Virus record (IMG/VR): IMGVR_UViG_3300049846_001113
Location: 1 to 33,931 of that record
Reading direction: 5' to 3' (one strand)
DNA: 33,931 nucleotides
From: a virus
Part shown: one piece after another, positions 1 through 33,931 of the stretch
Layout: each line of letters begins with the position of its first letter
How positions within the stretch are numbered: position 1 is the stretch's first letter
Program-made: the position numbers and the translations under genes
The notes under the pieces: model-generated
What the model saw: only the letters and a program-made list of their open reading frames with translations
What the model was told of the DNA's origin: nothing
Database searches by the model: none

Positions 1-127
1 CTGCTATAACCCAACTACCGGGAAACTGGGCCACAGGGTTGGAACAGCGGTACGGAATGAAGACAGCGTAACAATAACCACAGGCGTATGGTATCGGGTT
101 GATTTTCGTAGCACGATCAGCGGCGGC
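1..127. repeat. Terminal direct repeat, copy 1 (contig closes into a circle)
   Basis: These 127 bases are identical to the last 127 bases of the window. The reading frame of the gene ending at 1696 continues through the repeat into the gene starting at 33503. An exact overlap of this size at the contig ends is what a k-mer assembler leaves on a circular or circularly permuted molecule. The unique length is therefore 33,804 bp. It could be a true phage terminal redundancy, but the cut inside a coding gene argues for an assembly overlap. Confidence 0.93.
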
Positions 128-1696
128 AATATGGTGGTGGATTCGCAGGTTGACGGGCGGGCGGTTACTCAATCGTCCGTTGCTACAACAGCCACCAGCC
201 AAACAAACTCAATGATCGGCACGAACCGCACGGATCACACCGTAAGCTATACAGTCTATTACGATGACTTCGATGTATCAGCTACCAGCGGCGATTATCC
301 ATTGGGCGCGGGCAAGATCGCAGGGCTTTCGCCCAATGCGGACGGCACGCATAACGCCGGGACCAACGTCATGGAAGATGCAAGCGGGGTGGATATTGGC
401 GTTACGGCGGCATGGTCATTACTGGACGATATACCGCTAAACGCGGGCGGGACCACAGACCGGGTACAGCAAAGCGCGAACGGTTCCGGCAACTACGCAG
501 AGATCCAATTCGCCAATTTAGCGGAAACCCCCACGTCTATCAATGGCGTAATGGGGTATCTGGCCTATCTCTCTGCGTCGGCTACGGCTAACAACGGTTC
601 AACCTACGCAAGCCACGACAACTTTACAAGTTCAACGGCAATCTTTGGAACCGCTGCCGCGCCTGTGGACATGTCCGAGTCAACAGAGTTCTATAAAACC
701 GCCATGATTACCGCGCCGGGCGGTGGCTGGACAAAGACCGCTGTAGACGGTCTCAAAATGCGTATTGGTAACAGTACTGACACCAGCCCGGCGCCTTGGT
801 GGACGAGTCTTATTTTTGAGGTAAGTTATGTACCACCAGCAGGCGGGCAAAGCGCGGCGATTGGCCTCCAGACTGAAACCGATAGCTTATTAGCGGCTGG
901 CAGGAGAAAGATAAAGGCGGGCGGTTTACAGACGGAAACCGATAGCCTGCTGGCGGCCAATAGAAGCAAAGCGCGGGCCGCTGGGCTTCAGACTGAAACC
1001 GATAGCCTTTTAGCCCTGGCACGTAGAAAAGTAAAGACGCTTGGGATATTGACGGAAACCGATAGCCTGTTTACTGCCACGGCAAAAAAGAGCAAGGCAA
1101 CCGGGCTGCTATCTGAGACCGATACCCTGTTTGCGGTATCGCGGCGCGTTGGTGGCATTACTCAGATTATCGGTATTTTGTCCGAAGCGGACAGCCTTTT
1201 TACTTTTACGCGGCGCAAGACCAAAGCAACGGGCCTGCCAACGGAAACGGACAGCCTGTTACAAGCGACAAGAATAAAGCGGGCCGGTATTGGTATCCAA
1301 ACAGAAACGGACAGCCCTTTACCGTTCTTGCGAGTCAAGCGTAAGGGCGCGGGCCTGCTGGTAGAGAATGACAGCGTTTTTACGCTGGGCAAGGCGAAGG
1401 TCAAGGCGTTGGGGCTTATCTCTGAGGCCGACAGTCTCTTGATAGCACTACGGGTCAAGCGTTTGGGCGCGGGCATCCTCACGGAAACGAATAGCCTGTT
1501 TGATGTGTCGATAGGAACGGGCGCGATACTTAGGGAGCTATTGCTCTATGCGCGTAACGCGGGCCTTGTACTGGACGAACGCGGCGCGGAATATACGTTA
1601 CCCCAGCGTGACGGGTTCGCATTGGCGGAACGTGACGGGGCTACAGAGCTACAGAACAGATCGGGCGCGATGTATTTAGAGGAGTTGGAACAATGA
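1..1696 (+). CDS. Lectin-like repeat adhesin, C-terminal part (gene starts at 33503)
   Basis: Continuation of the gene starting at 33503; the internal ATG at 131 is not the true start. In full-length numbering, residues 1 to about 385 look like a beta-rich carbohydrate-binding domain. Residues 389 to about 604 are 11 tandem units of about 20 residues with a TETDSLL core followed by basic residues. The last 60 residues hold short repeats (DERGAEYTL, QRDGFALAERDG, QNRSGAMYLEE) like the E/R-rich terminal repeats of other phage structural proteins. Similar E-T-D repeats occur in actinophage and metagenomic virion proteins, to my recollection. Inferred role: surface adhesin or head/neck fibre. The stop overlaps the next ATG (ATGA). 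Confidence 0.8.
   Translation, partial: CYNPTTGKLGHRVGTAVRNEDSVTITTGVWYRVDFRSTISGGNMVVDSQVDGRAVTQSSVATTATSQTNSMIGTNRTDHTVSYTVYYDDFDVSATSGDYPLGAGKIAGLSPNADGTHNAGTNVMEDASGVDIGVTAAWSLLDDIPLNAGGTTDRVQQSANGSGNYAEIQFANLAETPTSINGVMGYLAYLSASATANNGSTYASHDNFTSSTAIFGTAAAPVDMSESTEFYKTAMITAPGGGWTKTAVDGLKMRIGNSTDTSPAPWWTSLIFEVSYVPPAGGQSAAIGLQTETDSLLAAGRRKIKAGGLQTETDSLLAANRSKARAAGLQTETDSLLALARRKVKTLGILTETDSLFTATAKKSKATGLLSETDTLFAVSRRVGGITQIIGILSEADSLFTFTRRKTKATGLPTETDSLLQATRIKRAGIGIQTETDSPLPFLRVKRKGAGLLVENDSVFTLGKAKVKALGLISEADSLLIALRVKRLGAGILTETNSLFDVSIGTGAILRELLLYARNAGLVLDERGAEYTLPQRDGFALAERDGATELQNRSGAMYLEELEQ
863..1507 (+). repeat. Eleven 60-bp tandem coding repeats (TETDSLL units)
   Basis: Units begin at 863, 923, 983, 1043, 1103, 1172, 1232, 1292, 1352, 1412 and 1472. 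The period is 60 bp except for one 69-bp step after the fifth unit, where three residues are inserted. Each unit encodes G-[LI]-x-[TS]-E-[TA]-[DN]-[ST]-[LV]-[LF] followed by a basic stretch. The first three units are closest in DNA sequence (shared actgaaaccgatagc-like core). The later ones have diverged, which suggests recent expansion at the 5' end. Confidence 0.92.
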
Positions 1697-2022
1697 CAAC
1701 AAAACGCATGTTTCGAGAGATCAAAACACAGGGAGAGGACGAGGCAATAGCCTACTTTTTGGATACATCCCCCTGGGGTACAAGTCCTACAAACGTATCC
1801 GTAAAAGTGTTCGACGTTACAGACAAGGCTAATAAAGCAGACTGGACGGACGTAACTACCACGGTCATGCCAACGAATACGCCCTCTGTAGTGGGTAACG
1901 TGATTACGCTTTCCAAACTTCGCAATCTGACAGACGCCCATGTGTACCGGATCGAAGTCAAGTTTACCGTGGCTGAATTGGGCGACTGTGAGGCTTACGG
2001 GTTTGTAGTGGCAGGAGAGTAA
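1693..2022 (+). CDS. Small Ig-like/beta-sandwich virion protein (unknown)
   Basis: A 109-aa protein. Its ATG overlaps the stop of the adhesin gene (ATGA), so it is probably translationally coupled to it. The sequence alternates short hydrophobic strands (VSVKVFDVTD, VVGNVITLSKL, YRIEVKFTV, CEAYGFVVAG), as expected of one small beta-sandwich domain. Proteins of this size and pattern often lie between fibre and portal genes in phages and are taken to be virion components. No catalytic motif, signal peptide or membrane segment is visible. A virion role is inferred from position. Confidence 0.8.
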   Translation: MTTKRMFREIKTQGEDEAIAYFLDTSPWGTSPTNVSVKVFDVTDKANKADWTDVTTTVMPTNTPSVVGNVITLSKLRNLTDAHVYRIEVKFTVAELGDCEAYGFVVAGE

Positions 2023-2025
2023 GCA

Positions 2026-3456
2026 ATGTTTCAAAAAATCCTGGCATGGATTAGAGAGGTTTGGTCAAAGATGCTGAATACATCAAACGTCAAGACGGCG
2101 TTACGGGTTGATGTGGCGATGAACGCCGCAATGGTGGAAGCGTTGAATAAATGGACGCTGATGTACCAAAATCAAGCCCCCTGGGTGATAAACGACATAA
2201 AGAGTATGAACCTTGCGGCTACTCTGGCGAGTGAGTTAGCGCGTACCGTAACGCTTGAAATGGACCTGCAAATAACTGGCTCGAAGCGGGCTGATTATTT
2301 GGCGGAACAGATCGGCCCCGTTCTGTCTTCACTGCGAATCTTGGCAGAGTACGGGGTCGCAAAGGGCGGCCTAATGTTCAAGCCGTATGTGCGAGACGGG
2401 CGGGTAATTGTAGACGCTGTACAGGTGGATCAATTCTACCCCGTAGCTTTTGACGCTAACGGGAATATTACCGCGTGCGTGTTTGCAGACCAACGGCAGG
2501 CCGGTGGCAACTATTACACCCGCCTGGAGTATCACGCCATGACCCCGGAAGGATACGCGATCAATAACTCAGCCTGGCGTTCCACTTCGCGGGATGTGCT
2601 GGGTACGCGGGTATCGCTTGAGTCTGTCCCTGATTGGGCAGACCTTGCCGAAAGCGTTGTTATCCAAAACGTAGAACGCCCGCTATTTAGCTACTTCAAA
2701 ATGCCATTTGCCAACCACATTGATACAACCTCCCCGTTGGGTGTTTCGATGTATGCGCGGGCGGTTGACCTGATAGAACAGGCAGACAGGCAATGGACGC
2801 GGTTTTTGTGGGAGTTTGAATCGGGAGAACGGGCGCTATACACTGACACGCTGGCATTTGGCAAGGACGCCAGCAACAAGCCCGTACTGCCTAACAAGAA
2901 ACTGTATAGAACGCTTGACTTGAACGGCAAGATTGACCAACCGGGACTCTTTGAGGATTGGACCCCCACACTCAGGGAGGCAAACATCCTTGCAGGTCTG
3001 GACGCGATTCTAAAGCGTATCGAGTTCGCTTGTGGCATGAGTAACGGGACGATCAGCAACCCGGAAACCGTAGCCCTGACAGCTACAGAAATCAAGATGG
3101 GCAAACAACGCACCTACGCCACGATCACAGACACGCAAAAGGCGCTAGAGGGCGCGTTGGACGGTCTGCTGTACGCTATGGACGTATACGCGACGCTGTA
3201 CGACCTTGCCCCGTCCGGTGTCTATAATACCGTTTACTGGTGGGATGATTCCATTGTAGCGGATCACGATACGCAATTCAATCAGGATATGCAGGTATTG
3301 GGTAACGTAATGTCAAAGGTTGAGTTTCGTATGCGGAACTATGGAGAGGACGAAGAGACGGCCCGCAAAATGCTGGCGTACCTGGACGAAGAGCGCACGG
3401 GCGGATTTTTCCCGCCTGAGGTATTGCCTGGCAACACTAACGCGGCCATTGTGTAA
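2026..3456 (+). CDS. Portal protein (SPP1 gp6-like)
   Basis: A 476-aa portal protein, the dodecameric ring at the head vertex through which DNA is packaged. The length fits the family. The order MxxxxWxVNDIKS-like helix, the ASELARTVTLEMDLQITGS segment and the central fold with VQVDQFYPVAFDANGNI are typical of gp6-like portals. So is the later SPLGVSMYARAVDLIEQAD helix region. The gene lies directly before minor capsid protein 2, the usual order in A118/SPP1-like phages. It begins 3 bp after the preceding stop with a GGAGAG Shine-Dalgarno. The C-terminal acidic stretch and variable tail are normal for portals. Confidence 0.9.
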   Translation: MFQKILAWIREVWSKMLNTSNVKTALRVDVAMNAAMVEALNKWTLMYQNQAPWVINDIKSMNLAATLASELARTVTLEMDLQITGSKRADYLAEQIGPVLSSLRILAEYGVAKGGLMFKPYVRDGRVIVDAVQVDQFYPVAFDANGNITACVFADQRQAGGNYYTRLEYHAMTPEGYAINNSAWRSTSRDVLGTRVSLESVPDWADLAESVVIQNVERPLFSYFKMPFANHIDTTSPLGVSMYARAVDLIEQADRQWTRFLWEFESGERALYTDTLAFGKDASNKPVLPNKKLYRTLDLNGKIDQPGLFEDWTPTLREANILAGLDAILKRIEFACGMSNGTISNPETVALTATEIKMGKQRTYATITDTQKALEGALDGLLYAMDVYATLYDLAPSGVYNTVYWWDDSIVADHDTQFNQDMQVLGNVMSKVEFRMRNYGEDEETARKMLAYLDEERTGGFFPPEVLPGNTNAAIV

Positions 3457-3468
3457 ATATAAACTGCT

Positions 3469-4602
3469 ATGCTAACAGCGGACGATTTCGACACACTTGC
3501 AGACCCCATAACGCGATTGTTTGCGGACTTTGAAACGTCCGTTCTCGAGGACATTGCGCGGCGGTTGCGTAACCTTGATTTCACATCCGCCGCGTGGCAG
3601 GCCCAGCGCGTGACGGAGGCCGGGTCACTGTATGAGGACGTTGTAAAGAAACTAGCCCGCCTGAATCACACCACTGAAGAGAAAATCAGGCAGGTGTTAG
3701 AAGGCGCGGGAGTACAGGCCGTCAAGTTCGATGATTCCATTTACACCGAAGCGGGCCTAGACCCAAAACCATTGAACCTATCCCCGGCCATGCTGGACGT
3801 ACTAAAGGCCGGAATAGAAAAGACGGGCGGGGTAGTGACGAACCTCACCAAAACAACGGCCATAACGTCACAAAGCGCATTTATCAAGGCGGCTGATTTA
3901 GCCTATATGCAGGTCTCTACGGGCGCAATGTCGTACGATCAAGCAATCAAAGCGGCGATCAAACGCACGGCGGCGGCGGGGTTGGATGTTATAGACTTCG
4001 CAACCGGGCATAAAGATAAGCTGGACGTAGCTATGAGACGCACGGTACTAACTGGCGTAGCCCAAACCACGAACCAACTAACAGACACGCGGGCCGATGA
4101 AATGGGCGCGGATCTGGTACAGGTATCAGCGCACGCGGGGGCGCGTAACGAAGGCCCGCCCGGTCCCGCTAATCATGCCTCATGGCAGGGAAAAATATAT
4201 AGCAGATCGGGCAAACATCCAAAGTACCCGGATTTTGTAAAGGCCACGGGCTACGGAACAGGCGCGGGGCTGGGTGGCTGGAATTGCAGGCACACATTCT
4301 ATCCCTACTTTGAGGGCGTGTCCGAGGCCGCCTATACGCGGGCGGAAGTAAAGCGCCTGAATCGTCAAAAGGTCAAGTATCAGGGCAAGGATATAGATCA
4401 ATATCAGGCTTCACAGATACAACGCGAAATCGAGAGGCGGATTCGTTACTGGAAACGACAGGCCGCCGCATTGGAGGCGGGCAAGCAAGATGCAACCGCC
4501 GAAACAGCGAAGGTCAAGGAATGGCAAAACATCATGCGAGACTTTATCAGGCAAACCGACCTTGACCGTCAACGGGTAAGGGAACAGGTAGTAACACCTT
4601 AG
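3469..4602 (+). CDS. Minor capsid protein 2 (SPP1 gp7-like / Phage_min_cap2)
   Basis: A 377-aa minor head protein made in few copies and often bound to the portal. An alpha-helical N-terminal half is followed by a conserved module around residues 190-280. It contains VLTGVAQT, a VSAHAGAR segment (H222, R226), NHASWQGKIYS and the GWNCRHTFYPY motif (N272-H275), hallmarks of the minor capsid 2 family. The C-terminus is basic and helical. It follows the portal gene by 12 bp. In related phages this protein may be injected or may help DNA ejection; nothing here distinguishes these. Confidence 0.9.
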   Translation: MLTADDFDTLADPITRLFADFETSVLEDIARRLRNLDFTSAAWQAQRVTEAGSLYEDVVKKLARLNHTTEEKIRQVLEGAGVQAVKFDDSIYTEAGLDPKPLNLSPAMLDVLKAGIEKTGGVVTNLTKTTAITSQSAFIKAADLAYMQVSTGAMSYDQAIKAAIKRTAAAGLDVIDFATGHKDKLDVAMRRTVLTGVAQTTNQLTDTRADEMGADLVQVSAHAGARNEGPPGPANHASWQGKIYSRSGKHPKYPDFVKATGYGTGAGLGGWNCRHTFYPYFEGVSEAAYTRAEVKRLNRQKVKYQGKDIDQYQASQIQREIERRIRYWKRQAAALEAGKQDATAETAKVKEWQNIMRDFIRQTDLDRQRVREQVVTP

Positions 4603-4609
4603 AGGCTAT

Positions 4610-5611
4610 ATGGTAAAGGAATGGACGAAACAGGAAACAGAAAAAGCGTTATCAATGTACCATAGCGGAATGTCGTATGCTGACATAGCGGAAGCACTAG
4701 GTAGGACGTACAACAGCGTAACAATCCGAATCAGCAGGGCGAAAATAGACGGGCGTATAAAAAGCACTCAGTTACCGCCGTCCCGTATGCCATTGATTGA
4801 TAAGCCGCTACGGTCTGAAGGCGACGCGGTTATACTGACGGATGTAGAAGCACCGTTCCAACACAGCGAATTTATCAACCGCGTTCTTGACCTTGCGGAC
4901 GCCTGGGGCGTGCAAGATATACACATGGCGGGCGATCTATTGCATTACGACAACCTGAGTAAATGGGGCAGTGAGTGGACAGAGGACAAGGAAAGTATGG
5001 CTGATGCAATCCTTGAAATCATGGACATGGTAAAGACCAAAGAACGCGAAAAGGCGCGGGCGTTACTGGAGGCGCGGGGAATATTGCAAGACGGCGGTTT
5101 GTCTGATGAGCTAGACGAGGCGCGTAAGGTATTCGCGTCCATTAGTTCATTCAAGAATGTTTACGTGGCATTGGGCAATCACGATGATAGATACCTGAGG
5201 GCAATTGATAAGGCTCTTTCCCCTAGTGAGCTATTGCACCAGCTAGACAGGCATAACGATAAACGATGGAAGATTGCCCCGTATTATTACTCCATCATAG
5301 ACACAGAACAGGGGCCATTTAGAGCGGAGCATCCACGCGGAAGCGGCAAGAACGCCGCCGTTGATCTGGCTATTCAGTATCATTGTCATATCATCATGGG
5401 CCATTCGCACAGATGGGCCGTCAATCGAGACCCATCCGGCAAGTATTGGGCAATCCAGACGGGGCACTGTGTTGACGAAATGCGGCTGAAGTACGTACAG
5501 CAACGGAGCGCGAAACGTGACGCGCATGTATTGGGAGCGACCATTGTACGCGGCGGGTTTCCGTTCGTCTTGTGTCCCGAAACTCCGTGGGACATTATGA
5601 AAAGGATGTAG
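4610..5611 (+). CDS. HTH-metallophosphoesterase fusion
   Basis: A 333-aa protein. Residues 4-45 (WTKQETEKAL...YADIAEALGRTYNSVTIRI) form a helix-turn-helix of the Myb/GcrA-like type. Residues 73-330 are a calcineurin-like phosphoesterase with GD at 108-109, GNHD at 189-192, an H at 258/260 and GHSH at 264-267. The first metal motif, normally DxH, reads DVE (78-80). A charged helical insertion (about 120-180) lies between the GD and GNHD motifs. It sits inside the head operon between the minor capsid and scaffold genes. Predicted activity is a metal-dependent phosphodiesterase or phosphatase; the substrate is unknown. It might act on nucleic acid, given the DNA-binding-like N-terminus. Confidence 0.85.
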   Translation: MVKEWTKQETEKALSMYHSGMSYADIAEALGRTYNSVTIRISRAKIDGRIKSTQLPPSRMPLIDKPLRSEGDAVILTDVEAPFQHSEFINRVLDLADAWGVQDIHMAGDLLHYDNLSKWGSEWTEDKESMADAILEIMDMVKTKEREKARALLEARGILQDGGLSDELDEARKVFASISSFKNVYVALGNHDDRYLRAIDKALSPSELLHQLDRHNDKRWKIAPYYYSIIDTEQGPFRAEHPRGSGKNAAVDLAIQYHCHIIMGHSHRWAVNRDPSGKYWAIQTGHCVDEMRLKYVQQRSAKRDAHVLGATIVRGGFPFVLCPETPWDIMKRM

Positions 5612-5616
5612 TGGGT

Positions 5617-5778
5617 ATGCCGTGCGGTAAATTGTTCTTTCTGGCAATGAAGAAACAGCGGGCGCGGCGGCCTGAGGCGATACGGGAGGCGCGTCTAGCC
5701 ATGCGGCGGCATTTGCAGGAGTGCCAGTATTGCAAGCGACAGGCACGCAGGATATACGGTAAAAAAGCCGTCACTTGA
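5617..5778 (+). CDS. Small ZAS-like zinc-finger protein
   Basis: A 53-aa basic protein containing HLQECQYCKR, an H-x3-C-x2-C pattern like the zinc centre of anti-sigma (zf-HC2) domains, plus an N-terminal MPCGK cysteine. It starts right after the phosphoesterase. A GTG at 5611 overlaps that stop (TAGTG) and is an alternative start that adds two residues. An anti-sigma role is a guess from four residues; it may simply be a small nucleic-acid binder. The final codons lie within the dyad at 5767-5782. Confidence 0.6.
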   Translation: MPCGKLFFLAMKKQRARRPEAIREARLAMRRHLQECQYCKRQARRIYGKKAVT

Positions 5779-5782
5779 CGGC
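5767..5782. terminator. Dyad, possible minus-strand terminator
   Basis: GCCGTCA-CT-TGACGGC forms a perfect hairpin (6-7 bp) preceded by six A residues on the plus strand. It therefore reads as a hairpin plus U6 terminator on the minus strand. No minus-strand gene is visible upstream of it, so its role is uncertain. It also overlaps the TTGACG of the promoter-like element that follows. Confidence 0.4.
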
Positions 5783-5798
5783 GAAACGGGATTATAAT
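5775..5798 (+). promoter_or_regulatory. Promoter-like element, AAACGG-N3-TATAAT family
   Basis: TTGACGGCGAAACGG, 3 bp, then TATAAT at 5793-5798. The same AAACGG-N3-TATAAT core recurs at 6155-6166 and 27273-27286. TTGACG is only 12 bp from the -10 box, too close for a normal sigma-70 -35. Either the AAACGG is the functional upstream element (activator or phage-specific), or the -35 is dispensable. Transcription would start at about 5805, next to the ATG at 5806, giving a leaderless or nearly leaderless mRNA. Confidence 0.6.
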
Positions 5799-5805
5799 TA
5801 ATTCA

Positions 5806-6096
5806 ATGGATGTAAAGCTATCTATAAATCCCCTTGGTGAAACATGGACGCCGGGCAACATTCCCGTTAAGCCTGGCTGGTACTCAGTATCTTGCGCTGT
5901 TTCAGACAAATCGAACAAGGGTATATTTCCCGGCGCGTCTTATTGGAACGGTGAAACGTGGGATTGTACGTCTGATAATGTAATTGCGTTTTTTGGGTCA
6001 TTTGAAAGCAAAAAAGACGCAGAAAATTGGGCAGCGAATCACGACATTGGTATTCATACAATGGATGATTGGTGGCTATGTCCTGATTGGATGTAA
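5806..6096 (+). CDS. Hypothetical Trp-rich protein
   Basis: A 96-aa acidic protein I do not recognise. It has an unusual number of tryptophans (for example VKPGWYSVS, YWNGETWDC and a DDWWLCPDWM C-terminus). It is a small soluble globular candidate without membrane segments. It is the last gene before the RNA module at 6161-6271 and appears to have its own promoter with almost no 5' leader. Its base composition is more AT-rich than the flanking head genes, suggesting a moron-like insertion between the two halves of the head operon. Confidence 0.65.
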   Translation: MDVKLSINPLGETWTPGNIPVKPGWYSVSCAVSDKSNKGIFPGASYWNGETWDCTSDNVIAFFGSFESKKDAENWAANHDIGIHTMDDWWLCPDWM

Positions 6097-6151
6097 CAAA
6101 TACCATCTTTCATCTTTCCGACTACGCCGTTCTTCTTTGCGCTTGACGGCG

Positions 6152-6166
6152 AAACGGTAGTATAAT
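6152..6166 (+). promoter_or_regulatory. Late-type promoter P-A (AAACGG-N3-TATAAT)
   Basis: GAAACGGTAGTATAAT with TATAAT at 6161-6166. It shares a 15-base identical core (AAACGGTAGTATAAT) with the promoter at 27272-27286. A TTGACG at 6143-6148 is only 12 bp upstream and is absent from the other late copy, so it is probably not the deciding element. The expected start is near 6173, just before the structured RNA and the capsid/tail operon. Confidence 0.65.
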
Positions 6167-6172
6167 CTCACT

Positions 6173-6271
6173 AACAACTTATACCGCTTGTGGATGAGCC
6201 ACGGCGGGACATGCTACTAGAAATCTAGCGGCTTTCGCAATCTCAAAAGGATTGCGGGAGCCGCTTTTTTT
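6173..6271 (+). ncRNA. Structured RNA module, copy A (upstream of capsid/tail operon)
   Basis: Three elements follow promoter P-A. P1 is a 9-bp hairpin with one bulged pyrimidine (arms 6184-6193 and 6199-6207, loop ATGAG). An invariant core, TAGAAATCTAGCGGCTT at 6218-6234, can form a small hairpin (GCTA 6213-6216 with TAGC 6226-6229). A 15-bp hairpin (6228-6242 with 6250-6264) is followed by seven T (6265-6271). Copy B at 27293-27390 aligns without gaps from TATAAT to the last hairpin, and P1 is kept by compensatory changes. It ends 85 bp before the scaffold gene. It is either a terminator-containing leader (attenuation/antitermination) or a stand-alone small RNA of about 100 nt. I know no named family matching it. 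Confidence 0.8.
6228..6271 (+). terminator. Intrinsic terminator of RNA module A
   Basis: A 15-bp stem (with two U-G pairs), 7-nt loop TCAAAAG and a U7 tract give a strong factor-independent terminator. Unless read through, it would separate promoter P-A from the capsid/tail genes. Its first two stem bases (6228-6229) are shared with the small upstream hairpin, so the two structures compete at the base. Confidence 0.8.
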
Positions 6272-6356
6272 ATTTCGTTATCCGCCAAACGTACAAGGGG
6301 CGGGCGTCATGTGAACCGACCACATACAAAAGGGTAGACGCGAAAAGGAAACAGGT

Positions 6357-6908
6357 ATGAAACGCGAAGATCTAAAGGCTCTTGGAATCGCAGACGAAGC
6401 CATTGACTCCATCATGGCCTTGCATGGCAAGGACATCGAAGCGCACAAAACGAAGCTAACCACCATGCAGGCGGACCTTGACGCGGTAAACAAACAACTT
6501 GCTGAAGCCGGGTCTACTATTGAAGGTTTCAAAAAGATGGACGTGGAAGCGATCCGGGCCGCCGCTGATGACTATAAGGCCAAGTACGAGAAGTCACAGC
6601 AGGAAGCCGCGGCCCAGGTAGCCGCCCTGAAGTTCGATTACGCCCTCGATGGGGCGTTATCAGGCGCAAAAGCCAAGAACACGAAGGCAGTACGGGCGCT
6701 GATGGATACCACGGCCATGAAACTGAAAGAAGATGGTACGTTGGACGGCTTTCAGCAGCAGCTTGAACAGATCCGCAAAGATAACGAATACCTGTTTGCA
6801 GACGCACAGCCTGCCCCGCGTATCGTGGCAGGTGCTACCAACACCCGAGTAACAGGCGATCCGATTGTGGACAGCGCACGCGCCGCCGCTGGATTGCCCG
6901 TAAAGTAA
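6357..6908 (+). CDS. Scaffold protein (phage Gp20-like)
   Basis: A 183-aa capsid assembly scaffold. It starts MKREDLKALGIADEAIDSIMALHGKDI, typical of the Gp20 minor structural family. A long coiled coil follows (about residues 30-85). Then come the conserved FDYALDGALSGAKAKNTKAVRALMD segment and a C-terminal region ending in short disordered sequence, as scaffolds use to bind the capsid protein. It is followed directly by the major capsid gene. An AAGGAAACAGGT Shine-Dalgarno region supports the ATG. It is the first gene after RNA module A. Confidence 0.92.
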   Translation: MKREDLKALGIADEAIDSIMALHGKDIEAHKTKLTTMQADLDAVNKQLAEAGSTIEGFKKMDVEAIRAAADDYKAKYEKSQQEAAAQVAALKFDYALDGALSGAKAKNTKAVRALMDTTAMKLKEDGTLDGFQQQLEQIRKDNEYLFADAQPAPRIVAGATNTRVTGDPIVDSARAAAGLPVK

Positions 6909-6920
6909 AGGAAAACTATC

Positions 6921-7814
6921 ATGGCAAACTCGATTGCCCTTGCAAACAAGTTCCAGCCGATTCTTGATGAGATCTACAAATCGGCCTCACTGACCGCCCG
7001 CCTTGACGGGCAAACCAAGCCCGTTGATTTTTTGGGCGCGAATGAAGTCAAGGTATTCAAGACCTCCGTTGTGGGTCTTGGCACCTACTCCCGTTCTACC
7101 GGCTACCCCGCTGGGGATGTGACCGGGACGTGGGAAACCCTCACCCTTGCCGCCTCCCGTGGCCGTGCGTTCTCGATTGATCGCATGGACGATGAGGAAA
7201 CGCTGGGCATGGCCTTCGGCACATTGGCGGGCGAGTTCATTCGTACTGTTGTGGCCCCTGAGGTTGACGCCTATCGTTTCAGCAAGTACGCCTCATGGAG
7301 CGGGATCACCTCCCCGTCTGAGGCCGCCTTGACTACCGCCTCCGGTACGCTGGCCGCCTTCGATACCGCTATGGGTCAACTGGATGCCGATGAAGTTCCC
7401 GCTGAAGGGCGTGTCCTGTTCATCTCCACCACCCTGTACAACCTCCTGAAGCAGTCCCTTACCCGTTCGTTGGCTAACGAAACCTCAGCGGACCGCCGCC
7501 TGCAATCGCTGGACGCCGTGAGTATCGTCCCTGTGCCTCAGGCGCGTTTCTACAAGGGTATCACCCTGGACGCGGGCGCCTCTGCCTCTGCCGGTGGTTT
7601 CACCAAGACCGCTTCAACCGGGCGCGATCTGAATTTCATCCTGATGCATCCAACCGCCGTTTTGCAGGCTACCAAGCATGCGGCGCTCAAGCTGTTCTCT
7701 CCTGAAGAGAACCAGACCGCCGACGCCTGGCTTGCACAGTATCGCATCTACCATGATGCTTTCGTGTACGAGAACAAGGTCAAGGGCGTTTACGCACACG
7801 TCAAGAACAGCTAA
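6921..7814 (+). CDS. Major capsid protein (HK97-fold)
   Basis: A 297-aa capsid subunit. It opens MANSIALANKFQPILDEIYKSASLTARLD, like the N-terminal arm of A118-like capsid proteins. Sequence such as GLGTYSRSTGYPAGDVTGTWETLTLAASRGRAFSIDRMDDEETL and a domain with VPEGRVLFIS and HPTAVLQATKH fits the E-loop and A-domain. Immediate placement after the scaffold gene and before head-tail connector genes is the standard order. Codon use is strongly C-biased compared with neighbours, as expected for the most expressed phage gene. Confidence 0.93.
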   Translation: MANSIALANKFQPILDEIYKSASLTARLDGQTKPVDFLGANEVKVFKTSVVGLGTYSRSTGYPAGDVTGTWETLTLAASRGRAFSIDRMDDEETLGMAFGTLAGEFIRTVVAPEVDAYRFSKYASWSGITSPSEAALTTASGTLAAFDTAMGQLDADEVPAEGRVLFISTTLYNLLKQSLTRSLANETSADRRLQSLDAVSIVPVPQARFYKGITLDAGASASAGGFTKTASTGRDLNFILMHPTAVLQATKHAALKLFSPEENQTADAWLAQYRIYHDAFVYENKVKGVYAHVKNS

Positions 7815-7829
7815 TAAAGGCGGCATACA

Positions 7830-8321
7830 ATGACGCTCAAATCAGTAGGAATCGCTGGCTGGCTGAAAGACGTAAACGATAACTTTGCAGATCTCGCCCC
7901 CGTTGGCTCTGTCAACGGGTTGGGGAATTTGCGGGTTGCCCGTTTTACGTTTGACGCCAGCGTAGCGGCAAATCAAAGCATTGGCGCGAAAGGCACGGGT
8001 GTAACCCTGCCTCAGTACGCCATTGTCGTGGGCGGCTTCTTTGACGTGAATACTGCCTTTACTTCAGCGGGTGGCAATGCTGGCACGATTGCCATTAGCG
8101 TGGAAAGCGCTAACGACATTCAGACCGCCGCCGCTGTAAGTGGTGCGCCGTATTCGACCATTGGCCGCAAGGCGATTGTTCCAAAAGCCAACACGCCTGA
8201 ATCCACCTCTATCAAAACAACCGTGGCCCGTGAGATCACCTGTACCGTAGCAACGCAGGCTCTTACGGCTGGCAAGTTGACCGGTTACATCTACTTCGTT
8301 GAAGGTATCGCTTCGGCGTAA
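7830..8321 (+). CDS. Head decoration/fibre-like protein
   Basis: A 163-aa protein directly after the major capsid gene. A short N-terminal helix is followed by beta-rich sequence (VARFTFDASVA, LPQYAIVVGGFFDVNTAFTSAG, AGTIAISVESANDI, KLTGYIYFVEG). This pattern is common in small phage structural proteins with a jelly-roll fold that decorate the capsid. The functional call rests on position and strand pattern; no catalytic motif is present. Confidence 0.75.
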   Translation: MTLKSVGIAGWLKDVNDNFADLAPVGSVNGLGNLRVARFTFDASVAANQSIGAKGTGVTLPQYAIVVGGFFDVNTAFTSAGGNAGTIAISVESANDIQTAAAVSGAPYSTIGRKAIVPKANTPESTSIKTTVAREITCTVATQALTAGKLTGYIYFVEGIASA

Positions 8322-8326
8322 GGGTA

Positions 8327-8500
8327 ATGAACATGGTCAAAATGCAAATGCCCGGAATCATGATCGAAGTACCCGACAACGAAGTAGATTTCTACAAGCG
8401 GGCCGGGTATCAGATCGTCAAAGAAGAAGCGCCGCAAGTACAGCAGGATGAAGCGCCGCAAGCCGCTGAATCCGAAGGACCTGCAAAGCGCAAGAAATAA
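8327..8500 (+). CDS. Small head-region protein with charged C-terminal tail
   Basis: A 57-aa protein between the decoration and connector genes. Residues 1-32 form a small module (MPGIMIEVPDNEVDFYKRAGYQIVKE) like the short FYKxxGY proteins often found after capsid genes. The tail alternates EEAPQ and DEAPQ repeats and ends in KRKK. It is probably a small structural or connector-associated peptide. The start at 8327 is 6 bp after the previous stop; an alternative ATG at 8333 shortens it by two residues. Confidence 0.7.
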   Translation: MNMVKMQMPGIMIEVPDNEVDFYKRAGYQIVKEEAPQVQQDEAPQAAESEGPAKRKK

Positions 8501-8515
8501 GGATTCGCCTCTGCT

Positions 8516-8911
8516 ATGTCGTATGCAGATTTCACCTTTTACAGTACCGCATATCTTGGCAACCTCATAGCGGAGGCGGATTTTCCCCGCCTGATGGTAG
8601 CCGCCTCTCAGTTTATTGATAACGTCACATTCGAGCGGGCGGCTACCGATACCACCAATACCGACAAGATCAAGCGGGCGGCTTGTGCCGTGGCTGAAGA
8701 GCTATACAGGCAGGAACAGGCGGGCGGCGCTGATGGAGTTGTTAGCGAGTCACAGGGACAGTATTCCGTCTCCTACGGTAACAACTCCTCACGCGCCAAA
8801 AGCAACCAGTCGAAACTTGAGAACGCGGCCCGGTTCTGGCTGGGCAATACGTACCTGATGTTTGCCGGTTTCAACTCTGGCGAGTATGGCGGCGTGTACG
8901 ATGATCCCTAA
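8516..8911 (+). CDS. Head-tail connector (adaptor) protein
   Basis: A 131-aa largely alpha-helical protein. The N-terminal half (SYADFTFYSTAYLG, FPRLMVAASQFIDNVTF, IKRAACAVAEELYRQEQ) matches the helical-bundle head-completion adaptors that bind the portal ring. A loop region and a C-terminal helix ending near residue 115 follow. Its location, first of a run of connector genes with overlapping starts and stops, supports the role. Confidence 0.85.
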   Translation: MSYADFTFYSTAYLGNLIAEADFPRLMVAASQFIDNVTFERAATDTTNTDKIKRAACAVAEELYRQEQAGGADGVVSESQGQYSVSYGNNSSRAKSNQSKLENAARFWLGNTYLMFAGFNSGEYGGVYDDP

Positions 8912-9296
8912 CGCGGTAATCACGCTGTACAACCGATACATTCTGAGCCGTGAGGAGAAATACCAACGGTCTGAATTATCCGGGGTTGTGTGGCAGTCAC
9001 AGAAAGCCATAAGCCGCCGCAAAGAACAAGTACCGGCCAATACCGCTCTTGTCCTGATTCCCTTCGTTGTGGGTAATCAGTATGTCACCCCCAAGAACTT
9101 TATAGCAGGTCAAGGAACATGGACCCTGCAAGAGGGTGACATTATCGTAAGAGGCATAGCGACGGAAAGCCTAAGCGGATCCTTTACCGTGGCAGACCTG
9201 CAAGCCAGATACGACGATGTTGTAATGATTACCTCCGTAGACGCAATGGACCAAGGCTCTATCAGTTCCCGGCATTGGGAGGTTGGCTGTAAATGA
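8901..9296 (+). CDS. DUF6751-like head-tail stopper/minor capsid protein
   Basis: A 131-aa protein. The start is taken at ATG 8901 (MIPNAVITLYNRY), overlapping the previous gene by 11 bp. The start motif I-x-NAVITLYN, the central SGVVWQSQKA strand and a closing domain with GDIIVRG, VMITSVD and WEVGCK resemble the minor capsid/stopper proteins that follow the adaptor in Firmicutes siphophages. The upstream in-frame ATG at 8862 is less likely because it would bury 50 bp in the preceding gene. Confidence 0.8.
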   Translation: MIPNAVITLYNRYILSREEKYQRSELSGVVWQSQKAISRRKEQVPANTALVLIPFVVGNQYVTPKNFIAGQGTWTLQEGDIIVRGIATESLSGSFTVADLQARYDDVVMITSVDAMDQGSISSRHWEVGCK

Positions 9297-9688
9297 CAAA
9301 TGTAATCCTTACGCCTAACGGTATTGTTATAAATACCGGAAACGTAAAAGCACAACTGAAATATGCTAAAAACTTTGCCGCCAAATGGAACAAACGCTTT
9401 GAAGCCGTGCAAAAGTTCGTAGACTCTGAGGTCTTGCGCCGGGTGGAGCCATACGTACCGTTGCGTACCGGAACCATGATACGAACCGGCATACTAGGCA
9501 CGAAGGTAGGTAGTGGCGCGGTGAAATGGATCGCCCCGTATTCGTCAAGGCAGTATTACAAAGGCCGCAAGCCTGGGGCGAGTAAGTCCGGTCCATTGCG
9601 CGGGCGGTTTTGGTTCGAGCGTTGGAAAGAAGCGGACGGCGGCGGGCTGATTGCAGACGCCAGAAAAATGATGGGGCGTGCTAAATGA
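9293..9688 (+). CDS. Minor capsid / tail-completion protein (HK97 gp10-type)
   Basis: A 131-aa protein whose ATG overlaps the previous stop (ATGA). The segment FVDSEVLRRVEPYVPLRTGTMIRTG is the signature of the gp10/minor capsid family that forms the tail-completion ring. Later residues PYSSRQYYKGRKPG and RGRFWFERWKEADG are also typical. It acts at the head-tail junction. Confidence 0.88.
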   Translation: MTNVILTPNGIVINTGNVKAQLKYAKNFAAKWNKRFEAVQKFVDSEVLRRVEPYVPLRTGTMIRTGILGTKVGSGAVKWIAPYSSRQYYKGRKPGASKSGPLRGRFWFERWKEADGGGLIADARKMMGRAK

Positions 9689-10110
9689 GCATGATTAGCG
9701 CGATCAAAACGTACATTGGCACATACAACGGCCTTGACGCTACCGCCGCCCTGCTGATTGATGTACTAGGCAAAGAGCCTACGCAGTACGCCATTGTACC
9801 CGTACCAGGCGGGCGTATCGTGGAAAGCTATATAGACGGCTCCTCAAAGCGTGAATACCCGTTTGCTATTCAATCCATGCAGGCCAATGGTGATGACGCA
9901 GAGCGGGCCGCAATCAACGCATTTTATGAGGCTTTGGCTGATTGGTTCGATACACAGACCGAAACGGAAACCCTGCCCACATTGGACGCGGGTAAGACGC
10001 CTGAGGCTGTAGAGGCTTTGGGCTGGGGGTTCTTGCAGGAGTTTGGCGAATCAGGCACAGGCATTTACCAAATACAGGCGAAACTTGTATACAAACAGGT
10101 AGCGCCGTAG
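9685..10110 (+). CDS. Tail terminator (minor capsid 3-like)
   Basis: A 141-aa protein with an ATGA overlap to the previous gene. The SMISAIKTYIGTY helix, the strand REYPFAIQSMQ, a helix with ERAAINAFYEALADWFD and the closing strand GIYQIQAKLVYKQ fit the fold of tail terminators that cap the tube at the head end. Its position before the major tail gene is as expected. Confidence 0.82.
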   Translation: MSMISAIKTYIGTYNGLDATAALLIDVLGKEPTQYAIVPVPGGRIVESYIDGSSKREYPFAIQSMQANGDDAERAAINAFYEALADWFDTQTETETLPTLDAGKTPEAVEALGWGFLQEFGESGTGIYQIQAKLVYKQVAP

Positions 10111-10123
10111 GAAAGGCACAGAC

Positions 10124-10600
10124 ATGGCAAAGATCAAACGGTCACAGTTCAAAATGTTTCTGGACACCAACCCCAGCGGCGCGGCTTCGTACCAGGTCAT
10201 TGGCGATGGCGTGACGGAGGCCGGGGTACAGTACAATCCGGAAGTAACCACGGAAACTTATGTACACCAGGACGGCGCTACCATCACGGTGGAACGTTAC
10301 GCCCCGAATGTTCCAGTTACGCAGAAATGCAATAACGGTGAGGCAGTATTCGAGTTTATTGATAACCTTCGCCGCACTCGTGCGATTGGAACCGCCGCCG
10401 AAACAAATCTGCTGTTAGTGTATCTCTATGAGACCCCTACCAATACGGACAACTACCCGGCAGAAAAACAGCCTTGTAGCATCCAGATCGATTCGTTTGG
10501 TGGCCCCGGTGGGCAGACTACCGAAATCACCTATACGATCAACTTCAGAGGCGATCCGACTACCGGCGTCTATGATGTATCGGCTAACTCGTTCACCTAG
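10124..10600 (+). CDS. Major tail (tube) protein
   Basis: A 158-aa protein with the usual layout of a siphovirus tube subunit: a strand-rich start (KMFLDTNPSGAASYQVIGDGVTE), a long loop, and closing strands with PCSIQIDSFGGPGGQTTEITYTINF. The ITYTINF(R)GDP end is common in tube proteins. It comes just before the tail chaperone genes and tape measure. A hairpin follows the stop. Confidence 0.85.
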   Translation: MAKIKRSQFKMFLDTNPSGAASYQVIGDGVTEAGVQYNPEVTTETYVHQDGATITVERYAPNVPVTQKCNNGEAVFEFIDNLRRTRAIGTAAETNLLLVYLYETPTNTDNYPAEKQPCSIQIDSFGGPGGQTTEITYTINFRGDPTTGVYDVSANSFT

Positions 10601-10610
10601 ACCAACCCAT

Positions 10611-10639
10611 AAGGCCCGCTCTGAGAATGGGCGGGCCTT
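10611..10639 (+). terminator. Hairpin after the major tail gene (weak terminator/attenuator)
   Basis: AAGGCCCGC and GCGGGCCTT form a 9-bp stem with an 11-nt loop, followed by only a short T run (TTTACTCT). It would act as a leaky terminator or mRNA 3' stabiliser. Either would let tube protein be made in excess over downstream tail genes. Confidence 0.65.
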
Positions 10640-10653
10640 TACTCTAAAGGCTT

Positions 10654-11106
10654 ATGGACTCTTTACAGATCAATACCGGGGAAGTTCGTATCCCCATCGT
10701 GAGGGACGGCGTAAACGTTGGAGAGATCGTATTCAACCCCAATTCGGCGCTGATGGCAGAGCGATATTACAGGCTTATCGAAAACCTTGACTCTCACATG
10801 CGCCAATTGAGAGCGCGGGCGGCTGACATCGAAACCCGCACAAGCCTGGACGGGAACGGGCTACCCACTACGGCGCTTGAAATTGTAGCCTTTGCAAAAG
10901 AAGCGCACGAGGCCATTTGTAAAGAGTACGATATGCTTTTTGGAGAGGGTACGGCGGCTATGGTGTTCGGTGATTTCGTGCCGCTGACTGAAGCCGGGTT
11001 CGGAGTGCATACGCAATTTGTCAATGGATTTGGTAAACACTTCCAGACGGCGCGGGCTGACAAGCTGGCGAAGTACGCGCCAAAGTCTAAAAAGGTGCTG
11101 AAATAA
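10654..11106 (+). CDS. Tail assembly chaperone, short form (gpG-like)
   Basis: A 150-aa protein between the tube protein and tape measure, the position of the lambda-G-type tail chaperone. It begins with a small strand-rich part (MDSLQINTGEVRIPIVRDGVNVGEIVFNPN), like tail-tube-derived chaperones. It then becomes alpha-helical (SALMAERYYRLIENL, LEIVAFAKEAHEAICKEYDMLFG) and ends in Lys-rich SKKVLK. The next ORF has no usable start codon and is in the -1 frame. A run T-AAA-AAG at 11088-11094 lies just before the stop, so a fraction of ribosomes should make a longer G-T fusion. It is a non-virion assembly factor for the tape measure. Confidence 0.82.
   Translation: MDSLQINTGEVRIPIVRDGVNVGEIVFNPNSALMAERYYRLIENLDSHMRQLRARAADIETRTSLDGNGLPTTALEIVAFAKEAHEAICKEYDMLFGEGTAAMVFGDFVPLTEAGFGVHTQFVNGFGKHFQTARADKLAKYAPKSKKVLK
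11088..11094 (+). promoter_or_regulatory. Candidate -1 ribosomal frameshift site
   Basis: T-AAA-AAG in the zero frame of the upstream chaperone gene, four codons before its TAA (11104-11106). The -1 frame is closed upstream by TAA at 11088-11090. It opens from 11091 onward into the next ORF without ATG, GTG or TTG until 11247. The shift must therefore happen between 11091 and 11106, and AAAAAG is the only slippery run there. The predicted junction reads SKK|GAEINFLIDALPEAVEV, giving a fusion of about 345 aa. Confidence 0.72.
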
Positions 11107-11690
11107 ATTTTCTGATTGACGCCCTGCCGGAAGCTGTAGAGGTTGACGGCAAAGAGTACGCGATCAATTCCGATTTTAGAACGTGCCTGAGAGTCATAAC
11201 CGCCTTTGAGGATTCGGAACTGACACCACAGGAGAAAACGCTCCTGATGCTTTCGGCGTTGTATCCGGTCCCGCCTCACGATATTAGCGGAGCGATTGAC
11301 AAGGCGCATTTATTCTTGAACGGCGGCGAAAGCGGCGGCGGTGAGGAAGAGACCGGCCCGCGTCTGTATTCATTCAGCAAGGACGCCCGCCTGATTTACG
11401 CGGCTTTCAAACAGACGCACGGCGTAGACCTTGAAAAAGAGTCTATACACTGGTGGAAGTTTCTAGCCCTATTTATGGATTTAGGGAGCGAAACCACTTT
11501 TTGCCAATTGGTTTCCCTTCGTAAACGCATAAAGACGGGCAAAGCCACAAAAGAGGAGCGGGCGGCTGTGCGTGAAATGGGTGACGTTTTCGACATTCCC
11601 GAAGTTGACACCCGGAGCATTGAAGCAAAAGAAGCGGAGGACCGCTTTATGAGGCTGGTACGTGAAAGGCAAATGAAACATGGCGGCTGA
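11094..11690 (+). CDS. Tail assembly chaperone, frameshift extension (Gp15-like)
   Basis: About 198 codons in the -1 frame of the preceding gene. Sequence just downstream of the join (INFLIDALPEAVEVDGKEYAINSDFRTCLRVI) matches the conserved N-terminus of the Bacteriophage Gp15 family. The WWKFLALFMDLGSETTFCQLVSLR core is also typical. The first ATG in frame (11247) would delete about 45 conserved residues, and no Shine-Dalgarno precedes it, so translation by frameshifting is preferred. A CTG at 11112 as start is a weaker alternative. The 3' end overlaps the tape-measure start by 11 bp. Confidence 0.78.
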   Translation, partial: GAEINFLIDALPEAVEVDGKEYAINSDFRTCLRVITAFEDSELTPQEKTLLMLSALYPVPPHDISGAIDKAHLFLNGGESGGGEEETGPRLYSFSKDARLIYAAFKQTHGVDLEKESIHWWKFLALFMDLGSETTFCQLVSLRKRIKTGKATKEERAAVREMGDVFDIPEVDTRSIEAKEAEDRFMRLVRERQMKHGG

Positions 11691-13257
11691 TGGCAGTATC
11701 ATTATTGATACCAAAATAGACGAAGGCGGCGTAAATAAAGGCGTGCGTGGTATCACGCGGGCCTTTGGCGGTATCCTGTCGTCTGTCAAGGGCATTGGCA
11801 AGGCAATGGCGGGCGCGTTGCTGGGTGGCGCTGTAATCAATGCCGTTCAAAACATTGCCCAGAACATTATCGGCTCGTTTGACCTGATGAACTCCTCCAT
11901 TGGCGGGAGTATCGCAGCCATGAACGACTCGTTTAGTATGCTCTCGGGTGCGTTTATCAACCTGATTGCTACTGCCCTGGCCCCGCTTATTCCGTACATC
12001 ATTACGGTAATCCAATGGCTTACGACCCTGTTTACAACCGTGACGCAGATCATAGCGGCTTTGTTCGGTATGAAAACCACGGTTGGAGGCATTGCCAAGA
12101 CAGCGGCGGGCGGCGCGGGCGCGGCTAAAAAGGCGGCGAAGGACGCACAGGGGGCGCTGGCTTCTTTCGACCAGATCAACGTATTGCAGAAAAAGCAGGA
12201 AGATTCAGACGCGGGCGGCGGGGGTGGCGCGGGCGGCGGGATCTCCTCACCCCCGGCCATGCAAGTCTCTGAGGACATCTTGAAAAAAGTACAGGCGTTC
12301 AAGGACTTGCTTGTGAAATTCTGGAATGACCCGATTGGCACCATTCAAGAGGCATGGGGTAAGTTTGCGGAGTGGTTCCGTACCACGGTTATAGAGCGGG
12401 TGGTTTCATGGTTGCGCGGCTCATGGGCTGGAAACCTGTTTCTTGACCTGCTGAATAATGCCGTATCTACCTGGAAACAGATTTACGACAATACCGTAAC
12501 GTCATTGTCAAATATCAAGGGCTACGCGGAACAGGTCTTGGGCGGTATCCGTGATTTTATAACGGGTATCTTTACCGGCGATTGGGGTAAGGCTTGGCAG
12601 GGCTTGGTAGATATTGTGTTCGGAATATTCAATATCCTACTGACTTTCATCACTGGCACGTTTACCAATATCGCCCTATTCGTTGGGGGCTGGGCCGAAC
12701 AGATCCGCCTGATTGTGGGAGCGCTGGTTACGTGGTTCGTGACGAACTTTGGAGACCGTATCCGACTGGCGTTCAATACTACGCTTGACTTCCTGTATGC
12801 TAAATTCGCCGCCGTGTTCGGTGGTATTCAGGGCATTGTCAAGAGCGCGATCAACGGCATTATTGACGGGATCAATCGAATGTTATCCGGCGTTGCTACT
12901 GGCTTGAATACCATTATCCGGGGCGCTAACGTTGTCAACTCCTTCATTCCCGGTGGCTCTCAGATCGGATACATATCCGCACCACAGATACCCCGCCTGG
13001 CTACGGGCGCGGTGATTCCGCCTAACTCTGAATTTATGGCGATCCTGGGAGACCAACGAAGCGGGCGGAACATCGAAGCGCCTGAAGGTCTCATTCGGCA
13101 GATCATTAGCGAAGAGATGGGCAAGATTCAGGCAGATATACAGATCGGCTTTAGTGGTTCTATGGCCGGGCTGGTGCGTGAATTGAAGCCATACATAGAC
13201 CGGGAAAGCGTGCGGGTTGGTGGCAGTCTCTTGAAGGGAGGCGCGGCGGCTGTATGA
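11680..13257 (+). CDS. Tape measure protein
   Basis: A 525-aa tail length ruler. It has a Gly/Ala-rich start (GGVNKGVRGITRAFGG), a hydrophobic helical stretch (about 40-150) and the ALASFDQINVLQ motif (about 160-172) seen in many Gram-positive phage tape measures. A Gly-rich linker follows, then long amphipathic helices with three hydrophobic segments, and a C-terminal part with the SFIPGGSQIGYISAPQIPRLATGAVI motif. It is short for the family, so the tail should be short (roughly 75-80 nm at 1.5 angstrom per residue, a general rule). No peptidase or lysozyme domain is seen. Confidence 0.9.
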   Translation: MAADGSIIIDTKIDEGGVNKGVRGITRAFGGILSSVKGIGKAMAGALLGGAVINAVQNIAQNIIGSFDLMNSSIGGSIAAMNDSFSMLSGAFINLIATALAPLIPYIITVIQWLTTLFTTVTQIIAALFGMKTTVGGIAKTAAGGAGAAKKAAKDAQGALASFDQINVLQKKQEDSDAGGGGGAGGGISSPPAMQVSEDILKKVQAFKDLLVKFWNDPIGTIQEAWGKFAEWFRTTVIERVVSWLRGSWAGNLFLDLLNNAVSTWKQIYDNTVTSLSNIKGYAEQVLGGIRDFITGIFTGDWGKAWQGLVDIVFGIFNILLTFITGTFTNIALFVGGWAEQIRLIVGALVTWFVTNFGDRIRLAFNTTLDFLYAKFAAVFGGIQGIVKSAINGIIDGINRMLSGVATGLNTIIRGANVVNSFIPGGSQIGYISAPQIPRLATGAVIPPNSEFMAILGDQRSGRNIEAPEGLIRQIISEEMGKIQADIQIGFSGSMAGLVRELKPYIDRESVRVGGSLLKGGAAAV

Positions 13258-13631
13258 GTATCACCATTGATTCAGTAACCTATGATATTCCCGTTGTCTC
13301 GATTCGCCGTAAGGCTGAATTTCTGGACAAGTACGCAGAGCGCACAGAGGACGGCACGCTACAAAGGGAACTGTTAGGCGTATATTTTAATTATGAGCTA
13401 CAGTTTGGACGCACGCAGGATACCGTTGAGTATGCCGCCCTGTGGGATAAATTGACGGAGCCGGTAGAGTTTCATACCGTGGTAGTTCCAGACGGAGATA
13501 ACGCCCCGGTAACGTTTACCGCGTACTTCTCGAATGTGGGTGACGAACTGCATAAGGAAAAGAACGCCAAAACCTTTTGGAAGTCTCTCACAGTGAACTT
13601 TATCGCCAAATCACCCACACGGACGCCCTAA
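13254..13631 (+). CDS. Distal tail-type protein
   Basis: A 125-aa protein starting at an ATGA overlap with the tape measure. The start ITIDSVTYDIPVVSIRRKAEFLDKYAERTEDGTLQRELLGVYFNY is a recognisable module in short Firmicutes tail proteins placed between tape measure and hub. The rest is beta-rich (FHTVVVPDGDNAPVTFTAYF). It may join the tube to the baseplate hub, like a minimal Dit N-terminal domain. The exact role is inferred from place. Confidence 0.75.
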   Translation: MSITIDSVTYDIPVVSIRRKAEFLDKYAERTEDGTLQRELLGVYFNYELQFGRTQDTVEYAALWDKLTEPVEFHTVVVPDGDNAPVTFTAYFSNVGDELHKEKNAKTFWKSLTVNFIAKSPTRTP

Positions 13632-15352
13632 TGCCTAAGACCGGCCTTACTGTACTGTTTGGACAGAACGCCCTGAAAATGCGGACGGATTTTGCCGTTA
13701 CCGTGGTACAGGGCGGAGAACAGCCGTTAGCATTGGCGGCGGATCTGTCCAACGAAAACTCACAAAAGAGCTATGCCACGTTTGAACCGGATTACTGGCT
13801 ATTGGATGGAAGCTATAAATTCATCCCGGCAGAAGCACAGATCGGGTATATATCCACGGAGATGAGCGGAAGCGTAACCAGCTTTACCACGTCCCCGCTT
13901 TTGCGCTTCGTGTTCAATGCGGTTTATTCTACCAGCGGCCTAACCCTGTATTTCAGCGAAGGAACAAACGACTATGCGGACGCAATTACGGTGGCGTTTT
14001 ATGATTCGAGTAACGTCCTGATAAGGACAGATAACTATACTCCTAGCTCGTGGCAATTTTCCACGAATCAGGCGGTATCTAATTTCAAGCGTATTGATAT
14101 TACTTTCACGTCTACAAACAAGGCGTACCGCTATGCCCGGCTGTTCAATATTGACTTTGACACCCTTACCCGTTGGTCTGGTGGCAACGTCAAGGACGGC
14201 AAGCTGATAGAACAGATTGATCCGCTATCATTCAGCCTGCCGTCTAACCAGATCGAATTTACCCTACACTCTGCCAGTAGCGGATTTAGTATCACCAATC
14301 CAACCGGGGTATATGCCAATTTGGAAAACAACGAACCCATAGAGGCGTATGAGACCGTAGGGGACGTGGATATACTGCTAGGACGCTTTTACCTTGCGGA
14401 CTGGAATAGCCCTAACGATAATGACGCGGTGTTTACAGCGGTTGACGCGATCTCTCTGCTAGACCGGCCTACGTTCAACAGTCCGGTTTCGGGCAATTAC
14501 TACGCCGAAGACCTCATAGACCAAATTATGACAGAGGCGGGCGTGGATTACAGCTTGGACGCCTCCCTGCTAAGTATTCCGATATGGGGTACATACGTGG
14601 CAACCCTGCCGAATATGTCATGCCGTGAGGCTTTACAGCATGTACTGGTAGCCATTGGTGCATACGCTACCTGTTCGCGGTCCCGCGTTATTCAGATCCG
14701 CCCGTTTGAATTGGCGTCCGGTCTATCCTCATACGACCATACCATTACGGCGGCTCAAAAGGGCCGTTCGTCTGTCAAGCTACGCAAGGCGGTTACAGAC
14801 GTAGAGGTTTATTCGTGGGATTACATGCGCTTGTATTATGACGTTCCAAAGCTCGTGTATCAAAAATCTGTCACGCCGGGTACGTACAGAGTTTCTTTTG
14901 ACGTGCCAGTACCCTTATATGACCCAACCAGCAGCACGGCTACGATCACCCTGCCATTGACCAATTACGGGCGGTATTGGGTTGAGGTAGTAGTAACCGG
15001 AGCGGGTATACTGACCATAGAAAAGGCGTCTTATTTGGAGCCGGTAAAAAAGCAAAAAATACTTTCTAACGGTTCCCTTCCTGCTACAACGCCAGTCAAT
15101 GTTATATCCTTGTCTAATGCGTACCTTGTCAATAATGATTTTCTTACGGCAGTCACACAGCGGATTTATGATTACTACCTACAGCGCCACGTCCAAAGCG
15201 TGAGGCTATACGGACATCTTGCCGCCGTGGGTGATTCGGTTTTGATAGACACGCAATCGGCCCAGCAGATCAAGGGCATTGTGGAACGTGTAACCTATGA
15301 CCTCACAGGCGGATTTATTGCCAATGCGGAGATCGTGGGGGTGGTGGCATGA
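13631..15352 (+). CDS. Tail hub / tail-associated protein (Tal-like)
   Basis: A 573-aa protein starting at ATG 13631 (MPKTGLTVLFGQNALKM), which overlaps the previous stop (TAATG). The longer in-frame start at 13577 lies inside the preceding gene. Residues around 60-200 are strand-rich and look like an inserted galactose-binding-type domain. The part around 215-400 (SLPSNQIEFTLHS, EAYETVGDVDILLGRFYLADWN, AISLLDRP, AEDLIDQIMTEAGV, SCREALQHVLVAIGAYA) is the usual gp44-like hub of Tal proteins. A C-terminal strand-rich part may bind fibres. No lytic domain is visible. Confidence 0.82.
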   Translation: MPKTGLTVLFGQNALKMRTDFAVTVVQGGEQPLALAADLSNENSQKSYATFEPDYWLLDGSYKFIPAEAQIGYISTEMSGSVTSFTTSPLLRFVFNAVYSTSGLTLYFSEGTNDYADAITVAFYDSSNVLIRTDNYTPSSWQFSTNQAVSNFKRIDITFTSTNKAYRYARLFNIDFDTLTRWSGGNVKDGKLIEQIDPLSFSLPSNQIEFTLHSASSGFSITNPTGVYANLENNEPIEAYETVGDVDILLGRFYLADWNSPNDNDAVFTAVDAISLLDRPTFNSPVSGNYYAEDLIDQIMTEAGVDYSLDASLLSIPIWGTYVATLPNMSCREALQHVLVAIGAYATCSRSRVIQIRPFELASGLSSYDHTITAAQKGRSSVKLRKAVTDVEVYSWDYMRLYYDVPKLVYQKSVTPGTYRVSFDVPVPLYDPTSSTATITLPLTNYGRYWVEVVVTGAGILTIEKASYLEPVKKQKILSNGSLPATTPVNVISLSNAYLVNNDFLTAVTQRIYDYYLQRHVQSVRLYGHLAAVGDSVLIDTQSAQQIKGIVERVTYDLTGGFIANAEIVGVVA

Positions 15353-15759
15353 AGCGGCTAATACTTGTCATTCTTGCGGCTGGCCTGCTGTTACCCATTC
15401 CGAAGCCTGGCCAGGTTGGGGCGTATAACACCATAAGCGGGCTATACTATTGCACGGATGAATACTCCTGCTTTCACGAGTTAGGGCATTATATCGACTA
15501 CAGCAACGGCCTAATCAGCCACGGGACTGAGTACCGGGAGGCGGTAGCCCTGTACGCCCTTACCCAGCGCGACGCGATAGCCTACGCCATAGCATACAGC
15601 GCCGGGACGCCCATAGAAGAGCTATACGCCCATCTGTACGGCGTGGCCCGTGGTGATATGCCTGAAGCGTTGCAGGCGTTTTATCCGGCTCCTAATGGCG
15701 CGGCGCGTGAAATACAACTACCGGGAGGGTTGCTAGTATGGCATACACAACAGCCGTAA
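15349..15759 (+). CDS. Small exported HExxH metallopeptidase-like protein
   Basis: A 136-aa protein overlapping the hub gene (ATGA). Residues 1-16 are a hydrophobic signal-like segment after MKR, without a clear lipobox. Residues 41-50, CFHELGHYID, contain HELGH (H43, E44, H47), the zinc-peptidase motif. A possible third ligand is E90 or E91 in EELYAHLYG. The two cysteines C35 and C41 flank the site. In a tail operon, an exported or virion-held zinc peptidase could cut cell-surface protein during entry, or it could act on the envelope from inside. The activity is predicted only. Confidence 0.7.
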   Translation: MKRLILVILAAGLLLPIPKPGQVGAYNTISGLYYCTDEYSCFHELGHYIDYSNGLISHGTEYREAVALYALTQRDAIAYAIAYSAGTPIEELYAHLYGVARGDMPEALQAFYPAPNGAAREIQLPGGLLVWHTQQP

Positions 15760-16256
15760 CGGACCGCACCCAGGCGGACATTACGAACCGCACCAGCAAG
15801 GCGTTTCTGAATGTGGCAGACTGGACGCGGATATACACAAACGCACAGCTTGCCGCGTCATATGGCGAACTTGTAAAAGGGTCTTATATTGTCTTTACGC
15901 CTATCGCCCCCGTAACAATTACCACATGGCCCAGCGTTACGGACCTGAATACCCTACTGGCGAATATAAACCGCATCCGTACCGCGTTTCTTACCAACCT
16001 GCCAAGCCTGACAGCAGTAAAAGAGGACTGGACGGCGGGACAGGGTAGCATTGCGCCAAACTTTACGCACGTCAACCAATGGGAAGCGAACATCGACGCC
16101 GTTTGGGTGTATATCAACGGCGCGGCCCTGACATCCCTTACCATGACGGGCAACCTAACCATAACCACGGGAAACCGGAACATCTATATTGACTTTGTAG
16201 ACGCCGGGAATTTTGATATTGATCTGCAAGGATCGGCAGAGTTACATATATTCTAG
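15738..16256 (+). CDS. Tail fibre / baseplate protein
   Basis: A 172-aa protein that overlaps the previous gene by 22 bp. Its start (MAYTTAVTDRTQADITNRTSKAFLNVADWTRIYTNAQ) is a common opening of short tail proteins in Firmicutes-type phages. A helical middle part (LNTLLANINRIRTAF, VNQWEANIDAVWVYING) leads to a strand-rich end (LTMTGNLTITTGNRNIYIDF). It probably forms a fibre base on which the next protein sits. Confidence 0.72.
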   Translation: MAYTTAVTDRTQADITNRTSKAFLNVADWTRIYTNAQLAASYGELVKGSYIVFTPIAPVTITTWPSVTDLNTLLANINRIRTAFLTNLPSLTAVKEDWTAGQGSIAPNFTHVNQWEANIDAVWVYINGAALTSLTMTGNLTITTGNRNIYIDFVDAGNFDIDLQGSAELHIF

Positions 16257-16268
16257 GAGCGTACTAAC

Positions 16269-17390
16269 ATGGCTGAATTGATAATGCAGGAAGAAACCAG
16301 CGTAACAGCGCCGGGATCTGGCAAATGGAAGTCATATTTCAAAGCTGATGGGCTTTACATCATGGAGGACACAGGCGCGGAGAGCGGCCCGTTTGTTATT
16401 GCTAACAATAGGCTTATCAATGGCGGTTTTGACTTTGCACAGCGCCAAGTCCCTGGCACAGATACGACTATTTCAAATGAAACTTACGGCCCGGATCGAT
16501 GGCGTTGCACCCGTGAAAATGCGGACCTGCAATACTCCCGGCAGGATGGAACGGCAGAGACCGGAATAACCTCTCAGTATTTTGGGCGCTTCAAAAAGAT
16601 AACCAATACGGGCAAGTTCCTGATTTATCAGCCGTTGGAGTTTGGCGACTCTGTTCCCATGCGCGGGAGGCTGGTAACATTTCAAGTAAAAATGAAAGCC
16701 AGCGCAAGTAAAACGGTAAAAATCGCATTGGTTGAACTGACAAGCGGCGGGACCGCTGACACCCTTCCGGCCTCTTTTGTCTCTGCATGGGGCGCTAATA
16801 CTGTAAACCCTACACTTGGAACAAATTTATCTGTTGTTGGTAGCGCGGCGTCCTGTAGTGTCACTACCTCATGGGCCTCTTTTTGGGTAACTGGCACAAT
16901 TCCAACAAACAGCAAAAATATTATGGTTGCAATTTGGACGGATTCCCAATTTGCCGCTAATGATACGCTTTCAATTGCAGAGGCAGGATTGTATACAAGT
17001 GGTTATGTATCATCCTGGTTTCCCCGCCCAAGAGGTCAAGAATTTTTGATGTGTAAAAGGTATTACTGGAAATCGTTTTCTCCTGATGTTGCCCCCGCAC
17101 AGAACGCAGGGACAAGCGGGGCCATTGGTTTTATTGCAGGGAAAGCGGGCGCGGCTAGTGTATTTTTTTCAAATAGGCACGATGTAACAATGTTCAAGAA
17201 TCCAAACGTAACGGCCTATAATCCAAGTGCGGCCAATGCACAGGCGCGAGACATTACAGCGGCAACAGACTGTTCTGGCAGTACCGTTGCGTCTTCAACT
17301 GACTTGTACACAATTGCCGCTACGGGGAACGCTGGAACAGCGGTTGGTAACGAAATCAGGATCCACGCAACATTTGAGGCGGAACTATAA
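16269..17390 (+). CDS. Tail fibre, probable receptor-binding protein
   Basis: A 373-aa protein and the last gene of the tail operon, where receptor-binding proteins usually sit. The segment NNRLINGGFDFAQRQVPGT...YGPDRWRC is the well-known opening of carbohydrate-binding phage fibre domains. It is followed by strand-rich jelly-roll sequence with FGRFKKI and RGRLVTFQVKMKAS. The region near 250-270 (YVSSWFPRPRGQEFLMCKRYYWKSF) and the closing strand also match that group. The second half is more AT-rich than its neighbours, a sign of module exchange in host-range genes. Confidence 0.82.
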   Translation: MAELIMQEETSVTAPGSGKWKSYFKADGLYIMEDTGAESGPFVIANNRLINGGFDFAQRQVPGTDTTISNETYGPDRWRCTRENADLQYSRQDGTAETGITSQYFGRFKKITNTGKFLIYQPLEFGDSVPMRGRLVTFQVKMKASASKTVKIALVELTSGGTADTLPASFVSAWGANTVNPTLGTNLSVVGSAASCSVTTSWASFWVTGTIPTNSKNIMVAIWTDSQFAANDTLSIAEAGLYTSGYVSSWFPRPRGQEFLMCKRYYWKSFSPDVAPAQNAGTSGAIGFIAGKAGAASVFFSNRHDVTMFKNPNVTAYNPSAANAQARDITAATDCSGSTVASSTDLYTIAATGNAGTAVGNEIRIHATFEAEL

Positions 17391-17392
17391 CC

Positions 17393-17436
17393 CCGTGGTA
17401 TGTGGTGAACTCTCCAAACTCATACACTAACCACGG
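17393..17436. other. Imperfect 44-bp dyad, candidate attP
   Basis: CCGTGGT (17393-17399) and ACCACGG (17430-17436) form the outer 7-bp arms. Weaker matches lie inside (GTG..TG against the complement of CATACAC). It spans the 36-bp gap between the convergent fibre and serine recombinase genes and enters the recombinase 3' end by 10 bp. Attachment sites of serine integrases are about 40-50 bp imperfect dyads, commonly next to the integrase gene. There is no U-tract on either side, so a terminator is less likely. Confidence 0.4.
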
Positions 17437-18869
17437 AAAATGACTTTCATCTCCAAATCTGGACTAATGGAGATATGGCACAGGCGGAGGAGCAAGCGGT
17501 TTACAATGCGCGGCTCCTCCGCTTGCATCCATTCGGGCAAGTAGGCCAGTAAAGCGCGGGCCTGTTCCAGTGTAACGCTAAACTGCTTACGGATCGTATC
17601 ACGGCGGAGCCTTTCAGCTTCGCCGTTTTTATATGCATGTATCCGCTTGTCTATCTCCCTGATTTTCCCCTCTGCCTCCTCCAGTGTGTACAGTTCGGAC
17701 TCATACGCGGCTTGCACCCGCCGCCGCTGTTTCTCCAATTCGGGCGTAGGATCGGGCGCGGGTTCGGTCTGCATGGGCGCTCCGGGCTGTACGTCATGCA
17801 GGGCTTTTTGCAACAGGCGCGGGGCCAGGGCAGATAAATGCTCGTGACGAATTAGCACATGATACTTACCGGGGCAATGCCACACAGGGACCGCGTAAGA
17901 GGGGTCATGTATCAGGCTTTTATTGCAGACCGTACAGCGTACAAGCCCGCTATATGGGTAGCGGTTCTGCTTGGGTGCGGACTTGCGGCGCTTGACCTCC
18001 TCCAAAATCGCCTGGTGCTCCTCCCATGTGACAATCGCCTTATGCCTGCCGTCCATAAGCAGGTAGTTATCATTTTGCACGCGGCGGGAGGTGTTGTTGT
18101 GCGGATCGTTGATCACCTTCCAACGCTGAAAAAAGACCTTGCCCGCATAGAACGGATTTATCAGAATTTGGCGGATCGTGGTTATCTCCCACGGCTTCCC
18201 CGTAACGGTGCTTACGTGATTCTCTTTTAGCATGGTGGCGATGGCGTCATACGTTTCACCCGCTAGAAACATATCCACCATCTTACGCACATAGGCCGCC
18301 TGAGACGGGACCAACTCAGCGGGCGCTTGTTTCTGCCCTGGTGCGCTACGGTATCCAAACGGCACGCGAATCGAGTGCAAGCCCCGATTGACGCGGGATG
18401 TTACCCCATAGCGGAATTTGCGTTTTAGGTCGCTGATCTGCCAGCGGGAGATAATTTGAGACATGCCCCGCATGATGCTCTCAGAGTCGGATGCGTACGG
18501 GTTGTACTCCTCAGGCGGTAGCGGGTCTACCGGTTGGGATACGCTGTACAGCTGGACGCCGTAGGATGATAGTGTTTTGGCTACCGGGTCTAACAGATCG
18601 CGCAAGCGGTTGTAATCGTAGAGTACCAGCAGGTCATACCGGCCCCCTTTTGCATCGTCCAACATGCTGGCAAGCGCGGGGATCGCCCGCTCTGCGTCTC
18701 TGAGATTGACCCAGCGCGTTCTGGATTCCCCCGGAACCTGATACGTCAACCCGGTATCTTGCCAGCCCTTTGCAGTGGCTACAGCGCGGGATTTAGCCTC
18801 TTGCTCTGCAAGTGAGGCGTTATCGGTTTGTTTTTCGGTGGATACAGCGGCCCAAATGGAAAAGCGCAT
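17427..18869 (-). CDS. Large serine recombinase (integrase), atypical active site
   Basis: A 480-aa recombinase expected to join phage and host attachment sites. Resolvase-type N-terminal domain: WAAVSTEKQ with nucleophile S10, then LLVLYDYNRLRDLLDPVAKTL. Recombinase domain about 160-290 (YGVTSRVNRGLHSIRVPFGYR, INPFYAGKVFF). Zinc ribbon about 308-333 (C312, C315 and C332 visible). Coiled coil about 375-425. Two departures from the classical site: the Arg two residues before the Ser (R8 in gamma-delta resolvase) is Ala, and the R-x-x-R helix motif reads R-L-R. Its ATG directly follows the stop of the 55-aa gene, at the end of the repressor operon. Confidence 0.9.
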   Translation of the reverse strand: MRFSIWAAVSTEKQTDNASLAEQEAKSRAVATAKGWQDTGLTYQVPGESRTRWVNLRDAERAIPALASMLDDAKGGRYDLLVLYDYNRLRDLLDPVAKTLSSYGVQLYSVSQPVDPLPPEEYNPYASDSESIMRGMSQIISRWQISDLKRKFRYGVTSRVNRGLHSIRVPFGYRSAPGQKQAPAELVPSQAAYVRKMVDMFLAGETYDAIATMLKENHVSTVTGKPWEITTIRQILINPFYAGKVFFQRWKVINDPHNNTSRRVQNDNYLLMDGRHKAIVTWEEHQAILEEVKRRKSAPKQNRYPYSGLVRCTVCNKSLIHDPSYAVPVWHCPGKYHVLIRHEHLSALAPRLLQKALHDVQPGAPMQTEPAPDPTPELEKQRRRVQAAYESELYTLEEAEGKIREIDKRIHAYKNGEAERLRRDTIRKQFSVTLEQARALLAYLPEWMQAEEPRIVNRLLLRLCHISISPDLEMKVIFRG

Positions 18870-19037
18870 TTACAGCCAATGGTAGGTGGCGCGTTTGGTG
18901 CCTTGCACCCAATGCGCCGGGGTATAGAAAACGTTATGCGCGCGGCGGCGGAACTTGACCCACGCCACATATTGACGGATGGCCGGCAGATCGTTGGGGT
19001 GTGACTCTAAAAGGGCGGTTCTGATTTCGTTATTCAT
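18870..19037 (-). CDS. Small basic protein between repressor and recombinase
   Basis: A 55-aa basic protein. Its ATG overlaps the repressor stop (ATGA on the minus strand), and its TAA abuts the recombinase ATG, so all three are co-translated. The N-terminal part is helical (NNEIRTALLESH, LPAIRQYVAWVKFRRR) and the end is aromatic (NVFYTPAHWVQG, YHWL). I do not recognise it. A recombinase accessory or directionality role is possible from context but unsupported by sequence. Confidence 0.65.
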   Translation of the reverse strand: MNNEIRTALLESHPNDLPAIRQYVAWVKFRRRAHNVFYTPAHWVQGTKRATYHWL

Positions 19038-19387
19038 GGCTTTTTTCGTAGGTTCTTTTTCATGCGGATAAACGCTAGTACTTCCTCCCGGTCTTGCGGC
19101 GGGAGCTTTTCGACTTCGTGAATTATGCGCTCGATTTCTTCGTCCACGTCTATAGCGGGCGGGAGTAATCCGGCGGCGCGGTAGACCTCTTCAGGTGGGA
19201 GTTTTAGGGCTTTAGCTATTCCGTTGGCAAGGTCCACGCCTGGCCCGCGTGTGCCTTTTAGTACCCCATTGATAGCGGATCGTGTAACACCGGAGCGCCG
19301 GGCCAGCTCGGACTGACTGAGGCCTTGTTGAACCATGACATTCTCTAGCCATTCTGCAAATGACGGGGCGTAAACCATAGCGTACAT
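19034..19387 (-). CDS. CI-like Xre repressor
   Basis: A 117-aa protein. The start is the ATG at 19387 (MYAMVYAPSF), which has AGGAG about 10 nt upstream; the longer TTG start lies inside the operator. Residues 11-72 are a HTH_3/Xre domain (FAEWLENVMVQQGLSQSELARRSGVTRSAINGVLKGTRGPGVDLANGIAKAL). The tail (LPPEEVYRAAGLL, EEIERIIHEVEKLPPQDREEVLAFIRMKK) is the short helical end typical of small phage repressors. It lacks the S24 autocleavage domain, so induction would need another route. It heads the leftward lysogeny operon and faces the Cro-like gene across a shared operator region. Confidence 0.88.
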   Translation of the reverse strand: MYAMVYAPSFAEWLENVMVQQGLSQSELARRSGVTRSAINGVLKGTRGPGVDLANGIAKALKLPPEEVYRAAGLLPPAIDVDEEIERIIHEVEKLPPQDREEVLAFIRMKKNLRKKP

Positions 19388-19412
19388 TTTGCATTTACTC
19401 CTGTATTCTGTG

Positions 19413-19429
19413 GCGTACAAATTGTATCT
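19413..19429 (-). promoter_or_regulatory. Leftward (repressor) promoter -10 inside operator O1
   Basis: TACAA-A-TTGTA (19416-19426) is a palindrome. On the minus strand TACAAT (19426-19421) is a good -10 box for the repressor, with a poor TTCGGA 17 bp upstream as -35. The half-site GCGTACAA recurs at the other operators. Binding here would block the repressor's own promoter. Confidence 0.6.
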
Positions 19430-19435
19430 TTACCC

Positions 19436-19463
19436 TTGACAAATCCGAAAATATGCGTACAAT
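19436..19463 (+). promoter_or_regulatory. Rightward early promoter
   Basis: TTGACA (19436-19441), a 16-bp spacer and TACAAT (19458-19463). This is the best sigma-70-type promoter in the window. It drives the Cro-like gene and the early region. Its -10 box lies within operator O2. Confidence 0.78.
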
Positions 19464-19476
19464 AATCCTTGTACGC
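19455..19476. promoter_or_regulatory. Operator O2: perfect GCGTACAA-N6-TTGTACGC palindrome
   Basis: Perfect 8-6-8 inverted repeat, the best-matched operator in the switch region. Related half-sites are at 19413-19420 (GCGTACAA), 19481-19488 (GCATACAA), 19490-19496 (GCGTACA) and 19380-19386 (GCGTACA, at the repressor start). A repressor dimer here would cover the -10 of the rightward promoter. Confidence 0.8.
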
Positions 19477-19519
19477 TGTAGCATACAAAGCGTACACAAC
19501 AGAAAACAAAGGAGCTTCT

Positions 19520-19726
19520 ATGGCGGACCCGGTAACGGAATTGAGACAGCAGGTAAAGGCGAAAGGTAGCCAAAAGGCGGTAGCCGATGGGCTGGCGATC
19601 TCCCCCTCCCTGCTGAATGACATCCTGAAGGGCAAGCGCAACGTGAGCGAGTCGCTGGCCGCCCGGCTTGGATACGAGCGGGTGATTGTGTACCGCAAGG
19701 TGCGTAATGTCTCAGGCTTATCTTGA
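19520..19726 (+). CDS. Cro-like HTH protein
   Basis: A 68-aa protein. The start is ATG 19520, with GGAGC 5 nt upstream; the longer open frame from 19469 would begin inside the operator. It is a single HTH (VTELRQQVKAKGSQKAVADGLAISPSLLNDILKGKRNVSESLAARLGYERVI), like small Cro or YdaS-type regulators. It is transcribed away from the repressor under the operator-covered promoter, the classical genetic-switch arrangement. The expected role is shutting off the repressor promoter in the lytic cycle. Confidence 0.83.
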   Translation: MADPVTELRQQVKAKGSQKAVADGLAISPSLLNDILKGKRNVSESLAARLGYERVIVYRKVRNVSGLS

Positions 19727-19761
19727 CCTATTGGAACGATTGGAGAACTGGAGGATTCATC

Positions 19762-20229
19762 ATGGCAAGAAGTACAGGTTTGAATTTTTTGGGGCGTGCG
19801 GCTGTTGCGGAACTTGCAGACCGCCGCGAGTATGTACGGGCAATGGAAGAGGCCGGGCGCAAGGAACAGATCGAAAAGCGCAAGGCTCAGATCGGCGCGT
19901 TGCTGGATACATTGAGCGAACTTGATCCGCAATGGAGCGCCTGGTACGAAGCAAGTGTCCCTGAATTTAGCGGTTGGTTGTCTGCTGAGTGTGATGAGGC
20001 TGTGGCGGTCATGGAAGCGCGGGTACGTGCGCTGAAAGACCATAACACCAGTGTACGCATTTTTTGTCCGAATTGCAATCAGGAAACCGATTACACCCCC
20101 TTCCGCACGGCGGCGGGTATCACGTTGCTGGCTTGCGCCTGTGGCGAGTGTCAAGACCCGGAGGGTAGCGATAACACCCTTAGCGGGTCACTGAAAGCGG
20201 CTGGCTTTGGAGATTTTGGGCCAATGTAA
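19762..20229 (+). CDS. Helical protein with C-terminal zinc ribbon
   Basis: A 155-aa protein. The start is ATG 19762, preceded by GGAGG at a good distance; the upstream TTG at 19723 is less likely. The N-terminal two-thirds is helical and charged (VAELADRREYVRAMEEAGRKEQIEKRKAQIGALLDTL). The end carries FCPNCNQE and LACACGEC, two cysteine pairs that should form one zinc ribbon. I do not recognise a family. As the second early gene after Cro it could be a regulator or host-takeover factor. Confidence 0.75.
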   Translation: MARSTGLNFLGRAAVAELADRREYVRAMEEAGRKEQIEKRKAQIGALLDTLSELDPQWSAWYEASVPEFSGWLSAECDEAVAVMEARVRALKDHNTSVRIFCPNCNQETDYTPFRTAAGITLLACACGECQDPEGSDNTLSGSLKAAGFGDFGPM

Positions 20230-20237
20230 TACCCGAA

Positions 20238-20259
20238 GCCGTCACGGTTATTTGACGGC
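20238..20259 (+). promoter_or_regulatory. Hairpin in early leader (GCCGTCA / TGACGGC)
   Basis: A perfect 7-bp stem with an 8-nt loop between the zinc protein gene and the next CDS. The same arms occur at 5767-5782, and TGACGGC followed by a G/A-rich GAAAC occurs at three places (5776, 6145, 20253). No U-tract follows. It may be an RNA-processing or regulatory element. Confidence 0.45.
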
Positions 20260-20286
20260 AGAAACTAGACACAGGAGACAAGAAAC

Positions 20287-21039
20287 ATGAACCAGATTAT
20301 CACGAACGACGAAGTTTTGAACCAGCACGGCGAAGAAACCGGGATTATTGCCCCAGAGAACTTCAATACAGGCATGGCGTTTTTGAACCCTGCTGAAATG
20401 CCTGATCTTGACTCTGCAGAAGTTGGTTTCAATATCCAGCCCGAATCTATCGAGTTTGAAAAAGAGGGTGAAAGCCTTCGGGCGATCTTCAACGGCTTTA
20501 CGACCTTCAAGGTCAAGGACAAGCAGAACAAGGGTTCTTATATCGACAAGCAGACCGCCGTATTGCAGACCAAGAACGGTATCAAGATCAATATGGGTGC
20601 AAACCTGCTGAAACAGCTTGCGCTTATTCCGGTAGGCACGGCGATTCAGATCACCTACAAAGGCAAGACCCGCACCAACGGCGGTAATGATGTCAAGGTG
20701 TACGAAGTGGTAACGCTCAAAGTGCCACAGGTCAACGTCCCGAAGATCGAACACAACACCAGCGCCGCCCGCCCTGCCGCTTCAAACGCTCCCCGCATTT
20801 GGTCATTTGCTCAAAAGCAGGTTTTGATTGAAGAGGGTTTAGCGGATAACGACTTTGCCGCTAAGGGCATGCTGGGCCTGTCGAACTTGCGCGAGGACGC
20901 GACCGAAGCTGAAATCCTGGCATGGGGCAAGACCTATCGCACCCGCCGCAATACGTTGAACGAACAGGGCAAGCCACTGTATACCGCGCAACAGGCGGCG
21001 GAATACGCCAATGCTGAGGGCAACCCCAGCCCATACTAA
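20287..21039 (+). CDS. OB-fold-type ssDNA-binding protein candidate
   Basis: A 250-aa protein with a strong AGGAGA Shine-Dalgarno. The part around 55-150 is strand-rich (SLRAIFNGFTTFKVKD, YIDKQTAVLQTKNGIKINMGANLLKQL, GTAIQITYKGKTRTNGGNDVKVYEVVTLKV) and looks like phage OB-fold SSB-like proteins, in which a K-G-K-x-x-T-x-G loop joins two strands. The C-terminal part is helical rather than the acidic SSB tip. It sits directly upstream of the DnaD-like and DnaB genes, so a replication role is likely. The SSB call rests on fold pattern only. Confidence 0.6.
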   Translation: MNQIITNDEVLNQHGEETGIIAPENFNTGMAFLNPAEMPDLDSAEVGFNIQPESIEFEKEGESLRAIFNGFTTFKVKDKQNKGSYIDKQTAVLQTKNGIKINMGANLLKQLALIPVGTAIQITYKGKTRTNGGNDVKVYEVVTLKVPQVNVPKIEHNTSAARPAASNAPRIWSFAQKQVLIEEGLADNDFAAKGMLGLSNLREDATEAEILAWGKTYRTRRNTLNEQGKPLYTAQQAAEYANAEGNPSPY

Positions 21040-21218
21040 GGCATAACCGGGGTCTTCATCCCCGCTATGCTCTCCTATGTGGGCGGGACGCCCTCCACGT
21101 CCCGCCCGTAAGGGAGAGATTGAAAAAGGGTTTACCGGGGAACGCGATCACCCCGTAACCTCCTCCTTCAGACGGGGCGGTAGATTCATGGCTACCGCCC
21201 CACAAGGAAAGGCAACAC
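21040..21218 (+). promoter_or_regulatory. Structured intergenic region with four hairpins
   Basis: Four stems in 179 bp before the replisome organiser gene: H1 21041-21070 (GCATA..CGGGG / CCCCG..TATGC), H2 21081-21107 (10 bp, GGGCGGGACG / CGTCCCGCCC), H3 21132-21158 (TTA..CGGGG / CCCCG..TAA), H4 21174-21201 (10 bp, GGGGCGGTAG / CTACCGCCCC). None has a U-tract, so they are not simple terminators. Candidate roles are a 5' leader controlling replication protein synthesis or a single-strand/primosome-type replication signal. No ORF was found here. Confidence 0.7.
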
Positions 21219-21884
21219 GTGAAACGAAACATTGAAGCCGTACTGACAGGGTTTACCCCCGCCCCCGATGTACTCTCAAAGAAGTACGGACCCGTCACAG
21301 CATTGGTATACGGCATTATCTGGCGTTTTTCGCAAATGGATGACGAAGTGTGCCGGGCCTCCATCGAACGGATTGCTTCTGAGTTGGGAACCAGCAAGCA
21401 TACAGTCGAGCGCCGGATCAAGACCCTGGAATATGACGGCTATGTGAAAGACCTGACACCAACCCGCCGCAATATGCCCCATGAGTACATTCCAACCGGC
21501 AAGCTGGAAATGAGAATGTGGGTTGGAATGGTCGAAAACGGGTACGCCAAAATGGCGCACCGGTACGCCAAAATGGCGCAAGAAGAATCTACTACTAAGG
21601 CCGATACTGCTAATTCAATATATAGCATGTATGAGGCCAATATTGGGCCACTAACCCCAATGATTGCAGATGCTTTACAGGATGCGGAAGAAACCTATTT
21701 GCAGGGCTGGATTGAGGAAGCCATAGCGTTATCGGTTGCAAACAATAAGCGCAACTGGCGTTACTGTGAAACCATCCTGAAGCGTTGGCAGGCAGACGGC
21801 AAGGACGATGGCAAGAGCAAGCCCAAGCCAACCGGCAAAGAAGCCTATAACGAAGCCCTGAGGAAAGCAGGTTACGAAGTATGA
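21219..21884 (+). CDS. Replisome organiser (winged helix + DnaD domain)
   Basis: A 221-aa protein. Residues 10-85 form a winged-helix domain (VLSKKYGPVTALVYGIIWRFSQ, CRASIERIASELGTSKHTVERRIKTLEYDGYVKD). A linker follows (about 95-130). The C-terminal DnaD/DnaB2-like domain (YEANIGPLTPMIADALQDAEETYLQGWIEEAIALSVANNKRNWRYCETILKRW) ends in a Lys-rich tail. Proteins of this build bind the phage origin and load the helicase. The linker contains a duplicated GYAKMA/RYAKMA peptide encoded by two identical 19-bp DNA repeats. The stop overlaps the helicase start (ATGA). Confidence 0.9.
   Translation: MKRNIEAVLTGFTPAPDVLSKKYGPVTALVYGIIWRFSQMDDEVCRASIERIASELGTSKHTVERRIKTLEYDGYVKDLTPTRRNMPHEYIPTGKLEMRMWVGMVENGYAKMAHRYAKMAQEESTTKADTANSIYSMYEANIGPLTPMIADALQDAEETYLQGWIEEAIALSVANNKRNWRYCETILKRWQADGKDDGKSKPKPTGKEAYNEALRKAGYEV
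21541..21580. repeat. Two iteron-like 19-bp direct repeats, candidate origin
   Basis: GGTACGCCAAAATGGCGCA at 21541-21559 and 21562-21580, identical and 21 bp apart (two helical turns). Each contains a short GCGCCATTTTGGCG-like dyad. An AT-rich stretch (about 21597-21625, with TTCAATATATAGCATGTATG) follows. Origins placed inside the initiator gene between its two domains are known for many Gram-positive phages. Confidence 0.6.
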
Positions 21885-23152
21885 GCGGACAGGCAAGCCT
21901 TTGGAATGTGGAAGCCGAGAGCGCGGTATTAGGCGCGGTATTGATTGCGCCTGATGAGACCATCCCGACTCTTACGCTGAAGCCTGAGGATTTTTACATC
22001 CATAAGAATCGCTATGTTTGGGAAGCGGTCTCGCGCCTGAGTACGAAGCGAGTGGCGGTTGATGTTCTGACCCTGAGTGATGAACTCGAACGTTCCGGGC
22101 ATTTGCAGGAGATCGGCGGCCCGGCCTATCTCACCAGCCTGACTATTTCCGCCCCGTCCAGCTTGAACGCGGAACACTACGCCGGAATTGTGCAAGATTA
22201 CGCCCGCCGCCGTCAAGACGTGGAGATTGCCAACCTGATAGCCAAAGGCGCATATAACGGCGGGGTAGACCGGGCCAAAGTGATTGAACTGCTGACAACC
22301 AATACCGGCATTGACCGGGGCGCGGTCCCGGTTGGTGATTTGCTCGGAGCGTTTTACAGCAACGTAGAGGAGCGAAGCAAGAACCCGAAAGATGTATGGG
22401 GTATCCCTTCCGGTTTGCCCACAGTGGACAAGGCTACCGGTGGCTGGCAATCTCATACAGCTACGATGATAGCCGGGTCGCCTGGCGTTGGCAAAACCAC
22501 CTTGTTGCTTCAGGTGATTTTAGAAGCGGCAAAGCGCGGTCACAACTCAGCTATATACGAGTTGGAAATGGATAACGAGCGATTGATCGGGAGAATTGTA
22601 TCCATGCTAACCGGTGTCCCTATTCGGGACATGAAAAGCGGGCGCATGGAGAACCATTGGGAAAACTTCAACCGTGGAATTGAGATCCTTGAACGCCTGC
22701 CTTTGTATATCTCCGATAACCCGGTAATGAATAGTATGCAGGTGAGGGCCGACGTTGCCCGTCTGAAGAATGTAAACGGTATCGAGTTGATCGGTCTGGA
22801 TTATTTGAACTTATTGACGGACAAGGATAACGGGGACCGCAACGGCGACAGTATAGACAAGGCGGTACGTTTTCGGAGTATTTGCCGTGAGTTTGCAGTG
22901 GCTGGTATCTCTGTCCAAAGCGTGACGAAGGAAGGTATGAAGAACGTTTTACCCGTTTTGGCTGATATGAGTGGCCCCGCTGAAGTTGGTTTTACTGCTG
23001 ACAATGTTTTCTTTTTGGTACAGGAGCAAGACTCACAAACCGACTTCAACCTGCTCCCCGCCAAACTCAGAGACGGTGACACAGGCAGAGCGCCTATCAG
23101 GTTGCTGAAACCAAAAGGCAAGATTCTTTTTGGAGAACCAGCGAGGTACTAA
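21881..23152 (+). CDS. Replicative DNA helicase (DnaB-like)
   Basis: A 423-aa hexameric helicase of the phage replisome. N-terminal DnaB domain about 5-105 (NVEAESAVLGAVLIAPD, HLQEIGGPAYLTSL). RecA-like ATPase from about 175, with Walker A GSPGVGKTT at 199-207, the EMDNERLIGRI helix and Walker B-like IGLDYLNLL with D307. The usual SxxEQ(D/E)AD motif near the end is changed to PAEVGFTADNVFF. Translation is coupled to the DnaD-like gene by an ATGA overlap, the typical organiser-helicase pair. Confidence 0.93.
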   Translation: MSGQASLWNVEAESAVLGAVLIAPDETIPTLTLKPEDFYIHKNRYVWEAVSRLSTKRVAVDVLTLSDELERSGHLQEIGGPAYLTSLTISAPSSLNAEHYAGIVQDYARRRQDVEIANLIAKGAYNGGVDRAKVIELLTTNTGIDRGAVPVGDLLGAFYSNVEERSKNPKDVWGIPSGLPTVDKATGGWQSHTATMIAGSPGVGKTTLLLQVILEAAKRGHNSAIYELEMDNERLIGRIVSMLTGVPIRDMKSGRMENHWENFNRGIEILERLPLYISDNPVMNSMQVRADVARLKNVNGIELIGLDYLNLLTDKDNGDRNGDSIDKAVRFRSICREFAVAGISVQSVTKEGMKNVLPVLADMSGPAEVGFTADNVFFLVQEQDSQTDFNLLPAKLRDGDTGRAPIRLLKPKGKILFGEPARY

Positions 23153-23313
23153 TGGAAACCGTGTTTGTAACCTTACGCCTTTTTTGTGATGTGTGTCTTG
23201 AAACCATTTTGTTTCACCTGGTTGACACTCGTAACGGCTGGGAAGTGTATCAATTTCAAAAATGCAAATGTAAGAAATCGTATAAGGTCGAATATGCCAC
23301 CCCGAACCACTGA
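23152..23313 (+). CDS. Small CxxC-CxC zinc protein
   Basis: A 53-aa protein whose ATG overlaps the helicase stop (TAATG). It contains CDVC (C12-C15) and CKC (C38, C40), so it probably binds one zinc ion in a small ribbon. I know no family match. Coupling to the helicase gene and codon pattern support it being real. Confidence 0.65.
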   Translation: METVFVTLRLFCDVCLETILFHLVDTRNGWEVYQFQKCKCKKSYKVEYATPNH

Positions 23314-23500
23314 CCCGAAACCGGAGCGGCGCGAAGACCCCGGTGAATTGATGGAACGTCACAATGAATGGGTAGAACGCAACGGACTTGAAATAGTCAC
23401 ACGGCGCGGAGCCATTATCCGCCCTACACCGAAAGCTTTTGCGATCATCAGAGGCAACGAACATAAACAACCGAAAGGAAAATCAGACAATGAACAATAG
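23294..23500 (+). CDS. Hypothetical charged protein
   Basis: A 68-aa protein starting at ATG 23294 (MPPRTTDPKPERRED), overlapping the preceding gene by 20 bp. The longer open frame from 23186 runs inside that gene. It is highly charged with a central GLEIVTRRGAIIRPTPKAFAIIRG. No recognised motif. Confidence 0.6.
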   Translation: MPPRTTDPKPERREDPGELMERHNEWVERNGLEIVTRRGAIIRPTPKAFAIIRGNEHKQPKGKSDNEQ

Positions 23501-23606
23501 CAACGGCAGACCGGAAGGCGGCGCGGCGGCCTGGGTCGCACTTGGATTTGTAGCGTTTTGGGTGCTGGTGGCTGTGGCATCGTTACTTGCGGCGGTGCTG
23601 AAATGA
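23490..23606 (+). CDS. 38-aa single-span membrane protein
   Basis: A very short ORF: a polar N-terminus (MNNSNGRPEGGA) and one transmembrane helix (about 13-36, AAWVALGFVAFWVLVAVASLLAAVL). It is preceded by AAGGAAAATC, a plausible Shine-Dalgarno. Its stop overlaps the next ATG. Its size resembles phage membrane peptides that modify host membrane complexes or assist lysis control, but nothing proves a role. Confidence 0.6.
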   Translation: MNNSNGRPEGGAAAWVALGFVAFWVLVAVASLLAAVLK

Positions 23607-23791
23607 ATCCGCGTTTACAGGCCCGCAGGTTTTGGTATTCGGTTGGCTGGGTAATCATGGGCTTATTGATCGGCCTGGGCTTCGTGGGTGTTGTATCGCA
23701 GTTCGAGATTTCCGCCCGCTTTGCTGTCACGATGATCATTCTCTCGTTTATCGCGTCGATTCTGTTCTTGACGCGGGGCGGCAGGCAATGA
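23603..23791 (+). CDS. 62-aa two-span membrane protein
   Basis: ATG 23603 overlaps the previous stop (ATGA). Two hydrophobic helices (about 13-33, VGWVIMGLLIGLGFVGVVS, and about 38-56, FAVTMIILSFIASILFL) with positively charged ends (NPRLQARR, TRGGRQ). It is co-translated with the 38-aa membrane protein, suggesting a pair that may interact. Function unknown. Confidence 0.68.
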   Translation: MNPRLQARRFWYSVGWVIMGLLIGLGFVGVVSQFEISARFAVTMIILSFIASILFLTRGGRQ

Positions 23792-24153
23792 CAAGCACGA
23801 ACTACCCCCCGGAACTGGAAAAGATGGTTTTGGCTGTTATGGAAAGCCATAAGGGGCGGGAAAATTCCATCTTGCGCGGTGCGTTGTTGTGGCAGGTTTC
23901 AACAATGGGCGTCCAGACGAATGAGCGAAGTCTGCGGGAGTGTATCAAGCAGTTACGCAGGGCCGGCCATTTGATCCTTGCCATGCCTGGAGAACATGGC
24001 GGCTACTACAAAGCGGCTACCCGGCAGGAGTTTGAGGACTTTATGCGGCAGGAGTTTGGCGCAAAGATAAACGATATGCTCGAAACGAAAGCGGCCATGA
24101 CCAAGAGCGCCGAATCAACGTTCTCAGAATTGGTACAAGGTGCGTTTTTATGA
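23788..24153 (+). CDS. Winged-helix DNA-binding protein
   Basis: A 121-aa protein starting at ATG 23788, in an ATGA overlap. The core LLWQVSTMGVQTNERSLRECIKQLRRAGHLILAMPGEHGGYYKAATRQEFEDFMRQEF is a winged-helix form common in phage early regions (recognition helix followed by a GGYY wing). It may be a phage transcription or replication regulator. Confidence 0.75.
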   Translation: MTSTNYPPELEKMVLAVMESHKGRENSILRGALLWQVSTMGVQTNERSLRECIKQLRRAGHLILAMPGEHGGYYKAATRQEFEDFMRQEFGAKINDMLETKAAMTKSAESTFSELVQGAFL

Positions 24154-24365
24154 GCGCCGTAAAACTCCTGTTGTCCCTCACCCCTTTAGGCGCGATCTAT
24201 CACCTGTCCCGCCTGGAACGAGAGCGACGGCAGGCGGCCCGGAACCGGCGAGAGACGGCAATCGGCTGGAAACCGGCAGACGATGGGCGCGGCGGCTGGA
24301 CGCGGATAGAGGCAACGGACAGCCCCAGCGGTGAGATCGAATACACAAGGGCGCGTGTTTCGTAG
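24150..24365 (+). CDS. Hypothetical protein with hydrophobic N-terminus
   Basis: A 71-aa protein whose ATG overlaps the previous stop (ATGA). A hydrophobic start (SAVKLLLSLTPLGAIYHL) is followed by a strongly basic helix (RLERERRQAARNRRE) and an acidic end. It could be membrane-attached. The open frame beginning at 24140 in another phase is an arginine/proline shadow and was not chosen. Confidence 0.55.
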   Translation: MSAVKLLLSLTPLGAIYHLSRLERERRQAARNRRETAIGWKPADDGRGGWTRIEATDSPSGEIEYTRARVS

Positions 24366-24392
24366 CCCAAACAAGCATGAAAGGAATAATCA

Positions 24393-24599
24393 ATGCCCCA
24401 CAAGACTGACCATACCCTGCAAATGCGCGGCAATCGCGTACTTGTACAGCATGTCGGATACGCCGACTATGAATTTACGCATGACGAACTGGTAACGGAA
24501 ATCCCCCTGGTTGGTGAACCGCGTCGGACCGTTTTACGCCGTGCTATGGATTTTCTCGAATCGCATTTGCTCCATACCGAAGGGGCCGGCAATGAATAA
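24393..24599 (+). CDS. Hypothetical acidic protein
   Basis: A 68-aa protein with an AAAGGAAT Shine-Dalgarno before ATG 24393. It has a strand-rich start (LQMRGNRVLVQHVGYADYEFTHDELV) and a helical end (RRTVLRRAMDFLESHLL). Its stop overlaps the start of the membrane protein gene. Not recognised. Confidence 0.65.
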   Translation: MPHKTDHTLQMRGNRVLVQHVGYADYEFTHDELVTEIPLVGEPRRTVLRRAMDFLESHLLHTEGAGNE

Positions 24600-25263
24600 C
24601 AAAAGCTGGCTTGGTGAGATTTTTACACGTATTTCAGGCACGATCAACGGCGCTGAAAAATCCCTGCTTGATCTGCTGTCTGCCATTGTTCCTTATTTTG
24701 TGCCAGTTATCCCGGCATACCTGACCTACTATCACACCAAGGACCAAATGCAATTCCCGGCAGAAGTGGCGTTTACAGCCGCCTTTGTTGTGGAAGTGCT
24801 GGGTATGACTTCCATCAGTACGGCGATCCGGTTTTGGCGTAACAATCGCCGGTACAAGCAGGAAGGCCAGAAAGCGCCGTTTACGCTGGCAATCGTAACG
24901 TATGTGTTCTACCTGGTAATTGTTTTGACTGTAAACGTTCTGCTTGAATTTGACGCGGCCCAGCGCCAGCCGGTCATTATCATTGCCATTGCGCTATTCA
25001 GCCTTTTGTCTGTGCCTTCCGGCGTGTTGATTTCCATTCGTAGTGAATATGCCTCCATGTTGGAGGAGCGGCAGGAGCGCAAAGAGTCCCGCCCCGTTGG
25101 TGGTGTGCAAGTATTCCCGTTCGAGAACGAACACGCGCCAATGCTTGAAAAGGTCTGCCCCATTTGCGGAAAGACGTTCAAGACCACCAGCGCAAAGCAG
25201 GTATTTGATTCAAACGCCTGCCGCCAGCGTCACTTTCGTAACAAGTCACGCAACGCTTCGTAA
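24592..25263 (+). CDS. Four-span membrane protein with C-terminal zinc finger
   Basis: A 223-aa protein. ATG 24592 (MNNKSWLGEIF) fits better than the upstream 24511 start. Four hydrophobic helices at about 26-46, 58-78, 97-119 and 127-149. A charged cytoplasmic segment and a zinc finger-like end follow (C189-P-I-C192 ... C210-R-Q-R-H214, then basic residues). A membrane anchor plus a nucleic-acid-type zinc finger suggests a protein that might tether DNA or a regulator to the membrane. This is a possibility only; no family recognised. Confidence 0.72.
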   Translation: MNNKSWLGEIFTRISGTINGAEKSLLDLLSAIVPYFVPVIPAYLTYYHTKDQMQFPAEVAFTAAFVVEVLGMTSISTAIRFWRNNRRYKQEGQKAPFTLAIVTYVFYLVIVLTVNVLLEFDAAQRQPVIIIAIALFSLLSVPSGVLISIRSEYASMLEERQERKESRPVGGVQVFPFENEHAPMLEKVCPICGKTFKTTSAKQVFDSNACRQRHFRNKSRNAS

Positions 25264-25321
25264 CAACGGGCGTAACAGTAACGTTACGGCGTTACGGCTG
25301 TAACGTTACGGAGATTGTAAC
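25260..25321. repeat. Cluster of GTAAC/GTTAC repeats
   Basis: Eight GTAAC or GTTAC pentamers in 62 bp, including two perfect GTAACGTTAC palindromes (25278-25287 and 25300-25309) exactly 22 bp apart. It fills the gap between two genes and includes the stop codon of the first. The regular spacing suggests a binding site for a dimeric or cooperative DNA-binding protein, or a control region. Confidence 0.75.
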
Positions 25322-25325
25322 GATT

Positions 25326-25469
25326 ATGAATTATCAAGGTGTGGCCTTTTCGTTAGTTCTTATATTGTGCTTTTGCGCTGGTGTGTTGATCGGTTTCTGC
25401 CTTCCGGCTGACGGCACGATCTCATACCGGTATACGGAAATCGCCCCCGGTGAATGGGTGCTGAAATGA
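25326..25469 (+). CDS. 47-aa single-span membrane protein
   Basis: ATG 25326 just after the GTAAC cluster. One transmembrane helix (about 6-27, VAFSLVLILCFCAGVLIGFCL) containing three cysteines, then a short polar tail. The stop overlaps the next gene (ATGA). It could be a small phage membrane effector; no family known to me. Confidence 0.58.
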   Translation: MNYQGVAFSLVLILCFCAGVLIGFCLPADGTISYRYTEIAPGEWVLK

Positions 25470-25669
25470 GCCGAAGCCGGGTAGACATTGCGCGGGTAGT
25501 CGAGGAGCTAGGGCGCTTGAACGACAGGCGGCTACTAGCCAAAGAAATGAACGACCTGGCAGAGTTGGAAGCGGTGGCCCAGGAGTACGAACGCCGCCGT
25601 ATGGTTCGCATGGCAAGAGACGTAAGAATTAGTATTGATGTAAGAAAGGAAAAAAACCATCATGCCTAA
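25466..25669 (+). CDS. Hypothetical coiled-coil protein
   Basis: A 67-aa highly charged helical protein (RVDIARVVEELGRLNDRRLLAKEMNDLAELEAVAQEYERRRMVRMARD) starting at ATG 25466, overlapping the membrane gene. A coiled coil is likely. The 3' end overlaps the nuclease-like gene by 8 bp. Confidence 0.62.
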   Translation: MSRSRVDIARVVEELGRLNDRRLLAKEMNDLAELEAVAQEYERRRMVRMARDVRISIDVRKEKNHHA

Positions 25670-25949
25670 TCGCTACAACAAGGGGAACCGGGACAGTAAC
25701 GAGTCTGAAATTCGGGAAGTCCTTTACCGGCGCGGAGTGCAATACATCCAAATGCGCGAAGGGGCTGGCGCGGACCTGCTGGTGCTTACGAACCCCATGC
25801 AGTTATGGGAGGTCAAGAACCCGCAACAGCCACCCAGCAAACGCGCCTTGACGCCCGTAGAGGAGATCATGCAGGCGTATTGCGTACAGAGGGGTATCCC
25901 GTACCGCGTAATCGAAACCCCTGAACAAGCCGCCGCCGCGTTGGTGTAA
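25662..25949 (+). CDS. PD-(D/E)XK-like nuclease
   Basis: A 95-aa protein. ESEIREVLYRRGVQYIQMREGAGADLLVL...QLWEVKNP, with an acidic residue in GAD and a downstream E-V-K, matches the metal site of small VRR-NUC/restriction-fold nucleases. The C-terminal strand-helix (IPYRVIETPEQAAAAL) is also usual. It is preceded by a good Shine-Dalgarno (GAAAGGAA). Probable role: phage DNA recombination or branch resolution. The catalytic call is based on motif only. Confidence 0.68.
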   Translation: MPNRYNKGNRDSNESEIREVLYRRGVQYIQMREGAGADLLVLTNPMQLWEVKNPQQPPSKRALTPVEEIMQAYCVQRGIPYRVIETPEQAAAALV

Positions 25950-25951
25950 AC

Positions 25952-26125
25952 ATGGACCCAAACGAAGAAACCCCGGCCCCGGAATTGACCGATTCTCAGC
26001 GCCTTATGGTCGAAGAGATAACGCGCCGAATGGAGGCCATTGTACAAAAAGATTCGCATTGGCTGAAAAAGTTCTTGCGCGATATGGCGAAAACAGCGGC
26101 GGGCGTGCTAGATCGGATTATGTGA
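25952..26125 (+). CDS. Small hypothetical helical protein
   Basis: A 57-aa protein beginning 2 bp after the nuclease stop. A Pro/Glu-rich start (DPNEETPAPELT) is followed by an amphipathic helix (QRLMVEEITRRMEAIVQKDSHWLKKFLRDMAKTAAGVLDRIM). Not recognised; adjacency suggests co-expression with the nuclease. Confidence 0.55.
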   Translation: MDPNEETPAPELTDSQRLMVEEITRRMEAIVQKDSHWLKKFLRDMAKTAAGVLDRIM

Positions 26126-26129
26126 GGCC

Positions 26130-26330
26130 GTGAAAACAAAACTGCGTATTGATCTGACAGAGTACAAGCCGTATATCCAGGCGTTGCAAGACCGCCTGAA
26201 CGAAGACGGCGCGTGTAAAATGAGCATGACGGACGCGGTAAAGATTGCCATCGAAAAAGCAGTGGAAAATTTACTGCCCGATGTGAAGATAAACAAAAAG
26301 CGGAAACGGTACATTAAGATTAATTTTTAG
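26130..26330 (+). CDS. Small hypothetical protein, possible ribbon-helix-helix type
   Basis: A 66-aa basic protein with GTG start at 26130 and GAGG just upstream. The central MSMTDAVKIAIEKAVENLL could be the second and third elements of a ribbon-helix-helix fold, but the N-terminal strand is not convincing. The Lys-rich tail fits nucleic-acid binding. Function unknown. Confidence 0.55.
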   Translation: MKTKLRIDLTEYKPYIQALQDRLNEDGACKMSMTDAVKIAIEKAVENLLPDVKINKKRKRYIKINF

Positions 26331-26342
26331 ATGTACATCCTG

Positions 26343-26363
26343 CTTAACTCATAGTTCGGCGGC
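26343..26363. repeat. Cassette-boundary element 1
   Basis: CTTAACTCATAGTTCGGCGGC. Its TAAC-x-CA...GTT-x-GGCGGC layout matches elements 2 (26611-26634) and 3 (26884-26910), allowing a 2-base gap. It lies 20 bp before the first small ORF of the moron-like stretch. The core GTTCGGC departs from GTTRRRY by one base. Confidence 0.5.
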
Positions 26364-26382
26364 TTGTCCGCAAGGAGATAAA

Positions 26383-26604
26383 GTGTCAAGCAATAAGTAT
26401 ATAAAGCTGGCAGAGAAATATATGGATAATGTCGCTCGGCATTACGATCCCGTGCCGCAAGAGAGCTCCATAATTGATTTTGCAATATGGCTAGATAAGC
26501 AAGCCGCTGAACACAGCATGCAGCGGACGGGCTTCGCCTGTGACGTAGATGGCTGTAAAAAGCCTGGTGTTGTTCATCTCTGTGAAGATCATGGTTTGCA
26601 ATAG
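26383..26604 (+). CDS. Cassette ORF 1: small zinc-type protein
   Basis: A 73-aa protein with GTG start at 26383 after AAGGAG. The N-terminal part is helical and AT-rich in codon use. The end has CDVDGCKKPGVVHLCEDH, four to five Cys/His residues that could bind zinc. Composition differs from the early phage genes, suggesting recent acquisition. Unrelated to its neighbours. Confidence 0.6.
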   Translation: MSSNKYIKLAEKYMDNVARHYDPVPQESSIIDFAIWLDKQAAEHSMQRTGFACDVDGCKKPGVVHLCEDHGLQ

Positions 26605-26610
26605 CGCCCG

Positions 26611-26634
26611 CCGCTAACGCAAACCGTTAGGTGC
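26611..26634. repeat. Cassette-boundary element 2 (GTTAGGT core)
   Basis: CTAACG-CAAAC-CGTTAG inverted repeat with core GTTAGGT (26626-26632), fitting the integron GTTRRRY consensus. It is nearly identical to element 3 over TAACGCAA(A/G)CCGTT. It starts 7 bp after the preceding stop, and the next ATG follows 4 bp after its end. Confidence 0.6.
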
Positions 26635-26637
26635 TAA

Positions 26638-26892
26638 ATGAAAGTAATTTGTCCTATTTGTGAAAGAGTAATTGGCGCATATATCCCGAAAGGGGGTGAT
26701 GGTTCTGCCTATCGCCCGCGCCGTCATGGTGAATGTGAAGGTCGCTTTGAGTTGGTTGAGGAAATTTACGAAGAAGCGCACCTAACAAAGCGTGCAGCGG
26801 ACGTTTCGGCATGTCCGAGTTGCAAAGAAGTTGGTTTACGAATTGTTGATACTTGCGTTGGTTGTGGTTTCGATTACTCGAAACGCCGCTAA
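26638..26892 (+). CDS. Cassette ORF 2: double zinc-ribbon protein
   Basis: An 84-aa protein. CPIC near the start and HGEC form one Cys cluster; CPSC and CVGC form a second near the end. So probably two zinc ribbons, similar to small rubredoxin-like or transcription-linked ribbons. The stop codon falls inside boundary element 3, as gene stops often do within integron attC sites. There is no good Shine-Dalgarno before its ATG; element 2 lies directly upstream. Confidence 0.62.
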   Translation: MKVICPICERVIGAYIPKGGDGSAYRPRRHGECEGRFELVEEIYEEAHLTKRAADVSACPSCKEVGLRIVDTCVGCGFDYSKRR

Positions 26893-26910
26893 CGCAAGCC
26901 GTTGGGCGGC
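26884..26910. repeat. Cassette-boundary element 3 (GTTGGGC core)
   Basis: A GCCGCTAACG...CGTTGGGCGGC dyad, with core GTTGGGC (26901-26907) fitting GTTRRRY. It contains the stop of cassette ORF 2 (TAA 26890-26892). It is too short for a standard attC (which needs a longer hairpin), but it resembles the right-hand end of such sites. Confidence 0.6.
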
Positions 26911-26944
26911 TTCCTTGCTTGCCGAGAAGAAAGGCAAAATAAAC

Positions 26945-27214
26945 ATGATTGAAAAATTCAAGAAAGCTACAAACGAAGAAGCAGGCGATAACTGGCTTAT
27001 TTGCTGGACAGGCTCGGATGATAAAGGAAATGGCTTCAATGTCACGACCGATTGCGTCCATGCTTCCGAGTTGCACGAGTACACACGCGGCGCAGAAGGT
27101 GATGCCGATCTCATCGCTCGTTTGCTGAATTGGTATTACTTTGATCCAGACGCCGCCGAACAATGCTTGCACATGGACGCGGGCTACGCCCTTTGCAACC
27201 GCCCGCGCCAGTAA
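26945..27214 (+). CDS. Cassette ORF 3: hypothetical acidic protein
   Basis: An 89-aa protein starting at ATG 26945 (MIEKFKKATNEEAGDNWLICWTG). The longer open frame from 26792 would overlap cassette ORF 2. A strand-helix pattern with many aromatic residues and three cysteines in the second half; no motif recognised. It lies after boundary element 3. No clear fourth element follows its stop. Confidence 0.6.
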   Translation: MIEKFKKATNEEAGDNWLICWTGSDDKGNGFNVTTDCVHASELHEYTRGAEGDADLIARLLNWYYFDPDAAEQCLHMDAGYALCNRPRQ

Positions 27215-27271
27215 AGCGAACGTTGCTCGTTTATAATTTATGCGTTCTTGTAGGGAACAATAAGCAGAATA

Positions 27272-27286
27272 AAACGGTAGTATAAT
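27272..27286 (+). promoter_or_regulatory. Late-type promoter P-B (AAACGG-N3-TATAAT)
   Basis: AAACGGTAGTATAAT with TATAAT at 27281-27286, identical over 15 bases to P-A. No TTGAC lies upstream. It drives RNA module B and, if the terminator is passed, the lysis/packaging block. Confidence 0.65.
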
Positions 27287-27292
27287 TATTGA

Positions 27293-27390
27293 GACAAATC
27301 ACACCAAACGCGGATAAACCGCTTTGGGATATGCTGTTAGAAATCTAGCGGCTTCTGTGCCTGGTAACGGGCGCGGGAGCCGCGTTTTTT
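27293..27390 (+). ncRNA. Structured RNA module, copy B (upstream of lysis/packaging operon)
   Basis: Homologue of module A, colinear without gaps for 88 nt from TATAAT to the end of the 5' arm of the final hairpin. P1: CCAAACGCGG (27304-27313), loop ATAAA, CCGCTTTGG (27319-27327); nine pairs with one bulged C. Five of the nine P1 pairs differ from copy A, and all remain pairable. The invariant TAGAAATCTAGCGGCTT is at 27338-27354. The 15-bp hairpin 27348-27362/27369-27383 is kept although its inner sequence differs. After one G there are six T (27385-27390). The holin-like gene starts 25 bp later. Same interpretation as copy A. Confidence 0.8.
27348..27390 (+). terminator. Intrinsic terminator of RNA module B
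   Basis: A 15-bp stem including several U-G pairs, loop GGTAAC, then G and U6. It would block transcription from P-B into the lysis genes unless relieved. Confidence 0.75.
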
Positions 27391-27415
27391 ATTTCACCAT
27401 ACAGGAGTAAATACA

Positions 27416-27757
27416 ATGCTTGAACTATCCCCGGAAATCCTTTTTGCCGTTGCCCTTGTCGCCTCTGTTGCGGTATGGGGTATCAAGCAGTACGCCAAGA
27501 CGGGCCGCCAGATCCCGGATGCTGTTTTGACATCCGGCGTCTATGTGGTTTCGGCGGTGCTGGCGTTATTTTTCTCGCCGGTGAGTTTGCCGCCGTTCCC
27601 TGCCTTTGTGGACCTGTTTACCTTTATCCCGGCGTTGATTGCCTGGGTAGGGGCGCTTTTGGTTCCGCTTTCAGCCTTTGCCGGTTTTGCTGGATTGATC
27701 TATCAAGCGTTATTGAAACGAATTTTGGACGGCATGGCCGCCCGTTTGCGTGGATAA
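27416..27757 (+). CDS. Holin-like membrane protein
   Basis: A 113-aa protein with three or four hydrophobic segments (about 5-24, 38-56, 65-84 and possibly 85-103) and a charged C-terminus (KRILDGMAARLRG). It lies just before the lysin with one gene between, in the first position of a lysis block, and has a strong AGGAG Shine-Dalgarno. Predicted to form the membrane lesion that releases or activates the endolysin. Holins are too diverse to name the family. Confidence 0.75.
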   Translation: MLELSPEILFAVALVASVAVWGIKQYAKTGRQIPDAVLTSGVYVVSAVLALFFSPVSLPPFPAFVDLFTFIPALIAWVGALLVPLSAFAGFAGLIYQALLKRILDGMAARLRG

Positions 27758-27763
27758 CACCCT

Positions 27764-28081
27764 ATGGACTCAGGCGTCATTATTGCCCTCATTACGGCAG
27801 GGGCCACCATTGCAGCAAGCCTGATAGCGTTTCACGCAGGGCGGGCGGGGCGTGTTGCCCAGAACGCGGATACCCTGATTGACCTACAGAACCAAACGCA
27901 GAAGTTTTCAAATGAGTTGATAGAAGTAAAGAAACAACTGGACAGTTTCAACCATAAAAACTCTGTGCTTTGGAAGTACGTTTACGCATTGGTCGAACAG
28001 CTTCGCACAAATGATATTGTGCCTGTCCCGCCGCCCTCTGAATTGGAAACAGACCCGAAACTGATTGCATTGATCCGTTAG
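27764..28081 (+). CDS. TM-anchored coiled-coil lysis accessory protein
   Basis: A 105-aa protein. One N-terminal membrane helix (about 4-24, GVIIALITAGATIAASLIAF). Then a long coiled coil (about 35-65, ADTLIDLQNQTQKFSNELIEVKKQLDSF), an aromatic helix and a Pro-rich end. It sits between holin and endolysin, like antiholins or haemolysin-XhlA-type lysis factors (XhlA has its TM at the other end). Its stop overlaps the lysin GTG start (TAGTG). Confidence 0.7.
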   Translation: MDSGVIIALITAGATIAASLIAFHAGRAGRVAQNADTLIDLQNQTQKFSNELIEVKKQLDSFNHKNSVLWKYVYALVEQLRTNDIVPVPPPSELETDPKLIALIR

Positions 28082-29844
28082 TGAAAAACATCCTTACATC
28101 CCCCCGGCTATATTGGCTATGGCGCATAGGCTGGTTAGAGCGTGCGTTCTTTTACGCTTGCCGGGCGCTGGATAGCGGGCGCGGAACAGCGCGGGCGTTT
28201 TTGGAACTGTGGCAGGGCTTTGATATATCCTATTATCAAGGCGCTGTAAACTTTGCCAAAATGCTGGCGTATGGGGCGCGGTTTCTGGTTTTGCGGGTGG
28301 TGTATGCTGCTAAAAAGGATGTGCGCTTTGAGGAGTACATAACGGCGGCCTTTGGCCTGTTACCGTTATCAGTATATTCTTTTTACGACCCAGCCGTAGC
28401 GCCACAAACTCAGGCTAATGCGGTAATCGACGCCCTGCAACCGCATAAGGGCAAGTTCCGGCGCGTGTGGCTGGATTTTGAATTTTGGTGGAGTGGCGCA
28501 TATAGTGACCCGAAGTGGTGGAAAGTCTACCGGGATACGATAGAAGCGGCGGGATATGCAACAGGAATATACACCCGTGCTACCTGGTGGGATTCGCGGG
28601 TAGGCATTTACGCGGCGGAGTTTGCGACCCGTCCATTATGGGCGGCGCAATACTCATCCGCCTTGACGTTGATCCCTAAAGGCTGGAAAGCGGCAATGAT
28701 ATGGCAGGACAGGGTACTAACCAACGGGCCACAGGTAGGGGTATCTTCGCCGGAATTAGATCACAACCTATGGAACGCTGACTTTGACTTTTCAGCCGAA
28801 TGGAACACAGCAGGCCCGGCAATAGTCATACCGAACGGCTACACACAGATCCGGCGCTTTAGTAGTGATGTCCATATCGTGAAAACAGCGACATTCACGC
28901 GGGCGCATGTGACCAACACGGGCGGCGCATTGCGTACCGTGTCCAGTGTGGCAGGCGGCGCGGCGTATGCGATCAACGTAGACGGATGGGATAAGAGCAA
29001 GCCCGCCCCGTTCGTTCCGTTGTCCGTGGCTTGTAGTGACGGGAACCTTTACCAACCCATACAGTTTGACTTTAGGCCGTTGTTCAACATTCGCCCAGAT
29101 GGTTGGATTGAAATAGGGCACTCAGGGTTTTCAGGTTCAGACCTGTACAACGCCGGAAGCGGTACGCGGTATTTGGTCAAGGCCGGGAATAACGCGTTTG
29201 ACGGCAGTACGGACCCGGAGCATATAACAGAGCGCAATCCCCGGAGCGCACTAGGGTACACGGCAAACAGAGCCTTGATTCTCATGGTGGTAGACGGGCG
29301 GAGCGCGTCAAGCGCCGGGGTAACGTTGCACGAATTGGCGGAACTGATGAAACAGGCGGGCGCTGAATGGGCGCTTGAACTGGACGGCGGCGGCTCTTCC
29401 GCGTTGTGGGTCAAGGACCGCATTGTAAACAGGCCCAGCGACCCAACCGGAGAGCGGGCGGTAGTCAATCATTTATTGATCTATGAGGCAAATATGGCAA
29501 ACGGAACAGCACGCGAAAAGCTAGGGAATACTTCAACCGTTCGGAGCCTGCCCACTCGTTACGGGGCAAAGCTGGGGAGCGTGAATCCATATACCACGGT
29601 TGAATTTACGGAGATCGTACCGGCCCAGATCGGCGGGACGGCAGACAACCCGGCAGACAAGTGGCTGAAACTGGCTAGTGGCGGGTATGTGAATTACATC
29701 TTGAACGGTGCGGAGTATTACACGGTCTTGACGCAACCGACCCCGGAAACCCCGCCCGCCGTGCCTGATGGGATTGAGGTCAAGATCACTGAGAACGGCG
29801 TAACCAAGACGTACAGGACAGACGGCAAGGTAGTGGTTTCCTAA
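28081..29844 (+). CDS. Endolysin: GH25 muramidase + NAGPA domain + SH3-like end
   Basis: A 587-aa protein starting at GTG 28081. Residues about 44-235 form a GH25 lysozyme domain: GFDIS (D48), VWLDFEF (D132, E134), IYTRATWW and DHNLWNADFDF. Residues about 290-470 are a phosphodiester glycosidase (NAGPA-like) domain: NRALILMVVDGRSASSAGVTLHELAELMKQAGAEWALELDGGGSSALW and ERAVVNHLLIY. Residues about 475-550 look like an SH3-type wall-binding part. GH25 cuts the MurNAc-GlcNAc bond; the NAGPA domain likely acts on a sugar phosphodiester, perhaps of the wall. No signal peptide is clear, so holin-dependent export is expected. Confidence 0.9.
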   Translation: MKNILTSPRLYWLWRIGWLERAFFYACRALDSGRGTARAFLELWQGFDISYYQGAVNFAKMLAYGARFLVLRVVYAAKKDVRFEEYITAAFGLLPLSVYSFYDPAVAPQTQANAVIDALQPHKGKFRRVWLDFEFWWSGAYSDPKWWKVYRDTIEAAGYATGIYTRATWWDSRVGIYAAEFATRPLWAAQYSSALTLIPKGWKAAMIWQDRVLTNGPQVGVSSPELDHNLWNADFDFSAEWNTAGPAIVIPNGYTQIRRFSSDVHIVKTATFTRAHVTNTGGALRTVSSVAGGAAYAINVDGWDKSKPAPFVPLSVACSDGNLYQPIQFDFRPLFNIRPDGWIEIGHSGFSGSDLYNAGSGTRYLVKAGNNAFDGSTDPEHITERNPRSALGYTANRALILMVVDGRSASSAGVTLHELAELMKQAGAEWALELDGGGSSALWVKDRIVNRPSDPTGERAVVNHLLIYEANMANGTAREKLGNTSTVRSLPTRYGAKLGSVNPYTTVEFTEIVPAQIGGTADNPADKWLKLASGGYVNYILNGAEYYTVLTQPTPETPPAVPDGIEVKITENGVTKTYRTDGKVVVS

Positions 29845-30671
29845 TGCCTTTGTTACGGGTAGGTATTACCGTAGGGAATCAGACACCCCCGGCCCCGGTG
29901 GGTGTTCCTGATGGTTTCCAGGTGCGGACCGTCCGCCGCTGGGGAGATACCCGCCCGCCCTCGATGGTGAATTTTTCCTATGATACCGCGCAAAGGATGG
30001 AGATCGGTTCTTTCCAGGTCATTGAGTTGGCTATCTTTGGCAGATACTCAGGAGATACGGCAGACAGATGGGTAGGCAATTGGGGTGCGGTTACGAACTT
30101 CAACCGCCTCACTCATTCTGACATGATGCACATAGCCCGTCAACAGGTGCGGCAGTTTGGCTACAACTGGACTGACGCGGAACTGATTGACCGACAAGCG
30201 CAGGTGTTACCGGACGGCTACAGCCTGAAACAAAAAATGGGCTGGTTGTATCAGGACATGACCACCACAGACGGCCCGCCCGGTCTGGAGATGTGGGGGC
30301 AAGGGGAGTGGTATAACGCGCCGGAAATCCGTTACGGCACGATGATACATGGCGGGCAAAAGGTAGCGGTTAGCAATACGGTTACAGACTTGTGGATAAC
30401 CCTGCCTGGCGTTTCGTCTGGGGTTTATTTTATGGTCAAGTGCAGGAAGTTGTTACCGTTCCGCCGTGCGGATCTGACTCGCCCGATTACAGACGATTGG
30501 CTTTGGAATCGTTGCACGGTGGCGCATTATCCAGATAACGGATATGGGGACGCGCCGAAAGGCCATATATACGCGCCGGTAGCACTCGCGCCGGATGAGT
30601 TCGATTTTACAGGTACGTTCACACCTACGGCCTATTATGTGCCTGAGGTGTGGTTAGAAAACAATCAATAG
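29844..30671 (+). CDS. Hypothetical 275-aa protein after the lysin
   Basis: ATG overlaps the lysin stop (TAATG). It is rich in tryptophan and aromatic residues (MQWG-type segments: GEWYNAPEIRYGTMIHGG, WLWNRCTVAHYPDNGYGDAPKGHIYAP). I do not recognise it. Strand-rich with no TM segment. Position between lysin and terminase could make it a wall-binding or virion protein. Confidence 0.75.
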   Translation: MPLLRVGITVGNQTPPAPVGVPDGFQVRTVRRWGDTRPPSMVNFSYDTAQRMEIGSFQVIELAIFGRYSGDTADRWVGNWGAVTNFNRLTHSDMMHIARQQVRQFGYNWTDAELIDRQAQVLPDGYSLKQKMGWLYQDMTTTDGPPGLEMWGQGEWYNAPEIRYGTMIHGGQKVAVSNTVTDLWITLPGVSSGVYFMVKCRKLLPFRRADLTRPITDDWLWNRCTVAHYPDNGYGDAPKGHIYAPVALAPDEFDFTGTFTPTAYYVPEVWLENNQ

Positions 30672-30683
30672 AACAGGAGAATT

Positions 30684-31031
30684 ATGAGCATGACTAACAC
30701 TTGGCATCCCGCCGAAACCCCGGATTTCTCGTTTCCTCCTCCCGGCCTGCCTCCCATGCAAGCGGCTGATAAAAGCGCGTGGGTGACTATTCTCGAAGAA
30801 TCCGGTTTTACTCTGGAGGCTCCTACGCCTCAGGAGAAAACCGCGTATTTTGCCACGGCTGAATGTGGTGACGGCCACTCCGTCAATCAGAATAGCTCTG
30901 ATTGCTTTATGGCTCAATACATTACGGGCGGCGTGACGTATCGTTACCCGTTCTGTATTTGCGCTGACACAGACCACCACGAATTTATGATCCCGATTGC
31001 CCCGTTTTGGCTGGGTGCGTATTCGGGATAG
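30684..31031 (+). CDS. CGDGH/PFCxC protein, copy 1
   Basis: A 115-aa protein with AGGAG before ATG 30684. The N-terminus is Pro/Trp-rich. APTPQEK..YF.AT precedes C-G-D-G-H (61-65), and Y-P-F-C-I-C follows (88-93). The same layout recurs in the gene at 33164, so the two are paralogues. C61, H65, C91 and C93 could bind a metal. No known family. Both copies flank the terminase/adhesin genes, suggesting a virion or assembly role. Confidence 0.75.
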   Translation: MSMTNTWHPAETPDFSFPPPGLPPMQAADKSAWVTILEESGFTLEAPTPQEKTAYFATAECGDGHSVNQNSSDCFMAQYITGGVTYRYPFCICADTDHHEFMIPIAPFWLGAYSG

Positions 31032-31052
31032 GGCTACGCAACTGATAACACC

Positions 31053-32672
31053 ATGAGTACAGCAGGAAAACGAGTATACGGCAGACCCTTTACAAAAAAC
31101 GACCCCACAACCGGAGAGCGTGACGAACGGATAAACCGGGCGGGAGCGCCTAAACGCGGGGCAAGCCTGGCCGAAGTACTCGCATGGGTAGACCGTCAAA
31201 ACGTAGAGGACATATTGCAACTAATCCCGGCAGGTAGCGACCTGGCACGCGATTACAAGAACATGCCTAAAGGTCTACCAATGAACCTGCTAAAAGTCTT
31301 GCGCCTAAACGCGGCGATCATGTTCGACCCTAACCCGGCCCTGGTGCGTGAGTTACACATGCGGACGGACGGCATAGTAACCAAGACGGACACGGGCGGA
31401 ACGATCAACGGGCTACGGATCGGAGGACGTGACGGGCGTTTTACCCTCCCGGCTGATGTACTTGCCCCGTCTTTTTTAGACGCTCATAGGGACATCGTAA
31501 ACGGCAGGCATACCGAATACATTCTAAGCGGCGGGCGCGGTAGTACGAAATCGTCATTTGTAAGCCTGGAATTGATTAGCCTGCTGATAAACAATCCGAA
31601 CATGCACGCCGTGGCAATGCGGCAAGTCAAGGACACGCTACGGGATTCGGTGTACTCGCAACTGGTATGGGCTATCTCGGAGCTAGGGTTATCGGATGAC
31701 TTCAACTGTACAACCAGCCCGCTAGAGATAGAGTACAAGGCAACCGGGCAAAAGGTCTATTTTCGCGGCGCTGATGACCCCGGCAAAATAAAGAGTATCA
31801 AGCCCGCGTTTGGGTATATCGGTATCCTGTGGTTTGAGGAGCTAGACCAATTCCACGGACCTGAGGCGGTGCGGAAGATAGAGCAATCCGTAATACGCGG
31901 CGGTGATGAGGCCAAAATATTCAAGACCTTCAACCCGCCCCCAACCGCTAACAATTGGGCCAATAAATATATACAGATACCGAAAGAATCGCAGTACCAG
32001 CATAGAAGCGATTACCGTACCGTACCGCCTGAGTGGTTAGGCAAAACGTTTATTGATGAGGCAGAGCATTTACAGCGCGTCAACCCAAAGGCGTACAACC
32101 ATGAGTATCTTGGAGAGGCAAACAGCGACGGCGGCGCGGTGTTCCCGAATCTCAAACTCAGAGCAATTACAGACGATGAGATAAAGGAATTTGACCGTGT
32201 ATTACATGGGCTTGACTGGGGCTTTTACCCAGACCCAGCGCATTACTCACGGGTTCACTACGATGCGGCGCGGCGCGTGCTGTACGTGTACGGCGAAAGC
32301 AGGCATTACAAGCTGTCCAATGAGCAACTATGGAACTCCTTACAGGAATACGGTTTGACTAAGAATGACCTGCTGATAGCAGACAGCGCGGAACCCAAGA
32401 GCGTGCAAGACTTCCGTGCGTATGGGTCAAACTGCCGGGGCGCGGAAAAGGGCAAGGAATCCGTCGCCTATTCCGTGAAATGGTTGCAGGGCTTGACGGA
32501 GATTGTTATAGACCCGGTGCGCTGTCCGTATAGCTCAAACGAGTTTCAAGATTACGAGTACGAACGCACGAAGGACGGCGAGATTATTAGCGCGTTACCG
32601 GACGCCAATAACCACGCGATTGACTCAGTACGATACGCCACTAACTTAATTTGGCGGCGCAAAGGCGAATAA
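31053..32672 (+). CDS. Terminase large subunit with fused N-terminal extension
   Basis: A 539-aa packaging motor. Walker A SGGRGSTKSS at 159-168, Walker B ILWFEELDQ at 258-266, and coupling motif-like KTFNPPP at about 291-297. The nuclease part has GLDWGF (D388), IADSAEPKS (D444) and HAIDSVRYA (D524), typical of the PBSX/Terminase_3 family. The first 150 residues are extra. They begin with a TGERDERINRAGAPKRG stretch and a helical section like small regulatory terminase domains. No separate small terminase gene was found next to it, so the N-terminus may supply that function. Confidence 0.92.
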   Translation: MSTAGKRVYGRPFTKNDPTTGERDERINRAGAPKRGASLAEVLAWVDRQNVEDILQLIPAGSDLARDYKNMPKGLPMNLLKVLRLNAAIMFDPNPALVRELHMRTDGIVTKTDTGGTINGLRIGGRDGRFTLPADVLAPSFLDAHRDIVNGRHTEYILSGGRGSTKSSFVSLELISLLINNPNMHAVAMRQVKDTLRDSVYSQLVWAISELGLSDDFNCTTSPLEIEYKATGQKVYFRGADDPGKIKSIKPAFGYIGILWFEELDQFHGPEAVRKIEQSVIRGGDEAKIFKTFNPPPTANNWANKYIQIPKESQYQHRSDYRTVPPEWLGKTFIDEAEHLQRVNPKAYNHEYLGEANSDGGAVFPNLKLRAITDDEIKEFDRVLHGLDWGFYPDPAHYSRVHYDAARRVLYVYGESRHYKLSNEQLWNSLQEYGLTKNDLLIADSAEPKSVQDFRAYGSNCRGAEKGKESVAYSVKWLQGLTEIVIDPVRCPYSSNEFQDYEYERTKDGEIISALPDANNHAIDSVRYATNLIWRRKGE

Positions 32673-32693
32673 AGAAACAGGAGTAAAAAGACA

Positions 32694-33161
32694 ATGGCAG
32701 ATACCGTATGTAATATTGCAAAAGGCCGTGTGGTTGAATTTCACAACCGGGTCAAGGCTGGCGATCCCGCCGCCGCCCGTCTGTATATCATCCCCATTTC
32801 AGCGGGCGCGGCTACAGACGCCACGTTACAAGATTGTGATGATTTTGCGGCGATGGTGACGGCGGGCATTACCGAACTCACTACAGGCGGGTGGAACCGT
32901 AAGACCCTTGTAGCGGCTGACCTCAACACACTGACCCCGGATGATACAAACAACCGTTTTGATGTGGATATTGTGAACGATCAAACATGGACGGCTGTAA
33001 CCACAGGGACAAGTACAGACGTTGTACTGTGCTACGCTTCGGTGGCATCCCCTACGAACGCACAGCTGTTACCGATTGGCGTCTATGACTTTGCGATCAC
33101 CCCGGATGGTTCCGACGTAACGCTACAGATCAATGCCGCTGGATACTTTAGGGCGTCATAG
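32694..33161 (+). CDS. Small virion-type protein
   Basis: A 155-aa protein with a clear AGGAG Shine-Dalgarno. Start CNIAKGRVVEFHNRVKAGDPAAARLYIIPIS, then strand-rich regions and a closing AITPDGSDVTLQINAAGYFRAS. This is common in small structural proteins of phages (jelly-roll or Ig-like). It follows terminase and precedes the adhesin group; a virion component is likely. Confidence 0.75.
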   Translation: MADTVCNIAKGRVVEFHNRVKAGDPAAARLYIIPISAGAATDATLQDCDDFAAMVTAGITELTTGGWNRKTLVAADLNTLTPDDTNNRFDVDIVNDQTWTAVTTGTSTDVVLCYASVASPTNAQLLPIGVYDFAITPDGSDVTLQINAAGYFRAS

Positions 33162-33163
33162 CA

Positions 33164-33499
33164 ATGGCGTTGACTAACTGGCCTCCTGCCTCAAATCTAT
33201 ACCCGGCATGGCCGCCTCCGCAATGGCCCGGTATGCAATGCGATTCATGGGCTACGCTAAAAGCGATGCTGGAAGAGCAGGGCTTTTCTCACGCCGCCCC
33301 AACTCCACAGGAACGGTCAACCTTTTTCAATGCTACCCGGTGCGGAGATGGGCATACGGTCCTTGGCCGTATGCTTGTCTCTCCCGATGGAGCAAAACGC
33401 TGGCCCTTTTGCGTGTGTACTAACGCGGCGGATCGGGAATTTCTTGTTTTATGGCCGCCGTATACATGCGGCTGGAGTAGTGGCCCTTCCACCTTTTAG
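33164..33499 (+). CDS. CGDGH/PFCxC protein, copy 2
   Basis: A 111-aa paralogue of the protein at 30684. It shares Pro/Trp-rich start, A-P-T-P-Q-E-R..FF.AT, C-G-D-G-H (60-64), W-P-F-C-V-C (80-85) and E-F-L-V. Outside these blocks the two differ widely, so the motif residues appear to be kept by selection. C60, H64, C83 and C85 are candidate metal ligands. It starts 2 bp after the previous stop with no clear Shine-Dalgarno; the adhesin gene follows by 3 bp. Confidence 0.75.
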   Translation: MALTNWPPASNLYPAWPPPQWPGMQCDSWATLKAMLEEQGFSHAAPTPQERSTFFNATRCGDGHTVLGRMLVSPDGAKRWPFCVCTNAADREFLVLWPPYTCGWSSGPSTF

Positions 33500-33502
33500 T
33501 TT

Positions 33503-33931
33503 ATGCCTACCCTGATATATACAAACGGATTCGAGAACGGCATATTTGGCACGAGCGGCGGCGGTATATGGACATCCGTAACCGGGACGCTTGTAACCGA
33601 AACAAGCATCTTTAGAAGCGGTAGCCGTTCCGCTAAATTAACCGTGTCTGCAAGCGCAACCGGACAAGGGCGCATCGGCAAAAGCGTTGCAGGCGCTACG
33701 TTGGTAGCCCGTTTGTATGTGCGTTTTGAAGCCCTGCCGGGTGGCAGTACGATTGTAGACATATTCAGCGTTGCCAATTCCCCGGCTACTTCCTTTGCGT
33801 CTGTCTGCTATAACCCAACTACCGGGAAACTGGGCCACAGGGTTGGAACAGCGGTACGGAATGAAGACAGCGTAACAATAACCACAGGCGTATGGTATCG
33901 GGTTGATTTTCGTAGCACGATCAGCGGCGGC
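33503..33931 (+). CDS. Lectin-like repeat adhesin, N-terminal part (continues at base 1)
   Basis: N-terminal 143 codons of a protein that continues through the contig join to 1696. The full gene is 33503-33804 joined to 1-1696, giving 665 aa. The ATG at 33503 follows the preceding gene by only 3 bp and has no strong Shine-Dalgarno. The start reads MPTLIYTNGFENG, followed by alternating beta-type sequence, as in concanavalin/LamG-like jelly rolls of phage virion proteins. The lectin assignment comes from pattern only. It sits between the terminase and portal genes, so it may decorate the head or neck rather than the tail tip. Confidence 0.8.
   Translation, partial: MPTLIYTNGFENGIFGTSGGGIWTSVTGTLVTETSIFRSGSRSAKLTVSASATGQGRIGKSVAGATLVARLYVRFEALPGGSTIVDIFSVANSPATSFASVCYNPTTGKLGHRVGTAVRNEDSVTITTGVWYRVDFRSTISGG
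33805..33931. repeat. Terminal direct repeat, copy 2
   Basis: Exact second copy of bases 1-127. Base 33805 corresponds to base 1, so features should be counted once on the circular map. Confidence 0.93.

Follow-up and report, generated by a model that had tools for sequence, protein, structure and literature searches.

How phages outside the well-studied groups time the expression of their late genes is mostly unknown. The stretch of viral DNA analyzed here (the window; 33,931 nucleotides) bears on this question: two similar units, A and B, stand ahead of its late gene blocks, and each places a strong terminator just behind a putative promoter. What, then, do these units do? They look like a separate version of the late-gene antitermination switch of lambda, present in this phage and in dozens of uncultured relatives. 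With a signature at both late blocks and a small gene where lambda has Q, late antitermination becomes directly testable across a large set of uncultured phages, including some that reside in Anaerolineae genomes; annotation would gain one RNA family and one small-protein family.

Two similar units precede the late gene blocks of a temperate-looking phage

The record is a 33.9-kb phage contig. Approximately 125 bp are repeated at both of its ends, so it is probably a complete genome that is circular or terminally redundant. The phage looks temperate, since it carries a serine integrase, a Cro/C1-type repressor, and replication genes. The late genes run from 27416 through the lysis genes and TerL (31053 to 32672) and across the join, beyond which they continue with portal, minor head, scaffold, capsid, and tail genes up to 17390. 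Unit B lies at the early/late junction, ahead of the lysis genes, and unit A lies ahead of the scaffold and capsid genes.

17427 to 18869, minus strand: serine integrase
19034 to 19420, minus strand: Cro/C1-type repressor
27416 to 29844, plus strand: first late genes after B, two small ORFs (holin-like place) and a GH25 endolysin
6357 to 6908, plus strand: scaffold protein gene, the first after A (PF06810, 1.3e-43)

Most of the closest capsid relatives in named genomes lie in bins of Anaerolineae (73% Leptolinea, 69% Anaerolinea), from which we infer an Anaerolineae host. In the endolysin (28081 to 29844), GH25 is fused to a second domain, a phosphodiester glycosidase (NAGPA). Among the clustered head genes, positions 4610 to 5611 encode a protein that joins an HTH at its N terminus (sigma-70 region 4-like) to a metallophosphoesterase-like domain.

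The original prediction had placed two copies at 6152 to 6271 (A) and 27272 to 27390 (B), with a 15-bp identical promoter core and the same distance from TATAAT to a GGGA. Both copies were found there; AAACGGTAGTATAAT is identical at 6152 and 27272, and the distance is 39 nt in each. Each unit consists of a promoter, a 9-bp hairpin (P1), GGGA, a small hairpin, and an intrinsic terminator.

6152 to 6166, plus strand: putative promoter core of unit A (AAACGGTAGTATAAT), same 15 bp in B
27272 to 27286, plus strand: putative promoter core of unit B, identical to A
6206 to 6209, plus strand: invariant GGGA of A, 39 nt after TATAAT
27326 to 27329, plus strand: invariant GGGA of B, 39 nt after TATAAT

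Promoter B is without a good -35 hexamer. A third copy of AAACGGTAGTATAAT, with 2 mismatches, occurs at 5784; this promoter-like copy (5773 to 5798, CTTGACGGCGAAACGGGATTATAAT) lies upstream of ORF 5806-6096, has CTTGACGGCGAAACGG in common with promoter A, and has no terminator behind it. The sequence TAGAAATCTAGCGGCTT is present twice in the window, whereas chance alone would give 0.05 matches even if 3 mismatches were tolerated. A search for it in IMG/VR returned one match, inside a coding region of an unrelated contig, and a search with the promoter core plus GGGA returned no other match; the exact version found in the window is thus without a close relative among the sequences searched.

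The leaders can form a hairpin that excludes the terminator

When the leaders of A and B were folded without the 3' arm of the terminator, both gave P1, a 5-nt linker, and a small hairpin of the form GCUNYUAG-AAAU-CUAGCGGC.

6184 to 6207, plus strand: P1 hairpin of A, 9 bp, bulged U (fold)
27304 to 27327, plus strand: P1 hairpin of B, 9 bp, bulged C; compensatory changes at four pairs compared to A (fold)
6213 to 6232, plus strand: antiterminator-like hairpin of A, 7/8 bp (MFE of leader without terminator 3' arm)
27333 to 27352, plus strand: antiterminator-like hairpin of B, 8 bp (MFE of leader without terminator 3' arm)
6227 to 6272, plus strand: intrinsic terminator of A with U tract, -28.9 kcal/mol
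27348 to 27391, plus strand: intrinsic terminator of B with U tract, -33.3 kcal/mol

In both units the 3' strand of the small hairpin is the beginning of the 5' arm of the terminator. The overlap had been put at two bases; it comprises about 5 to 6 nt of the terminator 5' arm, and the core hairpin is larger than had been claimed. Because these nucleotides are held in common, the small hairpin and the terminator are mutually exclusive. The predicted energies are -28.9 kcal/mol for the terminator versus -5.7 kcal/mol for the small hairpin in A and -33.3 versus -9.3 kcal/mol in B, so that termination would be expected by default. Each unit does end in a hairpin and a U tract, as described before, with a stem slightly longer (16 to 17 bp) than the 15 bp first given.

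The P1 hairpins had been said to differ at five pairs, all still pairable. The differences are in fact four base pairs and the bulge; pairing is retained throughout, with four pairs changed on both sides. As evidence of selection on RNA structure, which the original prediction read from this covariation, the two copies in the window are suggestive, and the weight rests on the relatives. Antiterminator pairing in these two units by themselves did not significantly exceed that in shuffled leaders.

Many related phages carry equivalent units at both sites

We collected loci of relatives through the capsid gene (80 viral and 80 genome loci) and through TerL (80 loci). Upstream of the scaffold gene, many relatives have a promoter, a leader hairpin, and a terminator. 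An extended -10 promoter precedes 15 of 27 scaffold-linked terminators; the figure is 1 of 45 for other terminators and 0.8% for random positions. Long records have a second unit where the late operon begins; it usually precedes TerL by 0.5 to 3.7 kb, and in several records a holin-like gene comes directly after it. Some relatives have one unit only or no recognizable unit. Judged by sequence and position, A and B are the window's version of a lineage-wide pair, with one member opening the late operon and the other ahead of scaffold. The earlier suggestion of attenuation or antitermination acting on both late blocks gains from this recurrence in many related phages.

In the largest subfamily (type 1; alignment A1, 14 sequences), P1 is followed by a linker without pairing, GUGGGAC, and the terminator; both partners have changed in 16 of the 22 pairs. 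A model of it, R1, found four non-seed members with E values of 6e-10 to 2e-16, one of which lies on an Anaerolineales contig of 603 kb; a run of R1 over 396 genomes from the class returned its known member only. Run on A and B, R1 detected neither, and the two units are a divergent version of the architecture, outside the R1 sequence family.

The hairpin overlapping the terminator is itself conserved in two groups. Twenty units share a GG-A-(C..)-loop-(..G)-CC hairpin with a bulged purine, whose CC strand is the terminator arm; 49 of 49 inner cells were paired, compared to at most 46 in shuffles, in a test whose pairs were chosen by hand, favoring the structure. A second subfamily, beside the zinc-ribbon genes described below, has GCGG-UAUUUC.CCGGUUU-CCGC, and one phage has GUGG...CCAC. 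Across all 50 distinct units, antiterminator pairing was modestly higher than in shuffled leaders (mean percentile, 0.62; P = 0.005).

Within a phage, the two units also resemble each other more than they do the units of other phages. Among the 12 phages with both units, own-pair similarity was 24.8, versus 15.7 in permuted pairs (P = 5e-5), and the result was the same without the window; the similarity is absent in 4 of the 12. In L253, for example, the pair reads GGACCGG-UCAA-CCGGCC and GGACUGG-UCAA-CCAGCC. The simplest reading is that a phage-specific partner is common to both sites, and gene conversion between the two sites would be compatible with this test as well.

A small gene often precedes the unit at the head of the late operon

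In relatives, a small protein gene usually lies directly before the head-of-late unit. Its product often belongs to a zinc-ribbon family (CxxCG..IG ... CxxCG..F.W, then a helix) or is DUF2292-like, the latter with Pfam matches below cut-off and a structure model of moderate quality. A unit follows the zinc-ribbon gene in 17 of 17 distinct genes by eye and in 12 of 17 by a strict detector (background, 7.3%); five of the family's seeds were picked by position, so the 12 non-seed genes and a later set give the fairer test. In that later set, four further relatives found by sequence alone, a unit follows in three. AlphaFold predicted a confident β-rich fold with a C-terminal helix (pLDDT, 93.5) for the zinc-ribbon protein, and searches of solved structures and folds gave nothing significant; the family is new. 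A link between zinc-ribbon genes and a leader box, CAACTGAATA, was considered and is too loose to claim. In G005, a 42% relative of the window's 4610-to-5611 protein sits directly 3' of a zinc-ribbon gene.

Two ORFs precede B in the window.

26638 to 26892, plus strand: small zinc-ribbon-like ORF before B, a speculative candidate antiterminator (CPIC...CPSC...CVGC)
26942 to 27214, plus strand: last ORF before B, 90 aa from ATG (start in the ORF list, 26792, GTG); no family

The first of these has CPIC...IGAY...HGEC and further CxxC pairs. The zinc-ribbon HMM of the relatives did not detect it at E < 1, and naming it as the window's antiterminator is a guess. An all-against-all comparison of ORFs gave no conserved Q-like cluster; the common nonstructural clusters were integrases and a primase-like protein.

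The units resemble several known antitermination systems in part

The layout matches the lambda Q-pR'-tR' arrangement: where the early region ends, a small early gene is immediately succeeded by a late promoter, with a terminator right behind it. This placement was found in relatives, and in the window ORFs 26638 and 26942 precede B. The units differ from the lambda system in that there are two per phage, with a structured leader and a hairpin overlapping the terminator. Loading of Q requires a DNA element and a paused complex (PMC7171158). No antitermination family appeared among the Pfam matches of the early ORFs and small proteins scanned.

The two-hairpin antiterminators recognized by ANTAR proteins (EutV and others) likewise have a first hairpin followed by a second one embedded in the terminator stem (PMC8934654). 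Their targets carry two hexaloops with A1 and G4 (PMC8934654), whereas the loops of A and B are 5 and 4 nt long (AUGAG/AUAAA and AAAU). A search for ANTAR-domain proteins returned none in 18 genomes, with a control search that was silent everywhere. In RATs of the BglG/LicT type, a protein-bound hairpin overlaps and excludes the terminator. The hairpin of the units does the same, but the unit sequence is not RAT-like, and the CAT_RBD domain was found in 0 of 18 genomes (control positive in 4 genomes). The put RNA of HK022 also belongs to a phage leader and has two stems close to the promoter; it acts on polymerase for distant terminators via the β' zinc-binding domain (PMC9378689). On the tests made, the units appear lambda Q-pR'-tR'-like in place and ANTAR- or RAT-like in RNA design, without being members of these systems.

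A model for units A and B as attenuators of late transcription

We favor, with a probability of roughly 0.58, the reading that A and B are transcriptional attenuators of the late genes, regulated via the hairpin that overlaps the terminator and opened by a phage antiterminator. It builds on what is visible in the sequences: the parts and their places, the exclusive folds, the recurrence, the conserved pairing within subfamilies, the own-pair similarity, and the preceding small gene. It further supposes active promoters, read-through, and an action that is local rather than processive. RNA polymerase would start at the promoter and make a leader of roughly 100 nt, in which P1 would be the first to fold and the small hairpin the second. 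Unless the small hairpin were held, the stronger terminator would displace it and transcription would stop, so that late genes would stay silent in the lysogen and during early infection. A trans-acting factor specific to the phage, made late in early transcription, would bind the leader (P1, GGGA, and the small hairpin) and hold the antiterminator, and polymerase would enter the lysis-terminase block at B and the scaffold-capsid block at A. Since each terminator has its own antiterminator, transcripts from B could pass A too. In relatives, this factor would be the zinc-ribbon or DUF2292-like protein; in the window, it is perhaps the product of ORF 26638-26892. We tentatively extend the model to an undescribed class of switch, in which the final gene of the early operon would encode a small antiterminator, zinc-ribbon or DUF2292-like, that might bind a terminator-embedded hairpin at each late block, with RNA and protein diverging between phages while the two sites in each phage stay matched.

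Processive antitermination of the lambda Q or HK022 put kind is an unlikely alternative, in which a factor, or the RNA itself, modifies polymerase near the promoter, the terminator is the first of several to be ignored, and the overlapping hairpin is incidental. The placement matches Q-pR'-tR', put is likewise a two-stem leader RNA (PMC9378689), and many units that do not belong to the GG-A-C group have a weak overlapping hairpin. However, the overlapping hairpin is conserved with compensating changes in two subfamilies, and a processive system would have less need of a full copy ahead of a second terminator.

The position of both sites directly before late blocks in many phages argues against short, terminated, trans-acting RNAs for which the downstream genes are not targets. 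The original prediction had offered two such RNAs as its alternative, and a promoter and strong terminator of their own would indeed yield a defined short RNA, with which own-pair similarity would agree; however, the antiterminator overlap would then be without a role, and no common unpaired seed was seen across phages. We consider this improbable, and less likely than attenuation or antitermination. Equally improbable is an ordinary promoter with an early-operon terminator acting as an insulator, with constitutive partial read-through and no regulation. In its favor, the unit is missing in some relatives and the statistics for A and B alone are weak, but this reading leaves the covarying hairpins and the own-pair similarity unexplained, and a promoter just upstream of a strong terminator is conserved at both late blocks. 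A further reading, attenuation by ribosomes on a leader ORF of five codons (both copies have ATG-Leu-Leu-Glu-Ile-TAG, reaching the terminator arm, with two in-frame base differences that are both synonymous), was dropped as very improbable, since GGGA abuts the ATG and leaves no spaced ribosome site, the frame is absent from the relatives' leaders read (such as L071, L069, and G002 copy 2), and the same bases are explained by stem pairing.

Known RNA families in and near the units

No known family had come to mind for A and B, and a covariance-model search with Rfam 15 agreed, giving no gathering match in the window. At E ≤ 1, the only overlap with A is a miRNA match of 16 bits, attributable to chance, and B has none. 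One candidate adjoins unit A.

6276 to 6336, plus strand: GP20-b RNA candidate (RF03003), between the A terminator and the scaffold gene (27.3 bits; gathering, 36.2; E = 3.4e-4)

The candidate is below gathering, and at the equivalent place in L004 the match is above it. GP20-b is a cis-regulatory phage RNA, as unit A would be, ahead of the same scaffold gene; it differs in being a separate element past terminator A. Unit A itself gave no match to RF03003, the match lying downstream of the terminator, and the covariance search did not find GP20-b at B. GP20-b candidates also occur at the same place in L245 and L253.

Several relatives have a skipping-rope-like RNA with divergent transcription from just upstream of the scaffold unit; none was seen in the window. 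The skipping-rope RNA (RF02924) or a diverged relative lies at 11862 to 11941 (minus strand) in L253 and at 9084 to 9160 (minus strand) in L050, and similar sequences occur in L039, L052, L056, L059, L071, L241, and L255. L245 has a type II hammerhead ribozyme at 8832 to 8897 (minus strand; 45.7 bits).

Follow-up and report, generated by a model that had tools for sequence, protein, structure and literature searches.

The DNA analyzed here (the window: the whole stretch of 33,931 bp, a viral contig) carries what we regard, at a probability of roughly 95%, as a real array of integron cassettes headed by an attI-like site. The array (26331-27228) comprises three cassettes, which run in the reading direction of the phage and lie ahead of its lysis and packaging genes. 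An initial annotation had interpreted this region as an integron-like cassette array within a phage, and the proposal holds. Read from the DNA, it is carried by full attC anatomy, covariation in the L stem, pairing of R'' with the 5' end of its own cassette, boundaries between G and TT (G/TT), cassettes shared with precise ends, a conserved order of gene, attI and array, and the occurrence of this attC class next to intI in Anaerolineae. The genome itself lacks intI: no match to the integron integrase profile TIGR02249 is found at E <= 0.01 in the whole window. Hence, the window contains a CALIN, i.e. two or more attC sites without intI, as scored with our own two-part weight matrix (PWM), and not a complete integron, in which intI adjoins attI.

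The two ends of the window are direct repeats of 127 bp (1-127 = 33805-33931), which makes it very probable that the phage genome is complete and circularly permuted. It encodes a portal protein, the large subunit of the terminase, major head and tape measure proteins, a DnaB helicase, and an endolysin-like protein (28081-29844) that combines a GH25 lysozyme domain and an NAGPA phosphodiester glycosidase domain in a single chain. A large serine recombinase (17427-18869, minus strand), located between tail fibre and replication genes, is probably the integrase of the phage itself; since it is encoded, the phage is probably temperate. The closest terminase among annotated phage records is 54% identical over 73% of the query. 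The hosts are probably Anaerolineae bacteria.

Array anatomy and the attC class

The three strings cited by the initial annotation are all found at their positions. They had been described as related elements, each preceding a small ORF. The relationship stands for the second and third, which are indeed, as their resemblance to the right end of attC had suggested, the right (3') halves of full attC sites; the first forms the end of another conserved sequence, ATGTACATCCTGCTTAACTCATA followed by GTTCGGC, and is attI-like. Moreover, an attC site belongs to the gene upstream of it, so that the second and third elements end ORFs 1 and 2 and do not introduce ORFs 2 and 3. The sites had also been judged too short for attC folding. 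Only their L'-R' halves had been noticed, because the R''-L'' halves, about 100 bp upstream (26501 and 26778), sit within ORFs 1 and 2. The suggestion that the elements are decayed ends or another kind of element is unsupported for the first two attC sites.

Cassette 1 (26355-26626, plus strand, 272 bp, with G/TT boundaries) contains an ORF of 73 aa (26383-26604, plus strand), whose Cys/His-rich C-terminus (CX4C...CX2H) is encoded in the attC loop and whose TAG stop lies immediately ahead of the L' half. Its attC1 (26501-26632, plus strand) is composed of R'' (26501-26512; GCTGAAC, one base from the consensus RYYYAAC), L'' GCATGCAGCGGAC, the loop, L' CCGCTAACGC and R' GTTAGGT (26626-26632), the former element 2; the R''-L'' half GCTGAACACAGCATGCAGCGGAC is found at about 26506. 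R'' AAGCCGCTGAAC matches the complement of the cassette's own 5' end AAGCCGCCGAAC at 11 of 12 positions. Cassette 2 (26627-26901, plus strand, 275 bp) contains an ORF of 84 aa (26638-26892, plus strand) with an attC2-encoded, zinc-ribbon-like C-terminal tail, LTKRAADVSACPSCKEVGLRIVDTCVGCGFDYSKRR; its stop is the TAA of the L' half, in accordance with the earlier observation that the stop of ORF 2 lies inside element 3. Here, attC2 (26778-26907, plus strand) is composed of R'' GCACCTAAC, L'' GCGTGCAGCGGAC, the loop, L' CCGCTAACGC and R' GTTGGGC (26901-26907), the former element 3; its R''-L'' half ACCTAACAAAGCGTGCAGCGGAC is found at about 26780, and R'' is the exact complement of the cassette's 5' end GTTAGGTGC. 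Cassette 3 (26902-27222, plus strand, 321 bp, with G/TT boundaries) contains an ORF of 89 aa (26945-27214, plus strand) whose stop codon is the TAA within the L' half of a third, terminal attC (27152-27228, plus strand). This weaker site, which had been overlooked, consists of R'' GCCGCCGAAC, matching the complement of its own 5' end GCCGCCCAAC at 9 of 10 positions, the stem GGACGCGGGC/GCCCGCGCC, L' CCAGTAAAGC and R' GTTGCTC, which is off consensus; it falls below the PWM threshold, and its expected hairpin is present in the predicted fold. The single-strand folding energies (MFE) of the three attC sites are not clearly better than those of shuffled sequences (z = -1.1, -1.8 and -0.6), and long loops favour local hairpins.

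The fit of the cores to GTTRRRY had been given as an argument for integron sites. The R' consensus is present in attC1 and attC2; the bare heptamer, however, is not enriched in the window (40 found, 65 expected), and we therefore reject it as evidence on its own. Strings of the TAACGCAARCCGTTRGGYG type occur twice in the window, compared to 0.04 expected from shuffles.

A search of viral contigs with the 20-bp right half (3' pattern) matched 35 stretches, and nearly all of them contain the left half RYYYAACAMAGCGTGCAGCGGAC 35-110 bp upstream. The initial annotation had proposed to look for its elements in host or metagenome integrons: the 3' pattern occurs in 27 bacterial contigs, mostly from Anaerolineae/Chloroflexota and for the remainder largely from unclassified bins, and in L146, L150 and L151 the attC class stands beside intI in the usual divergent layout. 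An integron integrase above the NCBIfam cut-off is found in 9 of 17 carrier genomes and in none of 14 controls. Scanned with the two-part weight matrix, the collected loci yield 381 attC sites, a 476-kb Markov-shuffled control none. Over 370 sites, the four variable pairs of the L stem are Watson-Crick pairs at frequencies of 0.88-0.93, compared to 0.34-0.65 with the halves shuffled, and the extrahelical A is retained in 343 of them.

What is more intricate is the behavior of R''. Within one attC site, no covariation is observed between R'' and R'. Integron cassettes move as circles cut at G/TT; the expected partner of R'' is therefore the beginning of the cassette to which it belongs, as opposed to the R' next to it. 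In 179 viral cassettes, the central positions of R'' match the 5' end of the same cassette at frequencies of 0.82-0.95 each, whereas the match to the next junction at variable positions (0.42-0.54) corresponds to the shuffled level; 36 host cassettes show the same pattern. The missing covariation between R'' and R' had seemed to speak against attC until this comparison was made.

Cassettes of this class are shared between contigs, and the homology ends at the cassette ends (L029/L160, 95%; L014/L019, 98%; L190/L196, 95%). One cassette is common to L186, L214 and the host integron locus L150, at about 80-82% and again up to the cassette boundaries. Precise joins, proposed in the initial annotation as a check on related phages, are seen in shared cassettes of the class, but the array and cassettes of the window themselves have no DNA match in annotated phage records or plasmid collections. 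Since IMG/VR contigs can include host flanks, host integrons may be present among the arrays collected as 'viral'; phage genes anchor the window, and likewise the loci with the 66-aa gene described below, as phage. Uniform, apparently non-coding attC loops of host type (GTGTGGGAKTCT...CCCGCCCACAC) occur in L128-L130, L133-L137 and L144; most viral loops differ.

The attI-like site and the 66-aa gene

By its position and conservation, the first element appears to be the end of an attI-like site (26331-26360, plus strand), recognized by the PWM, by its conservation upstream of arrays and by a core that matches host attI. The cut would fall between 26354 and 26355, and the junction GTTCGGC has one mismatch to GTTRRRY. 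An interpretation as a decayed attC was dropped in favor of this conserved sequence. The site abuts the stop codon of a small gene (26130-26330, plus strand) that encodes 66 aa with a predicted helix-helix-beta hairpin. About 20 further viral contigs have the motif RTGTACATTCYGYWYAAANMMTA followed by GTTRGG at the head of their cassette arrays, with different cassettes, and in many of these it lies directly 3' of the stop codon of the 66-aa gene. With the window's own site excluded from the attI matrix, the window scores 37.7 and L042 38.8, compared to a null maximum of 5.8.

A search by the 66-aa protein alone, with a profile of its four closer homologs (an alignment of nine was too diverse to scan with), retrieved nine loci, equivalent to about seven independent ones, as L247-L249 contain one identical module and several contigs had been seen already. 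All nine possess same-strand attC arrays downstream, and eight an attI-like site. Four of them (L242, L243, L245 and L246) have a different type of terminase (phrog_5909), which indicates that the module is common to unlike phages. L042, whose terminase is 60% identical to that of the window, has, at the corresponding position of its genome, an attI and six attC sites with cassettes that differ from those of the window; upstream of this attI, a 66-aa gene was not observed. In another terminase relative, L038, attC sites are present and no attI is recognizable by the matrix. Applied to 11 host regions upstream of intI, the phage matrix ranks the true attI position best in seven (P <= 0.04 in four); the core is therefore common to host attI, while the left part differs.

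The predicted structure of the 66-aa protein (pLDDT 75) has no significant match in the PDB; its helix-helix-hairpin fold is winged-helix-like at best. Annotated phage records contain no match to the gene, and Pfam and PHROG scans of this gene and the cassette ORFs gave no usable match. The protein may assist the process, for instance by binding attI. Two genes upstream of it, a small ORF (25662-25949) shows a weak match to TnsA-like nucleases (E 0.036).

Integrase supply and competing readings

That the array is a platform maintained by phages is quite probable. The same module of gene, site and array in otherwise different phages suggests that phages keep a capture platform reliant on a host-made enzyme, and because the phage is devoid of intI, host IntI working the array in trans is the best explanation; we judge the complete mechanism, as read from sequence, to be rather likely. 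According to this model, a host with a chromosomal integron would supply IntI in trans, the presence of IntI in the host of the window phage being an assumption. The enzyme would bind the folded bottom strand of the attC of a circular cassette, and insert the cassette at the G/TT of the phage attI, or it would excise cassettes by attC x attC recombination. Once captured, cassettes would be co-transcribed with the phage genes ahead of them and disseminated by the phage, which they may benefit. As the phage has no integron integrase of its own, we describe the array as a putative route for cassette capture.

Three other readings were weighed. Inverted repeats near gene ends can serve as terminators, and the repeats might belong to a family of conserved terminators or intergenic palindromes instead of integron sites. 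We consider this scarcely conceivable: the partner of R'' is not the neighbouring R' but the opposite end of the same cassette, hundreds of bases away in the upstream direction, which contradicts a terminator family; in addition, homology between contigs stops at G/TT, and the sites are associated with intI. Somewhat less remote, yet improbable, is a passive and decaying fragment of a host chromosomal integron (a plain CALIN), gained once by illegitimate recombination. The lack of intI and the degenerate terminal attC3 would agree with such an origin, and off-target or illegitimate recombination has been proposed for phage CALINs (Qi et al. 2023, PMC9892861). However, the order of gene, attI and array recurs among phages whose terminases are unrelated and whose cassettes differ; the phage attI is conserved as a separate sequence, distinct outside the core from host attIs; and viral arrays retain both the attC covariation and the R'' rule.

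More weight, although we still find it unlikely, has to be given to the possibility that the array is moved by the IntI of other phages – either in trans or by an enzyme since lost from the lineage – and not by host IntI. IntI is found above the cut-off in 4 of 50 related attC-bearing viral records, and just below it in one more; use in trans is therefore not universal. The viral contig L237 possesses a full-length IntI match (257 bits) and an attI of the ATGTACATTCCG type adjoined by a relative of the 66-aa gene, and it may be a link between the layout with intI and that with the 66-aa gene. Against phage IntI as the source stand the majority of attC-bearing viral records, which have no IntI, and the sequences after intI in L233-L236, which do not show the ATGTACATTCCG motif.

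attC-encoded tails and relation to known systems

Many viral attC sites have coding loops. Two CxxC motifs within the last 40 residues occur in 18 of 136 viral ORFs that stop at the TAA of L' (13%), compared to 29 of 2784 other ORFs (1%; Fisher P = 5e-13, a value that overstates independence because the loci are mutually related). The motif is bound to one reading frame, with 19 sites in frame 0 and 0 and 2 in the other frames. Among the tailed proteins, the front parts are similar in 1 of 171 pairs and the tails in 43 of 171, a similarity that is partly structural, as the linker of the tail is itself attC sequence. Pfam matches of the tails to zinc-ribbon and DnaJ CxxCxGxG families are weak and almost all below the curated cut-offs. 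Cysteine is encoded by both TGC and TGT (41/35), consistent with selection at the protein level. Of the host attC sites, 1 of 74 shows the zinc-tail motif in a small sample dominated by few genomes. A second type of tail on unrelated proteins, CxxCxGxG as in the central domain of DnaJ and in Anti-TRAP, was noticed in L018, L023, L034, L120, L195 and L213. In the window, the zinc-type tail of cassette 2 stands next to the CX4C...CX2H ending of cassette 1. Tentatively, and at somewhat less than even odds, we propose a wider model: Chloroflexota phages may maintain a dedicated platform of 66-aa gene and attI that borrows host IntI, and the attC may also encode a zinc-ribbon or DnaJ-type CxxCxGxG tail fused in frame to unrelated proteins, so that the gain of an attC would both mobilize a gene and add a domain.

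CALINs in phages were known previously. Qi et al. 2023 (PMC9892861) described 17 of them, in temperate and virulent phages; IntI1 recombined five of six tested phage attC sites, and one CALIN, in the Shewanella prophage M16-3, is headed by a host-type attI. Like the window, these are attC arrays without intI; Chloroflexi/Anaerolineae are unmentioned in that study, and it reports neither a conserved phage-specific attI nor an associated gene across lineages. With the chromosomal integrons of Anaerolineae (Chloroflexota), the phage arrays have in common the attC class, a related attI core and at least one cassette (L150 with L186 and L214). The host arrays possess intI, which is divergently oriented in the clearest loci, and their attC loops are mostly uniform and apparently non-coding, whereas the window phage has no intI, a different left part of attI, and coding loops in its first two attC sites. 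In Treponema-type integrons, intI reads towards attI (PMC3607928). The intI-bearing viral contigs agree with this layout; in the window, the co-directional gene encodes the 66-aa protein and not intI. For a phage-conserved attI module and for attC-encoded zinc tails we found no precedent in the open-access literature, and with most subscription journals outside it this absence is weak evidence.

The tails bear on the question of how genes gain an attC: a similar in-frame tail is found on unrelated genes, as though an attC together with its tail had become attached to various genes. If the platform reading is true, a phage lineage with an insertion site of its own could gather cassettes from host integrons and transfer them between cells, and phages would be regular participants in the evolution of integrons, not accidental carriers.

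Follow-up and report, generated by a model that had tools for sequence, protein, structure and literature searches.

Why would a phage place the same small RNA module, promoter element and intrinsic terminator included, in front of its scaffold and capsid genes and again in front of its lysis genes? This is the question raised by the window, i.e., the whole stretch of 33,931 bases that was analysed, which is the virus record IMGVR_UViG_3300049846_001113 and carries a 127-bp direct repeat at its ends, so that the assembly is probably complete and circular, at about 33.8 kb. A first-pass annotation, made from the letters alone, had noticed the second copy of the module (copy B) before the lysis/packaging block. 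That observation is confirmed here, and its interpretation, partly supported, is recast as what is likely an antiterminator/terminator switch with a likely trans-acting factor.

Two modules ahead of the late genes

The core UAGAAAUCUAGCGGCUU occurs twice in the window, against 0.05 occurrences expected by chance, and a repeat search matched 6174-6234 to 27294-27354, the two being 72% identical; the two modules to which these stretches belong, copy A (6152-6275, + strand, preceding scaffold and capsid) and copy B (27272-27393, + strand), are the sole two in the window. Each consists of a -10 element, a hairpin termed P1, the conserved core and an intrinsic terminator. Both begin with the same 15 nt, AAACGGTAGTATAAT (6152-6166 in A, 27272-27286 in B), a putative promoter whose -10 hexamer in copy B lies at 27281-27286, with no good -35. 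P1 (6184-6207, CCGCU u GUGG AUGAG CCAC GGCGG, in A; 27304-27327, CCAAA c GCGG AUAAA CCGC UUUGG, in B) has the same shape in both, namely 5 bp, a 1-nt bulge, 4 bp and a 5-nt loop, and four of its nine pairs differ on both sides with all pairs retained, a degree of compensation that was reached by 32 of 500 shuffles, these being modest statistics from two sequences only. A linker (27328-27332 in B) leads to the predicted antiterminator, which in copy B (27333-27352, GCUGUUAG-AAAU-CUAGCGGC) has 8 uninterrupted bp and -9.3 kcal/mol and in copy A (6213-6232, GCUaCUAG-AAAU-CUAGcGGC) has one A-C mismatch and -5.7 kcal/mol. Both terminators are strong and followed by U-tracts: that of copy B (27348-27383) reaches -33.6 kcal/mol, with its U-tract in the sequence at 27385-27390, and that of copy A spans 6227-6265, with its U-tract at 6265-6271. 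The first-pass annotation had proposed that an RNA module was duplicated, that selection keeps its fold while the inner terminator arm has diverged, and that the module has to be read through for its promoter to express the genes downstream; this agrees with the shared P1 and with leader folding well beyond that of shuffled sequences (z of -6.9 in A and -6.3 in B), and the inner arm does differ between the copies as claimed. The distance it gave to the holin-like gene is likewise exact, as the ORF starts at 27416, 25 bp past the end of the U-tract at 27390, with AGGAG at 27403-27407.

Read along the + strand from copy B, the gene order is the holin-like ORF (27416-27757, 113 aa, hydrophobic), a second ORF (27764-28081), a GH25 endolysin (28081-29844), terminase (31053), portal (2026) and minor head protein (3469), followed by copy A, scaffold (6357), major capsid protein (6921) and tail genes up to about 17.4 kb. 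Neither Pfam nor PHROGs gives a family match for ORF 27416-27757, so that the label "holin" would be a putative one, taken from position and hydrophobicity. From 27.4 kb to 17.6 kb, via the circle, the only strong intergenic terminators on the + strand are those of copy B, of copy A and one at 17,626, so that two late transcription units follow one another, the first headed by B and the second by A. As no strong intergenic terminator was detected from copy B to copy A around the circular genome, the transcript of copy B can span the lysis, terminase, portal and head genes, and its control probably reaches beyond lysis.

Some other elements of the genome deserve mention in their own right. In the endolysin, GH25 is joined to a second domain, a phosphodiester glycosidase (NAGPA), and the ORF upstream of the portal gene (131-1696) has about eight 20-aa repeats at 862-1501, with a TETDSL motif and mostly 60-nt spacing. 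A serine recombinase with Resolvase and Recombinase domains is encoded at 17427-18869 on the minus strand, from which the phage is probably temperate. A third promoter-like site, CTTGACGGCGAAACGGGATTATAAT (5774-5798), is 92% identical to that of copy A and precedes ORF 5806-6096 without a terminator module. Directly after terminator A, at 6276-6336, there is a match to GP20-b RNA (RF03003) of 27.3 bits, below the Rfam cut-off of 36.2; the same RNA scores above the cut-off in a relative (locus L019, 2722-2779). GP20-b shares with copy A the intergenic region before the scaffold gene, but it lies downstream of the terminator and is absent at copy B; the scaffold gene is preceded by two separate RNA elements, the copy A module and this one.

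How, then, could the module act as more than a terminator? The antiterminator and the terminator of copy B share the strand GCGGC (27348-27352), which is the 5' base of the latter. As long as the terminator still lacks its 3' arm, the nascent RNA of either copy has a minimum free energy fold made of P1 and the antiterminator, the 5-nt linker and the AAAU loop being common to A and B; the addition of that arm converts the fold to the terminator, again in both. Each antiterminator is much weaker than its terminator; as good a hairpin was found in 2 of 3000 shuffles for B (counting shuffles that paired no fewer arm bases) and in 57 of 3000 for A, and the variation between the two copies, which are the two sequences that the window offers for this hairpin, is confined to its 5' strand. 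Copy B thus presents two hairpins with one common strand and a U-tract after the second, the arrangement of an attenuator, and since the two hairpins exclude each other it would be more than a plain terminator. The core UAGAAAUCUAGCGGCUU has to serve both hairpins, which explains why it did not change when the P1 stem and the upper part of the terminator did. The fold and the terminator of the first-pass description are both there; what it missed is that the core is an antiterminator arm, more than a spacer. An alternative stem in the window, GAAA:UUUC, was dropped as weaker.

The same plan in related phages

Searches with the capsid and terminase yielded 158 loci from IMG/VR and 80 from genomes (numbered here with the prefix L), the best genome matches being MAGs of Anaerolineae (Anaerolinea, Leptolinea, Anaerolineales). 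In these phages about 45 modules built in the same way were counted ahead of scaffold, holin or terminase genes; they consist of TATAAT, often ACAACUGAAUA near the RNA start, an optional hairpin, an antiterminator and a terminator. Many relatives have such a module upstream of the scaffold gene, and one precedes holin-like genes in L014, L021, L093, L106, L112, L114, L117, L119, L126, L127, L136 and L137. The TATAAT sits at the same place as the -10 of copies A and B, and 32 of the 44 promoters checked have an extended -10 (TGn). Some relatives have the promoter and lack the terminator entirely, which makes the switch optional. At the level of sequence the window module finds little company: an exact search for its core in IMG/VR returned coding or chance matches only, a covariance model of A and B run over 65 related loci matched A and B only, and a DNA-level search in phage records gave no match. 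A match in L269, a genome of the Anaerolineae class, was discarded as most likely due to chance, given its GC-rich sequence and overlapping ORFs. Neither the window module nor those of the relatives match any Rfam family, and a limited search of the open literature found no publication describing the module. Skipping-rope RNAs (RF02924) occur on the minus strand in L117 (11862-11941, at about 500 bp from the scaffold-side module, on its upstream side) and in L042 (3534-3630).

Two subsets of relatives speak for the antiterminator stem. In the first, of 14 phages, the helix is 95.7% paired, with 8 cells changed on both sides, and its covariation score of 0.611 was reached by none of 500 shuffles, slid versions scoring at most 0.24; RNAalifold found the helix unprompted in the same alignment. 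In the second, with looser sequence, all 28 leaders pair with the terminator base in a stem of 4 bp or more, and swapping the arms between phages lowers the pairing, with 1 of 5000 permutations as exception. The same swap was not significant in the first subset (1213 of 2000), where it is uninformative because the arms are alike between phages, leaving the covariation test as the source of support there; an initial swap on the unfiltered set was weak due to unrelated terminators mixed in. A GUGG:CCAC pairing, taken in isolation as the antiterminator register of relatives, was discarded because it does not covary. In the relatives, the antiterminator stem is kept by covariation, at the position that the copy B antiterminator occupies in its own leader, and the comparison gives good support to a predicted antiterminator/terminator switch.

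If both copies in one phage answered to one signal, as the first-pass annotation suggested, they should resemble each other where that signal is read. Across the 13 phages with two usable copies, the likeness of the antiterminator core is 8.9 within a phage and 2.0 between phages, a difference reached by none of 20,000 permutations, while the corresponding values are 5.3 and 3.1 for the upstream promoter sequence and 2.1 and 0.1 for the distal terminator. A recent duplication alone would keep all parts alike; what is observed is that the core is shared far more than the others. In the phage of L114, for instance, the module before the holin gene reads GUCGG-CUUUAGCAA-CCGGC and that before the scaffold gene GUUGG-UUUUAGCAC-CCAAC, the stems of same-phage copies differing yet compensating and the loops agreeing. 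A common core with compensated stems and agreeing loops is the trace expected of a shared factor that reads sequence. Together with the pairing of holin and scaffold modules, which recurs in relatives, this speaks for one signal over two operons; against it stand L060 and L151, whose copies have no common core.

A zinc-ribbon protein as candidate partner

What could such a factor be? An all-vs-all comparison of the ORFs preceding the holin-side module pointed to a protein of 73-95 aa with two CxxC knuckles, whose gene stands directly before the promoter in L017, L093, L106 and L114. A profile of these four members, run over 33,183 ORFs, added L105, L115, L092 and L151, and the resulting 8-member profile, run over 46 whole records, added the phages of L014, L021, L005, L042, L074, L048 and L060. 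For the 11 zinc-ribbon genes found blind in this way, a module within about 100 nt downstream is clear in 10 and probable in one (L261, from the phage of L048), in which the terminator seems to overlap the gene end, a case that was judged by eye and counted as probable only. As background, 5.2% of ORFs of at least 60 aa have any strong terminator within 160 nt downstream. In all, about 15 relatives have a small zinc-ribbon gene immediately upstream of a module; a weak match in the L113 record (E 1e-4) comes without one. Pfam and PHROGs return generic zinc-ribbon matches only, among them a weak one (E 0.005) to phrog_6417, a phage "translational regulator" family. The AlphaFold model (pLDDT 92) predicts a small domain rich in beta structure, followed by a C-terminal helix, which fits a zinc ribbon, and a fold search with it gave no confident match in the PDB or among viral models.

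The profile search of the window phage itself found no member of the family, and neither did a search of 199 genomes of the Anaerolineae class, which was run without a positive control. The ORFs upstream of copy B yielded no homologs. The second of them (26638-26892, + strand) encodes a small CxxC protein that we consider a weak candidate, as hhalign aligns it to the zinc-ribbon family (A8) with a probability of 59% over an 18-residue zinc knuckle only. The zinc-ribbon family is the best candidate for the trans-acting factor, by guilt by association in the relatives and by extrapolation to the window phage. A possible alternative is a small, weakly DUF2292-like protein, which was observed upstream of the holin-side module in L126 (5612-5804), L127 (5599-5857), L137 (4966-5182) and L117 (2460-2679), phages that yielded no zinc-ribbon gene.

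The proposed switch and its alternatives

We put at roughly 0.6 the probability that copy B is a factor-controlled transcription attenuator heading the lysis/packaging operon, and that the phage has two such attenuators. RNA polymerase would start at the -10 promoter at 27281; P1 would fold first, then the antiterminator hairpin (27333-27352) and finally the terminator, which would capture the antiterminator 3' arm (GCGGC), so that transcription would stop before the holin-like gene. We infer this termination to be the default state. The antiterminator, with or without P1, would be held by a trans-acting factor, for which an RNA-binding protein made by the phage towards the end of its early phase is the most likely choice. 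This would keep the terminator base unpaired, thereby raising read-through into lysis and packaging in the course of infection and perhaps setting the time of lysis; copy A, and with it the capsid/tail operon, would be opened by that factor too. In many relatives it would probably be the zinc-ribbon protein encoded directly upstream of the module. The support for this proposal comes from sequence and comparison, i.e., the promoter element, P1, the exclusive hairpins, their recurrence, the covariation, the common cores and, in the relatives, the zinc-ribbon linkage. The wider claim of a new late-gene switch of Anaerolineae-related phages, in which a zinc-ribbon protein binds a covarying, terminator-overlapping antiterminator and one protein opens at least two late operons (lysis/packaging and capsid), is put forward tentatively, its chances standing somewhat below even.

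Known systems offer close parallels. Antiterminators of the BglG/LicT/SacY type are protein-stabilised RAT hairpins with two asymmetric internal loops that overlap a terminator; the window hairpin also overlaps its terminator, but its stem has no internal loops (B) or one mismatch (A), and their RNA-binding domain, CAT_RBD (PF03123), has no match in the phage record. In the leaders opened by the RNA-binding ANTAR proteins EutV, AmiR and NasR, a P1 hairpin is followed by a P2 that overlaps the terminator 5' arm, and several leaders of one regulon share this plan (PMC3369936). Copies A and B have the same succession of P1 and terminator-overlapping hairpin; however, ANTAR recognition requires A1 and G4 in the hexanucleotide loops of both P1 and P2 (PMC3369936), and the window P1 loops are AUGAG (A) and AUAAA (B), with AAAU as the second loop, which do not follow that rule. 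The ANTAR domain (PF03861) has no match in the phage record, although a factor could lie outside it.

Could the RNA folds be incidental instead? In phage lambda, one factor, Q, serves the late genes, and the succession of late promoter, short leader, terminator and lysis genes at copy B is that of the lambda pR'-6S-tR' region and of AlpA targets. A Q- or AlpA-like protein would load on the polymerase at a promoter DNA element and later ignore the terminator; AlpA binds between the -35 and the -10, upstream of intrinsic terminators (PMC7969949), and just before the -10 of the window modules there is a sequence, AAACGGTAG, which is identical in A and B and has a close counterpart, AAACGGGATTATAAT, at the third site (5784). 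Such processive antitermination is nevertheless unlikely here, for Q and AlpA depend on promoter DNA and polymerase, whereas the window antiterminator overlaps the terminator and what is conserved is the RNA hairpin more than the promoter: same-phage copies share the antiterminator core (8.9 vs 2.0) and little of the upstream sequence (5.3 vs 3.1), and a DNA-loaded factor does not need covarying antiterminator stems. Among the phage proteins scanned with Pfam and PHROGs there was none of the Q or AlpA families, several early ORFs matching nothing. An RNA acting by itself on the polymerase would be another solution, as in HK022, where put needs no phage protein and acts through the zinc-binding domain of the polymerase beta' subunit. 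The put RNA is about 70 nt long and forms two stem-loops just after PL (PMC9378689), and the window too has two stem-loops in about 60 nt immediately 3' of its promoter. We find this very improbable, as put requires neither terminator overlap nor protein factor while the second hairpin here overlaps the terminator, a constitutive action would make that terminator pointless, the core varies between phages while being common within each, and a zinc-ribbon gene is linked to the modules in relatives.

An attenuator that senses a host signal (metabolite, ribosome, tRNA or small RNA) rather than a phage protein would have the same antiterminator/terminator logic, with P1 as a conceivable sensor; this we consider improbable given the lack of an Rfam match, the phage-specific conservation of the core, and the fact that no sequence resembling a ligand pocket is conserved between phages and no leader peptide was seen. 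Finally, a plain terminator duplicated together with its promoter, with a fixed partial read-through and no regulation, might insulate operons or release a short stable RNA, which would be in line with the great stability of the terminators and with their absence from some relatives. Neither covarying antiterminator stems nor cores shared within a phage are expected of an unregulated terminator, and the chances of this explanation are as low as those of a put-like RNA.

The proposed antiterminator/terminator switch recurs in related phages and has a candidate zinc-ribbon partner there. The module would constitute an RNA family missing from Rfam, and it might find use in the laboratory as an orthogonal protein-RNA transcription switch. 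Little is known of the timing of capsid assembly and lysis in phages outside the lambda model, and an RNA switch dispersed in this way, together with its candidate protein, would offer a directly testable point of late-gene control in uncultured phages. If the proposal is true, attenuation by RNA hairpins would do in these phages what lambda does with Q.
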